In this document: positions 1-64,000 of the stretch, piece after piece
Numbering within the stretch: the first letter of the stretch is position 1
Layout: every line of letters begins with the position of its first letter
Assembly: GCF_014207705.1 (NCBI RefSeq)
Contig: NZ_JACHIU010000001.1
Span: 2,596,501-2,660,500 of the forward strand
Source of the DNA: Sphaerisporangium rubeum
Lineage (GTDB): Bacteria > Actinomycetota > Actinomycetes > Streptosporangiales > Streptosporangiaceae
Direction of reading: 5' to 3'
Length of the DNA: 64,000 bases
Translations under genes and position numbers: made by a program
The notes under the pieces: generated by a model
Told to the model about the DNA's origin: nothing
Databases searched by the model: none
What the model saw: only the letters and a program-made list of their open reading frames with translations

Positions 1-316
1 CCGCGCGCCGGGGGTCGTAGATGCGGGCCACCACGTTGTCCACGCCGAACGTCTCGCGTGCCACCCTGGCGGAGATGATGTTGGAGTTGTCGCCGCTGCT
101 CACCGCGACGTACGCCGACGCCGACTCGATGCCGGCCTCCTCGAGGACGTCGCGGTCGAACCCGATGCCGGTGACCCGCCGTCCCCGGAACCCGGCCCGC
201 AGGCGCCTGAACGCCTGGGGGTCGCGGTCGATGATCGCGACCGAATGGCCGTTGTCCTCGAGGATGTGGGCCAGGGTCGAGCCGACCCGGCCGCATCCCA
301 TGATGACGATGTGCAT
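1..316 (-). CDS. trkA: TrkA-type potassium channel NAD-binding subunit, partial (runs off left edge)
   Basis: The first 105 codons of a minus-strand gene are visible; the rest lies left of the window. The protein opens with the Rossmann nucleotide-binding pattern MGCGRVGSTLA, followed by an acidic residue after the second strand (IIDRD). This is the TrkA-N (RCK) domain that gates Trk/Ktr potassium channels by binding NAD(H) or ATP on the cytoplasmic side. The ATG at 316 starts exactly at this motif, as is usual in the family. A TATAAC -10-like box lies at 362-357 on the minus strand. The gene diverges from a KimA-like potassium importer, which supports a role in potassium homeostasis. The C-terminal ligand-binding TrkA-C domain cannot be checked here. 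Confidence 0.85.
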   Translation of the reverse strand, partial: MHIVIMGCGRVGSTLAHILEDNGHSVAIIDRDPQAFRRLRAGFRGRRVTGIGFDRDVLEEAGIESASAYVAVSSGDNSNIISARVARETFGVDNVVARIYDPRRA

Positions 317-440
317 GTTCCCCCGCGGTTCGCTCCGGTGCGGCGGCTTTCAGGACGTTATACAGCTACCAGCCCAAGTATGGCCGCTCGGGCGAGCGCC
401 GTGTGATGCGCGGGACCGATGACGGCTAGCATCGTCAGTC
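317..440. promoter_or_regulatory. Divergent promoter region between trkA and the KimA-like permease
   Basis: This 124-bp gap serves both neighbours. On the minus strand TATAAC (362-357) is a good -10 candidate for trkA. On the plus strand TAGCAT (427-432) lies 8 bases before the GTG at 441, and no Shine-Dalgarno sequence is visible, so the permease mRNA is probably leaderless. No c-di-AMP riboswitch sequence was recognised in the gap. Confidence 0.45.
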
Positions 441-2471
441 GTGGCCAAAGTAGCCGACATGGTCAAGCGAGTGCTCGTGGGCCGGGCACTGCGCAGCGCG
501 CAGGCGCACGAACAACTGCTGCCCAAGCGCATCGCTCTGCCTGTCTTCGCCAGCGACGCGCTGTCCTCGGTGGCGTACGCGCCGCAGGAGATCCTGATCA
601 CCCTCGGCGTCGCCGGCCTCGCGGCCTACCACTTCACCCCGTGGATCGCGGCCGGCGTCGTCGTCATCCTGCTCACCGTCGTCGCCTCCTACCGTCAGAA
701 CGTCCGCGCGTACACCAGTGGCGGCGGGGACTTCGAGGTCGCGACCGTCAACCTCGGCTCCAACTACGGCCTGGTCGTGGCGAGCGCGCTGATGGTCGAC
801 TACGTGCTCACCGTGGCCGTTTCGGTGTCGTCCGGCGTGGAGAACCTCGCGGCGGCCCTGCCGTTCCTCGCCGACCGCAAGGTCGTGGCGGCCCTCGTGA
901 TCGTCGCCGTGCTGACCGTGCTGAACCTGCGCGGCCTCAAGGAGGCGGGTCTCGCGTTCGCGATCCCGACGTACGCCTTCATGTTCAGCATCCTCGGCCT
1001 CATCCTGTGGGGCGGGGTGCGGCTGGCGTCCGGCACGGAGCTGCGTGCCCCCACCGCCGGGTTCTCGGTCACCGGCGAGAGCGTGGGGGTGGAGGGGTTC
1101 GCGCTGATCTTCCTGCTGCTGCGCGCCTTCTCGTCCGGCTGCGCCGCGCTCACCGGCGTGGAGGCGATCAGCAACGGCGTCCCCGCGTTCCGCAAGCCGA
1201 AGGGGAAGAACGCCGCCACCACGCTGCTGGCGCTCGGCCTGCTCGCCGCCACCATGTTCGGCGGCATCACGGCGCTCGCGTACGTCACCGGCGCCAAGTT
1301 CGCCGACCCCTCGGTGGGAAGCGTCGTGCTGGACGAGGCCGGCCGCCGGGTGGAGCACCCCCCTCCGGTGATCGCGCAGGTGGCGCAGACCGTGTTCAGC
1401 GACTTCCCTCCCGCGTTCTACCTGATCGCCGCGATGACCGCGCTGATCCTCGTCCTCGCGGCCAACACCGCGTTCAACGGCTTCCCCGTGCTCGGGTCGG
1501 TGCTCGCGCAGAACCGCTACCTGCCGCGTCAGCTCCACACGCGAGGCGACCGGCTGGCGTTCAGCAACGGCATCGTCATCCTCGCCACCATGGCCGGGGT
1601 GCTGATCTACGCCTTCAACGCCGAGACCACGCGCCTCGTGCAGCTCTACATCGTCGGCGTGTTCGTGTCGTTCACCGTGAGCCAGACCGGCATGGTGCGC
1701 CACTGGAACCGCCTGCTGCGCGCCACCGGCGACCCCCGCGCGCGCGGTGGCATGATCCGGTCGCGGGCCATCAACGCCTTCGGCGCGCTGATCACCGGGC
1801 TCGTCCTCGTCGTGGTGCTCGTCACCAAGTTCACCCACGGCGCGTGGATCGCCTGCGCGGCCATGGCCGTGCTGTACGTGATGATGCGCGGCATCCGGCG
1901 CCACTACGACAACGTGGCCACCGAACTGCGGGTCCCGGAGGACACCGAGGTCGACGAGTCGATGCTCCCGGCGCGCAACCACGCCATCGTGCTCCTCTCC
2001 AAGATCCACAAACCGACGCTGCGCGCGCTGGCGTACGCGCGCGCCACCCGGCCGTCCACCCTGGAGGCCATCACGGTCAGCGTGGACGCCGAGGAGGCCG
2101 CGCAGCTGCAGCGCCAGTGGGAGGAACGCGGCATCCCGGTACCGCTGAAGATCCTCGACTCGCCGTACCGCGAGATCACCCGTCCCGTGCTCGAATACGT
2201 CAAGCACCTGCGCCGCCGCTCGCCGCGCGACGTCGTGACGGTCTTCATTCCCGAGTATGTCGTCGGCCACTGGTGGGAACATCTGCTGCACAACCAGAGT
2301 GCGCTCCGCCTGAAGGGCCGGCTGCTCTTCCAGCCCGGCGTCATGGTCACCAGCGTGCCCTGGCAGCTCCACTCGTCCGACCGGCTGAAGGGCCGCCCCG
2401 AGTCCTTCGCACCGGGAGTGGTGCGCCGGCCTTACGCTGAGGCCGGTAAGGACGATCAGACCGCGAGGTGA
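441..2471 (+). CDS. KimA-like APC-superfamily permease (probable potassium/proton importer)
   Basis: This is a 676-residue membrane protein with about 12 hydrophobic segments in residues 1-460 and a soluble C-terminal part (about 470-676). The N-terminus (FASDALSSVAYAPQEIL, then YRQNVRAY and the second-helix DYVLTVAVSVSSG) resembles, as I recall it, Bacillus subtilis KimA (YdaO), a high-affinity K+/H+ symporter, more than classical amino-acid permeases. Homologues are often annotated simply as amino acid permease. Its position beside trkA supports potassium transport. In KimA the soluble domain binds c-di-AMP; I cannot show that here. The GTG at 441 fits a leaderless start; an in-frame ATG at 459 is the alternative. 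Its stop overlaps the open frame of the next gene. Confidence 0.8.
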   Translation: MAKVADMVKRVLVGRALRSAQAHEQLLPKRIALPVFASDALSSVAYAPQEILITLGVAGLAAYHFTPWIAAGVVVILLTVVASYRQNVRAYTSGGGDFEVATVNLGSNYGLVVASALMVDYVLTVAVSVSSGVENLAAALPFLADRKVVAALVIVAVLTVLNLRGLKEAGLAFAIPTYAFMFSILGLILWGGVRLASGTELRAPTAGFSVTGESVGVEGFALIFLLLRAFSSGCAALTGVEAISNGVPAFRKPKGKNAATTLLALGLLAATMFGGITALAYVTGAKFADPSVGSVVLDEAGRRVEHPPPVIAQVAQTVFSDFPPAFYLIAAMTALILVLAANTAFNGFPVLGSVLAQNRYLPRQLHTRGDRLAFSNGIVILATMAGVLIYAFNAETTRLVQLYIVGVFVSFTVSQTGMVRHWNRLLRATGDPRARGGMIRSRAINAFGALITGLVLVVVLVTKFTHGAWIACAAMAVLYVMMRGIRRHYDNVATELRVPEDTEVDESMLPARNHAIVLLSKIHKPTLRALAYARATRPSTLEAITVSVDAEEAAQLQRQWEERGIPVPLKILDSPYREITRPVLEYVKHLRRRSPRDVVTVFIPEYVVGHWWEHLLHNQSALRLKGRLLFQPGVMVTSVPWQLHSSDRLKGRPESFAPGVVRRPYAEAGKDDQTAR

Positions 2472-2485
2472 ACGGGGGAGTGGCC

Positions 2486-3733
2486 GTGCCGATCGAGCTC
2501 GATGTGGAACGGGTCGCCAACGGCGGATGGTGTGTCGCCAGGCACGAGGGCCGGGTGGTCTTCGTGCGCCACGCGCTGCCGGGAGAACGCGTCCTCGCCG
2601 AGGTCACCGACGAGACCACGAGGTTCCTCCGGGCCGACGCCGTGGAGATCATCCGCGCCTCACCCGACCGCGTCACCCCGCCGTGCCCCTTCGCCGGCCC
2701 CGGCCGCTGCGGCGGCTGCGACTGGCAGCACGCCACCCTGGACGCACAGCGCCGCCTCAAGGCCGAGGTCCTCGCCGAGCAGCTCCAGCGCCTCGCCGGC
2801 CTCGACATGAAGATCGAGGTCGAGGAGGTCCCCGGCGCACGCGACGGCCTCGGCTGGCGCACCCGTGTCCAGTTCGCGGTGGGCAAGGACGGCGTCCCCG
2901 GCCTGCGCCGCCACCGCTCCCACGAGATCGAGCCCGTGGACGCCTGCCTCATCGCGCACCCCGAGGTGGAACGCCTCGGCGTGGAACGCGCCGACTGGCC
3001 CGGCGCCACCGCCGTGGAGGCCATAGTCACCTCGACGCGCGACCGCGCCGTGGTGGTCACCCCCCAGCCCCGCCGCCGCGTAGCCGTCCCCGACCTGGGA
3101 GCCGAAGCCTCCGTCCTGGTCGACGAAGGCCACGGCCACGTCCGCGCCGCACGGGGCCGCACCGCTCTCACCGAACACGTGGGCACCCGCGACTACCGCG
3201 TGACCGGCAGCGGCTTCTGGCAGGTCCATCCCGGAGCCCCCGCCGTCCTCCTCGACGCCGTCACCGAATACGCCGCCGCCTCCCCCGGCAACTGGGCTCT
3301 GGACCTCTACTGCGGCGCCGGCCTCTTCACCGCCACCCTCGCCGAAGCCGTAGGCCCCCAAGGCGCCGTCCTAGGCATAGAATCCGACCCCCAGGCCGTC
3401 CAGGACGCTCGCCACAACCTCCGCGACCTCCCCCAGGCCCGAGTGGAACGCGGCCGCGTGGAAGTGGCCCTCGACCGCCTAGGCGTAGAACGCGCCGACA
3501 TCGTCATCGCCGACCCACCTCGAACCGGCCTCGGCAAAGACGTGGTCACCAGAGTCACCACCCTCGACCCGGCCAGAATCGTCTACGTCTCCTGCGACCC
3601 CGCCACCCTGGCCCGCGACCTCGCCTGGTTCGCCCCCCTCGGCTACCCCACGGTAGACATCCGCGCCTTCGACGCCTTCCCGATGACCCACCACGTCGAA
3701 ATCGTCGCCCTACTGGTCAAGGACACGGCATAG
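2486..3733 (+). CDS. TRAM-domain RumA/TrmA-family RNA (uracil-C5) methyltransferase
   Basis: This SAM-dependent methyltransferase of the RlmCD/RumA/TrmA group is predicted to methylate C5 of a uracil in rRNA or tRNA. Counting from the GTG at 2486 it has 415 residues. Residues 1-60 form the TRAM RNA-binding domain. C67, C75, C78 and C154 match the four [4Fe-4S] cysteines of RumA. DLYCGAGLFTA is the SAM-binding loop. C370 in YVSCDPATLARDL is the nucleophile, and E405 in HHVEIV is the base. The frame is open from a GTG at 2468 that overlaps the previous stop, but GGGGGAG (2474-2480) lies 5 bases before the GTG at 2486, so I prefer that start. Codon use changes inside the gene: after about 3300, CTA, ATA, CAA and AGA codons appear that are rare upstream. 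Confidence 0.9.
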   Translation: MPIELDVERVANGGWCVARHEGRVVFVRHALPGERVLAEVTDETTRFLRADAVEIIRASPDRVTPPCPFAGPGRCGGCDWQHATLDAQRRLKAEVLAEQLQRLAGLDMKIEVEEVPGARDGLGWRTRVQFAVGKDGVPGLRRHRSHEIEPVDACLIAHPEVERLGVERADWPGATAVEAIVTSTRDRAVVVTPQPRRRVAVPDLGAEASVLVDEGHGHVRAARGRTALTEHVGTRDYRVTGSGFWQVHPGAPAVLLDAVTEYAAASPGNWALDLYCGAGLFTATLAEAVGPQGAVLGIESDPQAVQDARHNLRDLPQARVERGRVEVALDRLGVERADIVIADPPRTGLGKDVVTRVTTLDPARIVYVSCDPATLARDLAWFAPLGYPTVDIRAFDAFPMTHHVEIVALLVKDTA

Positions 3734-3784
3734 CCGCGGGCCGGGCAACGCTCGAACCCGATCATTTCCACACGATAGGAGATG

Positions 3785-4084
3785 TCAGTCGATGTCCAGA
3801 TCGAAGATCACCGACAGCACGATCTTGATCTGGGTCACATCCATCTCCTCCAGCCGTCCCGCCTGCTCGATCAGATCCTCACGGGCCAGCATCCGCATGC
3901 TGTCGATGGCCGCGTATCCACCACGTGACAGCGGAACGCTGTACCCCTGAGAGTCGACCAGCGTGCGTACCGGCGCCGCGAACACCACCCGTGCCTGCCG
4001 GTTGTACAGCGCACCCGACAGCAGCACCACCTGCTCACTGCCGTAGACGGGATGTTTGACGATCCAGACGTCGCCAGGACTCAC
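3785..4084 (-). CDS. PemK/MazF-like toxin candidate of a toxin-antitoxin pair
   Basis: This is a 99-residue protein starting at a GTG that overlaps the antitoxin stop (GTGA, 4084-4081), so the two are translationally coupled. It opens SPGDVWIVKHPVYGSEQVVLLSG, close to the GDVW...GREQ..RPVLVLS pattern of PemK/MazF endoribonuclease toxins. It continues with a strand-rich middle (ARVVFAAPVRTL) and an acidic C-terminal helix. The C-terminal half is less typical of MazF, so a CcdB-like or diverged fold is possible. Gene order (antitoxin first, small downstream partner, 4-base overlap) is classical for type II systems. A toxic activity is inferred, not seen. Confidence 0.65.
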   Translation of the reverse strand: MSPGDVWIVKHPVYGSEQVVLLSGALYNRQARVVFAAPVRTLVDSQGYSVPLSRGGYAAIDSMRMLAREDLIEQAGRLEEMDVTQIKIVLSVIFDLDID

Positions 4085-4275
4085 GAGGCCTTGCGCTCCG
4101 CCTGCTCCGCCGCCTCCCGATCGGCCTGTGCCTGCTCCTCCGACACCCAGTACAGCCGGTTCACCAGACCTTCGGTGATGAGCCGCGTCACGGTCGTGCC
4201 GGACGCCTGAGCCTCCCGCCGGGCCGCCTCCACAAGTGCCTTCGGCAGCCGGACATTGATCTGTTCCTTCTCCAC
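4081..4275 (-). CDS. Ribbon-helix-helix (CopG/Arc-like) antitoxin
   Basis: This is a 64-residue protein. EQINVRLPKALVEAARR is the beta-strand plus first helix of a ribbon-helix-helix fold, and SGTTVTRLITEGLVNRLY is the second helix. The charged tail (SEEQAQADREAAEQ) is the likely toxin-neutralising segment. I chose the GTG at 4275 because it places the strand at residues 5-9, as in CopG/MetJ-type proteins. The frame is open further upstream to 4617, but that stretch lacks the fold and crosses the promoter. A -10-like TATACG ends 8 bases before the start with no Shine-Dalgarno, so translation is probably leaderless. Confidence 0.75.
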   Translation of the reverse strand: MEKEQINVRLPKALVEAARREAQASGTTVTRLITEGLVNRLYWVSEEQAQADREAAEQAERKAS

Positions 4276-4283
4276 GCATCCAA

Positions 4284-4310
4284 CGTATAGACCGTTGTAT
4301 ATACAGTCAA
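4284..4310 (-). promoter_or_regulatory. Promoter and palindromic operator of the RHH/toxin operon
   Basis: On the minus strand TTGACT (4310-4305) is a near-consensus -35 and TATACG (4289-4284) a -10, with a 15-bp spacer. An inverted repeat GTATA-N10-TATAC occupies 4285-4304 and overlaps the -10 and spacer, where a ribbon-helix-helix antitoxin would repress its own operon. The short spacer is unusual. Confidence 0.6.
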
Positions 4311-4579
4311 GCGCGGTGACCCGCCTGGCGGCCGCCGTCCTGTCAGTGACCGGTGGGAGGAGGTCGCGGACAACGACCTCGGGATCCGGGGGAAGCTCCC
4401 GGTGAACCGGCTGAGCGCTCATGGGGTCACGGTACTCGTGAAGAGCGTTCCGCGGATTCCTATCGACCGCAGTGGGCCCGTGACTTCGCCGCCACCTGCG
4501 CCTGCCCGTACCTGTCTCGACGAAGATGGAACGTTCCATGATTCGAGGGAGCCTGTCGGCCCGGGGCTGGTCTGGAGTG

Positions 4580-5551
4580 TCAGAGGGTGGGGATGACGCG
4601 GGGGATGAGGCGGACATAGAGGACCATGCCTAGGACCTCTATGAGGGTTTGGGTCACTACTACCAGGGGGGCTATGGCCAGGTGGTCGGGGAGGGACAGG
4701 GCCAGGGGGAGGACCACCAGGGAGTTGCGGGTGGCGCCGGTGAAGATGAGTGCGCGGCCGGAGGGGGGATCCAGCCTGAAAAGTCGGCTGAGGGCCAAGG
4801 CGGCGAGGGGCATGACGATCAAGAAGAAGACGTAGAAGGGGATCACGCGGGCTACGTCGGTGAGGTTGCCGCCTAGTTTGGGGATCTGGGACGCGACGAC
4901 GGTGAGCAGGGTGGCGGCCATCAGGGGGACCATGGTGGTTCCCATCGCGTTCGCGGTCTTCTCGCCGGACGGCCTGTGGGTGGCCCAGGCCTGGGTGAGC
5001 CAGGCCAGGGTCAGGGGGACGACGATCAGGATGGCGAAGGCTTCCAGGAACGGGGCGGGTTCCACGACGTCGGCCAGGCCTGAGCCCATGAACAGCAGCA
5101 GGTAGAGGGGGAGCAGGGCCATCTGCGCGATCAGGAGCAGCGGGGTCGCGGCGAGGAGGCGGCGGCTGTCGCCGCCGGCCAGGCCGCTGAAGACGATCAC
5201 GTAGTCGACGCAGGGGGTCAGGAGGACCAGGAGCACGCCTAGCCGTACGGCCTGGTCTTGCGGGAGGAACGTGAACATCGCGGCCACCGCCAAGGGGACC
5301 ACGAGGAAGTTGACCGTGAGCGCGGCGGCGAGGAAGCGGCCTGAGCGTAGGGAACGGAGCAGTTCCGCGGCCGGTACCTGGAGGAAGGTCACGTATAGCA
5401 GTGCGGCGAGTACCGGGTTGATGGCGTGTTCCAGGATCGGTCCCGCCGCGGGGGAGGCCCAGCCGATCAGCGCACCGGCCGCCAGCGCGCCGAGGTAGAC
5501 GGCGACCTGGTGGCGTTCCATGGCGGCGACCAGGCCGGGTGGCTGCGGCAA
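4580..5551 (-). CDS. ACR3/bile-acid:sodium-symporter-family permease
   Basis: This is a 323-residue polytopic protein with about 10 hydrophobic segments throughout. It belongs to the BASS superfamily. The segment LLTPCVDYVIVFSGLAGGD resembles the fourth helix of ACR3-type arsenite efflux proteins, which carries a conserved cysteine, and GATRNSLVVLPLALSLP matches the conserved ninth-helix region. Export of a metalloid anion or organic acid is likely, but the substrate is not certain. The TTG at 5551 is supported by AAGGAG (5565-5560) at 8-base spacing; the downstream ATG at 5521 has no such site. It diverges from the MerR-type operon, which makes a shared metal(loid) response plausible. Confidence 0.75.
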   Translation of the reverse strand: MPQPPGLVAAMERHQVAVYLGALAAGALIGWASPAAGPILEHAINPVLAALLYVTFLQVPAAELLRSLRSGRFLAAALTVNFLVVPLAVAAMFTFLPQDQAVRLGVLLVLLTPCVDYVIVFSGLAGGDSRRLLAATPLLLIAQMALLPLYLLLFMGSGLADVVEPAPFLEAFAILIVVPLTLAWLTQAWATHRPSGEKTANAMGTTMVPLMAATLLTVVASQIPKLGGNLTDVARVIPFYVFFLIVMPLAALALSRLFRLDPPSGRALIFTGATRNSLVVLPLALSLPDHLAIAPLVVVTQTLIEVLGMVLYVRLIPRVIPTL

Positions 5552-5780
5552 CCTACGTGCTCCTTACGGGGTGGTGATGGACGTGGCCGGTGGCAGCGCG
5601 AGGTTGATCGCGGCGGTGACGGCGGTGACTTCCACCGGTCGGGGTATCCGCGTCGTGCTCACGCTGTGACCGTAGTCCCACTGGCGGATGTGACGGTCAA
5701 GGCCTCTCCAGCCGATGCGAGCGTGGTGCCGCGCCGGCGGCTGGGAATCGGCCGGCGACGGCTCGGTTCCATGTCAGTGG

Positions 5781-5818
5781 TTGCATCCGGTACCTGGGTA
5801 CAGGCTTACCGTCGGGAC
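5781..5818 (+). promoter_or_regulatory. MerR-type promoter with elongated spacer and GTAC dyad operator
   Basis: TTGCAT (5781-5786) and TACCGT (5807-5812) form a -35/-10 pair separated by 20 bp, the stretched spacing typical of MerR-family promoters. The spacer holds the dyad CCGGTACCTGGGTACAGG (5787-5804), which contains GTAC-N4-GTAC, the same core as the mercury-type MerR operator. The -10 ends 6 bases before the ATG at 5819, predicting a leaderless mRNA. Confidence 0.75.
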
Positions 5819-6172
5819 ATGACACAAGACGTTGTCCTTGACCAGGGATGGGTGCCCCCGGCGTGCACCTTGCCGAGCGCGGAGCGGCCGCTGCGGGTGG
5901 GTGAGTTCGACTCGTTCTTCGCTGAGGCTGTGCGGGACGTGCGGCGGGAGGAGCCGGATCGGCTGGTCCTGGAGCTGGCTTCCGGAACGGAGTACGCCGT
6001 GCGGGCCGCGGAGTTGGCGGCCAAGGAGAATGGTTGCTGTTCCTTCTTCACCTTCACGCTCACCGTCGGTGGCGGGACGCTGAGGCTGGCGGTCGGGGTT
6101 CCGTCACAACAGGTTGAGGTGCTGGACGCGCTCCAGGCACGCGCCGTCGCCGCACAGGCGTCAGAGGATTGA
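5819..6172 (+). CDS. Small CC-motif protein in a MerR-controlled operon, function unknown
   Basis: This is a 117-residue soluble protein with no signal peptide or membrane segment. I do not recognise a named family with certainty. Its landmark is adjacent cysteines C73-C74 in KENGCCSFFTFTL, with another cysteine at residue 16. The flanking pattern (helix RAAELAAKE, then CC, then strands) suggests a small alpha/beta thiol protein able to hold a soft metal. It is the first gene after a MerR-type promoter and 44 bases upstream of the merR-like gene, so the two are presumably co-transcribed. Metal or mercurial binding is an inference from cysteines and context only. Confidence 0.75.
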   Translation: MTQDVVLDQGWVPPACTLPSAERPLRVGEFDSFFAEAVRDVRREEPDRLVLELASGTEYAVRAAELAAKENGCCSFFTFTLTVGGGTLRLAVGVPSQQVEVLDALQARAVAAQASED

Positions 6173-6216
6173 GCGGTGGGTGCCGGTCGGCAGAGGCTCG
6201 TTGAAGGAGAACGGTG

Positions 6217-6654
6217 ATGAAGCACGTCCCACACCTACGTAGCGGACAGGTGGCGGAGCGAGCCGGGGTGAACCTTCAGACGTTGCGTTACTACGAGCGG
6301 CGGGGGCTGATAGCGGAACCGGCGCGTAGTCCCGGGGGTCATCGTGCGTATCCGCCGGAGACCGTCACCCTGGTGACGGTGATCAAGGCGGCTCAGCGGC
6401 TCGGTTTCACGCTGGACGAGGTCGCCGGGCTGATCGACACCGGCCGAAGGCGGCATCGCACCCCGGATCTGCGTGCTCGCGCGCAGGCGAAGATCGCCGA
6501 GGTGGACGCACGCATCGCCGACCTGACCACGATCAGATCCGCGCTCACCGCAGTGGTGAACGCCGGCTGCGACAGCCTGACGAACTGCACTTGTCCCGAC
6601 TGTCCGTTTCCGTTGGCCGGCCTGGCAGAGGGCCGTACCTATGAGGAGAAGTGA
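6217..6654 (+). CDS. MerR-family metal-responsive transcriptional regulator
   Basis: This is a 145-residue MerR regulator. A winged-helix N-terminus (GQVAERAGVNLQTLRYYERR, then GHRAYPPETV) and a dimerisation helix (about 90-115) are followed by a cysteine-rich tip: C118, C124, C126 and C129 in GCDSLTNCTCPDC. In Tn501 MerR the mercury ligands are C82, C117 and C126. Here the region aligning with C82 (about residues 78-84, RRHRTPD) has no cysteine, so the metal may differ or be bound within one loop. The ATG at 6217 follows GAAGGAGA (6203-6210); a GTG at 6214 is in frame but closer. It most likely controls the 5781-5818 promoter and therefore itself. Confidence 0.9.
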   Translation: MKHVPHLRSGQVAERAGVNLQTLRYYERRGLIAEPARSPGGHRAYPPETVTLVTVIKAAQRLGFTLDEVAGLIDTGRRRHRTPDLRARAQAKIAEVDARIADLTTIRSALTAVVNAGCDSLTNCTCPDCPFPLAGLAEGRTYEEK

Positions 6655-6878
6655 CCGGTGAGTGCCACTTGCCTGCGGCGGGCTCGGTGACCGATCACGA
6701 CGCCGGGGACGGCCGGCCGCCGCAGCGTCGCAAGGTCACCGCCGCGCCGCCGTTGCGCGCGTTGTGGGCTGAGAAGTGGCGGTTTTGTGTGATGTGTCGT
6801 TGAGCGCTGGTGCACTGTCCCGTGCCTCTTTCACGATTCACTGTCAGTGTTCGGTCAACTACCGATAGTGTTCCGGTC
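6655..6878. other. Intergenic region, no gene seen
   Basis: No credible coding frame is present. GATAGT at 6864-6869 lies 9 bases before the ATG at 6879 and could be the -10 of the Rpn-type gene. No repeats or attachment-site-like sequences were found. Confidence 0.4.
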
Positions 6879-7802
6879 ATGCCCACCAGGGAACACCAGA
6901 TCTGGCTCGAATTCATCAGGGAACGTCCCTCTCTCGCTGCTGACCTGCTGAGATGTGTGCGACCCGACGCCGTCCCGGCCTACCATCGCGCGCGCGTCGA
7001 GTCAGGAGATCTGAACGACCACAAACCCACCGAATACCGCGCCGACACCGTGGTGAACCTGATGGCCGGCACTCGGACCGTGCTGTCGGTCATCATCGAG
7101 GTCCAGCGCCGTAAGGACCCCGGCAAACCCTGGAGCTGGCCCGCCTACCTCGGCACTTTGCGCGCGCGCCTCCGCTGTCCCGTGGTCCTGCTTGTGATCA
7201 GTCCCACCCACACCGTCGCCGACTGGTGCCGCCGTCCGATCCCTCTGGGGCACCCCGGCCTCACCCTCCAACCGCTCGTCCTCGGCCCCGGCGAAGTCCC
7301 TATGATCACCGATCCTGGTCAGGCCGAGGCGAACCCCGAACTCGCCGTCCTGTCGGCGCTGACCCACGGTGCCGCTCCCGAAGGCGAGAAGGTTTTTGCG
7401 GCCATGCTGGAGGCCGTCGAGCGCATCAAGCCCGTCGAGCGGGCCACCGGTTATATTGACGAAGTAATGGCGTTGCTCCCCGCGACCGCCCGGCTACTCC
7501 TGGAGTCGATGATGCAGAACCTAGAGACCCGTGAGTTCAAGAGCGACTTCATGCGCCGCTGCTACGGCGAGGCGATGACGGAAGGCAGGGCTGAAGGCAG
7601 GGCTGAAGGCAGGGCTGAAGGCAGGGCTGAAGGCAGGGCTGAAGGTGAGGCGAGGATGCTCATGACCGTGCTGGCCGCTCGTGGGATCGAGGTTCCGGAG
7701 GAGGCGAAGGCGCGCATTCTCGCCTGCACCGACCCGGAGCAATTGGAGACCTGGGGTCGGCGCGCCGTCACGGCGGACGCGGTAGGCGACATCTTCGACT
7801 GA
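6879..7802 (+). CDS. Rpn/PD-(D/E)XK-type nuclease-like protein with in-frame EGRA repeats
   Basis: This is a 307-residue protein of the recombination-promoting nuclease (Rpn, YhgA-like, formerly transposase_31) type that is abundant in actinobacteria. EYRADTVV followed by SVIIEVQRRKD fits the D-x(n)-ExQ core of a PD-(D/E)XK nuclease. The middle is helical (VMALLPATARLLLESMM). At about residues 235-254 an EGRA peptide is repeated five times, encoded by perfect 12-bp units, followed by a short C-terminal helix. The repeat lies between domains and could vary in length without frameshift. I chose the ATG at 6879 because upstream codons look non-coding. In characterised Rpn proteins the activity is DNA cleavage promoting recombination; not shown here. 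Confidence 0.7.
   Translation: MPTREHQIWLEFIRERPSLAADLLRCVRPDAVPAYHRARVESGDLNDHKPTEYRADTVVNLMAGTRTVLSVIIEVQRRKDPGKPWSWPAYLGTLRARLRCPVVLLVISPTHTVADWCRRPIPLGHPGLTLQPLVLGPGEVPMITDPGQAEANPELAVLSALTHGAAPEGEKVFAAMLEAVERIKPVERATGYIDEVMALLPATARLLLESMMQNLETREFKSDFMRRCYGEAMTEGRAEGRAEGRAEGRAEGRAEGEARMLMTVLAARGIEVPEEAKARILACTDPEQLETWGRRAVTADAVGDIFD
7581..7640 (+). repeat. Five perfect tandem copies of a 12-bp unit inside the Rpn-type gene
   Basis: The unit GAAGGCAGGGCT occurs five times without mismatch at 7581-7640 and then decays (GAAGGTGAG). Since 12 is a multiple of 3, copy-number change by slippage keeps the frame and alters only linker length. Confidence 0.95.
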
Positions 7803-7887
7803 CCGTTCATGCCGGCACGGTTCACCCGGTCTCGAAGATCGTCTTCGCTTTGCCGGGGTTTGACCTGGGATTTCGTAATGTGCCGGC

Positions 7888-8085
7888 ATGGGACGATGGG
7901 TCGGTGGCGACGGGTTCGAGGTCGAGGCGATTCGGCTGGACGGGCATACGTTGCTGCGGGTGCGGCAGCATGGATTTCTGGTGGCGTACTGCCGGTCGAT
8001 CGCCGAGGTGACGCGGTATGTGCCGTTGGAGGAGCTGGTGGAGCTGGTCAGCCTGCCAGTTGGGGAGGCTCGGGTTCGCGGGTGA
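7888..8085 (+). CDS. Small conserved hypothetical protein
   Basis: This is a 65-residue protein with no signal peptide. The composition (EVEAIRLDGHTLLRVRQHGFLVAYCRSIAEV, read in two halves, then an acidic leucine-rich helix) suggests a compact strand-strand-helix fold. I recall similar short proteins in actinobacteria but no function. Its last 38 bases overlap the 3' end of the converging ligase gene, so the two transcripts would be antisense there. Good third-position GC and a plausible ATG support it as real, but the evidence is modest. Confidence 0.55.
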   Translation: MGRWVGGDGFEVEAIRLDGHTLLRVRQHGFLVAYCRSIAEVTRYVPLEELVELVSLPVGEARVRG

Positions 8086-9040
8086 CGGTCTTGGCGGGTT
8101 TGTCGTCACGGAGGCCGCGCCAGGAGGGGTGGCGGAGGCGGGACTCGGGGGTCCATTCGGCGTACTGGACCTCGCCTACCAGGACGGGGGCCACCCAGTG
8201 CGCGGCTTTGGCCTGGTCGCGGGGGACGGGGGGGTCGAAGGGGGACGTGCGGCGTTCCAGCGGGGCCAGCAGGGTTCCTAGTTCGCGGAGGGTCTCGTCC
8301 GTGAAGCCGGTGCCGACGTTGCCTATGTAGGTGAGGCGGCCGGCGTCGTAGACGCCGACCAGGAGGGCTCCCATGGTGGCGGCGCGGCGGCCCTGGCCGG
8401 TGGACCAGCCGCCGATGACGACTTCCTGGGTGCGGACGTTCTTGACCTTGATCCAGTCGGGGGTGCGGCGGCCGGGACGGTACGGCGAGCGCAGGCGTTT
8501 GGAGACGATGCCTTCGATGCCGAGGCGGCGGCTCAGTTCCAAGGCGTGAGGGCCGTCGTCGCGGAACCACACGGGGACCTGCCAGCGCGCTCCGGGGGTG
8601 ACGATGTTCTCCAGGAGGCGGCGGCGCTCGGTGTAGGGGAGGCCGACGACGGGGTCGGGGCCGGTGTGCAGGACGTCGAACAGCATGAGGGTCACGGGGA
8701 CGGTCGCGACCAGGTGGCGGATCCGTTCGCCGTGGCGCTGGTGCATGCGGTGCTGCAGCACCGAGAAGCTCGGCCGGCCGGCTTCGTCGAAGGCGACGAT
8801 CTCGCCGTCCAGCACGACGTCACGGCCGCCGACGGCGCCGGCGAGCGGGTACAACTCGGGGTAGGCGGCGGTGACGTCCTTGCCGTTGCGGGAGATCAGG
8901 CGCAGCGCGCCGCCTTCGACGTAGGCGAGGACCCGGATGCCGTCCCATTTCATCTCATGGCCCCATTCGTCGTCCTGCGCGGACGGCGGCACGGGGCCGA
9001 GCTGGGCCAGCATCGGGGTGTACGTGGGAAGTCCCCCCAT
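8048..9040 (-). CDS. LigD-type ATP-dependent DNA ligase
   Basis: This is a 330-residue ligase of the LigC/LigD ligase-domain family used in actinobacterial non-homologous end joining. EMKWDGIR carries the AMP-accepting lysine (motif I), LDGEIVAFD is motif III/IIIa, GIVSKRLRSPY is motif IV and DWIKVKN is motif V. An OB-fold C-terminus follows. It lacks polymerase and phosphoesterase domains, so it is a stand-alone ligase. Two further LigD-like genes lie in this window (36,870-37,880 and 45,289-46,398). The ATG at 9040 is preceded by a weak AGGA. Confidence 0.9.
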   Translation of the reverse strand: MGGLPTYTPMLAQLGPVPPSAQDDEWGHEMKWDGIRVLAYVEGGALRLISRNGKDVTAAYPELYPLAGAVGGRDVVLDGEIVAFDEAGRPSFSVLQHRMHQRHGERIRHLVATVPVTLMLFDVLHTGPDPVVGLPYTERRRLLENIVTPGARWQVPVWFRDDGPHALELSRRLGIEGIVSKRLRSPYRPGRRTPDWIKVKNVRTQEVVIGGWSTGQGRRAATMGALLVGVYDAGRLTYIGNVGTGFTDETLRELGTLLAPLERRTSPFDPPVPRDQAKAAHWVAPVLVGEVQYAEWTPESRLRHPSWRGLRDDKPAKTVTREPEPPQLAG

Positions 9041-9184
9041 GAAGGTCTTCCTACCCCGCTCGGAAGATCCGTATGGTCGGTGGTTCCGGCAGGGTTCGTG
9101 GTGAGGGGTCCCCTAGGGACGCGACCGGCTCACGGCAGGTCGGCGCAGGCGAGGTCCCCGCCGGGGGGATGTCCGCACTGCCGG

Positions 9185-9196
9185 GATAATGGCCTT
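9185..9196 (+). promoter_or_regulatory. -10 box for a leaderless mRNA
   Basis: GATAAT (9185-9190) ends 6 bases before the ATG at 9197, and no Shine-Dalgarno is present. This spacing fits transcription starting on the start codon. No clear -35 is seen. Confidence 0.5.
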
Positions 9197-10117
9197 ATGA
9201 AACTGAGGATCTTCACCGAGCCCCAGCAGGGTGCCTCCTACGAGGACCAGCTCCGCGTGGCCCAGGCCGCCGAGCGCCTGGGGTTCGACGCGTTCTTCCG
9301 TTCCGACCACTATCTGCACATGAGCGGCGACGGCCGGCCGGGCCCCACCGACTCGTGGGTGACGCTCGGGGCCCTGGCCCGTGAGACGAGGACCATCCGG
9401 CTCGGCACGCTGGTGACGGCGGCGACGTTCCGCCTGCCGGGGCCGCTCGCGATCAGCGTCGCGCAGGTCGACCAGATGAGCGGCGGCCGGGTCGAGTTCG
9501 GGTTCGGCACCGGGTGGTTCGACGCCGAGCACAAGGCGTACGGCATCCCGTTCCCGCCGCTCGGTGAGCGTTTCGCGCGGTTCGAGGAGCAACTGGAGAT
9601 CATCACGGGCCTGTGGACCACCAAGCCGGGGGACGACTACTCCTTCGAGGGGGCCTACTACCGCGTGGTCGACTCCCCGGCGCTGCCGAAGCCCGCGCAG
9701 GAGCCGCGTCCGCCGGTCATCATCGGCGGCGGCGGCGCCAAGCGCACCCCGCGGCTGGCGGCGCGGTTCGCCGACGAGTTCAACATGCCGTTCAGCTCAC
9801 TGGCCGACACCGAGGCGGCGTACGGCCGGGTGCGGGCCGCGTGCGAGGCGGCGGGACGTTCGGCGACCTTGATGTCGGCGGCGCAGGTCGTGTGCGTCGG
9901 CGCGGACGAGGCGGAGGTCGAGCGGCGGGCCGCGGCGATCGGACGGCAGAAGGACGAGCTGCGCGAGAACGGCCTGGCGGGGACCCCGGCCGAGGTACTC
10001 GACAAGATCGGCACGTTCGGGGAGGCCGGTGCGGAGCGGCTGTACCTGCAGGTGCTGGACCTGTCGGACCTGGATCACCTGGAGCTCATCGCCGCGGAGA
10101 TCATGCCGCACGTGTGA
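9197..10117 (+). CDS. LLM-class F420-dependent oxidoreductase
   Basis: This 306-residue luciferase-like monooxygenase-fold protein has the layout of actinobacterial F420-dependent enzymes: an N-terminal strand RIFTEPQQG, then FRSDHYL near residue 37, an early-middle GTLVTAATFRLP, and the VEFGFGTGWFDAEHKAYGIPFP signature, with the loop PPVIIGGGGAKRTPRLAARFAD. It is expected to move hydride between coenzyme F420 and an unknown substrate in the cytoplasm. It stands alone, diverging from the ligase gene with a leaderless-type promoter. A second, distantly related LLM gene lies at 37,919-38,755. Confidence 0.85.
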   Translation: MKLRIFTEPQQGASYEDQLRVAQAAERLGFDAFFRSDHYLHMSGDGRPGPTDSWVTLGALARETRTIRLGTLVTAATFRLPGPLAISVAQVDQMSGGRVEFGFGTGWFDAEHKAYGIPFPPLGERFARFEEQLEIITGLWTTKPGDDYSFEGAYYRVVDSPALPKPAQEPRPPVIIGGGGAKRTPRLAARFADEFNMPFSSLADTEAAYGRVRAACEAAGRSATLMSAAQVVCVGADEAEVERRAAAIGRQKDELRENGLAGTPAEVLDKIGTFGEAGAERLYLQVLDLSDLDHLELIAAEIMPHV

Positions 10118-10237
10118 CGGACGCGCGGGGGGACCCCGGGGTGCGGCCGGGATCGTGCCGGGACGGCCTGGCCGTTCACCGGCGCCGGAGCGGTCAGGGA
10201 CGGCCGGGGACGGGCCGGCGCCTGACGCGGGGGACGG

Positions 10238-10870
10238 TCAGTGCCCGCGGCCGGGTGGCGGCAGCGGGACGACCTCGCGGCGGTGGTACTCCAGCAGGTC
10301 CTCGCCCTGGTCGTACAGGTCGGCCAGCGCCTCGCGGCAGGGGCCGATGACTCGCGGGTCGGTCAGCCGCCGGCCGCCGAGGTGGCGGCCGGCGTGGTCG
10401 TACAGCACCTCGTACATGAGGTCGTCGCCGAGGATCAGCAGCTCGGGCAGCAGGCGGTCGGGCTCGTAGTCGCGCACGGCGAAGGCGGGCACCACACGAG
10501 CCCGCTCCCCGGCCTCGGCCCGTGCGGCGAGCACGTGTAACTCCCATTGCATGTACGGCGTCAGCGGCGGATCGACCACCCGGATCCGCCGGAACTCGGC
10601 GAAGCCCTCGTAGTCCGCCGGGAACGCGCGGCGCATCTCCTCCACCAGCCGCAGGGAACGCTGCCACTCGCCTTCCACCATGGCCACCCAGCTCGGCACG
10701 TACGGCTCGTGGAAGTGTTGTGCGCGTTCCAGCTTCCACACCACGCCTCGCGCGCCTTCGTACGCGGCCTGGAACTCCCTGTTGTACGCCTCCCGCGGCA
10801 GCGATGTGCCGCTCGCCTGCCGTATCTGCTGGAAGACGTGATGATCGAGGTGGCCGGTCAGTGAGACCAC
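10238..10870 (-). CDS. DUF6879-family protein
   Basis: This is a 210-residue soluble protein. VVWKLERAQHFHEP, the SW..MVEGEWQRSLRL segment, and a C-terminal CREALADLYDQGEDLLEYHRR match the DUF6879 family of actinobacteria. That family usually sits beside XRE-type regulators of the DUF397/abaA-like kind. No such regulator is adjacent here, which is a small oddity. The GTG at 10870 is preceded by a strong GAAGGAGGAG ending 5 bases upstream. Biochemical function is unknown. Confidence 0.8.
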   Translation of the reverse strand: MVSLTGHLDHHVFQQIRQASGTSLPREAYNREFQAAYEGARGVVWKLERAQHFHEPYVPSWVAMVEGEWQRSLRLVEEMRRAFPADYEGFAEFRRIRVVDPPLTPYMQWELHVLAARAEAGERARVVPAFAVRDYEPDRLLPELLILGDDLMYEVLYDHAGRHLGGRRLTDPRVIGPCREALADLYDQGEDLLEYHRREVVPLPPPGRGH

Positions 10871-10953
10871 GGCGACTCCTCCTTCGGGTCGGGACGGCGG
10901 TGTCCGCCGATGCGCTACCGTCCGATCACGCCACGTGACCGGGGCACAACGAA

Positions 10954-10995
10954 CGCCGCCATGCCCGCGCCAGGTCGCGCCGGGGCATGGCGGCG
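10954..10995. terminator. Long inverted repeat between DUF1707 and DUF6879 genes
   Basis: Two 13-base arms, 10954-10966 and 10983-10995, are perfect complements (CGCCGCCATGCCC). They enclose a shorter GCGC/GCGC pairing. The hairpin has no T-run on either side. It lies upstream of the DUF6879 gene and downstream of DUF1707, so it may end the DUF1707 transcript or be a regulatory structure. Confidence 0.5.
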
Positions 10996-11074
10996 ATACA
11001 GAACACGCCGATCATGAAACGCCTGACAAGGCGCGTCAAGACCCAATGTGGCCGTTTTGCCGGCGCACGAACGA

Positions 11075-11104
11075 GGCCGGGTGGTCCGTCGGGACCACCC
11101 GGCC
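11075..11104 (-). terminator. Probable terminator downstream of the PadR-DUF1707 operon
   Basis: Perfect 13-bp stem GGCCGGGTGGTCC (11075-11087) with 11092-11104, closed by a 4-base loop. It follows the minus-strand DUF1707 gene by 34 bases. GC-rich stems without T-tracts are common terminators in these genomes. Confidence 0.65.
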
Positions 11105-11138
11105 AGGTGACGGCGCCGTCCGCGGGCCGCTTGCGAGG

Positions 11139-11738
11139 TCAGCGCTCGTGCCGGTGCCGCGGGTGGCGGTGGCGGTGCGTGACGGGGTGCTGATGGTGGC
11201 GGTGCGCGAACTTCACAAAGGCGATCACCAGCCAGGCGAGGAACAGCACTTTGACGAGTCCGAACAGCGGCCAGGACCAGCCGGTGACGAGCCCGGTGAG
11301 CAGCAGTGCGCCGATCAGGAACAGGGCGACCGGGGGACGGTGACCGTGCCGCCGGTACGGCCGGGGCCGGCGCCGCCACTCGTGGTCCATGCCTGGCCGG
11401 CCCGCCAGGTGGTACCCCCATGTCGCGAGGTCGGCGTGCGCGGGGGCCGGCGGCGCCGGTGCGGCGAACGGCCCGTGGGGGAGAGGCGGCGGCGCGAACG
11501 GCCCATGGCGGGACGGCGCGGGCCGTCCCCCGTGTGCCTGCGGGGACGGCGCCGTCACCGGCAGGTCGGCCAGCACCTGACGCAGCTCACCGGCCGTGCG
11601 TGCCGCCAGCGTGGCGCCGAGCCGCTCGTCGAGTTCGTCGTGGGTGAGACGGCCCTGCGCGAAGTGCTCGCGCAGAGCGGTCATCACCGCGTCGCGCTCG
11701 GCGTCGCCGACGCGCAGCCCGTCGTCCCGCGAGGTCAT
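11139..11738 (-). CDS. DUF1707 (SHOCT-like) domain membrane protein
   Basis: This is a 199-residue protein. RVGDAERDAVMTALREHFAQGRLTHDELDERL, split at AL-RE, is the DUF1707 domain found at the N-terminus of many actinobacterial membrane proteins. A proline/histidine-rich linker (about 65-125) is followed by two hydrophobic segments (PPVALFLIGALLLTGLV and LVKVLFLAWLVIAFV) and a histidine-rich tail. The ATG at 11738 is preferred because GAGGAG, formed by the end of the padR gene, lies 8 bases upstream; a GTG overlapping the padR stop at 11747 is too close. It is the second gene of a PadR operon and a likely target of that regulator. Confidence 0.8.
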   Translation of the reverse strand: MTSRDDGLRVGDAERDAVMTALREHFAQGRLTHDELDERLGATLAARTAGELRQVLADLPVTAPSPQAHGGRPAPSRHGPFAPPPLPHGPFAAPAPPAPAHADLATWGYHLAGRPGMDHEWRRRPRPYRRHGHRPPVALFLIGALLLTGLVTGWSWPLFGLVKVLFLAWLVIAFVKFAHRHHQHPVTHRHRHPRHRHER

Positions 11739-11743
11739 GGACG

Positions 11744-12487
11744 TCACTCCTCGGTGGTGTCGCCGTCGCCGTCCGCCAGGATCTGGTACAGCTTGCGGCG
11801 GGTGTCGGCGAGTGTCTGCTTGGCCTGCCTGATCTGGCCGTCACTTCCGGTCTGCGCGATCTGGAACAGCGCCGCGGCGGCCTGGCGTGACAGGTCGAAC
11901 AGCTCGAAGACGCCTTCGTCGACGTTCGGCGTCATGTCCTCCCACGGCGAGCGCACCTCGTCGGGGTGCTCGGTGACGTAGGCGCGACCGGCCTCGGTGA
12001 GCTGGAACGTCTTGCGGCCGTCGGTCTCGTCGGCGCGGACCAGTCCCTCGTCGGTGAGCTGCTGGAGCGCCGGGTACACCGCGCCGGGGCTCGGCTTCCA
12101 GCCCCCCTGGCTGCGCTCGGCGATCTCCTGGATGATCTGGTAGCCGTTTCGGGGCTCCTCTTCGAGCAGCGCCAGGATCGCCGCGCGGACGTCCCCCCGC
12201 TTGGCCTTGCGCGGCCCGCCGCGGCCGAACGGCCCCCGTGGCCCGAACCCTCCGAAGCCCCGGCCGAACTCACGGCCGAAGTCCCACGGGAACGGCGGAC
12301 GCGGCCCACGTCCCCGGTGACGCCGCTCGCGTCCCTCCTCGCCGTGGTCGTGGTGGTGATGCCCGTGGGCCTCGTGCTGATGACCCTCGTGCCACCCGGC
12401 CATCGGGCCGAACGCGGCCATGGCGGCCTTCTTGAGCAGTGCGTGGTGGGCCCACGGCGGGCCACCCATCGCGAACGCGTGTGTCAT
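11744..12487 (-). CDS. PadR-family transcriptional regulator with histidine-rich N-terminus
   Basis: This is a 247-residue regulator. The winged helix (AAILALLEEEPRNGYQIIQE, then PGAVYPALQQLTDEGLV) is in the middle and a dimerisation helix is at the C-terminus (about 190-240). The first 90 residues are unusual: they contain HEGHQHEAHGHHHHDHGEE and a Phe/Gly/Arg-rich stretch, so metal binding by the extension is possible. The ATG at 12487 follows AGGGGGA with 3-base spacing. It probably represses itself and the DUF1707 gene. Confidence 0.85.
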   Translation of the reverse strand: MTHAFAMGGPPWAHHALLKKAAMAAFGPMAGWHEGHQHEAHGHHHHDHGEEGRERRHRGRGPRPPFPWDFGREFGRGFGGFGPRGPFGRGGPRKAKRGDVRAAILALLEEEPRNGYQIIQEIAERSQGGWKPSPGAVYPALQQLTDEGLVRADETDGRKTFQLTEAGRAYVTEHPDEVRSPWEDMTPNVDEGVFELFDLSRQAAAALFQIAQTGSDGQIRQAKQTLADTRRKLYQILADGDGDTTEE

Positions 12488-12861
12488 GGATCCCCCTGAA
12501 GGATATGCGAGGCGATCGACTGTCGACCACTCTCGATGCTTCAAAGATATATCGCGATGCTACGAAGAACAACCCCTGTGTTCTGATCGATCACCTCGGG
12601 CCCGGGACATGCGGAAATACGTGACGCACATCACGTCTGAACGGGAACAGATCCCGGGATCGGGCCGTTGTCTCCATTGGAACGGGATCGTTCTGCTCTG
12701 AGAGGGCTGGGGGGTGCTCTTGGAGTAGAACGGTCCCTTCCGCTTTCCGGTGGGTGCCGCGTCCGCTGCCACTGAGCGGGAGCGACACGCCGGGGGTTTA
12801 CCCATGGTCTTGCTGTGCGTTGCCGGGGTTTTGCCGTAACGTGCGCGAGCGTGATGGTCGA
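12488..12861. promoter_or_regulatory. Divergent regulatory region, padR versus YdjM-like gene
   Basis: This 374-bp region has no gene. For padR (minus strand) a TTGTTC/TATCTT pair with 17-bp spacing lies near 12571-12543. The 8-bp palindrome ATCGCGAT (12551-12558) falls inside this spacer and is a candidate PadR operator. The sequence from 12520 to 12600 is markedly AT-richer than its surroundings. For the rightward gene a TAACGT box lies near 12837-12842. Confidence 0.4.
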
Positions 12862-13590
12862 ATGATGGGGCATTCGCACGCTCTGACCGGGGCCGGGTTG
12901 TGGTTGCTGGCGGCGCCGGCGCTGGCGGTCGTGCCGGAGATCGGCGGACCGGCGGCAGGGCTGGCGCCGGTGGTGTACGGCATGTTGTCGCCGGCGGAGC
13001 TGGTGGCGGGGGCCGTCGTCTGCGCGGGGGCGGCCATGCTGCCTGATCTCGACCACCCGCATTCCACGATCGCTCAGACGTTCGGCCCGGCCACGTGGGT
13101 GCTCAGCAAGGTCGTCAACTGGCTGAGCGGTGGTCACCGGCACATGACGCACTCGCTGTTCTTCGTGGTCGCGGCGGGGGTCGGTGCGCATCTGCTGGCC
13201 GACCACTATCCGATCGGCCGCGACATCATGGTGGTGCTGCTCATCGGGCTGGCGTTGCGGGCCGTCGGGATCGGGGTGCCGCAGCGGACCATCATGTCGG
13301 CGATGGTCAACATCGGCCTCACGGCGGGAACGTTCCTTTTCTTCCATTCCCGTGGTGTCGGCTACATGTGGCTGGGGCTGGCGGTCGCCGTGGGGTGCCT
13401 GGCGCATGTCGTCGGGGACTGCCTGACCGAGCGGGGCTGCCCGGTGCTGTGGCCGCTCAAGCACAAGTGGCTGCTGCCGTGGAACATGGGGCTGAAGACG
13501 GGCCGCAGGTTCGAGGTGAAGATCCTCGGGCCGGTGCTGTCGGTGGTCGTGGTCGGACTGCTCGCGGCGCGCCTGATTCCTGTCATGTGA
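12862..13590 (+). CDS. YdjM-family membrane-bound metal-dependent hydrolase-like protein
   Basis: This is a 242-residue polytopic protein. GHSHALTGAGLW at the N-terminus, LPDLDHPHSTI, and GGHRHMTHSLFF are the three conserved His/Asp clusters of the YdjM (PF04307) family, predicted to bind metal at the membrane. In Escherichia coli ydjM is SOS-regulated; no LexA box was noticed here. Two adjacent ATGs (12862, 12865) open the gene, and the second gives the family-typical start MGHSHA. Substrate unknown. Confidence 0.85.
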   Translation: MMGHSHALTGAGLWLLAAPALAVVPEIGGPAAGLAPVVYGMLSPAELVAGAVVCAGAAMLPDLDHPHSTIAQTFGPATWVLSKVVNWLSGGHRHMTHSLFFVVAAGVGAHLLADHYPIGRDIMVVLLIGLALRAVGIGVPQRTIMSAMVNIGLTAGTFLFFHSRGVGYMWLGLAVAVGCLAHVVGDCLTERGCPVLWPLKHKWLLPWNMGLKTGRRFEVKILGPVLSVVVVGLLAARLIPVM

Positions 13591-13683
13591 TCGAGGGACG
13601 GGACGCGACCTGCGGGGAAGGACCGCGCGCGACCCTGAGGAGCGTGGGATCGCCGCGGGAACCCGCTCATGCCCGGCGGATGA

Positions 13684-13724
13684 TTTGATGTCGAGATATC
13701 CGACCCGATATCTTGATATCGAGA
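13684..13724 (+). promoter_or_regulatory. Twin operator upstream of aconitase
   Basis: Two related 14-bp near-palindromes, TTTGATGTCGAGAT (13684-13697) and TCTTGATATCGAGA (13711-13724), lie 27 bp apart. Read together they also form a large inverted repeat: 16-base arms 13685-13700 and 13707-13722 match at 13 of 16 positions around a 6-bp centre. GATATC occurs three times. The sequence stands out from the GC-rich surroundings and probably binds a dimeric regulator of acnA; I cannot name it. Confidence 0.6.
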
Positions 13725-13744
13725 GACCTGCCACAGGAACAAGC

Positions 13745-13763
13745 GGGTTAGGCCATCCTTACT
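13745..13763 (+). promoter_or_regulatory. Possible IdeR/DmdR iron-box-like element upstream of aconitase
   Basis: The stretch GGTTAGGCCATCCTTAC resembles the core of the DtxR/IdeR iron box (TTAGGCTAACCT, about 10 of 12 matches). Aconitase is an iron-sulfur enzyme and iron control would make sense, but one half-site is poor. Confidence 0.35.
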
Positions 13764-13870
13764 CGCTGCGGCACCCCTCCGGTGCGGCAGGATCTAGGGG
13801 CGAGAAACCGGCACAGTGCGACCGATCGTCATAGACGGACGAGAGCGTGATCCAAGGGAGGCGAGTCTCC

Positions 13871-16630
<2,760 letters not shown>

Positions 16631-16637
16631 CCTGCGA

Positions 16638-16666
16638 GGGCCGCGCCGGTTCACCCGGCGCGGCCC
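16638..16666 (+). terminator. Terminator of acnA
   Basis: Perfect 12-bp stem GGGCCGCGCCGG (16638-16649) with 16655-16666 and a 5-base loop, starting 8 bases after the acnA stop. Confidence 0.75.
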
Positions 16667-16732
16667 TCCGCCGAGTGCCGGCGTGGAAACCTGTTGCGGG
16701 TGGCGGGGGCCGGGGCCCTACGGTTGTGGTCC

Positions 16733-17458
16733 ATGGCCGGTGAGTGGTTTGTGTGGGTTATAGCAGGTTTTGCGGTTTTTGTGGGTGCGGTGGTGCAGGG
16801 AGGGGTGGGGTTCGGGCTCGGGCTCATGGCGGTGCCGGTGATCACGGTGCTCGATCCGTCGGTGATGCCGGGGGCGGTGCAGATCGTCAACATGAGCCTG
16901 CCGGTGTTCACGCTGGCCGCCGAGTGGCGGGGGGTGGACTGGCGGGGGCTCGGGTTCGCGCTGCTCGGCAGGCTGCCGGGGAGCGTGGTCGGCGCGGTGA
17001 TCGTCACGCAGGTCAGCACGCAGGCGCTCGGGGTGTTCGTGGGGACGATGGTGCTGGTGGCGGTGGGGGTGACGGTGGCGGCGGTGGCGGTGCCGCGTAC
17101 GGCGCCGACGCTCGGGGCCGCGGGGTTCGTGTCGGGGGTGACGGGGACCGCCACGGGGATCGGCGGGCCGCCGATGGCGCTGGTGTACCAGCACGCCAAG
17201 GGACGGCAGGTGCGGGCCACACTCGCGATGTTCTTCTTCCTGTCGGCGGGGCAGTCGCTGGTGATCCTCGCGGCGGTGGATCACCTGCCGGGCCGGTCGG
17301 TGCTCACGGGGGTGCTGTTGATCCCCTTCATGGTGGCCGGGTTCGCCGTCTCCGGGCCGCTGCGCAGGTACCTGGACGGGGGACGGGTGCGCGCCGGGAT
17401 CCTGGTCGTGGCCGCTTTGTCGGCGTTCGTGCTGATCGCACAGCAGCTCGTCCGGTAA
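16733..17458 (+). CDS. TauE/SafE-family membrane exporter
   Basis: This is a 241-residue polytopic protein with about eight hydrophobic segments in two homologous halves. VVQGGVGFGLGLMAVPVI in the first half and TGTATGIGGPPMALVYQH in the second are the paired TauE/SafE signatures. Members export sulfite, sulfoacetate or other organic anions. The ATG at 16733 places the first helix at residues 5-25. No partner gene indicates a substrate. Confidence 0.85.
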   Translation: MAGEWFVWVIAGFAVFVGAVVQGGVGFGLGLMAVPVITVLDPSVMPGAVQIVNMSLPVFTLAAEWRGVDWRGLGFALLGRLPGSVVGAVIVTQVSTQALGVFVGTMVLVAVGVTVAAVAVPRTAPTLGAAGFVSGVTGTATGIGGPPMALVYQHAKGRQVRATLAMFFFLSAGQSLVILAAVDHLPGRSVLTGVLLIPFMVAGFAVSGPLRRYLDGGRVRAGILVVAALSAFVLIAQQLVR

Positions 17459-17694
17459 ATGGCGCGTTTCCCGATTGTTACCGGCGACAACAAATTTTGA
17501 CCCTCGCAGGTCTGGCGCGCCGCCCCGGCAAGGAATACGTTGCCGCAAACAACATACAAAGAAACGGTTAAGCCGGGATCCGGCCGAGACCGTTCGCGCC
17601 GGTCAGAGCTCGGCCGGCACCCCATCCCGACCCCCAACGCCACCGCCGACCGCGGCCGTGGCATCTTTCGAAGCAGAAAGGACCCGGTGCACCT
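17459..17694 (+). promoter_or_regulatory. Leader and candidate operator region of the xylFGH-like operon
   Basis: AT-rich stretches between 17473 and 17575 contrast with the GC-rich genes. TTGACC (17497-17502) is a possible -35. AACAA occurs at two places, and CGTTGCCGCAAAC is an imperfect dyad. ROK-family xylose repressors bind AT-rich inverted repeats near such promoters, so this is the best place to look for the operator of the ROK gene at the operon's end. GAAAGGA (17675-17685 area) precedes the ATG at 17695. Confidence 0.4.
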
Positions 17695-18816
17695 ATGCGC
17701 AAGGGGATCCTCGGCCTGACCGCCGCCGCGGCGGCGCTTTCTCTCGGTCTCACCGCCTGCGGGGGCGACGGCGGCACCGGCGGCGACACCTCTGCCAGCG
17801 GTGGCGCCTCGGCCCCCGCCGAGGCCAAGCCGGGCAAGATCGGCGTCATCCTGCCGGACAGCAAGTCCTCGGCCCGCTGGGAGACCGCGGACCGCAAGTA
17901 CCTCCAGGAGGCCTTCGAGGCCGCCGGGGTGGCGTACGACATCCAGAACGCGCAGGGCGACAAGACGGCCTTCCAGACCATCGCCGACCAGATGATCACC
18001 AACGGCGCGACCGTCCTGGTGATCGTGAACCTGGACAGCGGCACCGGCAAGGCCGTCCTCGACAAGGCCAAGTCGCAGGGTGTCGCCACCATCGACTACG
18101 ACCGCCTCACCCTCGGCGGCAGCGCCTCCTACTACGTGAGCTTCGACAACGTGAAGGTCGGCACCCTGCAGGGTGAGGGCCTCGTCAAGTGCCTCACCGA
18201 CAAGAAGGCCGAGAAGCCGATCGTGGCCGAGCTGAACGGCTCGCCGACCGACAACAACGCCACCCTGTTCAAGCAGGGCTACGACGGTGTGCTCCAGCCG
18301 AAGTACGACTCCGGCGACTACACCAAGGGCCCCGACCAGTCCGTGCCGGACTGGGACAACGCCAAGGGTGGCCAGATCTTCGAGCAGATGCTGACCTCCG
18401 AGCCCAAGATCGCCGGCGTGCTCGCCGCGAACGACGGCCTCGGCAACGCCGCCATCACCGTGCTCAAGAAGCAGAAGCTCAACGGCAAGGTCCCGGTCAC
18501 CGGCCAGGACGCCACCGTCGAAGGCCTGCAGAACATCCTCGCCGGCGACCAGTGCATGACGGTCTACAAGGCCATCAAGAAGGAAGCCGACGCCACCGCC
18601 GAGCTCGCCATCGCGCTGGCCAAGGGTGAGAAGCCGAACGTCAGCGGTTCGGTGAAGGACCCCGAGGGCAACCGGGACGTCCCGTCGGTCCTGCTCGACC
18701 CGCAGCCGATCTACTTCGACAGCGTCAAGGACGTCGTCGCGGACGGCTACGTGGCCAAGGAAGACCTGTGCAAGGGCGACTTCGCCGACAAGTGCACCGA
18801 GGCCGGAGTCCAGTAG
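17695..18816 (+). CDS. xylF: Sugar ABC transporter substrate-binding lipoprotein (XylF-like)
   Basis: This is a 373-residue exported lipoprotein. Its signal peptide has a lipobox ending LTAC (cysteine at about 22), then a Gly/Ser/Ala linker. The mature domain is a periplasmic-binding-protein type 1 fold (KIGVILPDSKSSARW, DQMITNGATVLVIVNLDSG, ATIDYDRLTLGG, GVLAANDGLGNAAI), which fits xylose/ribose-type binding proteins such as XylF and ChvE. It is the first gene of an operon with ATPase and permease and is followed by a ROK regulator. Xylose is the likeliest ligand by family and context, but other pentoses or hexoses are possible. Confidence 0.88.
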   Translation: MRKGILGLTAAAAALSLGLTACGGDGGTGGDTSASGGASAPAEAKPGKIGVILPDSKSSARWETADRKYLQEAFEAAGVAYDIQNAQGDKTAFQTIADQMITNGATVLVIVNLDSGTGKAVLDKAKSQGVATIDYDRLTLGGSASYYVSFDNVKVGTLQGEGLVKCLTDKKAEKPIVAELNGSPTDNNATLFKQGYDGVLQPKYDSGDYTKGPDQSVPDWDNAKGGQIFEQMLTSEPKIAGVLAANDGLGNAAITVLKKQKLNGKVPVTGQDATVEGLQNILAGDQCMTVYKAIKKEADATAELAIALAKGEKPNVSGSVKDPEGNRDVPSVLLDPQPIYFDSVKDVVADGYVAKEDLCKGDFADKCTEAGVQ

Positions 18817-18879
18817 CGATGAGTGGTACGGCCCGCGCGCGAACCGCGCGGGCCGTTTCCACCCAGTCTGAGGAGCAAC

Positions 18880-19656
18880 GTGGCAACCCAACCCGTTCTG
18901 GAGGTCCGAGGGCTCGACAAGAGCTTCGGCCCCGTGCAGGTGCTGCACGACGTGGCCTTCTCCGCAAACGCGGGAGAGGTCACCGCCCTGGTCGGCGACA
19001 ACGGCGCCGGCAAGTCGACCCTGGTCAAGTGCATCGGCGGCATCCATCCGATCGACTCGGGTGAGTACCTCTTCGCCGGCAAGCCGGTCCATGTGAACTC
19101 CCCGCGCGAGGCGGCGGAGCTCGGCATCGAGATCGTCTACCAGGACCTCGCGCTGTGCGACAACCTGGACATCGTCCAGAACATGTTCCTCGGCAGGGAA
19201 CGCCGCAGCGGCCTGGTCCTCGACGAGGCCACGATGGAGGAGATGGCGGCCAAGACCCTGGAGAGCCTGTCGGTCCGCACCGTCAAGTCCATCAGGCAGC
19301 TCGTCTCCAGCCTGTCCGGCGGCCAGCGGCAGACCGTGGCCATCGCCAAGGCCGTGCTGTGGAACAGCAAGGTCGTCATCCTGGACGAGCCCACCGCCGC
19401 GCTCGGCGTCGCGCAGACCGCGCAGGTGCTGGAGCTCGTGCGCCGGCTGGCCGACCAGGGCCTCGCGGTGGTGCTCATCTCCCACAACCTGAACGACGTC
19501 TTCGCGGTGTCCGACCGGATCGCCGCGTTGTACCTGGGTCGCATGGCCGCGCAGGTCAAGACCTCGGACGTGACCCACTCGCAGGTGGTCGAGCTCATCA
19601 CCTCGGGACGCAGCGGAGAGCTCGGCCTGCAGAATCTCAACGGAGCCACGGCATGA
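18880..19656 (+). CDS. xylG: Sugar ABC transporter ATP-binding protein (XylG-like, single domain)
   Basis: This 258-residue ATPase has Walker A GDNGAGKST, signature LSGGQRQ, Walker B VVILDEPTAALG and the H-loop ISHNL. Classical XylG and RbsA proteins have two fused ATPase halves of about 500 residues; this one has a single half, as in many actinobacterial sugar systems. The GTG at 18880 follows AGGAG (18871-18875). Its stop overlaps the permease start (ATGA). Confidence 0.92.
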   Translation: MATQPVLEVRGLDKSFGPVQVLHDVAFSANAGEVTALVGDNGAGKSTLVKCIGGIHPIDSGEYLFAGKPVHVNSPREAAELGIEIVYQDLALCDNLDIVQNMFLGRERRSGLVLDEATMEEMAAKTLESLSVRTVKSIRQLVSSLSGGQRQTVAIAKAVLWNSKVVILDEPTAALGVAQTAQVLELVRRLADQGLAVVLISHNLNDVFAVSDRIAALYLGRMAAQVKTSDVTHSQVVELITSGRSGELGLQNLNGATA

Positions 19657-20903
19657 GTACGACGACGATCCCCGAGAAGCCGGTCGCGCAGACACCGAGC
19701 ATCGGCGGCAACGTCCGCGGTTACCTTGAGCGCGTCAGGGGCGGCGACATGGGAGCCCTCCCGGCGATCTTCGGTCTCATCGTGCTGTGCGTGGCGTTCG
19801 CCATCATGCGGCCGGTGTTCCTGTCGGCGATCAACTTCGCCAACCTGTTCACCCAGGGTGCGGCGGTGGCCGTCATCGCGATGGGCCTGGTCTTCGTCCT
19901 GCTCCTCGGCGAGATCGACCTGTCCGCCGGCTACACCAGCGGCGTCTGCGCCGCGGTGCTCGCGGTCACGCTCGCGACCTACGGCCTGCCGTGGTACGTG
20001 GCGGTGCTCGCCGCGATGATCGCCGGCGTGGTGATCGGCCTGCTGCTCGGCACGCTGGTCGCCAAGGTCGGCATCCCGTCGTTCGTGGTGACGCTGGCCG
20101 CGTTCCTCGGCTTCCAGGGCCTGCTGCTGCTCCTGGTCCGTGAGGGCACCAACGTCGCGGTCCGCGACCCGGTGATCATCGCGATCGAGAACAACAACAT
20201 GGCCCCGGCGCTCGGCTGGGCCCTGTACGCCGTCTGCGTGCTCGGCTACGCGCTGGTGCAGATCGTGCGGGCCAGGCGCCGCGCCGGTCGCGGGCTCGCG
20301 GCCGACCCGATCACGCTCATCGCGGTACGGGTGGGTGCGCTCGCGGTGATCGGCGGGCTCGCGGTCTACTTCCTCAACCTGGAGCGCAGCCGCAACGCGC
20401 TGATCGTGTCGCTCAAGGGTGTGCCGATCGTGGTGCCGATCGTCGTGGCGCTGCTCATCTTCTGGACGTTCATCCTGCGCCGCACCGCGTTCGGCCGCCA
20501 CATCTACGCCGTCGGCGGCAACGCCGAGGCGGCGCGCCGCGCCGGCATCAACGTGGACCGCATCAGGATCAGCGCCTTCATGATCTGTTCCGGCATGGCG
20601 GCCGTCGGCGGTGTCATCGCGGCGTCGCAGGCCAGTTCGGTCGACCCCAACACCGGCGGCAGCGACGTGCTGCTGTTCGCCGTCGGAGCCGCCGTCATCG
20701 GCGGCACCAGCCTGTTCGGCGGCAAGGGACGCGTGCTCGACGCGATACTCGGCGGCGCCGTCGTCGCCGTGATCAACAACGGCATGGGCCTGATGGGGTA
20801 CAGCGCGAGCGTCAAGTACATCGTCACCGGGCTGGTGCTGCTGCTGGCGGCCGGCGTCGACGCGCTGTCCAGGAAGCGGGCCGCCGCCTCAGGCCTGCGG
20901 TGA
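19653..20903 (+). CDS. xylH: Sugar ABC transporter permease (XylH-like)
   Basis: This is a 416-residue membrane protein with about 10-12 helices of the RbsC/XylH type. LLGEIDLSAGYTSG and the cytoplasmic loop FGRHIYAVGGNAEAARRAGI (ATPase-coupling) are the family markers, and the long insert RARRRAGRGLA in the middle is typical of XylH. It begins inside the stop of the ATPase gene (ATGA at 19653-19656), so translation is coupled. Confidence 0.92.
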   Translation: MSTTTIPEKPVAQTPSIGGNVRGYLERVRGGDMGALPAIFGLIVLCVAFAIMRPVFLSAINFANLFTQGAAVAVIAMGLVFVLLLGEIDLSAGYTSGVCAAVLAVTLATYGLPWYVAVLAAMIAGVVIGLLLGTLVAKVGIPSFVVTLAAFLGFQGLLLLLVREGTNVAVRDPVIIAIENNNMAPALGWALYAVCVLGYALVQIVRARRRAGRGLAADPITLIAVRVGALAVIGGLAVYFLNLERSRNALIVSLKGVPIVVPIVVALLIFWTFILRRTAFGRHIYAVGGNAEAARRAGINVDRIRISAFMICSGMAAVGGVIAASQASSVDPNTGGSDVLLFAVGAAVIGGTSLFGGKGRVLDAILGGAVVAVINNGMGLMGYSASVKYIVTGLVLLLAAGVDALSRKRAAASGLR

Positions 20904-20951
20904 TCGGCGGACCCCTCACGACGACCGCACGACCCGACGGGACCAACGAAG

Positions 20952-22175
20952 ATGATGCGCGCGGGCCCCTCGCAGGACGAGATCCGGCGCCAGAACCTCG
21001 GTGCTCTCCTGCGGCACGTGCACCTCGGCGGCCCGACCTCACGGGCCGAGCTCACGAACCTGCTGGGGCTCAACCGCAGCACCATCATGGCCCTCACCGC
21101 CGACCTGACGGCGGCGGGCCTGGTGCGCGAGGAACTGCCGCGGGAGAAGCGCAGAGCGGGCCGTCCCTCACTGGTGGTGCGGCCCGAGTCCTCGATGGTG
21201 TACGTCATGGCGTTCGACATCGGGGTGGACCGGCTGGTCGCGGCCCGCGTGGGACTCGGCGGCGTGGTCCTGGACCGCAGGGAGACCGTGCGTCCGCGGG
21301 GGCCGTTCGTCCTTGAGGACCTGGTCGGGCCGCTCGTGGCGTACTCGCGGCAGATGCTCGGCCGCGCGCGGCGCGGCGCGGTCTGCGTCGGCGTCGGCGT
21401 GGCGGTCTCCGGCGGTGTGCGCAACACCGACGGCATGGTGCGCTACAGCCCCAACATCGGCGCCACCGACGTGCCGCTCGGCGCGGTGCTCGGTGAGCGG
21501 CTGGCCCTCGGGGTGCCGGTGGTGGTCGGCAACGACGCCAACCTCGGCGCGCTGGCCGAGCAGGCCAGGGGGGTCGCGGTGAACTGCCGCGACCTCGTGT
21601 ACCTGCACGGCGACGTCGGCGTCGGCGGCGGGGTGATCGCGTCGGGACGGCTGCTCGGCGGCCACGGCGGGTACGGCGGCGAGATCGGCCACATGGTGGT
21701 CAACGCCGGGGGACGCTCCTGTGGCTGCGGGTCACGCGGCTGCCTGGAGTCGGAGGTGGGGGAGCGGGCCCTGCTGGAGGCCGCGGGCCGGTTCGGGTCG
21801 CAGACCGGCAGGGACGCCGTGCGCTCGGTGGTCGACGCCGCCGACCGCGGCGACGTGCTCGCGCAGGAGGCGCTCAACCGGGTCGGCGACTGGCTCGGCC
21901 TCGGCGTGGCCAACCTCGTCAACATCTTCAACCCCGAGATCGTGATCTTCGGCGGCACGCTTCGTGAGATCTACCTCGGCGCGGCGGCGCAGGTGCGCAG
22001 CCGGATCACCACCGACGTGATCGGCGCCGCACGTGAGGCGCTGCGGCTGCGCACCCCGTTGCTCGGCGACGACACCACATTGGTCGGCGCGGCCGAACTG
22101 GCCTTCGACCAGGTGCTCGCCGACCCGCTGGACACGCTGTCGCGGGCCGGCGAGTCACCCGCGAGCGGGGGCTGA
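20952..22175 (+). CDS. ROK-family repressor, probable regulator of xylFGH (Rok7B7-like)
   Basis: This is a 407-residue ROK repressor. It has an N-terminal winged helix (TSRAELTNLLGLNRSTI), a ROK kinase-like domain with AFDIGVD, the GGYGGEIGHMVVN segment, and the zinc motif CGCGSRGCLES. As I recall, the same gene order (ROK gene with xylFGH, near dxs and aconitase) occurs in Streptomyces coelicolor, where SCO6008/Rok7B7 controls xylose uptake, carbon catabolite repression and antibiotic output. Orthology is an inference from context and family. It follows xylH by 48 bases and may be co-transcribed. Confidence 0.88.
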   Translation: MMRAGPSQDEIRRQNLGALLRHVHLGGPTSRAELTNLLGLNRSTIMALTADLTAAGLVREELPREKRRAGRPSLVVRPESSMVYVMAFDIGVDRLVAARVGLGGVVLDRRETVRPRGPFVLEDLVGPLVAYSRQMLGRARRGAVCVGVGVAVSGGVRNTDGMVRYSPNIGATDVPLGAVLGERLALGVPVVVGNDANLGALAEQARGVAVNCRDLVYLHGDVGVGGGVIASGRLLGGHGGYGGEIGHMVVNAGGRSCGCGSRGCLESEVGERALLEAAGRFGSQTGRDAVRSVVDAADRGDVLAQEALNRVGDWLGLGVANLVNIFNPEIVIFGGTLREIYLGAAAQVRSRITTDVIGAAREALRLRTPLLGDDTTLVGAAELAFDQVLADPLDTLSRAGESPASGG

Positions 22176-22187
22176 CGGCGCCGTCAG
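22172..22187. terminator. Shared palindrome at converging stop codons
   Basis: CTGACGGCGCCGTCAG is a perfect 16-base palindrome that contains both stop codons of the converging ROK and metallopeptidase genes. It may act as a minimal bidirectional terminator. Confidence 0.5.
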
Positions 22188-22981
22188 GCCACCATCTCCG
22201 GACGCGCGATCCAGGTGTTGCAGGCGGAGGGGCCGGCGGCCTTGAAGCCGCGGTTCAGCCAGTTGGCGATGTTCTTCCCCTTGCCGTGGTCGCGGATCTT
22301 GTAGATCTCGTCGCCGCTGCGGCGCGTGGAGTCCAGCAGGTCACGCCAGTCCGCCGGGGTGCGGTCCAGGGACTTGTAGACGCTGCCGATGAACGCTCCG
22401 GCGAGGCACTCGGCCTGGAGCTCGTTCCTGCGGGTCTGCTCGTTGTACTCGGACTTGCCGCGGCTCGGCAGGCGCAGGTACTCGCCCCAGATGCCGGTGA
22501 TGTTCTGGATGTGGTGGCCGTACTCGTGCGCGATGACGTCCATGAGGAACAGGTCCTGCGGGTGGTTCACCACGTCGCGGTCCAGGATGATGGTGATCTG
22601 CCGGGTGGAGGTGCAGTAGAGCCCCTGCACGTTCTTGCGCCACTTCTCGCCGCACACCTTCTCCGGCTTGGTGATGTAGCGCACCTTCGGCATGGAGAAC
22701 GGCATGTGCGCCTGGAGGAAGTGCGCGCTCCAGGTCACGTCCAGGCACTTGACCAGCGTGTTCAGGTAGGTGCGCACCGACGCCGCCGAGCCGGCGCGCA
22801 CGGGACGCTCGGGGCAGTTCGTCACGGGGAGCCGGCCCGAGGTGTACAGCGCGTTCTTGGTGAGGCCGCTCGCGTTCTTGATGGGGTACGAGGCCGGCGG
22901 CGCCGCGGCGGCGTGCGCGGTGCCGCCTGCCAGGAGGGACGCCACGACGGCGGGGAGGAGGACCACGGAGGACTTGCCCAT
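22184..22981 (-). CDS. Secreted neutral zinc metallopeptidase
   Basis: This is a 265-residue exported protein. The signal peptide (MGKSSVVLLPAVVASLLAGG, then AHA-AA cleavage near 25) precedes a zinc peptidase domain of the YpfJ/PF04228 group. VIAHEYGHHIQN is the HExxH zinc site, and the downstream helix NELQAECLAGAFIGS supplies the glutamate ligand. Paired cysteines suggest disulfides outside the cell. It begins at ATG 22981. Natural substrates of this family are not known to me. It converges on the ROK gene with an 8-bp gap. Confidence 0.88.
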   Translation of the reverse strand: MGKSSVVLLPAVVASLLAGGTAHAAAAPPASYPIKNASGLTKNALYTSGRLPVTNCPERPVRAGSAASVRTYLNTLVKCLDVTWSAHFLQAHMPFSMPKVRYITKPEKVCGEKWRKNVQGLYCTSTRQITIILDRDVVNHPQDLFLMDVIAHEYGHHIQNITGIWGEYLRLPSRGKSEYNEQTRRNELQAECLAGAFIGSVYKSLDRTPADWRDLLDSTRRSGDEIYKIRDHGKGKNIANWLNRGFKAAGPSACNTWIARPEMVA

Positions 22982-23175
22982 GGTCCCGAGAGGGTAGCGA
23001 ACCTGACCAGTGCCGTAAAACTCAACAAAACATCACGTGTCACCCCAGCTTGCGCCGGGATCGGTCCACAACCGGACAGACCTGTGCGGCAAAGCACAGC
23101 AAGAGCCCTGTGAGAGTGCGAGGCTTAGGCAAATAGACTCAGGCTGGTTCGACCAACGGCGGAGGAGATGATTCC

Positions 23176-25140
23176 GTGAGCGAGCGGAGCCGGCGACCAG
23201 GCGATCCGGGCAGTCTGCTGGAGACGGTGAAAGGTCCGGGAGATCTCAAGCGCCTGGAGGCCGACGAGCTGCCACGGCTGGCCGAGGAGATCCGCGAGCT
23301 GCTGATCGCCACCACGTCGCGCACCGGCGGCCACCTCGGGCCCAACCTCGGTGTGGTCGAGCTCACCATCGCCATGCACCGGGTCTTCGACTCGCCGCGC
23401 GACCGCATCCTGTGGGACACCGGCCACCAGGCGTACGTCCACAAGATCCTCACCGGCCGCGCCGACGACTTCGCGACCCTGCGCCAGGAAGGCGGGCTGT
23501 CCGGCTACCCCAGCCAGGCCGAGTCCCCCCACGACGTCATCGAGAACTCCCACGCCTCCACGGCCCTGTCGTACGCCGACGGGCTCGCCAAGGCGTACAA
23601 GCTGCGCGGCGAGCACGACCGCACCGTGGTCGCCGTGATCGGCGACGGCGCGCTGACCGGCGGCATGGCCTGGGAGGCGCTCAACAACATCGCCGGCCAC
23701 GCCAAGGACCCCGAGCGGCCGCTGGTGATCGTGGTCAACGACAACGGCCGGTCCTACTCGCCGACCATCGGCGGCCTCGCCTCCCACCTGGCCTCGCTGC
23801 GCATGACGCAGAACTACGAGCACATGCTGGAGTTCGTCAAGCACAACCTCGGCCGCGTCCCCGTGGTCGGCGCGCCGCTCTACGAGACGCTGCACGGCGT
23901 CAAGAAGGGCATCAAGGACGTCCTCGCGCCGCAGGTGATGTTCGAGGACCTCGGCCTGAAGTACGTCGGGCCCATCGACGGCCACGACGAGCCGGCCGTC
24001 GAGGCGGCGCTGACCCGCGCGCGCGACTTCCGCGGCCCGGTCATCGTGCACGTGCTCACCACCAAGGGCAGCGGCTACCGGCCCGCCGAGGACCACGACG
24101 AGGACTGCTTCCACTCGCCGCAGCCGTTCGACGTCGCCACCGGCGAGGAGCGGCCAAAGCCCCACGGGTGGACCAACGTCTTCAGCGACGAGCTGGTGCG
24201 CCTCGGCGGTGAGCGCCGCGACATCGTGGCGATCACCGCCGCCATGCTGCACCCCACCGGGCTCGCCGCGTTCGCCGAGGCGTTCCCCGACCGCACCTAC
24301 GACGTCGGCATCGCCGAGCAGCACGCGGTGACCAGCGCGGCCGGGCTGGCCCTCGGCGGCCTGCACCCCGTGGTCGCCGTGTACGCGACCTTCCTCAACC
24401 GCGCCTTCGACCAGCTCCTGATGGACGTCGCGCTGCACCGCCTGCCGGTCACGGTGGTCCTCGACCGCGCCGGCGTCACCGGCGACGACGGCGCCAGCCA
24501 CAACGGCATGTGGGACATGTCCATCCTGCAGGTCGTGCCGGGCCTGTCCATCGCGGCCCCGCGCGACGCCACCCGGCTGCGCGAGCTGCTCGGCGAGGCC
24601 GTCCAGGTCACCGACGCGCCGACCGTGGTCCGTTTCCCCAAGGGGGCCGTCCCCGCCGACATCCCGGCCGCCGGCCGGCTCGGCGGCATGGACGTGCTCC
24701 ACCCCGCCGCCGACGACCAGCCCGCGGCCGGGGAGCGGCAGGAGCGAGGCCGGGTGCTGCTGGTGGCCGCCGGCGCGATGGCCCACATCTGCGTCGAGGC
24801 GGCACGGCTGCTCGCGGACAACGGCGTCGCCGCGACCGTGGTGGACCCCCGCTGGGTGAAGCCGCTCGACGCGGCCCTGGTGACCGCCGCCGCCGAGCAT
24901 GACCTCGTGGCCGTCGCCGAGGACAACGGCCGGGTGAGCGGCGTCGGTGACGCCGTGGCCCGCCTGCTGCGCGACGCCGGCGTGCTCACCCCGGTGCGCA
25001 CCTACGGCATCCCCCAGCAGTTCCTCTCCCACGCCAAGCGTCCCACCATCCTCACCGAGATCGGCCTCACTCCCGACCACCTCGCCACCGACCTCACCAA
25101 GGCCCTGAAGGACCCGTCGACCCCCCAGATCTCCCTGTAG
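23176..25140 (+). CDS. dxs: 1-deoxy-D-xylulose-5-phosphate synthase
   Basis: This 654-residue thiamine-diphosphate enzyme makes the first intermediate of the MEP isoprenoid pathway from pyruvate and glyceraldehyde 3-phosphate. [15 protein letters not shown] is the early conserved block, [16 protein letters not shown] the TPP/Mg motif, [15 protein letters not shown] and GIAEQHAV the pyrimidine-domain motifs with the catalytic glutamate, and the transketolase C-domain ends the protein. The GTG at 23176 follows GGAGGAG. A TAGACT -10 candidate lies near 23134. It stands alone. Confidence 0.97.
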
Positions 25141-25215
25141 AGCACTTCCCCTCCTCACCGGCATGAGGGGAGGTTTCCCGGGCAGACGCCAGGGGTCGCC
25201 GGTGGTGATTGGGGT

Positions 25216-26700
25216 GTGACGATGACGATTTTCCGCACCAAGTCCGTGGAGCACTCGCTGGAGGACACCGAGGCTCCCGAGCATCGGCTGCGGCGCAGGC
25301 TCAGCGCGCTCGACCTCACCGTTTTCGGGGTGGGGGTGATCGTCGGGACCGGCATCTTCGTGCTGACCGGCGAGGTCGCCAAGGAGACCGCTGGCCCCGC
25401 CGTGGCGCTGTCGTTCATCGTCGCCGGGGTGGTGTGCGGGCTCGCGGCGCTCTGCTACGCCGAGTTCGCCTCCGCCGTGCCGGTCGCCGGGTCGGCGTAC
25501 ACGTTCTCCTACGCCACGGTCGGCGAGTTCCCCGCCTGGATCGTCGGGTGGGACCTCATGCTGGAGATGGCGCTCGGCGCGGCCGTGGTCGCCGTGGGCT
25601 GGTCGGGGTACTTCTCCGAGCTGCTCACGACCATGGGGATACGGCTACCCGAGGCCGTCGCGGGGGAGAACGCCGTGTTCAACGTCCCCGCGGTCGTCAT
25701 CGTGCTCATCCTCACCTGGGTGCTGGTGGCCGGCATCAAGCTGTCGGCGCGGGTCAACCTCATCGTGGTGACGATCAAGGTGGCGGTGATCCTGCTGGTC
25801 GTCGTCGCCGGGCTGTTCTTCGTGAGCAAGGCCAACTACACGCCGTTCGTCCCCCCGGCCGAGGCCACCCCCAAGGTCGGCGGGCTCCAGGCGCCGCTGA
25901 TCCAGCTCCTGTTCGGCATCACCCCCGTCTCCTTCGGGGTGTTCGGCGTCTTCGCCGGCGCCGCCATCGTCTTCTTCGCGTTCATCGGGTTCGACGTCGT
26001 GGCCACCGCCGCCGAGGAGACCCGCGACCCGCAGCGCGACCTGCCGATCGGCATCATCGGCTCCCTCGTCGTCTGCACCGTGCTGTACGTCGCGGTGTCG
26101 CTCGTCGTCGTCGGCATGCGGCCCTACGACCGGCTGAGCACCGAGGCGCCGCTCGCCACGGCGTTCCGCGAGGTGGGGCAACCCTGGCTCGCCACGATCA
26201 TCAGCATCGGCGCGCTGGCCGGCCTGACCACCGTCGTCATGATCCTCATGCTGGGTCAGAGCCGGGTGTTCTTCGCGATGAGCAGGGACAACCTGCTGCC
26301 GCGGTCGCTGGCCACCGTGCACCCCCACTACGGCACGCCGTACCGCATCACGCTGATCATCGGTGGGGTGACCGCGCTGCTCGCGGGGCTGATCCCGCTG
26401 TCGGCGCTCGCCGAGCTGGTGAACATCGGCACGCTGTTCGCGTTCGTGCTGGTGTCCATCAGCGTGGTGATCCTGCGGCGGACCCGGCCCGACCTGCCGC
26501 GGTCGTTCCGCACACCGCTCGTGCCGGTCGTGCCGGCCCTGGCGGCGGTGGCGTGCCTGTACCTCATGGTGAACCTCCCCGTCGAGACATGGCTGCGGTT
26601 CTTCGTGTGGATGCTGATCGGCGTCGTCGTCTACTTCGCCTACGGCGCGCGGCACAGCCGGGTCGCGGCACGCGAGACCACGCGGGACGCCACGGGCTGA
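25216..26700 (+). CDS. APC-family (cationic amino acid transporter type) permease
   Basis: This is a 494-residue protein with about 12 hydrophobic segments. FGVGVIVGTGIFVLTG in helix 1 is the substrate-binding glycine motif of the CAT subgroup, and FFAFIGFDVVATAAEETRDP in the middle is the other hallmark. It probably imports a cationic or neutral amino acid. The GTG at 25216 and an ATG at 25222 are both possible starts. It lies between dxs and a LacI regulator, with no further hint of substrate. Confidence 0.9.
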   Translation: MTMTIFRTKSVEHSLEDTEAPEHRLRRRLSALDLTVFGVGVIVGTGIFVLTGEVAKETAGPAVALSFIVAGVVCGLAALCYAEFASAVPVAGSAYTFSYATVGEFPAWIVGWDLMLEMALGAAVVAVGWSGYFSELLTTMGIRLPEAVAGENAVFNVPAVVIVLILTWVLVAGIKLSARVNLIVVTIKVAVILLVVVAGLFFVSKANYTPFVPPAEATPKVGGLQAPLIQLLFGITPVSFGVFGVFAGAAIVFFAFIGFDVVATAAEETRDPQRDLPIGIIGSLVVCTVLYVAVSLVVVGMRPYDRLSTEAPLATAFREVGQPWLATIISIGALAGLTTVVMILMLGQSRVFFAMSRDNLLPRSLATVHPHYGTPYRITLIIGGVTALLAGLIPLSALAELVNIGTLFAFVLVSISVVILRRTRPDLPRSFRTPLVPVVPALAAVACLYLMVNLPVETWLRFFVWMLIGVVVYFAYGARHSRVAARETTRDATG

Positions 26701-26762
26701 CCCGGGTCACGCCGTGTCCGGCCCGGCAGCACAATGGGGAGAAGGACGCGGAGAGGCAGGTC

Positions 26763-27794
26763 ATGGTCACGCTGGAGGACGTCGCCAGGGAGGCGGGTGT
26801 GTCCCTGGCGACGGCGTCGCGGGTGCTGAACGGCAGCACCCGCCAGGTCGGCGCGGCCATGCGCGCACGGGTGGAGTCCGCCGCCGCGCGGCTCGGGTAC
26901 CGCGTCGACGCGACCGCGCAGACCCTGGCCAGAGGCGCCAGCAACATCGTCGGCCTCGTCGTGCAGGACCTCACCGACCACTACTTCGCCGCGATCGCCG
27001 ACGGCGTCATCCGCTCGGCCGACCTGCTCGACATGGTGGTGACCATCACCACCACCTACCGCGACCCCGAGCGGGAGATCGCGCAGATCGCCACGATGCG
27101 CGCGCAACGCGCCAGGATCGTGGTCATCGCCGGTTCACGTGTCTCCGACGAGCGCATGGTGCGGCGGCTCTGCGACGAGCTGGACGCCTACCGCGCCGGC
27201 GGTGGCCGGGTGGCGCTCATCGGCCAGAGCCTCGGCGGGGTGGACACCGTGGCCCCGATGAACCGCGAAGGCGCCGCTCGCCTGGCCCACACGCTCGCCG
27301 GCTTCGGCCACCGCCGCTTCGCCGTACTGTCCGGTCCGCCGGGTCTGCGCACCGCCGTCGACCGCTGCGAGGGCTTCAGCGGCGCGCTCGCCGAGCTCGG
27401 TCTGCCGCCGCCGCTGGTGCTCAAAGGCGGCTTCGACCGCGACGGCGGCTATGAGGCCGCTCTCGGGCTGCTGGACCTCCGGGCCGACGTGACCTGCGTG
27501 TACGCGGTCAACGACGTCATGGCGGTAGGCGCGCTCGCCGCGTTCCGCGAGCGCGGCGTCCGCGTCCCCGGCGATCTGTCGCTGGCGGGCTTCGACGACA
27601 TCAAGCTGTTGCGCGACACCGTGCCGCCGCTGACGACCGTGCGCCTCCCGCTCGCCACGATGGGGGCCATGGCGCTGGACCTGGCCCTGACGAGCGGCGA
27701 CGTCGCGCGCACCGAGCACGTCCCCGGCGAGGTGATCCTGCGCGCCAGCGTCGCCGCGGTGCCGCACCCCGAGCCCACCGGGCTCGCCACCTGA
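26763..27794 (+). CDS. LacI-family transcriptional regulator
   Basis: This is a 343-residue repressor. It has an N-terminal LacI helix-turn-helix (TLEDVAREAGVSLATASRVL) with hinge TLARGASN, and a periplasmic-binding-like effector domain (IVGLVVQDLTDHYFAAIADG, AVNDVMAVGALAAFRERG, LAGFDDIKLL). The long continuous frame upstream is an overprint of the permease gene; the ATG at 26763 is the family-typical start. Target and sugar are unknown. It does not neighbour a sugar operon, so its targets are probably elsewhere. Confidence 0.92.
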   Translation: MVTLEDVAREAGVSLATASRVLNGSTRQVGAAMRARVESAAARLGYRVDATAQTLARGASNIVGLVVQDLTDHYFAAIADGVIRSADLLDMVVTITTTYRDPEREIAQIATMRAQRARIVVIAGSRVSDERMVRRLCDELDAYRAGGGRVALIGQSLGGVDTVAPMNREGAARLAHTLAGFGHRRFAVLSGPPGLRTAVDRCEGFSGALAELGLPPPLVLKGGFDRDGGYEAALGLLDLRADVTCVYAVNDVMAVGALAAFRERGVRVPGDLSLAGFDDIKLLRDTVPPLTTVRLPLATMGAMALDLALTSGDVARTEHVPGEVILRASVAAVPHPEPTGLAT

Positions 27795-27803
27795 CCTGGT
27801 CAG
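27791..27803. terminator. Small palindrome between converging lacI-type and rnd genes
   Basis: CTGACC-T-GGTCAG spans both stop codons of the converging genes. Only a 6-bp stem, so weak evidence for termination. Confidence 0.3.
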
Positions 27804-29044
27804 AGCTCTGTGTCGCTCTTGGTCTCCAGCCGGATCAGGGCCTTGGACAGCACGTGCGCCGTCAGCGCGATCTGCCACTCGCGCGCGCCGAGCTCGCGCA
27901 GGCGCGCCGCCACGGCGTCGTCGCCGAGGTCGGCGGGGGGTTCCCAGGTGAGGCGGCGGATGGCGTCCGGCTGCAGGAGGTTCTCCGTCGGCATGTGGTG
28001 GGAGTCGGCGAGGGCCGCGACGGCGGTGCGCGCGGCGGCCAGGCGTTTGGCGGCGGCGGGGTCGCGGTCGGCCCAGCGGTTGGCGGGAGGCGGGCCGTCG
28101 CCGGGAGCGCTCGGGTGGGGGAGCTGCGTCTCGGGGAGCACGCGGGCCCTGCCGATGGCGCCGAGCCACTCACGCAGGTGACGGCGTGCGCTGCGGCCGG
28201 TGAACGGCGCGATGTCGGTGAGAGCCTTGGTGGTGCGCGGCTGCTCCAGCGCGGCCGTCACGATCGCCGAGTCCGGCAGCACCCGGCCAGGCGCGAGGTC
28301 GGCGCGGCGGGCCAGCTCGTCGCGCAGCGTCCACAGCTCACGCACCACCGCGAGACCGCGCAGGGTGCGCACCCGGTGGATGCCGGACGTACGGCGCCAC
28401 GGGTCGGTGCGCGGCGGGGACGGCGCGGCGGCGAGGATCGCGGCGAACTCCTCGCTGGCCCACTCCAGCTTGCCGCTGGACTCCAGCTCGGCGTGCAGCG
28501 CGTCACGCAGCTCGATCAGCACCTCGACGTCCAGCGCGGCGTACCGCAGCCAGTCCTCGGGAAGGGGACGGTGCGACCAGTCGGCCGCCGAGTGACCCTT
28601 CTCCAGGCGCAGCCCGAGCACATTCTCGACCATGGTGCCGAGCCCCACGCGTTCGTAGCCGAGCAACCGGCCCGCGAGTTCGGTGTCGAACAGCCGCCGC
28701 GGCACGAATCCGACCTCGGCGAGACACGCGAGGTCCTGCGTGGCGGCGTGCAGCACCACCTCGGCGCCGGCCACCGCGGCGTTCAGCCCCGACAGGTCGG
28801 GGCAGGCGATCGGGTCGACGAGCGCGGTGCCGGCGCCGGCCCGGCGCAGCTGCACGAGGTAGGCCCGGCCGCTGTAGCGGTAGCCGGAGGCGCGTTCGGC
28901 GTCGACGGCGACCGGGCCGTCGCCGCCGGCGAACGCGCGGACGACCACGTCGAGCGCGGCGGGGTCCTCGACGACAGGAGGGATGCCGTCACGCGGCTCA
29001 AGCAGCGGTACGGCCTCTGATGCGGGGATGGTTTCGTCGGTCAC
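27800..29044 (-). CDS. rnd: Ribonuclease D-like 3'-5' exonuclease with HRDC domain
   Basis: This is a 414-residue protein. VAVDAERASGYRYSGRAYLVQ is the DEDD exonuclease motif I (D-x-E), HAATQDLACL motif II, and DWLRYAALDVEVLIEL motif III (Y-x3-D). HRDC-type helical domains follow, with RELWTLRDELARRADLAPGR at their start. It trims RNA 3' ends. The GTG at 29044 overlaps the stop of the DUF3000 gene (GTGA), so the pair is translationally coupled, a conserved actinobacterial arrangement. Confidence 0.9.
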   Translation of the reverse strand: MTDETIPASEAVPLLEPRDGIPPVVEDPAALDVVVRAFAGGDGPVAVDAERASGYRYSGRAYLVQLRRAGAGTALVDPIACPDLSGLNAAVAGAEVVLHAATQDLACLAEVGFVPRRLFDTELAGRLLGYERVGLGTMVENVLGLRLEKGHSAADWSHRPLPEDWLRYAALDVEVLIELRDALHAELESSGKLEWASEEFAAILAAAPSPPRTDPWRRTSGIHRVRTLRGLAVVRELWTLRDELARRADLAPGRVLPDSAIVTAALEQPRTTKALTDIAPFTGRSARRHLREWLGAIGRARVLPETQLPHPSAPGDGPPPANRWADRDPAAAKRLAAARTAVAALADSHHMPTENLLQPDAIRRLTWEPPADLGDDAVAARLRELGAREWQIALTAHVLSKALIRLETKSDTEL

Positions 29045-29643
29045 GTCCTGAAGGGCTCCGGATCTTCGCGACGCGCGGGCCGAGGCGGAAGGCTCGCGAC
29101 GTCGGGTGGCAGGGGCGGTATGCCGGCCGCCAGGCACATCAGGTCGCACCAGGCGGCGACGTGCGCGGACAGGTCCTCCTCCAGGGGGGACCACGACGCA
29201 CGCAGTTCGAGCTCGGTGGTGACCGGGTCCTCGGCCTTGTTGCCGAACCCCTCGGACACGGCCCGGGTGACCGTGCCGCCGGCCGCGGCGTACCGCGCGT
29301 GGTGCGCGTCGAGCGCCTCGGTCAGCCAGCTCCACGCGACGGGGCCGAGCATGGGGTCGGAGGTGATCTCGGGTTCCATGTCGGCGCGCACGTACGCGAC
29401 CAGCCGGAACGGGCCGTCCCAGCCGCGCTGGCCGTCGGGGTCGAACAACATGATCAGCCGGCCGACGGCCAGCTCGTCGTCCCCGCGCACCACCGACGCG
29501 CCGACGGCACCCGAGTAGGGGGCGAGGCGCCGCGGCGCGGGGATGTCCTCCAGCTCGATCTCGGGCCTGACCTCGGCGGGACGCAGGCTCGCCAGCGCGC
29601 GCCTGAAGGCGGCCGGGGCCGGTGGCGCGTCACCGATGGTCAT
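29041..29643 (-). CDS. DUF3000 protein
   Basis: This is a 200-residue soluble protein of the actinobacteria-specific DUF3000 family, recognised by its order beside rnd and by RPEIELEDIPAPRRLAPYS and EGFGNKAEDPVTTELELRAS, which reads as a beta-rich domain with C-terminal tail. Function unknown. The ATG at 29643 lies 6 bases after TACGCT (29655-29650), predicting a leaderless mRNA for the DUF3000-rnd operon. Confidence 0.85.
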   Translation of the reverse strand: MTIGDAPPAPAAFRRALASLRPAEVRPEIELEDIPAPRRLAPYSGAVGASVVRGDDELAVGRLIMLFDPDGQRGWDGPFRLVAYVRADMEPEITSDPMLGPVAWSWLTEALDAHHARYAAAGGTVTRAVSEGFGNKAEDPVTTELELRASWSPLEEDLSAHVAAWCDLMCLAAGIPPLPPDVASLPPRPARREDPEPFRT

Positions 29644-30408
29644 GATGGCAGCGTAGGCCGGAGGGGGAGGTGCCGGAAGCGGCGGGGTGCGCGCTGGATG
29701 CATGACAGGTGATCAACCTGCCATCACCGAGGCGCCGTCACGCCCCGCCCGCGCCTCGTCGCCGGCGGAACCGTGGAACCGCCAGGTCTGCCGTCCGGCG
29801 GAACGGAGCGCACGGCGCACGGTCAGCGTGCGGTGCTCGGAGGAACTCCATGTCGCGGTCATCGCCGGCCTTTCATCGGGTCGTCCCCTCACGTCGAGCG
29901 CTCGCGTGGACGGCGCGGCGCGTCGCCCGGCGCTCCCTCCGCGCGCCTGATCCGCGAACTTCAGGGCTGGTCCGACGTTGGCACGTCACGGCGACATTTC
30001 CCCGCAACGCGCTCGGCGTGTCCCGAAAGTGGTCACCGATTCGGGGCCGCACGGTGATTTGGCGAACATTTGACGCATGTGCACCCTGTTTGCGGACCTT
30101 GTGTGAGTCGTACTGTACCTCCGCCAGAAGTTTCGTAGCCCCGGCGGACTCTCCGCCGCCAAGACCCCGGCACCACCAAACCCGACAAAGTGTATGCAGC
30201 CCTGTGTCTATTGTCATTAACGGACAAGACCTGGAGCAAATATCTTTTACCGCAACCCCGGCCGATGACCACCCCGGCGTCGGCACGGAGGGGTGCCGCC
30301 GCGCCGCTGAAGGGGCCGGTAGGGGGCCTGAGGGGGACGGCGACCCGTATCGGTGCCAGGGCCGGGTGACGCGTTCACCGTTGCTTCACCGTGGCCCGCT
30401 CGAAGGAA
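29644..30408. other. Gene desert between DUF3000 and hemE, left part
   Basis: About 765 bases without a convincing gene. Open frames exist on both strands but show poor third-position GC and no recognisable domain. From about 30030 to 30270 the sequence is clearly AT-richer. TACTGT (30111-30116) with an upstream GTTTGC at 17-bp spacing is a possible rightward promoter, which could serve a non-coding RNA or a long hemE leader. No known riboswitch or tRNA was recognised. Confidence 0.5.
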
Positions 30409-30560
30409 GCCCGAGGCGCCGGGGCCGGCGATGTGAGGGTTCTTCAGGGGTCCAAGGCCGTTCGTGAGAAGCCCGAGGCGTCGCGGTGGGGGATGGCGAG
30501 GTTCCTCAGGGGCCACGGCCGTTCGTAGCGCGGGCCCGAGGCGCCGGCGCCGGCGACGCA
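30409..30560 (+). repeat. Degenerate 62-bp tandem repeat upstream of hemE
   Basis: Units start with GCCCGAGGCG at 30409, 30471 and 30534 (periods 62 and 63). Units one and two share about three quarters of positions, including a GGCCGTTCGT block; the third is cut short. A further degenerate half-unit precedes 30409. There is no coding sense in either strand. Confidence 0.75.
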
Positions 30561-30631
30561 GGCGGCCGGCGGCGAAGATCCGCGGCCGGAGTGGTGCGCG
30601 GACCGGGGGGTCCGCGTGGGACCCTTGGACG

Positions 30632-31666
30632 GTGCATCGTGAAACCGCCGACTCGCCGTTCATCCGTGCCTGCCGCAGGCAGCCCGTGCCGCACACCCCT
30701 GTCTGGTACATGCGGCAGGCGGGCCGCTCGCTGCCGGAGTACCGCGCCGTGCGGTCCGGTGTGCCGATGCTCACGGCGTGCGCCACACCCGACCTGATCG
30801 TCGAGGTCACGATGCAGCCGGTGCGGCGGTACGGCGTGGACGCGGCGATCTTCTTCAGCGACATCGTCGTGCCGCTGAAGGCCATCGGGGTGGACCTCGA
30901 CATCGTGCCGGGGGTCGGTCCCGTCGTGGCCGCGCCGATCCGTGACGCCGCCGCGCTCGGGGCCCTGCGTCCCCTGGAGCCGGGGGACGTGCCGTACGTC
31001 ACCGAGGCCGTGCAGGCCCTGGTCAAGGAGCTCGGCGCCACTCCGCTGATCGGGTTCGCCGGAGCGCCGTTCACGCTGGCGTCCTACCTCATCGAGGGCG
31101 GGCCGTCCAAGAACCACGACCACACCAAGGCCATGATGTACGGCGAGCCGGAGCTGTGGCACGACCTCATGGACCGGCTCACCACGATCACCCTGGCCTA
31201 CCTGCGGCTGCAGGCCGAGGCCGGGGCCTCGGCGCTGCAGCTCTTCGACTCCTGGGTGGGGGCCGTGGCGCCGGCCGACTACCGCGAGTTCGTCTTCCCC
31301 CACACCAGCCGGATCTTCGAGGGGCTCGCCGACCTCGGTGTGCCGCGCGTCCACTTCGGTGTCGGCACGGGGGAGTTGCTGCCGCTGATGGCCGAGGCCG
31401 GGGCCGACGTCGTCGGGGTCGACTGGCGGGTCCCGCTGAGCGAGGCGGCCCGCCGGGTGGGGCCCGGCAAGGCGCTGCAGGGCAACCTCGACCCCGCGAT
31501 CCTGCTGGCACCCTGGGACGTGGTGGAACGCCGCGCACGCGCCGTGCTGGCCGAGGGACGCGCCGCCGAGGGCCACGTCTTCAACCTCGGCCACGGCGTC
31601 CTCCCCGCCACCGACCCCGAGATCCTCACCCGCCTGACCCGCCTCGTCCAGGAGACCACCGCCTGA
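30632..31666 (+). CDS. hemE: Uroporphyrinogen III decarboxylase
   Basis: This 344-residue enzyme decarboxylates uroporphyrinogen III to coproporphyrinogen III in haem synthesis. [16 protein letters not shown] is the N-terminal UROD signature with the substrate-binding arginines, IIFFSDIV-like [11 protein letters not shown] carries the catalytic aspartate, and [17 protein letters not shown] and [13 protein letters not shown] are further signatures. The GTG at 30632 gives a normal length and no Shine-Dalgarno is evident. The protoporphyrin/coproporphyrin genes hemY and hemQ follow on the same strand after one opposing gene. Confidence 0.96.
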
Positions 31667-31782
31667 GCTCGCCGCGGGAACCGGCCCGGCGGTACGCCAC
31701 GATGGACGACCACAGGTGGTCTCGCGTCCGCGGCACCCGACTCCACCTGAGCGTCACATGATCGACGGCTGATCCGGCCGTC

Positions 31783-32760
31783 CTATTCCTCTCGCTTTTC
31801 CGGGACGACGGTCTCTGCCGGCGCGGAGGCCGCGAGCGCGGGGGTGCGCGCGGGACGGACGCGGCGGATCGCGCGGTAGAGCAGCCACAGCACGGCCAGG
31901 GGGATCAGCCAGGGAAGGATGACGCCGAGCACGGTCAGAGTGACCTTGGTGGTGGCCACCAGGGCCCGCCAGCCGGCCTTGAGGCCGCCGAGGAAGCCGG
32001 CCGGTTCGGGGTCGCGGGGCTTGGCGATGACGGCGGCCGGGCCGACCAGGCGCAGCGTCAAGGTCGCGGCGCTCGTCTGCGCGGCCAGCACCTTCTGGCG
32101 GGCCTGCAGCGACTCCAGGTCGGCCTCCCTGTCGCTGATCTGCCGCTCCACCTGGAGGACCTCGCCGATGGTCTTGGCGCGGCCGAGCAGCGTCCTGAGC
32201 TGCTCCAGCGCGGCCTTGGCGGACGCGAGGCGGCTCTCGACGTCGGCGACCTGCTCGGTGACGTCCTCGGTGCTCTGGGTCAGCGACTCGCGTCTGCCGA
32301 GCTCCTTGCCGAGGCGGCCGAGCACACCGGGATACGCCGGAGGCGGGACCTTGAAGACCAGCGTGGCGCCGGCCTCCTTGCCGAACGACGAGGACTCCTC
32401 ACGGTCCAGGCGTCCCCCCGCGCCGGTGACGATCTGCTTGGCCGTCTCGGCGGCGCCGGCGACGTCCTTGGCGCGGACCGTCAGCTCGCCGGTGTAGATG
32501 ATCGCGCGGTCGTCGGGGGCGAGCTTCGGCTCGTCCTTCTTGGCGGGGGTGACGCCACGCGCGTCCCGTCCCGCCGCGGCGCGGCCCTGATCGGCGTCGC
32601 CGGTGTACAGCTCGGCGGCGGGGGCCGGCGCGGCGTCGGCCGCGCCGCCGCCGGCGGAGGACGCGGGAGCCTCCGACGCGCCACCGCCGCAGCCGGCGAG
32701 AGTCGTGAGAACGACGGCTGATAAGGCCGCGACCAGGACGCGGCCTCGTGATCTGCTCAT
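31783..32760 (-). CDS. DUF4349 domain lipoprotein
   Basis: This is a 325-residue membrane-anchored protein. Its signal peptide has a lipobox ending LAGC (cysteine about 24), then a Gly/Ala/Pro linker, a DUF4349 domain (about 85-300) whose centre is a predicted coiled coil (VADVESRLASAKAALEQL and ISDREADLESLQARQKVL), and a C-terminal transmembrane segment (LGVILPWLIPLAVLWLLYRA). It is probably exposed outside the cell. Function of DUF4349 is unknown. AAGAAGG precedes the ATG closely. It lies between hemE and hemY in opposite orientation. Confidence 0.88.
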   Translation of the reverse strand: MSRSRGRVLVAALSAVVLTTLAGCGGGASEAPASSAGGGAADAAPAPAAELYTGDADQGRAAAGRDARGVTPAKKDEPKLAPDDRAIIYTGELTVRAKDVAGAAETAKQIVTGAGGRLDREESSSFGKEAGATLVFKVPPPAYPGVLGRLGKELGRRESLTQSTEDVTEQVADVESRLASAKAALEQLRTLLGRAKTIGEVLQVERQISDREADLESLQARQKVLAAQTSAATLTLRLVGPAAVIAKPRDPEPAGFLGGLKAGWRALVATTKVTLTVLGVILPWLIPLAVLWLLYRAIRRVRPARTPALAASAPAETVVPEKREE

Positions 32761-32880
32761 GCCTTCTTGACGTCACCGGCCGGTCGCCGGTTTGACGGGT
32801 CGCGTCACAATGGCGTCACGGTATCCCCGGCGCCGTCCACAGCGACCCCGTGCGCGGCGCGGAGCGCGGACCCGGCCGGG

Positions 32881-32893
32881 TAACGTCGGGGAC
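32881..32893 (+). promoter_or_regulatory. -10 box of hemY
   Basis: TAACGT (32881-32886) ends 7 bases before the ATG at 32894 without a Shine-Dalgarno, predicting a leaderless mRNA. Confidence 0.5.
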
Positions 32894-34354
32894 ATGGAAG
32901 GGACTCGGCGTCATGTCGTGGTCGTCGGCGGAGGCATCGCCGGGCTGGCCGCGGCGTGGCACATCGGCCACGGCGACCACACCGGCGGTGACGTCCGGGT
33001 CACGGTGCTCGAAGGTTCGGCCGCGGTCGGCGGCAAGCTGCGCGTGTCCGAGGTCGCGGGCCTGCCTGTGGACGAAGGCGCGGAAGCCATGATCGCTCGC
33101 CGGCCCGAGGGCAAGGAGCTGGCCCGCCTCACCGGTCTCGGCGGCGACCTCGTGCATCCCGCGCGGGTCCCCGCGTCCGTGCTGAGCAGGGGTTCGCTGC
33201 GGCCGATGCCGAAGGGCCAGGTCATGGGGGTGCCGTCCGACCTCGGCGCGCTCGGCCGCTCCGGCGTGCTGTCCCCGGCGGGCCTCGCCAGAGTGCCGCT
33301 CGACCTCGTGCTTCCCGCCACCCTCATCACCTCCGACGTCTCCGTGGCGGCCTACATCAGGGCCAGGGTGGGGAGCGAGGTCGTCGAGCGGCTGGTGGAG
33401 CCGCTGCTCGGCGGGGTGTACGCGGGCCGCGCCGACCAGCTCTCCCTGGACGCCACGCTGCCTCACATCGCGACCGCGGCCCGCACCGAGCGGTCGCTGG
33501 TGCGCGCCGCGCGCGCCATCGCGGCCGGCACGCCGCAGGACGCCGGGCCGGTGTTCACGACCCTGCGCGGCGGCATGGGCCGCCTGCCCGAGGCGGTCGC
33601 GTCGTCGTCCGGCGCCGAGGTGCGCACCGGCGTGATGGTGCGTGAGCTGGCCCGCACCCCCGGCGGCTGGCGCCTGGTGACGGGCCCCACCCGTGACCCC
33701 GAGGTCATCGAGGCGGACGCCGTGGTCGTGGCGGTGCCGGCCCCCGCGGCGGCCCGGCTGCTCGCGGCCGAGGTGCCGAAGGCCGCGGCCGAGCTGTCCC
33801 GCGTCGAGTACGCGAGCATGGCGATCGTCACGCTGGCCTATCCCATGGACGCGTTCCCGCAGGTCCCCTCCGGCAGCGGCTACCTGGTGCCGCCGGTCGA
33901 GGGCCGCGCGGTCAAGGCGGTCACGTTCAGCACGGCCAAGTGGCCCCACCTGGCCGACGCCGACCCCGGGGTGTTCGTGCTGCGCTGCTCGATCGGCCGC
34001 CTCGGCGAGGAGTTCCTGCTCCAGCGGGACGACGACGAGCTGGTGGCGCTCGCCATGGCCGAGACGGCCGAGATCACCGGCGTGCGCGGCCTGCCGCTCG
34101 GCACCCGCGTGACCCGCTGGGGTGGCGCGCTGCCGCAGTACGAGGTGGGTCACCTCGACCGCGTGGCCCGCGTGCGCGCCGCCGTGGCCGTACAGCCCGG
34201 CCTCGCCGTCTGCGGCGCCGCCTACGACGGCCTCGGCATCCCGGCCTGCGTCGCCACGGCCCGCACCGCCGCCGCGGCCGTGCTCGCGTACCTGCGCGAC
34301 CTCGGTGACGAGGAGCCCGGCGGACGCCACGAGGATCACGCGGCCAGCCGCTGA
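32894..34354 (+). CDS. hemY: Coproporphyrinogen/protoporphyrinogen III oxidase (HemY/CgoX)
   Basis: This is a 486-residue FAD enzyme. [17 protein letters not shown] is the Rossmann FAD-binding motif, [23 protein letters not shown], read in two parts, is the second dinucleotide-proximal block, [15 protein letters not shown] is the HemY-type active-site segment and [17 protein letters not shown] is the C-terminal FAD signature. In actinobacteria this oxidase acts on coproporphyrinogen III in the coproporphyrin-dependent haem route, which fits the hemQ gene just downstream. Confidence 0.94.
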
Positions 34355-34389
34355 CCCCGGCGGCCGGAGCGACCGGCCGGCGCGGTTGG

Positions 34390-35271
34390 ATGGGACAGGA
34401 CGGAACGCGCGGACGCGGTCCGGTGAGTGGAGGCGGAGCGGTGAGCGGTCCGGTCGGTGAAGGTGCAGCCGTGAGCGGTCCGGTGGACGAAGGTGAAGCG
34501 GTGAGCGGTCCGGTGAGTGGAGGAGGAGCGGTGAGTGAGGAGGCGGCGGTGAGCACGGCGGAGCAGGGTGCGGCGGTGCGGCGGGAGCGGCCCAAGGCGC
34601 GTGACCTCAATCAGGTGATCCGGTACACCATGTGGTCGGTGTTCCGGGTGCGCGAGGCGCTGCCGGCGGACCGTGAGACCGTGAGCCACGAGGTCGAGAG
34701 CGTGCTGGCCCAGGCCGAGAGCAAGGACGTCGTCACGCGGGGGGTGTACGAGGTGGCGGGGTTCCGCGCGGACGCCGACTACATGTTCTGGTGGCACGCG
34801 CCGACCCCGGACGATCTGCAGGAGGTCTACGGCAGGTTCCGGCGTACGGCCCTCGGCCGGGCCTGCGAGCCGGTGTGGTCGGTCATGGCGCTGCACCGGC
34901 CGGCCGAGTTCAACAAGTCCCACATCCCGGCGTTCCTCGCCGACGAGGAGGCCCGCGGGTACGTCAGCGTGTACCCGTTCGTCCGTTCCCTGGAGTGGTA
35001 CCTGCTGGACGACGCCGAGCGGCGCGCGATGCTGGCCGAGCACGGCAGGCTGGCCCGTGACTACCCCGACGTGCGGGCCAACACCGTGGCGTCGTTCGCG
35101 TTGAACGATTTCGAGTGGATCCTCGCGTTCGAGGCCGACGAGATGCACCGCATCGTGGACCTCATGCGGCACCTGCGCGCCTCGGAGGCCCGGCGCCACA
35201 CCCGCGTGGAGATCCCGTTCTACGCCGGCACGCGCAAGCCGCTGGCCGAGCTGGTCGCCGCACTCCCGTAG
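34390..35271 (+). CDS. hemQ: Coproheme decarboxylase (HemQ/ChdC) with repetitive N-terminus
   Basis: This chlorite-dismutase-fold enzyme converts coproheme III to haem b. The core starts near [28 protein letters not shown] carries the catalytic tyrosine region, and [11 protein letters not shown] and [16 protein letters not shown] are family blocks. The ATG at 34390 gives 293 residues, but about the first 53 are a low-complexity VSGPV repeat outside the fold. In-frame GTG codons at 34441, 34471, 34501, 34531 and 34549 are alternative starts, several with a purine-rich site just upstream; 34549 (after GGAGG) gives a conventional 240-residue protein and is a strong alternative. Confidence 0.9.
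34411..34530 (+). repeat. Four 30-bp tandem repeats at the start of hemQ
   Basis: Units at 34411, 34441, 34471 and 34501 share the pattern ending in a purine-rich, Shine-Dalgarno-like block followed by GTGAGC of the next unit. In the hemQ frame they encode [20 protein letters not shown] and [10 protein letters not shown]. Each unit therefore duplicates a potential translation start. Confidence 0.85.
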
Positions 35272-35434
35272 GCCTGACACCTCGAAACCGGGCATAAATT
35301 GCGATATTTCACATGCATCACTAAAGCCGCCTCTTCCCCTCTTTCTTGGAATAACCTCCGTCGCGCCGCAGGGTTTGCGATACTCGGTGAAATTCCCAGG
35401 TCGAGGTGAGCGCGGGTTGAGCAGGGGCACGGAC

Positions 35435-36052
35435 GTGGCCCGTTCCAGGCACGGGGGACGGCACAGGCGGCGCCGGTCGTGGCCGGCGACGGTCCTACAG
35501 GTTTTCACCGGGGTGGCCGCGCTGACGGTGGCCGCACTGGCAGTGATCATGATGATGCGGCCCGCGGGTGGCCCGCCGGCGTCCGCCGCGGCGCCGCCGT
35601 CTCTTCCCGCGGCGGTCCCCACCGCCGCCGCGCCTGACGGCGACGGACCCGAGGTGACCGCCGCCGACGCCGGCGGCGGCAAGGCCAAGAAGAAGAAAAA
35701 GGACCCCGGCGACACCGCGTCCGGCCCGTCGAAGCACACCGACGCCGGCGCCGTGGACTACTTCAAGAGCCGCTGGACGGCCGACAAGTCGGTGAAACGC
35801 ATCACCGACATCCGCACCGTCGGCAAGTACCTGCGCATCTACACCGACCTGCCGGCGTCCAAGCGCAACTCCAAGGCCGCGATCGACCTGTGCAAACGCG
35901 GCATGGAGTACCTCGTGCAGGAGGTCGGCGACAGTAACCCGGTGGTCTTCGTGCAGGCCGAGTTCGGCGACAACGGCAACCCGGTCCTCGCCAACATCCT
36001 CGGCGGCTCCGACCGCTCCTGCCGCTTCACCTCCCCGGCCCCCGGCAAGTGA
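35435..36052 (+). CDS. Membrane-anchored hypothetical protein with extracellular domain
   Basis: This is a 205-residue protein with a basic N-terminus, one transmembrane segment (VLQVFTGVAALTVAALAVIM), a Pro/Ala/Gly-rich linker with a run of lysines, and a conserved-looking C-terminal domain of about 100 residues (DYFKSRWTADKSVKRI to CKRGMEYLVQEVGD). Two cysteines there may form a disulfide. I do not recognise the family. The GTG at 35435 is used because AGGGG lies 7 bases upstream; a TTG at 35417 is the alternative. Confidence 0.65.
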   Translation: MARSRHGGRHRRRRSWPATVLQVFTGVAALTVAALAVIMMMRPAGGPPASAAAPPSLPAAVPTAAAPDGDGPEVTAADAGGGKAKKKKKDPGDTASGPSKHTDAGAVDYFKSRWTADKSVKRITDIRTVGKYLRIYTDLPASKRNSKAAIDLCKRGMEYLVQEVGDSNPVVFVQAEFGDNGNPVLANILGGSDRSCRFTSPAPGK

Positions 36053-36410
36053 CGGAGGCCGCCGCGGCGGCTCAGGAAGGCGGTCCGAAACGATGCGGTC
36101 CCGCGTCCCTGGCGCGGGGGTCGGTCCCCGGACCCACGGACGCACGGCCGGTGGGGGAGTGGAGCGGCCCGGCCGACTCGCGGTGGGTCGGGGTGCCGGG
36201 CGGCGGGTCGGGGCGGCGCACGCGTACGCGGATCTTGCCGCACACCTCGCAACGTTGAGTCACCACCCGGCCGATGGCCTCGATGGTCTTCCACCTGTGG
36301 CGTAAATGCACGCGTCCCCCGTACAAGGACGGTCAAGGGTACGGACGGCGGGTGCGGCGCTCGCCGTTCTTTCTACCCCGTCCGGGGAGACGCATGCGTG
36401 CCGGCGGGAC

Positions 36411-36809
36411 TCAGGCGGGATCGAGCCGCAGCGAGATCGAGTTGATGCAGTACCGGTCGTCGGTGGGGGTCGGGTAGCCCTCGCCGTGGAAGACGTGGCC
36501 GAGGTGGGAGTCGCAGCGCGCGCAGCGGACCTCGACGCGGACCATGCCGTGGGAACGGTCCTCGATCAGGGTCACGGCGTCGGACTGCGACGGCTCGAAG
36601 AACGACGGCCAGCCGCAGTGCGACTCGAACTTGGTGTCGGACCTGAACAACTCGGCGCCGCAGGCCCGGCAGCAGTACACGCCGGCCGTCTTGGTGTCGA
36701 CGTACTCCCCGGTGAACGCGCGCTCGGTACCCGCCTCGCGCAGCACGTGGAACTCCTCGGGGGAGAGCTCCACACGCCACTCGGCATCGCTCTTGACGAC
36801 CTTCTCCAT
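36411..36809 (-). CDS. msrB: Peptide-methionine (R)-S-oxide reductase
   Basis: This 132-residue MsrB repairs methionine-R-sulfoxide. [13 protein letters not shown] and [14 protein letters not shown] hold the structural zinc CxxC pairs, [10 protein letters not shown] is the substrate pocket, and C121 in [11 protein letters not shown] is the catalytic cysteine. The ATG at 36809 lies 6 bases after TAGGCT (36821-36816), a leaderless-type arrangement. It diverges from the LigD polymerase gene across a 60-bp gap that holds promoters for both. Confidence 0.94.
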
Positions 36810-36869
36810 ACCCCCAGCCTATGCGGCCCGGCCGTGTTCGTGTCGGTGCCGAAGGGTACCGTCGTTGGC

Positions 36870-37880
36870 ATGCCGTCGCCGTACATCGAGCTGGACGCCG
36901 GGGGAAGGACCGTCAAGGTCACCAATCCGGACAAGATCTATTTCCCGGCCATCGGGGCCACCAAGCGCGAGCTCGTCGAGTACTACGTCGCCGTCGGCGA
37001 AGGCGCGCTGCGGGCCCTGCGTGACCGGCCGACCTACCTCAAGCGCCACCCGGACGGCGTGCTCACCGACGCCATCTACCAGAAGCGCATGCCGCCGAAG
37101 CACCCCGACTGGCTGGAGACGGTCACGATCCGCTTCCCGAGCGGCCGCAGCGCCGACGCGCTGCGGGTGACCGAGGTGGCGGCCATCGCCTACTGCGCCA
37201 ACCTCGGCACCATCGACTTCCACCCGTGGCCCACCCGCGCAGACGACGTCGAGCATCCCGACGAGCTGCGCATCGACATCGACCCGCAGCCCGGCACCGG
37301 CTTCGACCAGGCCCGCGAGGTGGCGTACGCCGTGCGCGACCTGCTCGGCGAGCTCGGCATGCGCGGCTTCCCGAAGACGTCAGGCAACCGCGGCATCCAT
37401 GTGAACGTGCGCATCGAGCGCCGCTGGACCTTCACCGAGGTGCGGTACGCCGCCATCGCGTTCGCGCGCGAGGTGGAGCGCCGCGTCCCCGAGATAGCCA
37501 CCACGGCGTGGTGGAAGGAAGAACGCGGCGAGAAGGTCTTCATCGACTACAACCAGAACGCGCGCGACCGCACCGTGGCGAGCGCCTACTCCGTGCGGGC
37601 CCGGCCGGAGGCCCCGGTCTCCACCCCGGTCACCTGGGACGAGCTTCCCGCCGTGGACCCCGCGGCCTTCGACATCCGCACCGTGCCGGCGCGTTTCGCC
37701 GAGCTCGGCGACCTGCACCGCGAGATCGACGACGAGGCCTACTCCATCGAGTCCCTGCTCGGCCTGTACTCCGACGACGGCCGAGGCGACATGCCGTACC
37801 CCCCCAACTATCCGAAGATGCCAGGCGAGCCGCGGCGGGTGCAGCCGAGCAAGGCGCGCACCGGCGACCCGGCGGACTAG
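36870..37880 (+). CDS. LigD-type primase-polymerase (NHEJ polymerase domain)
   Basis: This is a 336-residue stand-alone polymerase of the archaeo-eukaryotic primase family, equivalent to the PolDom of LigD. VTNPDKIYFP at the start, RIDIDPQPG (metal-binding DxD), SGNRGIHVNV, and KVFIDYNQNARDRTVASAYS are diagnostic. It fills gaps with ribonucleotides at double-strand breaks together with Ku and a LigD-type ligase. Here it is separate from both ligases in the window. TACCGT (36857-36862) ends 7 bases before the ATG, so the mRNA is probably leaderless. Confidence 0.93.
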   Translation: MPSPYIELDAGGRTVKVTNPDKIYFPAIGATKRELVEYYVAVGEGALRALRDRPTYLKRHPDGVLTDAIYQKRMPPKHPDWLETVTIRFPSGRSADALRVTEVAAIAYCANLGTIDFHPWPTRADDVEHPDELRIDIDPQPGTGFDQAREVAYAVRDLLGELGMRGFPKTSGNRGIHVNVRIERRWTFTEVRYAAIAFAREVERRVPEIATTAWWKEERGEKVFIDYNQNARDRTVASAYSVRARPEAPVSTPVTWDELPAVDPAAFDIRTVPARFAELGDLHREIDDEAYSIESLLGLYSDDGRGDMPYPPNYPKMPGEPRRVQPSKARTGDPAD

Positions 37881-37918
37881 ACCCGGCGGGCTGGACCCGG
37901 CGGGCTGGATGCGGCGGT

Positions 37919-38755
37919 CTAGCCGAGGACGACGTCCGCCAGTGTCGCGTAGTCGGTGACGGGGTCGGCGTTGGGTGCGTGCAGGACCTGCAGGGCCACG
38001 TGGTCGGCGCCGGCCTCCAGGTGGGCCCGCACCCCGCGCCGCACCAGCGCCGGCGGGCCGTGCAGCACCAGCGCGTCCACGAGGCGGTCGCTGCCAGGCG
38101 CGGAGAGGTCGTCGTCGGTGAAGCCGAGCCTGCGCAGGTTGGCCGCGTAGTTGCGCAGCCCGAGGTAGGGCCGCAGCGCGCGCCGTGCGAGTTCGCGTGC
38201 CGCCACGGGGTCCTCCGACAGCACGACCTTCTGCTCGGGAGCGAGCAGCGGCCCGGGGCCGAGGATCTTGCGCGCCTGCCGGGTGTGCTCGGGGGTCGTC
38301 AGGTACGGGTGCGCGCCTGCGGTGCGTTCACCGGCGAGCCGCAGCACCTTGGGCCCGAGCGCGGCGAGCACCCGGCGTTCGCGCGGCACGCCGCACTCGT
38401 CGAGGGTGTCGAGGTAGCGCCGCAGCGCCGTGTACGGCGCGGCGAACTCCTTGGTGGCCTCCGGGTGGCCGGCGCCGACGCCGAGCAGGAAACGGCCGGG
38501 GACCGACCGTTCGACGCGGTGGAAGGACGTGGCGACCTGCCGTGCGCCTGCCGTCCAGATGTTCACGATGCCGGTCGCCACAGTGATCTTGGAGGTGGCC
38601 TCCAGAACCTGCTCGGGGATCTCCAGCTCGCCTGCGGGTGACCCACCGATCCAGAGCGCGCCGTACCCGAGCCGTTCCACCGATGCGGCGAGGTCGGCGG
38701 TGAGTGTGGCTCCGTTGCGCCACACCCCGATCTCCCCGAGTGTCGGAGTGGTCAT
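37919..38755 (-). CDS. LLM-class F420-dependent oxidoreductase
   Basis: This is a 278-residue luciferase-like protein of the actinobacterial TIGR03620-like type. It opens LGEIGVWRNGATLTADLAAS, has LWIGGSPAGELEIPEQVL, TGIVNIWTAGARQVATSFHRV and FLLGVGAGHPEATKEFAAPY, all consistent with F420 and substrate binding in a TIM barrel. Substrate unknown. It is followed by a minisatellite and the PfkB gene in the same direction, with no strong sign of an operon. Confidence 0.85.
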   Translation of the reverse strand: MTTPTLGEIGVWRNGATLTADLAASVERLGYGALWIGGSPAGELEIPEQVLEATSKITVATGIVNIWTAGARQVATSFHRVERSVPGRFLLGVGAGHPEATKEFAAPYTALRRYLDTLDECGVPRERRVLAALGPKVLRLAGERTAGAHPYLTTPEHTRQARKILGPGPLLAPEQKVVLSEDPVAARELARRALRPYLGLRNYAANLRRLGFTDDDLSAPGSDRLVDALVLHGPPALVRRGVRAHLEAGADHVALQVLHAPNADPVTDYATLADVVLG

Positions 38756-38872
38756 CGCCGCCTGTCCCTTCCAGGTGCGCGGCTCCCGCGCGGAACCGTC
38801 TCCCGTGGCCGTTATTCATCCGTTACCGTCCGAGCCTGCCATCCGGCCCCGCCGAGGGCAACGACGCCGCGC

Positions 38873-38944
38873 GCACGGTCACGAGCACGGTCACGAGCAC
38901 GGACGCACAGGCACGTGCACAGGCACGTGCACAGGCACGCGCTC
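38873..38944. repeat. 12-bp tandem repeat between LLM and PfkB genes
   Basis: Six 12-bp units: two GCACGGTCACGA, a transition unit, then AGGCACGTGCAC twice and a degenerate last unit. Contains alternating CACGTG-like palindromes. Intergenic. Confidence 0.85.
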
Positions 38945-38958
38945 GGTCACGCGGCCGG

Positions 38959-40176
38959 TCACTTGGCGTCGTCGCGTCCCATGAGTCCCACGGCTCCGGC
39001 GCCGACGTCGGCCTGCAGCGACATGGTGGCCGCGGCCCTGCGCACCGCGCCGACCGGCACGGTGGGGACCAGGCGGTCGAGGAACGCATACCGGCGGGCC
39101 ACCGATTCGATGTAGGCGCCGCTGTGGCCGGCCGCGGCCCGCACGCCGTGCCACCAGTCGGCGATGTCCCCCCACCCCGGCGCGGCGAGCGAGCCGCCGA
39201 ACTGCTGCACGGCCAGTGCCGAGCACACCCCGGCGAACGCCAGCCGGTCGGCCAGCGGCCATCCCGACAGCGTGCCGAGCACCAGGCCCGCGCCGAACAC
39301 GTCACCGGCGCCGGTGGGGTCGAGTGCGGTGACCCGCAGCGCGGGGACGTACGCCTCCTCGCCGGTGGTGGAGTCGATGGCCATGGCGCCGTTGGCCCCG
39401 TCGGTCACCACGGCGAGCGGCACCCGGTCGGCCAGTTCGTACAGCGCCTCACGCGGGGTGTCGGTGCCGGTGTACGCCATCGCCTCCACACCGTTCGGCA
39501 TGAACGCGTGGCAGACGGCGAGCTGGTCGAGCACCGAGGCCGACCACGCCTCCGACGGGTCCCACCCGACGTCGGCGAACACCAGCGCGCCCTCCTCGGC
39601 GGCGAGATCGGCCCACGTAGGAGAGTCGCGGTCGCCGAGCGGCTCCTCGGCCGACAGCGGCGCGATCACGGCACGGCAGCGCGGCGGCCGGCCGATCATC
39701 TCGGTGGCCGTCATGGGGGCCGGGTGGCCGTGGGTGACCATGCTGCGGTCGCGGTCCACCGCCATGGAGACCGTCACCGGGGAGTGCCAGTGCTTGAATC
39801 GGCGGGACCTGGACAGGTTCACCGACTCCTGGTCACGCAGGATGCGCCAGTTGAAGTCGGCGTAGTCGTCGTCGCCGAACGCCGCGGCCATCGAGGTGCG
39901 CAGGCCGAGACGGCTGGAGGCGATGGCGAGGTTGGCGATGCCGCCGGGACACGAGCCCATGCCGTCGGCCCACACCTCGGTGCCGGCCGCCGGCATCGCC
40001 TGGAGGCCGGTGAAGATGATGTCCAGGAAGACGGTGCCGGCGGTGAACACGTCGAACTCCGGCGCGTCCGGTCCGCGCTGATCGGCCAGCGGGTCGTAGC
40101 CCTGGAGAGACACTGACGACGGGTCCTCCGCTCGACGGTAGCGATGTGCGCACTCTTGCACGTTCCGGTCGTCCAT
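38959..40176 (-). CDS. PfkB-family carbohydrate kinase
   Basis: This is a 405-residue sugar or nucleoside kinase. GSCPGGIANLAIASSRLG near residue 75 is the first PfkB signature (di-glycine), and DPTGAGDVFGAGLVLG near 295 is the second, with the catalytic aspartate and the anion hole. The N-terminal 40 residues precede the fold; a GTG at 40113 is an alternative start, with GGAGGA about 10 bases upstream. It diverges from a DeoR regulator and lies near a GH4 glycosidase, suggesting phosphorylation of a sugar handled by this module. Confidence 0.88.
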   Translation of the reverse strand: MDDRNVQECAHRYRRAEDPSSVSLQGYDPLADQRGPDAPEFDVFTAGTVFLDIIFTGLQAMPAAGTEVWADGMGSCPGGIANLAIASSRLGLRTSMAAAFGDDDYADFNWRILRDQESVNLSRSRRFKHWHSPVTVSMAVDRDRSMVTHGHPAPMTATEMIGRPPRCRAVIAPLSAEEPLGDRDSPTWADLAAEEGALVFADVGWDPSEAWSASVLDQLAVCHAFMPNGVEAMAYTGTDTPREALYELADRVPLAVVTDGANGAMAIDSTTGEEAYVPALRVTALDPTGAGDVFGAGLVLGTLSGWPLADRLAFAGVCSALAVQQFGGSLAAPGWGDIADWWHGVRAAAGHSGAYIESVARRYAFLDRLVPTVPVGAVRRAAATMSLQADVGAGAVGLMGRDDAK

Positions 40177-40236
40177 ATCAAGAGGTCACCAACCGTGAGT
40201 GCGCGATTCTGCTCGGTTGTGCGCGCATGTGACTGC

Positions 40237-40248
40237 TACGATCCTTTC
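40237..40248 (+). promoter_or_regulatory. -10 box of the DeoR gene and nearby TGCGC repeats
   Basis: TACGAT (40237-40242) ends 6 bases before the GTG at 40249, fitting a leaderless mRNA. TGCGC occurs four times between 40145 and 40227 in the divergent gap and could be operator half-sites for the regulator. Confidence 0.45.
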
Positions 40249-41007
40249 GTGCTCCAGCACCTCCGGCATGCCGAGATCACCCGCCGGGTGCGCCGCGCGG
40301 GTGCGACCAGCGTGCGCGACCTGGCCGTCCAGTTGGGGGTCAGCCCCTCCACGATCCGGCGCGATCTCGAGCTCCTCGGCAGGGACGGCACGCTCACCCG
40401 CGTGCGCGGCGGCGCGCTCGCCAGCCCCGACGCCGACGTCGAGCGGCCGTTCGCCGAGGTGCTCGGTGTGGACGAGCAGGCCAAGGAGTCCGTGGCGGCC
40501 GCCGCTGCGGCCATGGTGGAGGACGGCGAGGTGCTGCTGCTCGACATCGGCACCACGACGGTCCGCCTCGCGCGCCACCTGGCGCGGCGCCGCGTCACCG
40601 TGGTCACCTCCAGCCTCGCCGTGCTCGACGTGCTGCGCGACGACCCCGTCGTCGAGGTGCTCCTGCTCGGTGGCCGGCTGCGCCGCGCCTACCACTCGCT
40701 GGTCGGCATGCTCACCGAGGAGGCGCTGCGCCAGGTGTGCGCCGACCGCCTGTTCCTCGGCGCGGGAGGCGTGCGGCCCGACGGCCAGGTGACCGACACC
40801 ACGGTCGCCGAGGTCCCCCTGAAGCGCGCCATGATCACCGCGGCCCGCCAGGTGGTGCTTCTGGTCGACCGCAACAAGTTCCCCGGCACCGGCGCGCTGC
40901 GCGTCTGCGGCGCCGAGGACATCGACATGCTCGTCACCAACGAGGGGGCCGACCCCGCGACCCTGTCCGTCCTCACCGGCGCGGGGGTCTCGGTGGTGAC
41001 GGCGTGA
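40249..41007 (+). CDS. DeoR-family transcriptional regulator
   Basis: This is a 252-residue repressor with the DeoR helix-turn-helix at the N-terminus (TSVRDLAVQLGVSPSTIRRDL) and a sugar-phosphate-isomerase-like effector domain (LDIGTTTVRLARHL, LGGRLRRAYHSLVG, LLVDRNKFPGTGALRV). Such proteins sense phosphorylated sugars. It sits between the divergent PfkB kinase and the co-directional GH4 gene, which are its likely targets. The GTG at 40249 matches the usual DeoR start just before the first helix. Confidence 0.9.
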   Translation: MLQHLRHAEITRRVRRAGATSVRDLAVQLGVSPSTIRRDLELLGRDGTLTRVRGGALASPDADVERPFAEVLGVDEQAKESVAAAAAAMVEDGEVLLLDIGTTTVRLARHLARRRVTVVTSSLAVLDVLRDDPVVEVLLLGGRLRRAYHSLVGMLTEEALRQVCADRLFLGAGGVRPDGQVTDTTVAEVPLKRAMITAARQVVLLVDRNKFPGTGALRVCGAEDIDMLVTNEGADPATLSVLTGAGVSVVTA

Positions 41008-41054
41008 TCACGGACGGGGGGAGCGCGGCGGTGGTGCGGCCGGCCGTTCTCGGC

Positions 41055-41141
41055 GGCGTACGTCTCGGTGGTGGCGGCGTACGTCTCGGTGGTGACGGTG
41101 CACGGCTCGGTGGTGACGGTGCACGGCTCGGTGGTGACGGT
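41055..41141 (+). repeat. 21-bp tandem repeat downstream of the DeoR gene
   Basis: Four 21-bp units (41055-41138) contain the core CTCGGTGGTGACGG. The same core is present at the very end of the DeoR coding sequence (about 40988-41003), so the array looks like expansion of the gene's last codons. Ends just before the Shine-Dalgarno of the GH4 gene. Confidence 0.85.
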
Positions 41142-41164
41142 GTGAACGCGGGAGGGAGGCGGCC

Positions 41165-42517
41165 ATGCGGCTGACCATTCTCGGCGGTGGCGGGTTCCGC
41201 GTGCCGCTGGTGTACGGCGCTCTGCTGCGCGGCACGTCCGCGCCGGTGGACGAGGTGGTGCTGTACGACGTGTCCGCCGAGCGGCTGGCGGCGGTGGGTC
41301 ACGTCCTTGAGCAGCTCGCGGCCGGCCATCGCGCGCCGCCGAGGGTGCGGGTCACCACCGACCTCGACGACGCGCTGCGCAACGCGTCGTTCGTGTTCTC
41401 CGCGATCCGGGTCGGCGGGCTGCGCGGCCGTACCGCCGACGAGCGGGTCGCGCTCGACCTCGGGGTGCTCGGCCAGGAGACCGTCGGCCCCGGCGGCATC
41501 GCCTACGGCCTGCGCACCGTCCCGGTGGCGCTGCGCATGGCGGTGCGCATCGCCACGGTGGCCCCGCGCGCCTGGGTGATCAACTTCACCAACCCCGCCG
41601 GCCTGATCACCGAGGCGATGCGCCGTGTCCTCGGCGACCGCGTGATCGGCATCTGTGACTCGCCGGTCGGGTTGATCCGCCGCGCCGCGCACGCGCTCGG
41701 CCTCGACCCCACCCGCGTGGCCCCCGACTACGTCGGCCTCAACCACCTCGGGTGGTTACGCGGCCTGACCTACGACGGCCGTGACGTGCTGCCCGACCTG
41801 CTGGCCGACGACGCCGCGCTCAAAGGCGTCGAGGAGGCCCGCCTGTTCGGCCCCGGCTGGGTGCGTTCCCTCGGCGCGCTGCCGAACGAGTACCTGTACT
41901 ACTACGACTTCACCCGCGAGGCCGTCGCCACCATCGGCGCCGCACCCGAGACCCGCGGCGAGGCCCTGCTGCGCCAGCAGGAGCGTTTCTACGCGAGCGT
42001 GCGCCGCGACCCCTCGCAGGCGCTCGCCGAGTGGCGCCGCACCCGCAAGGAGCGCGACGCGTCCTACATGGCCGAGACCCGCGAGTCGGCGCACGCGGGT
42101 GAGCGCGACCACGCCGACCTGGAGGCCGACGGGTACGAAGGCGTGGCCCTGGCCCTCATGACCGCGCTCGGCCATGGTGGCACCCCCGCCACAATGATCC
42201 TCAACGTGCGCAACGGCACCGCCGTCCCCGGCCTGCCTCCCGACGCCGTGGTCGAGGTCCCCTGCCTGGTCGACGCCGGCGGCGTGCGTCCCCTGTCCAC
42301 CCGGCCGCTCCCCGGCCGTTTCCTCGGCCTGGTCCAGCAGGTCAAGGCCGCCGAGCAGCTCACCATCGAGGCCGCCGTGACCGGCTCGGCCGACCTCGCG
42401 ATCCACGCCTTCGCCACCCATCCGTTGGTCGACTCGGTGACCACGGCCCGCCACCTGCTGGACAACTACCGCACCCGCCTGCCGTCCCTCGCCACCCTGC
42501 TCCCCGGTCACCACTAG
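41165..42517 (+). CDS. Glycoside hydrolase family 4 (6-phospho-beta-glucosidase type)
   Basis: This is a 450-residue GH4 enzyme. LTILGGGGFRVPLVYGAL is the NAD-binding loop, INFTNPAGLITEAM the sugar-phosphate region, GICDSPVG carries the metal-ligand cysteine and GLNHLGW the metal-ligand histidine. GH4 enzymes cleave (6-phospho-)glycosides by an NAD/Mn redox mechanism. GGAGGGAGG precedes the ATG. Codon 198 is TTA (41756-41758), rare in such genomes and in Streptomyces a mark of bldA dependence. DeoR upstream is the likely regulator. Confidence 0.92.
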   Translation: MRLTILGGGGFRVPLVYGALLRGTSAPVDEVVLYDVSAERLAAVGHVLEQLAAGHRAPPRVRVTTDLDDALRNASFVFSAIRVGGLRGRTADERVALDLGVLGQETVGPGGIAYGLRTVPVALRMAVRIATVAPRAWVINFTNPAGLITEAMRRVLGDRVIGICDSPVGLIRRAAHALGLDPTRVAPDYVGLNHLGWLRGLTYDGRDVLPDLLADDAALKGVEEARLFGPGWVRSLGALPNEYLYYYDFTREAVATIGAAPETRGEALLRQQERFYASVRRDPSQALAEWRRTRKERDASYMAETRESAHAGERDHADLEADGYEGVALALMTALGHGGTPATMILNVRNGTAVPGLPPDAVVEVPCLVDAGGVRPLSTRPLPGRFLGLVQQVKAAEQLTIEAAVTGSADLAIHAFATHPLVDSVTTARHLLDNYRTRLPSLATLLPGHH

Positions 42518-42538
42518 CCACGGGGTTCGCGCCGGTCT

Positions 42539-42665
42539 GGTCCGCCGGTCCACGGTCCGCCGGTCACACGGTCCGCCGGTCACACGGTCCGCCGGTCACA
42601 CGGTCCGCCGGTCACACGGTCCGCCGGTCACACGGTCCGCCGGTCACACGGTCCGCGAGTCACAC
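42539..42665. repeat. 16-bp minisatellite between GH4 and AHSA1 genes
   Basis: One 15-bp variant, six identical 16-bp units GGTCCGCCGGTCACAC (42554-42649) and one degenerate unit. The repeats abut directly with no spacers, so this is not CRISPR. It fills the gap between two converging genes. Confidence 0.95.
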
Positions 42666-42744
42666 GGTCACGTCGATCATGCCGGTCACACGGCGACGCG
42701 CCGTCCCTTCCGGTGGGGACGGCGCGACCGCGACGGTGGCCAGG

Positions 42745-43482
42745 TCAGGCCATGGCGCCGGCGAGCCAGGTGGTCCAGGTGCTCTCGGCGGTGGCCTGGT
42801 CGACGTCGGCGAAGACGTGGTGGCCGGTCATGAGCATGCCGCCGCCGCCGACGAAGCGCAGCAGCGCGTCATCGGTGCGGATGCCGAGGAAGCCCTGGTC
42901 CACCGCAGTGTCGACCACGCCGGTGACCGTGCGGCCGTCGATGGTGAACGTCACCGGGTCACCCTCCTGGGGGTCCTTGCTGAGGCCGAGCGCGGCGGTG
43001 ACGGCGGTCCACGCGGTGTCCTGGTCGGGCTGAGGGGGGCCGAACGCGGCCACCGGAACGGCGGTGCGGCCGGGGAAGTGCCTGAGGTACAGCGCGAGAG
43101 TGCGCAGGTAGAGCGGGTTGCCCTTCTTCAGCGCGTCGTACTGCTCCTCCCAGTCGTCACCGAGGATGCCGCTGTGCACCAGCCGCAGCGCGGTGGCCGA
43201 ACCCTCGCGGGCCTCGATGAGGTACTCGAACGCCATGAACGTGCCGTCCTCGGCCGGGGTGCCCTTGTAGGCGAAACGGCGGCCGGGCTCCCAGGCGGTG
43301 ACCGTCGAGGTGGCGGTGAAGCCCGGCATCTCCATGCGGCCGGCACCGCCGACGCCGGGCTCGACCTCGTTGCGGCCCATGAACCACGAGTCGATGCCGG
43401 GGCCGGTGGCGATGGCGTCCCAGACCTGCTCGGGGGTGGCCTCGAGCTCGATGTCATGGGTGAGCTGGAATTCGTGCGACAT
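42745..43482 (-). CDS. SRPBCC/AHSA1-domain protein
   Basis: This is a 245-residue START-like protein. HDIELEATPEQVWDAIATGPGIDSWF is split across the first helix and strand of the AHSA1 (Activator of Hsp90 ATPase homologue) fold, with GFTATSTVTAWEPGRRFAYKG following. The family usually has about 150 residues; the extra C-terminal 90 residues (TFTIDGRTVTGVV...) look like a second small domain. It starts 2 bases after the stop of the ArsR-type gene, with GAGGAG of that gene as ribosome site; the ArsR-AHSA1 pairing is common in actinobacteria. Confidence 0.85.
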   Translation of the reverse strand: MSHEFQLTHDIELEATPEQVWDAIATGPGIDSWFMGRNEVEPGVGGAGRMEMPGFTATSTVTAWEPGRRFAYKGTPAEDGTFMAFEYLIEAREGSATALRLVHSGILGDDWEEQYDALKKGNPLYLRTLALYLRHFPGRTAVPVAAFGPPQPDQDTAWTAVTAALGLSKDPQEGDPVTFTIDGRTVTGVVDTAVDQGFLGIRTDDALLRFVGGGGMLMTGHHVFADVDQATAESTWTTWLAGAMA

Positions 43483-43484
43483 CT

Positions 43485-44135
43485 TCAGGACTCCTCGTCA
43501 TCGGTGGCGGCGGTCCGCGCCTGCGGGGAAACATCGGCCGCGGTGCTCTGCGCCTGCGGGGAAACGCTCGGATAGAGGGCGACGACGACGCGGTGGTCGC
43601 GGCCGCCGGGGGTGTTCTCGTCGTGGTAGCGGCTCACCAGCGCGGTGACCGCCGCGGTCAGGTCCCGCGCGAAGGCCGCGCGGTCGGCCGCCGAGGCGAA
43701 CCGCACCGTGCCGTCGAGCGCGAACGTCGCGACCGGCTTGCCGGCCCGCGCGCCGCCGGTGATGAGCTGGCCGACCTCTTTGACCATGCGGGCCGCGACG
43801 GCGAGCAGCCACCGCGCCGACAGCCGGTCGGGTGAGCGCTCGGGGTCGGGCTGCACCGTGGCCAGCGCGACCGGCGAGATCACGTACGAGGCCGCGGTGG
43901 CCCGCATCACCCGCTCGTTGACATTGCCCTTGCGCCGCTCCTCCACCAGCTCGACGAGCCCGTGGGCCTCCAGGGTCTTGAGGTGGTAGTTCACCTTCTG
44001 CCTGGGAAGCCCGACGATCGCCGCCAGGCTGGTCGCGGAGTGGGGCTCGGCCAGCAGCCCGAGCAGCCGCGACCGGATCGGGTCGAGCGCGACCTCCGCG
44101 GCCGCGGCCTCTTCGATGACTCCCACTTCGAACAT
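43485..44135 (-). CDS. ArsR-family winged-helix regulator
   Basis: This is a 216-residue regulator. DPIRSRLLGLLAEPHSATSLAAIVGLPRQKVNYHLKTL, read in two halves, is a winged helix-turn-helix of the ArsR type without the metal-binding CxC. The C-terminal half is a partner domain typical of regulators preceding AHSA1 proteins. The tail repeats SPQAQS/SPQART. The ATG at 44135 lies 6 bases after TACCGT, so the mRNA is leaderless; it leads a two-gene operon. Confidence 0.88.
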   Translation of the reverse strand: MFEVGVIEEAAAAEVALDPIRSRLLGLLAEPHSATSLAAIVGLPRQKVNYHLKTLEAHGLVELVEERRKGNVNERVMRATAASYVISPVALATVQPDPERSPDRLSARWLLAVAARMVKEVGQLITGGARAGKPVATFALDGTVRFASAADRAAFARDLTAAVTALVSRYHDENTPGGRDHRVVVALYPSVSPQAQSTAADVSPQARTAATDDEES

Positions 44136-44141
44136 GCCTCA

Positions 44142-44189
44142 ACGGTAGCTGCCGACAATCATGTCTGTCAAGACAAAAATAATTGTCGG
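44142..44189 (-). promoter_or_regulatory. Promoter and operator of the ArsR-AHSA1 operon
   Basis: On the minus strand, consensus TTGACA (44171-44166) and TACCGT (44147-44142) are spaced 18 bp. An inverted repeat CCGACAAT (44152-44159) and ATTGTCGG (44182-44189) flanks the -35 at 22-bp separation; arms are perfect over 8 bp. The left arm lies between -35 and -10. Autoregulation by the ArsR-type protein is likely. Confidence 0.75.
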
Positions 44190-44443
44190 AGGGGATGCGT
44201 CTGGAGACGGCGACCGTGGCACACCGTCCCGGAACCAGCACATAGGAGCGTGTGTGCGGTCGGCCGGTCTCCGGACAACTCTCCGGCCTTTGCCTGCGGG
44301 GCCGGCGGGTCGGTGGAGATCGTGGAGGGTTGGGTGAGGGCCGGCAGATGGAGTGAGGGCCGACGCGGCGCCTGTGGATCGGTGGGCCGCGGGAGTCCTT
44401 GGGTCGGCGTTCAGGGGATGGAGCGCGGTGTCTCTTCGCAAGA

Positions 44444-44488
44444 TGTCAGTTTGTGCTGACACGGAACAGGTGTCAGCTTATGCTGACA
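44444..44488 (+). promoter_or_regulatory. Duplicated operator embedded in the promoter of the HTH/Clp-N operon
   Basis: Two 18-bp palindromes, TGTCAGTTTGTGCTGACA (44444-44461) and TGTCAGCTTATGCTGACA (44471-44488), lie 27 bp apart. The second has perfect 7-base arms. CTGACA of the first (44456-44461) is also the -35 and TATGCT inside the second (44479-44484) the -10, at 17-bp spacing. The ATG at 44492 follows 7 bases later, so the mRNA is leaderless and a bound repressor would block both promoter elements. Confidence 0.8.
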
Positions 44489-44491
44489 CGT

Positions 44492-44740
44492 ATGAGAACG
44501 GCATCGGAACTCGCCGACGCCGCCGACGGACAGGATCCGGCGGCCGGGCTCGCCGCGGTCGCCGCGTTGCGGCGGCTGCTCGAAGAGCTTGAGGCGGTGC
44601 ATGTCAGTGCGGCGCGAGCCCAGGGGTGGTCCTGGGAGGAGATCGCCGCGGCGCTCGGGGTGCGGCGGCAGTCGGCGCACCGCAAGCACGCGCGCCGCGT
44701 GGATCAGGGGTGGATCGAGACTTCGAGGAGCGCACAGTGA
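44492..44740 (+). CDS. Small helix-turn-helix protein partnered with a Clp-N protein
   Basis: This is an 82-residue protein. A helical N-terminal half (ADAADGQDPAAGLAAVAALRR) leads into a helix-turn-helix, GWSWEEIAAALGVRRQSAHRKH, read as helix 2-turn-recognition helix. It overlaps the downstream Clp-N gene by 4 bases. It is the obvious candidate to bind the twin palindromes at its own promoter. Similar HTH/Clp-N gene pairs occur in other actinobacteria, but I know of no experimental role. Confidence 0.8.
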   Translation: MRTASELADAADGQDPAAGLAAVAALRRLLEELEAVHVSAARAQGWSWEEIAAALGVRRQSAHRKHARRVDQGWIETSRSAQ

Positions 44741-45285
44741 CCATGTTCCGGCGGTACACCGCGTCGGCGCACCGCGCCATGGCCCGCGCGGGCCTGCTCA
44801 GCCTGGAGGCGGGCCGCACCGTCCTGGACGAGGACGCGGTGCTGCTCGCGCTCGCCGAGACCCGGCCGTTCGAAGGGCCGCTCGGTGAGTTCTCCCTGGA
44901 CGCCGAGGCGGTCCGCGTGTCGGTCGTCCCACCGGGGGAGGGGGAGTCGCTCGCCGCGCTCGGCATCGACACCGGCCGGGTGCGGCGGCGCATGGCCGGA
45001 CTGTTCCCGGTGGACGACCCGGCGCACTGGCACCTGCGCCGCTCCACCGTCCGGCCGCTGCGGGTCACCCTCTACGGCCCCGTCGGGGAACTCGTCCTCA
45101 CCGCGAGGGCCCGCAAGGTCGTCGAGGTCGCCGCGCACCACGGCGGCACGGTCGTCACCGGCGAGGACCTGCTGCGCGGCCTGCTCGCCGACGGCCGCAA
45201 CCGCTCGATCTCCCTGCTGCGCCACCACGGCGTCCCCCTGCACCCCCTCGCCGCGGCGCTCGGGCTCACGTCCCGCGCCGCGTGA
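44737..45285 (+). CDS. Clp N-terminal-domain protein without ATPase domain
   Basis: This is a 182-residue protein built of two Clp-N repeats. TASAHRAMARAGLLSLEAG with LDEDAVLLALAET is the first half, and LTARARKVVEVAAHHGG with VTGEDLLRGLLADG is the second. No AAA+ ATPase domain follows, so it resembles ClpS/ClpC-N adaptor-like proteins rather than a full ClpC. The GTG at 44737 overlaps the HTH stop and has GAGGAG 6 bases upstream; an ATG at 44743 is possible. It may relay a protein-stress or substrate signal to the HTH partner. Converges on the ligase gene with a 3-bp gap. Confidence 0.8.
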   Translation: MTMFRRYTASAHRAMARAGLLSLEAGRTVLDEDAVLLALAETRPFEGPLGEFSLDAEAVRVSVVPPGEGESLAALGIDTGRVRRRMAGLFPVDDPAHWHLRRSTVRPLRVTLYGPVGELVLTARARKVVEVAAHHGGTVVTGEDLLRGLLADGRNRSISLLRHHGVPLHPLAAALGLTSRAA

Positions 45286-45288
45286 CGG

Positions 45289-46398
45289 TCAGCGGGCCAG
45301 GATGTCGTCCAGGTTGTAGTCCATGGGGCTTTCGAGCTGCGCGTAGGTGCAGGACTCCGGGGTGCGGTCCAGGCGGTAGTGGCGGAACTGGGCCGTGTGG
45401 CGGAAGCGGTTGCCTTCCATGTGGTCGTAGGCGACCTCGATGACCAGCTCGGGACGCAGGGGGATGAACGACAGGTCCTTGGTGGCGTTCCAGCGGGAGA
45501 TGGCGCCTGGCATGCGTTGCGTCGTGCCTTCGGTCTGGGTCATCCAGCCGGCCCAGGGGTGCGCGGACAGGTCGTCGAGGAGGTACGGCTTGAGCTCCTC
45601 GACCAGCTCGGCGCGGCGCTTCATGGGGAAGGACGCCGAGACGCCGACGTGGTGGAGCACGCCGGCGTCGTCGTAGAGGCCGAGCAGCAGGGAGCCGACG
45701 ACGGGACCCGACTTGTGCTCGCGGTAGCCGCAGACCACGACGTCGGCGGTGCGCTCGTGCTTGACCTTGAACATCGTGCGCTTGTCCGGCTCGTACGGCT
45801 TGTCGGTGGGTTTGACGATGATGCCGTCCAGCCCGGCGCCTTCGAACATCTCGAACCACTCACGGGCCCGTTCGTCCACGTCGGTGACCGGGGTCAGCCG
45901 CACCCGGTCACCGGCCCCCGCCATGGCGTCCACCAGACGGGCCCTGCGCTCACCGAACGGCGTCTCCATCAGGTCGAGGTCGCCGACGGCGAGCAGGTCG
46001 AAGCCGATGAACGAGGCGGGTGTCTGCTCCGACAGCAGCAGCACCCGGGACTTGGCCGGGTGGATGCGCTGCTGCAACGTGTCGAAGTCCAGCGCCTGGC
46101 CCTTGCGGACCACGATCTCGCCGTCCACGACGCAGCGCTCGGGAAGCTCGCGCCGCACCGCCTCGACCAGCTCGGGGAAGTACCGGGTGAACGGCCGCTC
46201 GTTGCGGCTGCCGAGGTACACCTCGTCGCCGTCGCGGAACACGATGCACCGGAAACCATCCCATTTGGGCTCGTACAGCAGGTTCCCGTCCTGCGGCGGC
46301 AGCGCCTTGATCGCTTTGGCGAGCATGGGGGCCACCGGCGGCCGGACCGGGAGGTTCATCTCCGGCGGCTGCTCGGGCTGCGGTGCGGGACGGCTCAT
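45289..46398 (-). CDS. ATP-dependent DNA ligase (LigC/LigD ligase type)
   Basis: This is a 369-residue ligase. EPKWDGFR is motif I with the adenylated lysine, VVDGEIVV motif III, GLDGIIVKP motif IV and TMFKVKHERTADVVV motif V plus the start of the OB domain. It is of the LigC type associated with non-homologous end joining. The ATG at 46398 overlaps the stop of the RibD-like gene (ATGA), so it is the second gene of a coupled pair. The frame continues upstream to 46599 only as an overprint. Confidence 0.92.
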   Translation of the reverse strand: MSRPAPQPEQPPEMNLPVRPPVAPMLAKAIKALPPQDGNLLYEPKWDGFRCIVFRDGDEVYLGSRNERPFTRYFPELVEAVRRELPERCVVDGEIVVRKGQALDFDTLQQRIHPAKSRVLLLSEQTPASFIGFDLLAVGDLDLMETPFGERRARLVDAMAGAGDRVRLTPVTDVDERAREWFEMFEGAGLDGIIVKPTDKPYEPDKRTMFKVKHERTADVVVCGYREHKSGPVVGSLLLGLYDDAGVLHHVGVSASFPMKRRAELVEELKPYLLDDLSAHPWAGWMTQTEGTTQRMPGAISRWNATKDLSFIPLRPELVIEVAYDHMEGNRFRHTAQFRHYRLDRTPESCTYAQLESPMDYNLDDILAR

Positions 46399-47111
46399 CG
46401 GGGCTCCCGGGTGTACTTGCAGAACAGGAAACCGTCCTGTTCGAGGACGTGGGCCAGGGTCAGCGGGGTGAGCGACGGCGGTCCGTCGAGCACGCGGGCC
46501 GCCTGGCCGCCGATCAGCCTCGGGCTGACCGTGAGGCACAGCTCGTCCACGAGACCCGCCGCCGCGAGCTGCGCGTTGATCCGCGGCCCGCCTTCGCACA
46601 GCACCCGGCCGAGGCCACGCTCACGCAACGCGGCCAGCGCGCGCGCCGGGTCCACCCGGTCGCAGCCGGCCACGACGACGTCGGCCACCTCGGCGGCCCG
46701 CCGCCTGAGGGCCTCAGGCGCGGACTCGGTGGTGATCACGATGGTGGGGACGGCGGCCTCGGTGAACAGGGGAGAGGCGAGGTCCAGAGCCAGCCGGCCG
46801 CTGATCACCGCGATCGGCGGCGCCGGCGGCCGTCCCGCGCGCAGCGGCCCCCACGAGGCGCGGGGCCGCGCGGGGCCGTACCCCTCGGCCCGCACGGTGG
46901 CCGCACCGGCGAGCACCACGTCGGCGAGGCCGCGCAGCACCCCGAACACCCGCCGGTCGCCTTCGCCGGACAGCCCTCCGGACAGGCCCTCGACCGCGAT
47001 GCCGCCGTCGGCGCTCGCGACCATGTTGAGCCGCAGCCACCGCTCACCCGGATAGGCGTAGGCGGCGGCCAGGTCGACATCGCCGGCCGGCCCGGGATGG
47101 ATGCGTCGCAC
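46395..47111 (-). CDS. RibD C-terminal/dihydrofolate-reductase-fold reductase
   Basis: This is a 238-residue protein of the pyrimidine reductase family. RLNMVASADGGIAVEG is the DHFR-fold N-terminus, FGVLRGLADVVLAGAATVRAEGYG the NADPH-proximal block, and VLCEGGPRINAQLAAAGLVDEL the conserved RibD-C signature. It may reduce a flavin or pterin precursor, but no riboflavin genes are nearby, and single-domain members often have other roles. The GTG at 47111 is the only sensible start. Coupled to the ligase gene. Confidence 0.85.
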   Translation of the reverse strand: MRRIHPGPAGDVDLAAAYAYPGERWLRLNMVASADGGIAVEGLSGGLSGEGDRRVFGVLRGLADVVLAGAATVRAEGYGPARPRASWGPLRAGRPPAPPIAVISGRLALDLASPLFTEAAVPTIVITTESAPEALRRRAAEVADVVVAGCDRVDPARALAALRERGLGRVLCEGGPRINAQLAAAGLVDELCLTVSPRLIGGQAARVLDGPPSLTPLTLAHVLEQDGFLFCKYTREPR

Positions 47112-47265
47112 GCCATCTACCTTGGCACAGACGCACCCCGAGCCCCAGCCGGGGTAGCCGCTCGGCGCAGAGCCGGGGAACAGCGGACACGCCTTCCGGG
47201 CCGCGTGACCGGACGCGGGCCGCGCGCTGCCTGGGCCGCGCGTTCCGGACGCGGGCCGCGCGCCG

Positions 47266-49389
47266 TCAGAGCCGTGCGGTGGAGCTCAGCACCCGCATGG
47301 AGCGGCTCGCGATCTGGACCGCGGTGCCGGGCCCGGCGACCCCCTCCGGCGCGACGGCGGGCCACGCCTCGTCCTCGGCGGTGTCGAGCACCTGCCGCCA
47401 GCCCGGTGCGAACGCGGCGCCTGGCAGGGTGAACGTGATCGGCTCGTGGTGCGCGTTGACCAGCAGCAGGAACGAGTCGTCCACGATGCGCTCGCCGCGC
47501 GGGCCGGGCTCGACGATCGCCTCGCCGTTCAGGAACACCCCCATCGCCTTGCCGAACCCGCTGTGCCAGTCGCTGGAGGTCATCTCCTTACCGGACGGCG
47601 TGAGCCACACGATGTCGCGCACGTCCCCCTCGTGCACCCGGCCCTGGAAGAACCTGCGCCGCCGGAACACCGGATGCGCCTTGCGGAACCGCGCGAGACC
47701 CCGCACGAACGACAGCAGGTCGGCCTCGGTGCGCAGCATCGACCAGTCGACGTACGACACGTCGTTGTCCTGGCAGTACGCGTTGTTGTTGCCGCCTTGC
47801 GTGCGGCCGATCTCGTCGCCGTGCAGCAGCATCGGCACCCCCTGCGACACGAACAGCGTGGTCAGGAAGTTGCGGCGCTGCCGGCGGCGCAGCGCCACGA
47901 TCGCCGGGTCCTCCACCGGGCCCTCGGCGCCGCAGTTCCACGAACGGTTGTCGTCGGTGCCGTCGCGGTTGTCCTCGCCGTTGGCCGTGTTGTGCTTGTG
48001 GTCGTAGGACACCAGGTCGGTGAGCGTGAACCCGTCGTGGCAGGTCGGGAAGTTGATGGACGCGACCGGCCGGCGGCCGCTGGTGGCGTACAGGTCGGAG
48101 GAGCCGGTGAGGCGGGAGGCGAACTCCGGCAGCACCGACGAGCTGCCGCGCCAGAAGTCGCGCACGCTGTCGCGGTACTTGCCGTTCCACTCGGTCCACA
48201 GCGGCGGGAAGTTGCCGACCTGGTAGCCGCCGGGCCCGACGTCCCACGGCTCGGCGATGAGCTTGACCTGCGAGATCACCGGGTCCTGCTGGATCAGGTC
48301 GAAGAACGCCGACAGCCGGTCCACGTCGTGCAGCTCACGTGCCAGCGCGGCGGCGAGGTCGAACCGGAAGCCGTCGACGTGCATCTCCAGCACCCAGTAC
48401 CGCAGCGAGTCCATGATGAGCTGGAGCGCGTGGGGGGAACGGACGTTGAGCGAGTTGCCGCAGCCGGTGTAGTCGAGCAGCAGGTGCCGGTCGGCGTCGA
48501 GCAGCCGGTAGTACGCGGCGTTGTCGATGCCGCGGTACGCCAGCGTCGGCCCCATGTGGTCACCCTCGGCGGTGTGGTTGTACACCACGTCGAGGATCAC
48601 CTCGATGCCGGCCTCGTGCAGGGCCTTCACCATGGCCTTGAACTCGGTCACCTGCTCGCCGCGCTGTCCCGAGCTGGAGTAGGTGTTGTGCGGCGCCAGG
48701 AAGGCGATGGTGTTGTAGCCCCAGTAGTTGGTGAGGCCCCGCGCGACCATGGCGTGCTCCGGCACGAACTGGTGCACCGGCATCAGCTCGACGGCGGTCA
48801 CGCCGAGGGCCTGCAGGTGGTCGACCACCGCGGGGTGCGCGAGGCCCGCGTAGGTGCCGCGCTGGTGCTCGGGGACGTCGGGGTGGCGCATGGTGAGCCC
48901 GCGCACGTGGGCCTCGTAGATCACGGTCTGGTGGTACGGCGTGCGCGGCGGCCGGTCGTCGGCCCAGTCGAAGAACGGGTTGACCACGACGTTCTTCGGC
49001 ATGAACGGCGCGCTGTCGTCGGTGTTGCGCTTGGCGGGGTCGGTGATCTGGTAGGAGAACAGCGACCGGTCCCACCGGACCTCGCCCTCCACGGCCTTGG
49101 CGTAGGGGTCGAGCAGCAGCTTGCCGGGGTCGCAGCGGTGGCCGCGCGCCGGGTCGTACGGCCCGTGCACGCGGTAGCCGTACCGCTGGCCGGGGCCGAC
49201 GCCGGGCAGGTAGCCGTGCCAGACGAAGCCGTCGACCTCCGGCAGCGCGACGCGGGTCTCGTGACCCTTGTCGTCGAACAGGCAGAGCTCGACCCGCTCG
49301 GCGACCTCGGAGAAGAGCGCGAAGCTCGTCCCCCTGCCGTCCCAGCTCGCGCCGAGGGGATACGGCTCTCCTGGCCATACCTCACGCAT
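47266..49389 (-). CDS. glgX: Glycogen debranching enzyme GlgX
   Basis: This 707-residue GH13 enzyme (isoamylase/GlgX type) removes alpha-1,6 branches from glycogen limit dextrins in the cytoplasm. An N-terminal CBM48-like domain (PLGASWDGRGTSFALFSEVA) is followed by the barrel with VILDVVYNHTAEG, DGFRFDLAAAL (nucleophile Asp), KLIAEPWDVG (acid/base Glu) and FPTCHDGFTLTDLVSY (transition-state Asp region), and a C-terminal beta domain. The ATG at 49389 gives the standard length. Other glycogen genes are not in the window. Confidence 0.95.
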   Translation of the reverse strand: MREVWPGEPYPLGASWDGRGTSFALFSEVAERVELCLFDDKGHETRVALPEVDGFVWHGYLPGVGPGQRYGYRVHGPYDPARGHRCDPGKLLLDPYAKAVEGEVRWDRSLFSYQITDPAKRNTDDSAPFMPKNVVVNPFFDWADDRPPRTPYHQTVIYEAHVRGLTMRHPDVPEHQRGTYAGLAHPAVVDHLQALGVTAVELMPVHQFVPEHAMVARGLTNYWGYNTIAFLAPHNTYSSSGQRGEQVTEFKAMVKALHEAGIEVILDVVYNHTAEGDHMGPTLAYRGIDNAAYYRLLDADRHLLLDYTGCGNSLNVRSPHALQLIMDSLRYWVLEMHVDGFRFDLAAALARELHDVDRLSAFFDLIQQDPVISQVKLIAEPWDVGPGGYQVGNFPPLWTEWNGKYRDSVRDFWRGSSSVLPEFASRLTGSSDLYATSGRRPVASINFPTCHDGFTLTDLVSYDHKHNTANGEDNRDGTDDNRSWNCGAEGPVEDPAIVALRRRQRRNFLTTLFVSQGVPMLLHGDEIGRTQGGNNNAYCQDNDVSYVDWSMLRTEADLLSFVRGLARFRKAHPVFRRRRFFQGRVHEGDVRDIVWLTPSGKEMTSSDWHSGFGKAMGVFLNGEAIVEPGPRGERIVDDSFLLLVNAHHEPITFTLPGAAFAPGWRQVLDTAEDEAWPAVAPEGVAGPGTAVQIASRSMRVLSSTARL

Positions 49390-49696
49390 GTAGCCTCATC
49401 GTGGTCGTGGAACGGTCCGCGGTGCCCGATCCCGTGGCTTGTGTCCCTTTCATAACCTGGTACCCGGCCGCTTCTCCACCGGTCCCACGTGAGGCTCCAT
49501 TGCCGTGGACCGGGACGTCCGTGTCCTGGCGCTACTGTCGATGGTAGGGCCGGTGGCCCGATTTACCAGATCTTTCGCCGCCAGTGGTCCGCTGATCACG
49601 TCACGTCGAACCACCTGAACCAGCAGGAACCAGACACGAACCGGCCCCCGGCGGCTGTGCCGCACGAGGGCCGCGGGGTTCGTGCTCCGATCGGCG
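49390..49696. other. Intergenic region upstream of glgX
   Basis: About 307 bases with no credible gene. It holds the glgX promoter (TATGAA at 49456-49451 on the minus strand is a weak -10 candidate) and, near 49640-49680, an imperfect GC-rich hairpin that may end the OsmC transcript. Confidence 0.4.
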
Positions 49697-50122
49697 TCAG
49701 GCCAGTTCGGCGTTCAGCGAGATCGTGGTGCCGGCGAGGGCCTTGCTGACCGGGCAGTTGGCCTTGGCGGTCTCGGCGGCCTTCTGGAAGTCGTCGGCCG
49801 AGATGCCGGGGACGTCCGCGCGCACCGACAGCACGATGCCGGTGATGCCCTCACCCGGCTGGAACGTCACGTCGGCCCTGGTCTCCACCGACTGCGGCGG
49901 GGTGCCGGCCTGCGCGAGGCCGTGGGACAGGGCCATGGAGAAGCAGGAGGAGTGCGCCGCCGCGATGAGCTCCTCGGGGCTGGTCTTGCCGTTCGCCTGC
50001 TCGGCGCGCGAGGGCCAGGACACGTCGAACGCGCCGACCCCCGAGCTGTCGAGCGAGACCACGCCTGAGCCGTCGAGCAGCGCGCCGTTCCACTGCGTGG
50101 TGGCGGTACGAGTAGTCGCCAT
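49697..50122 (-). CDS. OsmC/Ohr-family peroxiredoxin
   Basis: This is a 141-residue OsmC protein. AAAHSSCFSMALSHGLAQAG carries the peroxidatic cysteine and AETAKANCPVSKALAGT the second cysteine, the pair that reduces organic hydroperoxides. GKTSPEELIA is the conserved glutamate segment. AAGGA lies 10 bases before the ATG at 50122; an upstream ATG at 50131 would overlap it. It lies 41 bases after the guanidine-operon ATPase in the same direction and might be co-transcribed. Confidence 0.92.
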   Translation of the reverse strand: MATTRTATTQWNGALLDGSGVVSLDSSGVGAFDVSWPSRAEQANGKTSPEELIAAAHSSCFSMALSHGLAQAGTPPQSVETRADVTFQPGEGITGIVLSVRADVPGISADDFQKAAETAKANCPVSKALAGTTISLNAELA

Positions 50123-50163
50123 CGCGACCATCCTTCCGAAGCTGGATCCGTTACATGCCGAAC

Positions 50164-50931
50164 CTACACGCGCGCCTGGTGCGCTCGGTGCTCGGCACGG
50201 ACAAGATCCTCCACCTCGGCCCGCAGCCCGGCGAAGGCCGCCGAGCGCTTCAGCTCCAGCGTGCGTTCCGCGGGAAGGTCCACGGTCAGGTCCTTGGCGA
50301 TCCTGCCGGGGTCGCAGGACAGCACCAGCACCCGGCCGCCGAGGAACACGGCCTCCTCCACGTCGTGCGTCACCATGATCACGGTGGTGGGCTCGTCCCG
50401 CCACACCTGGCGCACGAAGACCTGCATGTCCTCCTTGGTCTGCACGTCGAGCGCGCCGAACGGCTCGTCGAGCAGCAGCACGCGCGGCGAGCAGGCCAGA
50501 GCGCGCGCGATCGCGACCCGCTGCCGCTGGCCGCCGGACAGCATGCCGGGCAGCGCCGCCGCCTTGCCGGTCAGCCCGACCTCCGAAAGCAGCCGCGCCA
50601 CCCGCGCGTCGCGTTCCCCGCGCGGCACGCCGAGGGCCTCCAGGCCGAACGCGACGTTGCGCGCGACGCTGCGCCACGGGTACAGCGTGTCGGTCTGGAA
50701 CACCAGGCCCCGCTCGGGCCCGGGCCCGGTGACCTCGGCGCCGTCCAGCAGCACCCGGCCGGTGGTGGGCCTGGTCAGGCCGGCGACCAGGGAGAGCAGC
50801 GTCGACTTGCCCGAGCCGCTGGCGCCGACCACGCACACGAACTCGCCGGCGGCCACGGTCAGGTCCAGATCGGCGAGCACGGGCCGTCCCGGCGTGAACT
50901 CCTTGCCGACCGCGTCCAGTCGCAGCGTCAC
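50164..50931 (-). CDS. ABC transporter ATP-binding protein of the guanidine operon
   Basis: This 255-residue ATPase is of the nitrate/sulfonate/taurine (SsuB/TauB) type. GASGSGKSTLL is Walker A, LSGGQRQRVAIARAL the signature, VLLLDEPFGALD Walker B and VMVTHD-like IMVTHDVEEAV the H-loop with the SsuB-type VEEA. The GTG at 50931 overlaps the permease stop (GTGA). It powers the permease and binding protein encoded just upstream; guanidine is the inferred substrate because a guanidine-I riboswitch leads the operon. Confidence 0.93.
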   Translation of the reverse strand: MTLRLDAVGKEFTPGRPVLADLDLTVAAGEFVCVVGASGSGKSTLLSLVAGLTRPTTGRVLLDGAEVTGPGPERGLVFQTDTLYPWRSVARNVAFGLEALGVPRGERDARVARLLSEVGLTGKAAALPGMLSGGQRQRVAIARALACSPRVLLLDEPFGALDVQTKEDMQVFVRQVWRDEPTTVIMVTHDVEEAVFLGGRVLVLSCDPGRIAKDLTVDLPAERTLELKRSAAFAGLRAEVEDLVRAEHRAHQARV

Positions 50932-51758
50932 ACCGACCACCGTCCCACGCGTGCGCGCAGCAGGCGCAGCGTCACGTCGATGGTGAGGCCGATCAGCCCG
51001 ATCACCACGAGGATCGCGAAGATCTTGTCGGTCTGCAGGAACCGCTGGGCCCGCGTGATGCGGTACCCGAGCCCGGAGGTGGCCGCGATCAGCTCGGCCA
51101 CCACCACGAAGTTCCACGCCGCCGCGGCGTTCACCCGCATCGCGTCGATCATGCCGGGGAGCGCGTACGGGAACACGACCCTCGCGGCGACCCGCGCGGG
51201 CCGCGCGCCGAGCGTCGCCGACACCTCAAGCAGGCGCCGGGGGACCCGCCGCACCGCGTCCGCCGTCATCAAGGTGTTGAAGAACACCACGCCGAGCACG
51301 AGCAGCGCCACCTTGGACGCCTCGCCGATGCCGAGCCAGATGATCAGCAACGGGATGAAGGCCGAGGCCGGCAGGTACCGCAGCAGCCCGATCACCGGCT
51401 CGAGCAGGGCCTGCGCCGCCGGCAGCGCACCCATCGTGAAGCCGAGCGGCACCGAGACGAGCACCGCCAGCACGAACCCGAGCCCGATGCGGCCGAGGCT
51501 CGCGCCGAGGTCGGACCACAGCTCGCCGCTCGCCGCCATTCCGGCGCCGGCCTCCCACACCGCGGCGGGGGACGGCAGGAAGTCGGGGTCCACCGCGCCG
51601 CTCGCGCTCAGCGCCGTCCAGGCGGCCAGCGGGACGGCCATCGACGCGGCGCGCAGCGTCCAGGCGAGCGGCGCGGACACCTCGCCGTGCAGGAGGCGCA
51701 CGCGCCGCGTACGCGGCGGCGCGACCGGCGGCGCGTCCACCACGGCCCCCGCGCTCAC
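50928..51758 (-). CDS. ABC transporter permease of the guanidine operon
   Basis: This is a 276-residue permease with about six helices. The EAA loop (DAVRRVPRRLLEVSATLGAR, about 165-185) and GMIDAMRVNAAAAWNFVVVAE match SsuC/TauC-type permeases. The GTG at 51758 overlaps the stop of the binding-protein gene (GTGA). Chained translation with the ATPase and binding protein implies one complex. Confidence 0.92.
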   Translation of the reverse strand: MSAGAVVDAPPVAPPRTRRVRLLHGEVSAPLAWTLRAASMAVPLAAWTALSASGAVDPDFLPSPAAVWEAGAGMAASGELWSDLGASLGRIGLGFVLAVLVSVPLGFTMGALPAAQALLEPVIGLLRYLPASAFIPLLIIWLGIGEASKVALLVLGVVFFNTLMTADAVRRVPRRLLEVSATLGARPARVAARVVFPYALPGMIDAMRVNAAAAWNFVVVAELIAATSGLGYRITRAQRFLQTDKIFAILVVIGLIGLTIDVTLRLLRARVGRWSV

Positions 51759-52744
51759 GGCTGTACCGCCATGACGAACTTCGGTTCCAGCAGCCCGTCC
51801 AGCGGCGGCGCGGCGTCCACGAGCTTGCTCGCGACCAGGAAGTCGGAGATCTGCTTGGCGCGGGCCGGCAGCTCATCGGAGAACGCCGTGCGGTTCTGCT
51901 CCAGCGTGAAGATCGTCGTGCCCTTGTCGTAGGTCTCGTAGTCCGCGACGCTCACCCCGGCCCGCTTCGCCATGATCTCAAGCGCCTTCTCACGGTTGGC
52001 CGAGATCCACGCCACCGTGTCGAACCACGTCTTCACCAGGGCCTGCACCCCCTTGGCGTCCCGGTCCAGCAGCTTCTTGTTCACCACCAGGTGGTCGGGG
52101 ATCGCGCCGGGGAAGTCGGCGGACGTCGCGATCGGCGCGCTGCCGGGCCGCTTCAGCGCGGTCGTGGTGAACGGCGCGAACACCCCGACCGCGTCCACGC
52201 GTCCCGCGACGAAGGCCGCGGCGGCGGCGTCGGTCGGCAGCGGCTGGAACGTCACGTCGGCCTCGGTGAGCCCGGCCTTCTCCAGAGCGAGCAGCAGCAG
52301 ATAGTGGTCCACGGTTCCCTGCTCGGCCGCCACCGTCATGCCTTTGAGGCCGGCGACCGACGTCACGCCTTCCTTGGCGATGATCTGGTCGTTGCCGGTG
52401 GAGTTGTCGTTGACCAGCACGACGGTCTCCTCGGCGCCGCCGGCCACCGAGGCGAGGGTGTCGTTGAGCGTCTGGCTGTTGGCGTCGATGTTGCCGGTGG
52501 CCAGCGCGTTCAGGCTGTCGGTGTAGGAGTCGAAGTACTTCAGCTCCACCTGCACGCCGTTCTTGGCGAACAGTCCCTGTTCCTGCGCGACCTGCCAGGG
52601 GAACCAGCCGGGCCAGGCGCTGAAACCCAGCGTGATCTTCGGGGTGGCGCCGCCGGACGGCTCGGCGGGTTCCTGGCCGGCGCCGGCGCAGCCCGTGGTG
52701 AGGGCGAGCAGGACGGCGGCCGGGAGGATGAGGCGACGGAACAT
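51755..52744 (-). CDS. ABC transporter substrate-binding lipoprotein of the guanidine operon
   Basis: This is a 329-residue lipoprotein. The signal peptide ends LTTGC (cysteine 19). The mature domain is the NMT1/SsuA-like type 2 fold: LGFSAWPGWFPWQVAQEQGLF at the start, then LNALATGNIDANSQTLND and VDAVGVFAPFTTTAL. It captures the ligand outside the membrane; guanidine is inferred from the riboswitch and hydrolase. GGGGAG lies 7 bases before the ATG at 52744, whose first base is the last base of the hydrolase stop (TGATG). Confidence 0.92.
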   Translation of the reverse strand: MFRRLILPAAVLLALTTGCAGAGQEPAEPSGGATPKITLGFSAWPGWFPWQVAQEQGLFAKNGVQVELKYFDSYTDSLNALATGNIDANSQTLNDTLASVAGGAEETVVLVNDNSTGNDQIIAKEGVTSVAGLKGMTVAAEQGTVDHYLLLLALEKAGLTEADVTFQPLPTDAAAAAFVAGRVDAVGVFAPFTTTALKRPGSAPIATSADFPGAIPDHLVVNKKLLDRDAKGVQALVKTWFDTVAWISANREKALEIMAKRAGVSVADYETYDKGTTIFTLEQNRTAFSDELPARAKQISDFLVASKLVDAAPPLDGLLEPKFVMAVQP

Positions 52745-53895
52745 CACTTCGCTCCCCTTTCGGGAGTGTCGTGCGGGGGCTGCGCGGAGCGCTTCGGCAG
52801 GTGGCCGGACCGGACCAGGCACCCGAGGGTGTCGCAGATGACCCGGGTGGCGATGAGTGCGGTGATCTCGGCGTTGTCGTACGGCGGCGCGCACTCGACG
52901 ACCTCGATGCCGGCGAGGGGACGCGCGTCCGCGATGAGCTGGATGAACTTCAGCACCTCACGCGGCAGGAACCCGCCGGGTTCGGGCCAGCCGGTGCCGG
53001 GGACGAACGCCGCGTCCAGGCAGTCCACGTCGAACGACAGCCACACCGCCTCCGCGCCGTCCCAGGCGACCTCCAGCGCGCGCTCGGCGGCGGCCTCGAT
53101 CCCCATCTCGACGCAGTCGGTGACCGTCATGATCGTGGTGCCGCGCTCGCGGCCCACCTTGACGCCGGGCCGGGGGGCCTGCCAGCCGCCGATGCCGATC
53201 TGCACGAGGTTCTTCGGCGGCACGTTCGGGATGTCGGTCGCGTGGAACCACGGCGTGGTGTGCATGCGCTCGTCGAGGTCGGTCTCCTGGGTGTCCACGT
53301 GCCGGTCGAAGTGGATGATGCCGACGTTGCCTTGAACGTGCTCGGCGACCCCGCGCACCGTCGGATAGCCGATGGAATGATCCCCACCGAGCACCACAGG
53401 GAACGCGCCGCTGGCGTACACGTGCGAGACGGCCTTGCTGATCTGGTCGAACGTCTTCTCGATGTTGGCCGGGATGGTGAACACGTCGCCGAGGTCGGCG
53501 ATGGTGATCGACTCGCGCAGGTCCACCCCGAGCTCGAAGCTGTACGGCCCGTACAGCGCCGAGATCTTGCGGATGCCCTGCGGCCCGAACCGCGTCCCCG
53601 ACCGGTAGGTCGTGCCGCCGTCGAACGGCGCGCCGAGCACCGCCACGTCGTACTCGCCGCACCGCCGCACGTCCTCGACGTACGGCGCCTTGAGGAACGT
53701 GTTGATGCCGGCGAAGTGCGGCAGCTCGCCTCTGGAGAAGGTCGGGATGGTCTTGTCGACGATGGAGTCGGCCCCCGGCAGCCCCATCTCCAGGCCGCGT
53801 TCGATCTCGCGCCGGTGCATGGTGAGCGGCAGCTCCGCCTCACGCTCCACGGCGTACCGGGCCTCGGGTCCATAGTGATCGTGAAGGTGACCCAC
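52744..53895 (-). CDS. gdmH: Ureohydrolase-family guanidine hydrolase (GdmH-like)
   Basis: This is a 383-residue arginase/agmatinase-superfamily enzyme. Metal ligands are visible: H173 in GGDHSIG, D197/H199/D201 in HFDRHVDTQE and D289/D291 in SFDVDCLDAAF. The variants DRHVD (usually DAHxD) and VPGTGWPEPGG (usually APGTGTPEPGG), and a long N-terminus of about 80 residues, set it apart from agmatinase. Known Ni-dependent guanidine hydrolases (Synechocystis Sll1077 group) belong to this superfamily and split guanidine into urea and ammonia. The guanidine-I riboswitch directly upstream supports that activity; agmatinase or guanidinobutyrase is the alternative. GTG 53895 follows GGGAG. No hypA/hypB nickel chaperone gene is in the window. 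Confidence 0.85.
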   Translation of the reverse strand: MGHLHDHYGPEARYAVEREAELPLTMHRREIERGLEMGLPGADSIVDKTIPTFSRGELPHFAGINTFLKAPYVEDVRRCGEYDVAVLGAPFDGGTTYRSGTRFGPQGIRKISALYGPYSFELGVDLRESITIADLGDVFTIPANIEKTFDQISKAVSHVYASGAFPVVLGGDHSIGYPTVRGVAEHVQGNVGIIHFDRHVDTQETDLDERMHTTPWFHATDIPNVPPKNLVQIGIGGWQAPRPGVKVGRERGTTIMTVTDCVEMGIEAAAERALEVAWDGAEAVWLSFDVDCLDAAFVPGTGWPEPGGFLPREVLKFIQLIADARPLAGIEVVECAPPYDNAEITALIATRVICDTLGCLVRSGHLPKRSAQPPHDTPERGAK

Positions 53896-53914
53896 GGCAC
53901 TCCCTCTCGGAAAA

Positions 53915-53932
53915 TGCCTCACACAGGAGGCA
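53915..53932 (-). terminator. Short hairpin with T-run between riboswitch and gdmH-like gene
   Basis: TGCCTC-N6-GAGGCA followed by TTTT on the minus strand (T-run 53914-53911). Its left arm (CTGCCTCC, 53933-53926) can instead pair with GGAGACAG (53950-53943) at the 3' edge of the aptamer, so the two structures exclude each other. This is the likely expression platform. Confidence 0.6.
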
Positions 53933-53939
53933 GCCGACA

Positions 53940-54055
53940 TGACTGTCTCCCGGGTTTTTGTCCCGCCGTGGAACGGCTCTCCCCTCAGGGGGGGAGGCCG
54001 CCTGCACCTCTCGGACCAGCCCCTCGCGCCGCCGAGGACGGAACCCTAGATGCGC
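53940..54055 (-). ncRNA. Guanidine-I (ykkC-yxkD) riboswitch
   Basis: Read on the minus strand, the three conserved blocks of the guanidine-I aptamer occur in order: CTAGGGTTCCG (54049-54039), CTGGTCCGAGAG (54019-54008) and GGGACAAAAACCCGGGAGA (53964-53946). Between them are GC-rich stems, including GCCG-TTCCA-CGGC just before the last block. This RNA class binds free guanidinium and turns on export or degradation genes. It starts about 160 bases upstream of the hydrolase GTG and ends at a short terminator-like hairpin. Outer stem boundaries are approximate. Confidence 0.93.
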
Positions 54056-54522
54056 CTCATCCGCTGGGGGATGAGTCCCCTTCATGACAGCGCCGCGCTG
54101 TTTCCACGGGGTTTCCGCCTCGTAGCGGATCGGTGACGTGACGTCTCACGCCGTCCCCGCCACCCCGGGAACCGCTCGCCGGCCGGTCTCCACCGGTGAG
54201 CCGGATAGATCATCGGTCGCAGACATCGGGTGGCTCTCGCGAACCAGCGAATCGTGGTCGACACGCCACCGGAAAGTTTCAGTAGGCACTCGAAATGGTC
54301 GACGAGAACAGCCACCGGACCAGCGCAGAAAGAGGCCGTCTGTGACAGGGTTACTTAACTCTTGACTTAGTTTGGACCGGCGTCTATAGTCCGCGAAGTT
54401 GACAAGATTTCCCGAAACTTTCTGACGACTCGTTGTGTGATCGTTCCACTGATTCATGGGATGTCTTCGTGCCTCGCCACGCGAGGGGACCCACGACGGC
54501 CGATGACACGGAAGGCGCGAGG
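54056..54522. promoter_or_regulatory. Divergent control region, guanidine operon versus aldouronate operon
   Basis: This 467-bp region has no gene. Rightward, TTGACT (54362-54367) and TATAGT (54385-54390) at 17-bp spacing form the best housekeeping promoter in the window. GAAAGTTTC (54272-54280) lies upstream and CGAAACTTTC (54413-54422) downstream of it, near-palindromic sites of the kind bound by LacI-type regulators of xylan genes. GGAAGG precedes the ATG at 54523. Leftward, no clear promoter for the riboswitch transcript was found. Confidence 0.65.
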
Positions 54523-55515
54523 ATGACCGCAACCGGGACGGCCGGCCCGGCACCGGACACCCGGGATCGGCGCGAGCCCGAGCCACGTCCCGCGCGCCGG
54601 AGCCGTCCCCCGGACCGCACCTGGCGCCAGGCGATCCGCCGCGACTGGCGGCTGTACTCCCTCGCGGTCCTGCCGCTGCTCTTCTTCCTGGTCTTCCGCT
54701 ACCTGCCGATGATCGGCAACGTCATCGCGTTCCGGAAGTTCGTGCCAGGCGGCAGCGTGCTCGGCGAGGAGTGGGCCGGCCTGCGCTACGTGCGCATGTT
54801 CTGGAGCGACCCGACGTTCTGGCACGTGTTCACCAACACGCTGATCCTCGGCGCTCTCACACTGCTGTTCTGCTTCCCCCTGCCGATCGTGCTCGCGCTG
54901 ATGATCAACGAGGTGCGGCACCGGCCGCTCAAGCGGTTCGTCCAGTCGGTGTCCTACCTGCCGCACTTCCTGTCGATGGTGGTCGTGGCGGGCCTGGTCT
55001 TCGAGCTGCTCTCGGTGGACGGGCCGGTCAACCAGATCCTTCGGGCCGCCGGGGACGACCCGATCGCGTTCCTGCAGGAACCCGGGTGGTTCCGCGCGAT
55101 CTACGTCTCCTCCGAGGTGTGGCAGACCGTCGGCTGGGGGACGATCCTCTATCTCGCGGCGCTCACCACGATCGACGACCAGCTCTACGAGGCGGCCAGG
55201 ATCGACGGCGCCGGCCGGTGGCGCCAGACCTGGCACGTGACCCTGCCGGGGATACGGCCCACGGCGGTCACCTTGCTCATCCTGAACATCGGCGCGTTCA
55301 TGGCGGTCGGGTTCGAGAAGATCCTGCTGCTGTACAACCCCCTGACGTACCCCACGGCCGACGTGATCACCACGTACCTGTACCGCATCGGCCTGCTGTC
55401 CAACAGCTTCAGCTACGCCGCCGCGATCGGCCTGTTCGAGGCGGTCGTCGGCCTGATCCTGGTGTTCACGGCCAACCTGATCTCGCGCCGTTCCGTCGGG
55501 ACGAGCCTGTGGTGA
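54523..55515 (+). CDS. Oligosaccharide ABC transporter permease (LplB-like)
   Basis: This is a 330-residue permease with six helices. The N-terminal 55 residues are charged and disordered. FLVFRYLPMIGNVIAFRKF and the EAA loop DDQLYEAARIDGAGRWRQTW are typical of the LplB/YtcP subfamily of sugar importers (CUT1). In Paenibacillus JDR-2 such permeases import aldouronates. It is the first gene of the operon and its stop overlaps the next permease (GTGA). The operon has no ATPase gene, so a shared MsiK-type ATPase elsewhere is presumably used. Confidence 0.9.
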   Translation: MTATGTAGPAPDTRDRREPEPRPARRSRPPDRTWRQAIRRDWRLYSLAVLPLLFFLVFRYLPMIGNVIAFRKFVPGGSVLGEEWAGLRYVRMFWSDPTFWHVFTNTLILGALTLLFCFPLPIVLALMINEVRHRPLKRFVQSVSYLPHFLSMVVVAGLVFELLSVDGPVNQILRAAGDDPIAFLQEPGWFRAIYVSSEVWQTVGWGTILYLAALTTIDDQLYEAARIDGAGRWRQTWHVTLPGIRPTAVTLLILNIGAFMAVGFEKILLLYNPLTYPTADVITTYLYRIGLLSNSFSYAAAIGLFEAVVGLILVFTANLISRRSVGTSLW

Positions 55516-56378
55516 CCGTGGACCCCGGCCGGCGCGTCTTCCGGGCCGTCAACGCCGTCGTGCTCGGCCTCGTCGTGATCGTCACGCTGTACCCGTTCGT
55601 CAACATCCTCGCGCGCTCACTGAGCGACGAGAACGCCATCCGGTCCGGCGAGGTCAACCTCGTCCCCCGCGGGTTCACGCTCAGGACGTACGAGTTCGTC
55701 ATCTCCGACGTGACGTTCTGGACGAACTACCGCAACACCGTGGTCTACACGGTCGTCGCCACCGTGATCGCGATGGTCATGACCACCTGCTACGCCTACG
55801 TGCTGTCCAAGAAGCACCTGAAGGGCCGCAAGGTCCTCATCGGCGTCGCCGTCTTCACGATGTTCTTCTCCGGCGGGCTGATCCCCAACTACGTCCTCGT
55901 CACGAGCCTCGGCCTGAAGGACTCCATCTGGGCCATCGTCCTGCCGAACGCCGTCAACGTCTTCAACCTGCTGATCATGAAGACGTTCTTCGAGAACCTG
56001 CCGGTCGAGCTGGAGGAGGCCGCGGCGATCGACGGCATGAGCACCTACGGCATCCTGCTGCGCATCGTGCTGCCGCTGTCGAAGGCGGTGATCGCCACGA
56101 TGACGCTCTTCTACGCCGTCGCCTTCTGGAACTCGTGGTTCGCCGCGTTCCTCTACATGAGCCAGAACGACCTGTTCCCGGTGACCGTCTACCTGCGCAA
56201 CCTCATCGCCGGCGCCACCACGGCGACGTCCGTCGGCGCCGACGCCGGCGACATGACGGTGGCCGCCAACATCAAGGCGGTGACGATCGTCCTCACGGTC
56301 ATCCCCATCCTCGCGATCTACCCCTTCGTCCAGCGGTACTTCGTCCGCGGAGTCATGCTCGGCGCGGTCAAGGGATGA
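55512..56378 (+). CDS. Oligosaccharide ABC transporter permease (LplC/YtcP-like)
   Basis: This is a 288-residue permease with six helices. RSLSDENAIRSGEVNLVPRG is the extracellular loop typical of LplC-type proteins, and LPVELEEAAAIDGMSTYGIL is the EAA ATPase-docking loop. The GTG at 55512 overlaps the previous stop. It pairs with the LplB-like permease to form the channel. Confidence 0.92.
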   Translation: MTVDPGRRVFRAVNAVVLGLVVIVTLYPFVNILARSLSDENAIRSGEVNLVPRGFTLRTYEFVISDVTFWTNYRNTVVYTVVATVIAMVMTTCYAYVLSKKHLKGRKVLIGVAVFTMFFSGGLIPNYVLVTSLGLKDSIWAIVLPNAVNVFNLLIMKTFFENLPVELEEAAAIDGMSTYGILLRIVLPLSKAVIATMTLFYAVAFWNSWFAAFLYMSQNDLFPVTVYLRNLIAGATTATSVGADAGDMTVAANIKAVTIVLTVIPILAIYPFVQRYFVRGVMLGAVKG

Positions 56379-56430
56379 CGATCCACAAGCCCAGGCGCTG
56401 CACCCCCCGACTGTCCGAGAAAGGACATCC

Positions 56431-58080
56431 ATGTACGAGATGAACCGGCGTCAGGCGATCGTCGCCATGGGTGCGTTCCTCGCGCTCGCCGGCTGCAGCG
56501 GTGCCGAGCAGCCGAAGAAGGGGGCCGACGACTTCTCCGGCAAGAGGGACGGCTCGTTGCAGGGCTACGGCCCCGGCACACAGTTCAAGGCCGCCGTGCC
56601 GCTGACGTTCACCGTGCTGTACAACAACCACCCGTTCTACCCCATCAAGAACGACTGGCTGTTCTGGTCGGAGCTCACCAAGCGGACCAACGTGACGTTG
56701 CAGCCGAGCGTGGTGCCGCTGAGCGACTACGAGAACAAGCGGAGCCTGCTCATCGGCGCCGGCGACGCGCCGCTCATCATCCCGAAGACCTACCCGGCGC
56801 AGGAGACCCCGTTCGTCGCGTCCGGCGCCATCCTCCCGGTCAGCGACTACATCGACCTGATGCCGAACTTCAAGGACAAGATCGCCAAGTGGAACCTGCA
56901 GAAGGACCTGGACACGCTCCGCCAGGCCGACGGCCGGTTCTACCTGCTCCCTGGCGTCCACGAGGACTACTGGGTGGAGTACTCGCTGGCCGTGCGCGAG
57001 GACATCATGGAGAAGCTCGGCCTCCAGGTCCCGCAGACCTGGGACGACGTGTACACCATGCTGAAGGCGATGAAGGCGGAGTACCCCGACGCCTACCCCC
57101 TGTCGGACCGGTGGAGCGTCCCCACGGTCGGCGGCAGCCTGATGAGCGTCCTCGGCACCGCCTACGGCGCACCCGGCGGCTGGGGCTACCGCAACGGCAT
57201 CATCTGGGACGCCGCCGCGCAGAAGTTCCTCTTCACCGGCGCCAGCGAGCAGTACAAGCAGATGCTCCAGTACCTCGCCAAGCTCGTGCAGGAGAAGCTG
57301 CTCGACCCGGAGACCTTCACCCAGACCGATGAGCAGGCGATACAGAAGCTGGTGTCCGGCAAGTCGTTCGTGATCAGCAGTAACGCGCAGACGCTGGTCA
57401 ACGAGTACCGGCCGCCGCTGCTCAAGGCGAACCCCAAGGCCAGGCTCGTCAAGATCCCGCAGCCGATCGGCCCGATGGGCCCGATCAAGGCGGCGCCGCA
57501 CATCACCCGCCTGGAGAACGGCGTCATGATCTCCAAGAAGGCACTGGACAGCCAGAACTTCGTCGCCATGATGCAGTTCATCGACTGGCTCTGGTACTCC
57601 GACGAGGGCCAGTTGTTCGCCAAGTGGGGCATCGAAGGCACCACCTACACCAAGGACTCCGCCGGCAAGATCAAGCCGGCGCCGGACGTCGACTTCGTCG
57701 GCCTCAACCCCAAGGGCTCCAAGCACCTGCAGAAGGACTTCGGCTTCCACAACGGCGTCTTCGCGTACGGCGGCAGCACCGAACTGCTCGAATCGACCTT
57801 CTCCGACGAGGAGATCGCCTTCCAGAAGATCATGAACGCCAGGAAGGCCATGCCGGTCGAGCCGCCGCACCCCCTCACCGACGAAGAGCGCGAGCAGTCC
57901 ACGCTGTGGGAGTCGCCGCTGAAGGACCACGTCACCCAGAACACCCTGAAGTTCATCCTCGGCAAGCGCGACTTCGCCGAATGGGACGCCTATGTCGCCG
58001 AACTGGAAGGTAAGAACATGGGTTCCTACGTGAACCTGGTGAACGGCGCGTACGAGCGGTACAAGAAGGAACACGGCTGA
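56431..58080 (+). CDS. Extracellular substrate-binding lipoprotein (LplA-like)
   Basis: This is a 549-residue binding protein. The N-terminus carries a twin-arginine-like NRRQAIVAMG and a lipobox ending LAGC (cysteine about 22). The long two-lobed domain (PLTFTVLYNNHPFYPIKNDW, LREDIMEKLG-like VREDIMEKLGLQVPQTW, QTDEQAIQKLVSGKSFVI) fits the LplA family, whose members bind large oligosaccharides. Aldotetraouronate is the inferred ligand from the GH67 gene downstream. GAAAGGA precedes the ATG. Confidence 0.92.
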   Translation: MYEMNRRQAIVAMGAFLALAGCSGAEQPKKGADDFSGKRDGSLQGYGPGTQFKAAVPLTFTVLYNNHPFYPIKNDWLFWSELTKRTNVTLQPSVVPLSDYENKRSLLIGAGDAPLIIPKTYPAQETPFVASGAILPVSDYIDLMPNFKDKIAKWNLQKDLDTLRQADGRFYLLPGVHEDYWVEYSLAVREDIMEKLGLQVPQTWDDVYTMLKAMKAEYPDAYPLSDRWSVPTVGGSLMSVLGTAYGAPGGWGYRNGIIWDAAAQKFLFTGASEQYKQMLQYLAKLVQEKLLDPETFTQTDEQAIQKLVSGKSFVISSNAQTLVNEYRPPLLKANPKARLVKIPQPIGPMGPIKAAPHITRLENGVMISKKALDSQNFVAMMQFIDWLWYSDEGQLFAKWGIEGTTYTKDSAGKIKPAPDVDFVGLNPKGSKHLQKDFGFHNGVFAYGGSTELLESTFSDEEIAFQKIMNARKAMPVEPPHPLTDEEREQSTLWESPLKDHVTQNTLKFILGKRDFAEWDAYVAELEGKNMGSYVNLVNGAYERYKKEHG

Positions 58081-58167
58081 CCGTCTCGTTCCGGCCGCGC
58101 CTCGGGCCAGGCGCGGCCGGAACGGCCCGTTGAGCACCACATCGCCGAGCCCTCCCAGGGAGCCCGC

Positions 58168-58875
58168 ATGACCACCGCGTCCGAGGCCGTGGACACGACC
58201 GCCGTCCCCGCGTTCGGCCGGGGCCCGCTGTCCCGGGCCTCCGCCTTCGTCTACACCCTGCTCGTGACCGAGTCGCTGTTCCTGGTGGCGGCGTCGCCGG
58301 GTCTCGCCGGCCTCGTCCTGCTGGAACGGCACGCGGGGAACCTGCCGCTCGCCGCGCTGTGCCTGCTGCCGGCCGGTCCGGCGTTCTCCGCCGTGCTGTA
58401 CGCGGTGCGGCACCGCGGCCGCGACCTCACCGACCTGCGGCCCGCGGCGGCGTTCTGGCGCGGCTACCGCGTCAACGCGCGCGGCGTGCTCAAGCTGTGG
58501 GTCCCGTGGCTGGCCTGGATGGCGGTCCTCGGCACCACCTTCGCGAACTTCGCCGCCGCCGGGGTCCCCGGGTGGTGGGCCGTTCTGTCGGTGCTCGTCG
58601 TGACGGCGGCGGTGCTGTGGATGGCCAACGCCGTGGTGATCATGTCGTTGTTCGACTTCCGCGCGCGGGACGTGTCCCGGCTCGCGGCGTACTTCCTCAC
58701 GCGTTCTCCCGGCGCGGCGATCGGCAACGCCGGCCTGCTGGTCGCGGCGGTGGCGCTGACGCTGGTCGCGACCGAGGCGGCCACGGCGCTGCTCGTCCCG
58801 GTGTTCGCGGCGGTGCTGCTGTCCAACGGCCGCACGATGATCGCCGAGATCCGGGACAGGTTCACCGCCGCGTGA
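58168..58875 (+). CDS. YesL/DUF624-family membrane protein
   Basis: This is a 235-residue protein with about five or six hydrophobic segments. FVYTLLVTESLFLVAASPG at the start and FWRGYRVNARGVLKLWVPW in the first cytoplasmic loop match the YesL (DUF624) family. Genes of this family regularly sit in LplABC-type oligosaccharide operons, as here, but their role is unknown. Its stop overlaps the GTG of the alpha-glucuronidase gene (GTGA), so it is firmly part of the operon. Confidence 0.85.
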   Translation: MTTASEAVDTTAVPAFGRGPLSRASAFVYTLLVTESLFLVAASPGLAGLVLLERHAGNLPLAALCLLPAGPAFSAVLYAVRHRGRDLTDLRPAAAFWRGYRVNARGVLKLWVPWLAWMAVLGTTFANFAAAGVPGWWAVLSVLVVTAAVLWMANAVVIMSLFDFRARDVSRLAAYFLTRSPGAAIGNAGLLVAAVALTLVATEAATALLVPVFAAVLLSNGRTMIAEIRDRFTAA

Positions 58876-60908
58876 GCCGGGCCGAGGAGTTCCACCCCGC
58901 GTGGCTGCCGCCGGAGGCGTTCGGCCCGGTCGGCGCGCGCCGCACGCTCGTGCTCGGCGACGGCCCGCTCGCCGGGACCGTACGCGAGGAGGTGGCGCGG
59001 GCCGAGGACCGGTACGGCGGCGGGGCCTCGGGGCCGCCGTACGACCTCGTGCTCGCGGTCGCCGGCTCCGGCCCTCTGCCGGACACCGCCGAGGCGGTCG
59101 TGGCCGAGTGCGGGCCGATCGGTGCCGAGGGTTTCGTGGCCGGCCGCCGCGACGGGGTCACGGTGGTGCTCGCCGATGACCCGGCCGGTCTGCTGTACGG
59201 CTTCTTCCACGTCGTACGGCTCGGGGAGCGGGCTTTCACCGGTGCCTTCGGGCCGCAGGCGCACCGGCCGGCGGCGCGCCTGCGGGTGCTCGACCACTGG
59301 GACAATGTCGACGTGCACCCGGTGATGGGCCAGGTCGAGCGTGGCTACGCGGGTGGCTCGATCTTCTGGCGCGACGGCGCGGCGCGTGGGGACCTCGCAC
59401 GCGTCCGGGCCTACGGGAGGCTGCTCGCCGCGTGCGGCGTCAACGCGATCACCGTGAACAACGTGAACGTGCACGCCACCGAGGCACGCCTGCCGACCGA
59501 GCGGCTGGACGACGTGGCCGCGATCGCCGCCGCGCTGCGGCCGTACGGCGTCAGGGTGCACCTGGCCGTCGCGTTCTCCGCACCGGTCGACCCCGGCGGG
59601 CTCCCCACCGCCGACCCGCTCGATAATGACGTGCGCGCGTGGTGGGCCGGGGTCACCGCGCAGGTGTACGCCGCGATCCCCGACTTCGGCGGCTACCTGG
59701 TGAAGGCCGACTCCGAGGGGCAGCCGGGACCGTTCACCTACGGCCGCGGCCACGCCGACGGCGCCAACATGCTCGCCGCCGCGCTTGAGCCGCACGGCGG
59801 GGTCGTCCGGTGGCGTGCCTTCGTGTACGACCACCGGCAGGACTGGCGCGACCGCTCGACCGACCGGGCCCGCGCCGCCTACGACCACTTCGTCCCGCTG
59901 GACGGCCGCTTCAGCCGTAACGTGATCCTCCAGGTGAAGCACGGCCCCATCGACTTCCAGCCGCGTGAACCGGTGTCGCCGCTGTTCGCCGCGATGCCGG
60001 AGACCCGCCTCGCGCTGGAGCTCCAGGTGACGCAGGAGTACACCGGCCAGCAGCGGCACGTCTGCCATCTCGCTCCCATGTGGAGTGAGGTGCTGCGCTT
60101 CGAACCCGAGGGTCCCGGCGGGCCGGACGTGGCCACGCTCGTCACCGGGGACCCGGCGAGCAGCGGGGAGAGCGGCGGCCTGGCGGGGGTGTCCAATGTG
60201 GGGGACGACCACTACTGGACGGGGCACCCGCTCGCGCAGGCCAACCTGTACGCGTTCGGCCGGCTGGCCTGGACGCCGCGCACGGATTCGGCGGCGATCC
60301 TCGACGAGTGGATCGGCCTGACCTTCGCCGCGTCCCGCGACCTCGCGGCGCTGCGCCGCGAGCTGCACGCGATCATGGACGGCTCGTGGCGCACCTACGA
60401 GCGGTACACCTCGCCGCTCGGCGTGGGTTTCATGGTCCGTCCCGGCGACCACTACGGCCCCGACGTGGACGGATACGAGTACACCCCCTGGGGCACCTAC
60501 CACCACGCCGACCGCGACGGCGTCGGCGTGGACCGCACCCGGGCCACCGGCACCGGCTTCACCGGCCAGTACCCGAGACCCTGGTCGGAGGTGTACGAGT
60601 CCCTGGAACGGTGTCCCGACGAGCTGCTGCTGTTCTTCCACCACGTCCCGTACGGCCACGTGCTGCGCGACGGGACCACCGTGATCCAGCACATCTACGA
60701 CACGCACTTCGCCGGTGTCGAGGAGGTCGTGGCGGCGCGGTCACGGTGGGAGGGGCTGGCCGGCGCGGTGGATCCGGATCTGCACGCGCGGGTGAGCACG
60801 CTCTTCGACGAGCAACTGCGCTGTGCGCGGGAGTGGCGCGACCAGATCAACACGTACTTCTACCGCAAGTCCGGCGTGCCGGACGCGCACGGCCGGCGTA
60901 TCCACTGA
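58872..60908 (+). CDS. aguA: GH67 alpha-glucuronidase
   Basis: This is a 678-residue GH67 enzyme without signal peptide, hence cytoplasmic. It removes (4-O-methyl)glucuronic acid from the non-reducing end of xylo-oligosaccharides. An N-terminal beta domain (to about 140) precedes the barrel. YLVKADSEGQPGPFTYGR holds the catalytic acid glutamate, and KHGPIDFQPREPVSPLF and LQVTQEYTGQ hold the acidic pair that activates water in characterised members. The C-terminal helical domain includes WGTYHHADRDGVGVDRT. It ends the importer operon, matching aldouronate uptake followed by cleavage inside the cell. Confidence 0.95.
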   Translation: MSRAEEFHPAWLPPEAFGPVGARRTLVLGDGPLAGTVREEVARAEDRYGGGASGPPYDLVLAVAGSGPLPDTAEAVVAECGPIGAEGFVAGRRDGVTVVLADDPAGLLYGFFHVVRLGERAFTGAFGPQAHRPAARLRVLDHWDNVDVHPVMGQVERGYAGGSIFWRDGAARGDLARVRAYGRLLAACGVNAITVNNVNVHATEARLPTERLDDVAAIAAALRPYGVRVHLAVAFSAPVDPGGLPTADPLDNDVRAWWAGVTAQVYAAIPDFGGYLVKADSEGQPGPFTYGRGHADGANMLAAALEPHGGVVRWRAFVYDHRQDWRDRSTDRARAAYDHFVPLDGRFSRNVILQVKHGPIDFQPREPVSPLFAAMPETRLALELQVTQEYTGQQRHVCHLAPMWSEVLRFEPEGPGGPDVATLVTGDPASSGESGGLAGVSNVGDDHYWTGHPLAQANLYAFGRLAWTPRTDSAAILDEWIGLTFAASRDLAALRRELHAIMDGSWRTYERYTSPLGVGFMVRPGDHYGPDVDGYEYTPWGTYHHADRDGVGVDRTRATGTGFTGQYPRPWSEVYESLERCPDELLLFFHHVPYGHVLRDGTTVIQHIYDTHFAGVEEVVAARSRWEGLAGAVDPDLHARVSTLFDEQLRCAREWRDQINTYFYRKSGVPDAHGRRIH

Positions 60909-60944
60909 CCCCGGGGGTGCCTGGCACAGGCTTCCGGGGGACGT

Positions 60945-60975
60945 GCCGGTACCGAGGGGACGTCCCGGTACCGGC
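60945..60975. terminator. Bidirectional terminator between aguA and the GH30 gene
   Basis: Perfect 10-bp arms GCCGGTACCG (60945-60954) and CGGTACCGGC (60966-60975) with an 11-base loop, in the 95-bp gap between converging genes. Confidence 0.7.
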
Positions 60976-61003
60976 ATCGTCTCGTCCGTGAGGTTCCCGT
61001 GGG

Positions 61004-62815
61004 TCAGGCGGCGCGGCAGGTGAGCGCCGGTGTGGCCGGGGTGCCGTTGGCGATGAAGCCGAACGTGGTGGTGCCGCCGGCGGCGAGAGCGCCGTTCCAG
61101 GTCTCGTTGCGCACGGTGACGGCGGATCCGCTGCCGGAGCGCACGCCTCCCCAGATCTGGGTGACGGACTGGGAGCCGGGCCACGTCCAGTCGACGGTCC
61201 AGCCGTTGACCGCGGCGGCGCCGGCGCGCACCGTGACGTTGGACTGGAAGCCGCCACCCCAGGAGTTGACCGTCTCGATCGTCGCCGTGCAGCCACCGGG
61301 GACCGGAGTCGGCGTCGGGGTCGGCGTCGGCGTGGGGGTCGGCGTCGGCGTGGGGGTCGGCGTGGGGGTCGGCGTGGGGGTCGGCGTGGGGGTCGGCGTG
61401 GGGGTCGGCGTCGGGGTGGGGGTCGGTGTCGGAGTCGGAGTCGGCGTCGGAGTCGGGGTGGGGGTCGGAGTGGGGGTCGGGCCGCCGATCACTACGGTCG
61501 TGAGGGAGCGAGGCCGGAGGCTGACGGTTCCGTTCGACACCGTGGAGCGGGTCATCGAGTTGGTGTTGTCGGTGACGTAGGCGGTGGCGTTCCCCTGGAT
61601 GCCGTCCCAGGTGACGGCCGAGGTGCCGGTGTTGAGCACCGCGACGACCTTGGAGCCGTCGGCGTTGAGGAACGCCGACGCCTTCAGCGCCGAGTTGCTC
61701 GACGACGCGCCGAGCCGCACCGCTCCGGGCCGGATGAACCTGCTGTACCCGGCCACGGCCCACAGCCGCTTGGACACGCTGTACGTCCGCGCCGCCGTGT
61801 CGATCTGGATCAGCGCACGGGTCGTTCCCGCCGAGCCCCCGAGCCAGTAGATGTAGCCGCTGACGTTCCCCGCGGTGAGCGCCGTGTGGATCGCCTGCGC
61901 CACGGCGAAGCCGCCGTAGGTCGTGTCGTCCCAGTTGGCGTTCCAGGTGGTGCCGTCCGGCGACCACTCCGACATCCAGGCGCGCTTGTTCCCGGGTTGC
62001 GGGCTGGTGATCTGGCTGGCGTAGGTGTGACCGGTGTAGGTCGTCACGTAGCGCCGGGCATCGGCGTCGGCCTCGATCGCGCTGCTGTACGACTTGGCCT
62101 GGTCCCAGCCGAAGGAGTCGCAACAGGCGAGCTTGACGTCGCCGGCGATCGGGCCGAGGACCTTGACGAACGCGGCGGCCTGCGCGGGGGTGAAGCGCAT
62201 GGACTCGTAGGTCGAGGTGTAGTCGGGTTCGTTGGTGAACCCGAGGTCGGTGATCTTGATGCCCTCTTGCTCGTAGAACTTCGTGTACTGCATCAGGTAC
62301 CTGGCGTAGGCCGCGCGCCACTCGTTCCTGAGCGTGCCGCCGTTGTCCGCGCTGTTGTTGTCCTTCATGTACCCCGGTGCGCTCCAGGCGTCCGCGTAGA
62401 ACCGCTTCACGCCGTACGACTGCGCGACCTTGGAGACCCACACCTGGGCCCCGTCGTCGCCGTCCCACACATAACGCGGCGGCGCGTCCGGGCCGCCGGG
62501 GTTCTGCGGCTGGATGGAGATCATCTTGTCGTACGGGCTGCCGGCCGGCGCGGCGCCGATGCCGAGACGCAGGATGCTGAGTCCCGCGCCGCTGTCGCGG
62601 TCGAACCACAGGCGGAAGATGTCGTTCTGCTGGGCCGTGGAGAGGGAACGCAGCAGTTCGCCGCGGCGGAAGGCCGTGGAGATGCCGAAGCCGTCCATCT
62701 CCTGGTACCGCACGCCGTCCGACACGGTGATGACCGGCGCGGCGGCGGCGGAGGCCGGTGCCGCGGCCACCAGCGACGTGCCGAGAAGTGCGGTCGCCAA
62801 GGCGATCCGTATCAC
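61004..62815 (-). CDS. Secreted GH30 xylanase with C-terminal CBM2
   Basis: This is a 603-residue exported enzyme. Its signal peptide ends near ASAAA (about 25). The GH30 barrel with side beta-sandwich spans about 30-440: [10 protein letters not shown] near the start, E196 in LGFTNEPDY as acid/base and E283 in WMSEWSPDG as nucleophile. A Pro-Thr linker follows (about 443-505), then a family 2 carbohydrate-binding module (506-603) with the CTATI...LTC cysteine pair and WDVWPG-type tryptophans. GH30 subfamilies 7/8 cut glucuronoxylan next to methylglucuronate side chains; the neighbouring aldouronate operon favours this. Subfamily cannot be fixed by eye. Confidence 0.92.
61300..61485 (-). repeat. 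Pro-Thr linker-encoding hexanucleotide repeat
   Basis: About 31 tandem hexamers (GTCGGC/GTGGGG/GTCGGA types on the plus strand) encode an uninterrupted (Pro-Thr)n linker between catalytic and binding domains. The hexamer variants form higher-order runs, suggesting expansion by slippage. Confidence 0.95.
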
Positions 62816-63241
62816 AGGCCCTCCTGATGTGAGCGTTGTCGGTCGCAGTCAGGGGAAATGTCAGCCCCCCATCCGGAGATCAGTCTGAGAAGGGGTGGTA
62901 AACGCGTCAAGTTCGCGGAAATCGCATATCTCTACTTAGGTGGCGTGCTTCGTGAGCTGTGCATATGGTGCCATCGTCCGTCCGGCGGAATGACGGCGCG
63001 CCACCAGTCGAAACCCCGACCCGCGGGCCCGGACATCGCACGGAGAATCTCTATCCGTCCGTCGCCGCGCCGGTGAACGTTTCAGCAAAATGTGACCGCT
63101 CACAACAGGATGCGAAACCTCCCGCGCCTCCCGGTCGCACCTGCCGCCGGGTCGTCCCGGCGCTCGGAGTGTCGGCCCGGGATGCTAGTTTCCCTGCGCA
63201 CGTGCCGCCTTCGGAAGCGGACACCGCACGAAGGAGAGCCC
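62816..63241. promoter_or_regulatory. Divergent promoter region, GH30 gene versus MFS transporter
   Basis: This 426-bp region has no gene. On the minus strand TTGACG and CAGACT at about 17-bp spacing (near 62912-62883) could drive the GH30 gene, whose ATG is preceded by AGGAGG. On the plus strand TAGTTT near 63187 is a -10 candidate for the MFS gene, and GAAGGAG precedes its ATG. The stretch 62900-62980 is AT-richer than the flanks. Confidence 0.4.
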
Positions 63242-64000
63242 ATGGAACCCCGGTCCCCGTCGGGCCCGCCGCACGTGCGGGACGAGCCGCGTCGTTCGCC
63301 GTGGGCCACGATCGCCGTCGTCTACGTCGCCGGGGTCGTCTCGGCGATGAGCCTCGGCAAGTTCGCACCCGTAGGTCCCGAGGTGCAGGCACAGCTCGGG
63401 CTGACGCTGGCGCAGCTCGGCTGGGTGATCTCGGCCGTCGTCGGCCTCGGGGCCGTGGCGGGGGTGCCGGCCGGCTACCTGGTACGCCGCCTCGGCACCG
63501 AGAGGTCCCTCATCGGCGGCCTGGTCCTGATGGCGGTGGCGGGTGGGGCCGCGGTGACGGCCGGCGGGTACGCCTGGCTGCTCGCCGCGCGGTTCGTGGA
63601 GAGCGCCGGCTACCTGATGGTGACCGTCGCCGCTCCCGCTCTGATCCTCCGCATGGCCGCCGACCGCGACCGCGGCGTCGCTCTGTCGATCTGGGCGACC
63701 TTCGTCCCGGTGGGCCTCGGCGTGAGCACCCTGGCCGGCGGCGCCGCGGGGTCCGCGCTCGGCTGGCGCGGCTGGACCGGCCTCATCGCGGCCCTGACCC
63801 TGGTCATGGCCTCGGCCGTCTGGGTACGCCTGCCGCGCGGCGCGGCCCGCCACGAGACGGCCGCCGGTCCCGTGCCTCGCGCCGGAGCGCTGGTCAGGCC
63901 CGCGGTCCTCGCCGCGTCCTTCGCGCTGGCCGTCCTCGCCACCCTCCCCGTCGTCGTGCTGCTGCCGACCCTCCTCATCGAGTCGTACGGCCGCACCGCG
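63242..64000 (+). CDS. Major facilitator superfamily transporter, partial (runs off right edge)
   Basis: The first 253 residues are visible: a short polar N-terminus, then about seven hydrophobic segments. GVPAGYLVRRLGTERSLIGG is the MFS motif A loop between helices 2 and 3, and SLGKFAPVGPEVQAQLGLTLAQLGWV, read across helix 1 and its loop, is like CynX/NimT-type anion or drug transporters. The ATG at 63242 follows GAAGGAG. The substrate is unknown and the C-terminal half lies outside the window. Confidence 0.88.
   Translation, partial: MEPRSPSGPPHVRDEPRRSPWATIAVVYVAGVVSAMSLGKFAPVGPEVQAQLGLTLAQLGWVISAVVGLGAVAGVPAGYLVRRLGTERSLIGGLVLMAVAGGAAVTAGGYAWLLAARFVESAGYLMVTVAAPALILRMAADRDRGVALSIWATFVPVGLGVSTLAGGAAGSALGWRGWTGLIAALTLVMASAVWVRLPRGAARHETAAGPVPRAGALVRPAVLAASFALAVLATLPVVVLLPTLLIESYGRTA

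Follow-up and report, generated by a model that had tools for sequence, protein, structure and literature searches.

The 64,000-nucleotide stretch of the Sphaerisporangium rubeum genome analysed here (the window) contains two copies of the palindrome TGTCAG-N6-CTGACA, followed by a small helix-turn-helix (HTH) gene and by a gene for a protein related to Clp N-terminal (ClpN) domains. This raises the questions of what kind of circuit the locus encodes, which of the two proteins reads the palindromes, and to what signal it may respond. The original prediction, made from the sequence alone, had placed the palindromes on the -35 and -10 elements of a promoter, and this is indeed the arrangement observed (Table 1): both copies are exact, with a spacing of 27 bp, and they are overlaid on the single promoter that a promoter scan found in positions 44300-45400 (CTGACA-17-TATGCT, 44456-44484; mean of 0.0 in 50 shuffled sequences). 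Judging by position only, the transcript of the operon would be leaderless. The two genes overlap by 4 nt, and the second one has no ATPase part, also in line with the prediction. A terminator-like stem lies upstream of the operators, at 44407-44426 (one in 44300-45400, for an expectation of 0.2 from shuffled sequences).

Table 1. Features of the HTH-ClpN locus, in window coordinates.
Feature	Position	Strand	Remarks
Distal operator TGTCAGTTTGTGCTGACA	44444..44461		Exact palindrome; right arm is the -35 element; doubled site in 38/39 family relatives
Proximal operator TGTCAGCTTATGCTGACA	44471..44488		Exact palindrome; -10 element inside
-35 element CTGACA	44456..44461	+	Promoter scan; equals right arm of palindrome 1
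-10 element TATGCT	44479..44484	+	Promoter scan; within palindrome 2; start codon 7 nt downstream
HTH gene, 82 aa, ATG start	44492..44740	+	Predicted to act as a dimer and repress its own promoter
Ser61 codon, recognition helix	44672..44674	+	Residue tracking operator base 6
ClpN-only gene, 182 aa, GTG start	44737..45285	+	Degenerate Clp_N repeat present twice, AAA+ module absent; predicted to sense a ligand

When up to two mismatches were allowed, 3 palindrome matches were found in the window for a shuffle mean of 2.0, and 33 of 100 shuffles held at least 3; such matches thus occur at about the level of shuffled sequence, and only the exact, doubled pair is a special feature. In the whole genome of the organism (7.5 Mb) the exact palindrome is present as the window's two copies and nowhere else, and a reversed control pattern gave 0 matches. 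A scan of 30 chosen family genomes, 19 with a ClpN match and 11 without, returned 30 exact sites; on sorting by hand, 24 of them fell at the promoter of the pair itself and 6 at other places. These 6 equal the count of the reversed control (6) and, with no off-pair site in the own genome, no regulon beyond the pair was found in this sample.

Neither window protein, taken alone, gave a Pfam or NCBIfam match above cut-off, the ClpN protein reaching an E-value of 0.82 against Pfam Clp-N. The ClpN family profile aligns with each of the two halves of N domains of the ClpC1 type (best E-value 1.1e-23), which bears out the predicted double Clp-N character, though Pfam alone stays below cut-off. The best Foldseek matches of the predicted ClpN model (pLDDT 92.5) are ClpC N domains, the top four having a probability of 1.00 and TM-scores of 0.50-0.52 (query length); their rmsd is 10.6-11.9 Å, and therefore the whole model superposes poorly on them. 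The C domain of mycobacterial ClpC2 (8AD9) stands at rank 23 of the same list (E-value 1.1e-3). The two-repeat architecture is common to the window protein and the ClpC1 N-terminal domain (3WDB, 3WDC), whereas the lack of an AAA+ module, a longer inter-repeat stretch and a far diverged sequence set the window protein apart from ClpC1. The sole PADLOC match, of the ClpN protein to a Cas6-type entry, was weak (E-value 0.027) and was judged to be due to chance.

For the HTH protein, a broad profile (A3) matched the N domain of ClpC2 (8ADA, residues 4-72) with an E-value of 2.0e-4 and a narrow one (A1) only weakly (0.0091), and A1 picks up the HTH part of fused ClpC2-like genes at E-values of about 1e-6 to 1e-8. 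The ClpC2 dimer salt-bridge residue R57 aligns with R42 of the window HTH, which does not vary across the 34 sequences of A1. RelI (9SDC) is a further sequence relative, with an E-value of 2.1e-4 for the HTH protein alone and 2.5e-7 with the broad profile. A structural comparison of the HTH model yielded many HTH-type chains with Z scores of up to 4.5 and, at 5.4, a designed helical repeat protein; neither 8ADA nor 9SDC was among the 50 matches listed.

The original prediction knew of no description of such a circuit, and on this point it was wrong, since a single-polypeptide version has been published. Mycobacterial ClpC2 (Rv2667; Taylor 2023, PMC10030653) combines a dimerising N domain with a ClpC1-N-like C domain, and is described as repressing its own gene via CGTCAAC-n5-GTTGACG sites. 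These sites, present in duplicate in many species, lie over the putative -35 and -10 elements of what is presumed to be a leaderless promoter. Cyclomarin A relieves this autorepression, and the behaviour of R57A and of C-domain variants supports the need of a dimer for high-affinity DNA binding (PMC10030653). The window shares with this system an HTH-type N part together with a ClpC N-domain homologue without ATPase, as well as two operators over -35 and -10 with the gene start right behind, a leaderless-looking promoter and a self-contained operator. It differs in having two polypeptides instead of one, in its operator (TGTCAG-N6-CTGACA, with a gap of 8 bp rather than 9 between the GTCA and TGAC cores), in the key residue of the HTH part (Ser in the window, Ala in ClpC2), and in a Leu at the Phe80-equivalent position of the ClpN part. 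The window cassette appears to be a split variant of the ClpC2 autorepressor and is not ClpC2 in the strict sense: a circuit type that was already known, found here in a two-gene form with another operator class.

A match to the ClpN protein was present in 41 of 250 family genomes, including the own genome, and 40 loci were examined, counting the window's own and leaving aside one weak match (G201). The palindromes had been predicted to be kept upstream of homologous pairs, and 38 of the 39 other loci do carry two GTCA-N8-TGAC sites, 27-29 bp apart, before the HTH gene (a single core mismatch being tolerated). In the exception (L013) the ClpN gene is present, the first half of the HTH gene is gone and promoter and operator are absent; promoter and HTH start were lost together, either by deletion or through misassembly. 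The named relatives among the matches listed belong to Sphaerisporangium, Nonomuraea, Actinomadura, Planomonospora and Streptosporangium. Sampling of a wider set took in 30 loci among the best matches listed, 100 of 102 further chosen hits, and the best 80 of at least 305 matches. By the family profile, 228 of 233 non-redundant training loci have an adjacent ClpN gene as a split pair, with 0 fused HTH-ClpN genes among these 228; at least two operator sites are found in 211 of the 233 and no site in 6. Single-frame HTH-ClpN genes occur among weaker matches, and there the core gap is nearly always 9 bp, not 8. The own genome has three HTH-ClpN pairs. Besides that of the window, these lie at 6.708 Mb, where the GTCAAC sites are doubled and the ClpN protein is canonical, and at 3.755 Mb. 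A mobile-element origin was considered and rejected, as no relative was found in viral contigs or phages, and the plasmid matches amount to two records of one organism with 40% query coverage.

The patchy presence of the pair, its several copies in the own genome, the overlapping genes and the relationship of the HTH protein to the RelI antitoxin would also suit a toxin-antitoxin module in which the ClpN protein is the toxin and is neutralised by the HTH protein. We consider this very improbable. There is no RelE/BrnT-like toxin at the locus, the partner being a ClpN protein, and we know of no toxic activity of ClpN domains. In addition, fused ClpC2 is reported to protect cells (PMC10030653). 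RelI belongs to the same small HTH family by sequence, but its partner in RelS-RelI is an RNase toxin, and its authors report neither evidence that it binds DNA nor likely regulatory elements upstream of it (PMC13284704), in contrast to the window HTH.

In the recognition helix, the conserved Gln is followed by Ala in the majority of loci and by Ser or Thr in those of the window type. Half-sites are GTCAA in 592 of 628 cases in Ala loci and GTCAG in 211 of 262 in Ser/Thr loci; as the sites were located through a GTCA/TGAC core in which a single mismatch was tolerated, the presence of this core does not count as evidence. Taking the majority of half-sites without the arm that serves as -35, all 220 training loci fit (Ala with GTCAA, Ser/Thr with GTCAG). 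This distal right arm was left out of the rule after Ser loci had been seen often to have A there, and the 220 exclude loci without sites, with a residue other than Ala, Ser or Thr, without ClpN or with a ClpN below 90 aa, together with ties, for example that of the Ser locus L189, where the half-sites read G, C and A. With all arms counted, 214 of 226 loci fit, with 10 ties and 2 misfits (159 A, 1 G and 1 tie in the Ala class; 55 G, 1 A and 9 ties in the Ser/Thr class). At least two GTCAA half-sites are present in 9 of 65 Ser/Thr loci with sites, and at least one GTCAG half-site in 18 of 161 Ala loci. The fused ClpC2-like loci combine QAA with GTCAA half-sites.

The arm left out of the rule coincides with the -35 element. 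A TAnnnT motif at the -10 place is found in 172 of 205 proximal sites versus 27 of 205 distal ones, and A in the distal right arm, which gives TTGAC at -35, in 24 of 32 Ser loci and 6 of 28 Thr loci; the other three arms of the Ser loci have A in 1, 5 and 1 of 32. A rule-breaking -35 arm in Ser loci is the pattern that a site under both operator and -35 demands would show.

The rule was then fixed and applied to held-out loci from a phylum-wide search, 60 further hits having been picked before their sequences were seen. From 84 loci, 8 repeats of training loci and 1 identical row were dropped, and of the remaining 75, 15 had no site and 6 were unscorable; loci L266-L291, seen earlier, stand outside these counts. 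The rule was followed by 53 of the 54 scored loci (Fisher p 1.9e-6), by class 48/48 for Ala and 5/6 for Ser/Thr, the misfit being L321. As 8 of the 54 came from genomes already sampled, the count for the 41 unused genomes is also given: 45 of 46 loci fit (p 4.4e-6). Nine genomes in which both residue classes occur were picked, and in seven of these no listed locus departs from the rule; in G641, 4/4 loci fit by majority, and G769 is the genome with the misfit. The residue switches 5 times on the ClpN tree and 14 times on an HTH tree from which the recognition helix had been left out, and well-supported branches force only 2 independent switches in each, which limits the residue-base claim. In openly licensed PubMed Central papers we found neither the split pair nor a residue-base code of this kind, and the tracking of one operator base by one recognition-helix residue is new here.

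The 2023 paper favours a different part of ClpC2 as the DNA reader, namely a helix of its ClpN-type domain with R185 and R189 (PMC10030653). Applied to the window, the ClpN protein itself would read DNA and the HTH protein would only dimerise, which we find hardly credible, even if the R185A/R189A variant of ClpC2 shows weakened operator binding, which reading by the HTH alone does not directly predict, and expression rises 2.0-fold with its M. smegmatis counterpart (PMC10030653). R57A, in the N domain that corresponds to the HTH, raises expression more, 4.6-fold (PMC10030653). The crystallised N domain (8ADA) had been cut by proteolysis (PMC10030653); its sequence ends in ...GKSMGV, whereas fused relatives continue with TKQAAQKRF or similar, the recognition helix, and therefore the published N-domain structure is without this helix. 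An Arg equivalent to R185 is found in only 7 of 63 Ser/Thr-type ClpN proteins; among Ala-type proteins 138 of 157 have it, as do all 9 fused ones (alignment, with non-fused rows chosen for operator sites and 9 of 12 fused loci recovered). Across 213 HTH and ClpN columns, residue 61 of the HTH alone predicts the operator class with 0 errors, versus 6 for the runner-up, a ClpN column. Furthermore, the rule is followed by 9/9 scored held-out loci marked as being without ClpN, or by seven if L334 and L341, where Pfam finds a ClpN, are set aside, this label being profile-dependent and some such loci having divergent ClpN neighbours. From the residue-base rule, the missing recognition helix in 8ADA and the scarcity of the Arg, we infer that the HTH protein is very probably the reader of the palindromes, as originally predicted, with the ClpN part acting as a putative modulator.

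Alongside the conservation, architecture, promoter overlap and residue-base covariation, which the computation established, a mechanism can be proposed. In our view, the best explanation, in which we have good confidence, is a split ClpC2-type autorepressor cassette with a ligand-released HTH and a decoy ClpN. An HTH dimer would most likely bind both palindromes, cover -35 and -10 and thereby silence the operon that encodes it, which is probably leaderless. The ClpN protein, translated from this mRNA via the overlapping gene, would work with the HTH protein like the two halves of ClpC2, an interaction suggested by the fused homologues, and may offer a ClpC N-domain-like surface to a ClpC-directed ligand. 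Candidates are a peptide natural product, a ClpC binder of phage or cellular origin, and unfolded protein in excess. Occupied by its ligand, it would cause DNA binding to be lost and the operon to be induced, and the ClpN protein that accumulates might, by analogy, act as a decoy that spares ClpC. The residue after the conserved Gln, Ser61 in the window, tracks base 6 of each half-site, and paralogous cassettes of one genome thus have distinct operators.

The sensor role foreseen for the ClpN partner is plausible by analogy with ClpC2, while the signal first suggested, the state of the protease, stays as one option next to the published precedent, in which ClpC2 senses a ClpC-binding peptide antibiotic (PMC10030653). 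Among three natural-product types tested in M. tuberculosis, only the cyclomarin type raised ClpC2 (PMC12913811). In the alignment of the cyclomarin pocket residues Phe96/Phe172 (F2/F80 of ClpC1), the window ClpN keeps the F2-equivalent and has Leu at the F80-equivalent, as do 54 of 63 Ser/Thr-type proteins, whereas Phe occupies this position in 125 of 157 Ala-type proteins and in all 9 fused ones that were recovered. Because Ser/Thr-type ClpN proteins mostly lack this Phe, their ligand probably differs from the cyclomarin type. The same substitution would suit an autorepressor whose ClpN part measures proteolytic load, such as unfolded proteins or free adaptors, and thus acts as a proteostasis switch, and ClpC2 is mildly heat-induced, with a holdase role proposed (PMC10030653). 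We nevertheless think this unlikely, as ClpN diverges faster than HTH (24-64% versus 47-77% identity to the window among relatives), and both this and the three different pairs in the own genome fit different ligands better than one general signal.

The ligand-released split autorepressor may extend further, to a radiated actinobacterial family of insulated ClpN switches, in which one residue (Ala or Ser/Thr) sets one base, quickly evolving ClpN halves with altered ligand pockets report different ClpC attackers and the HTH is the reader throughout, ClpC2 included. We hold this broader reading tentatively, a little short of calling it probable. If true, several cassettes could coexist in a genome without cross-talk, and one mycobacterial circuit would become a widespread sensor family in actinobacteria, of which many produce antibiotics. 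It would also provide a testable residue-to-base recognition rule, correct which part of ClpC2 touches DNA, and make ClpN halves with altered pockets possible natural reporters for new ClpC-targeting compounds.

Some loci depart from the common arrangement. The own-genome pair at 3.755 Mb (L074), together with L175 and L177, represents a third pair type, and the sites of the latter two mix AGCAAC and GTCAAC half-sites. Two further frames of the own genome, at 1.804 and 3.393 Mb, match Clp_N (250 and 237 aa), and for neither of them did the HTH search report a neighbouring HTH gene. The ClpN partners of L166, L171 and L334 carry a C-terminal SRPBCC/polyketide-cyclase-type domain (in L334 with a score just under the Pfam cut-off), and that of L183 resembles them by eye. 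Finally, L267 and L350 have an HTH of the same family and GTCAA-type sites, with ABC exporter genes in place of the ClpN gene.
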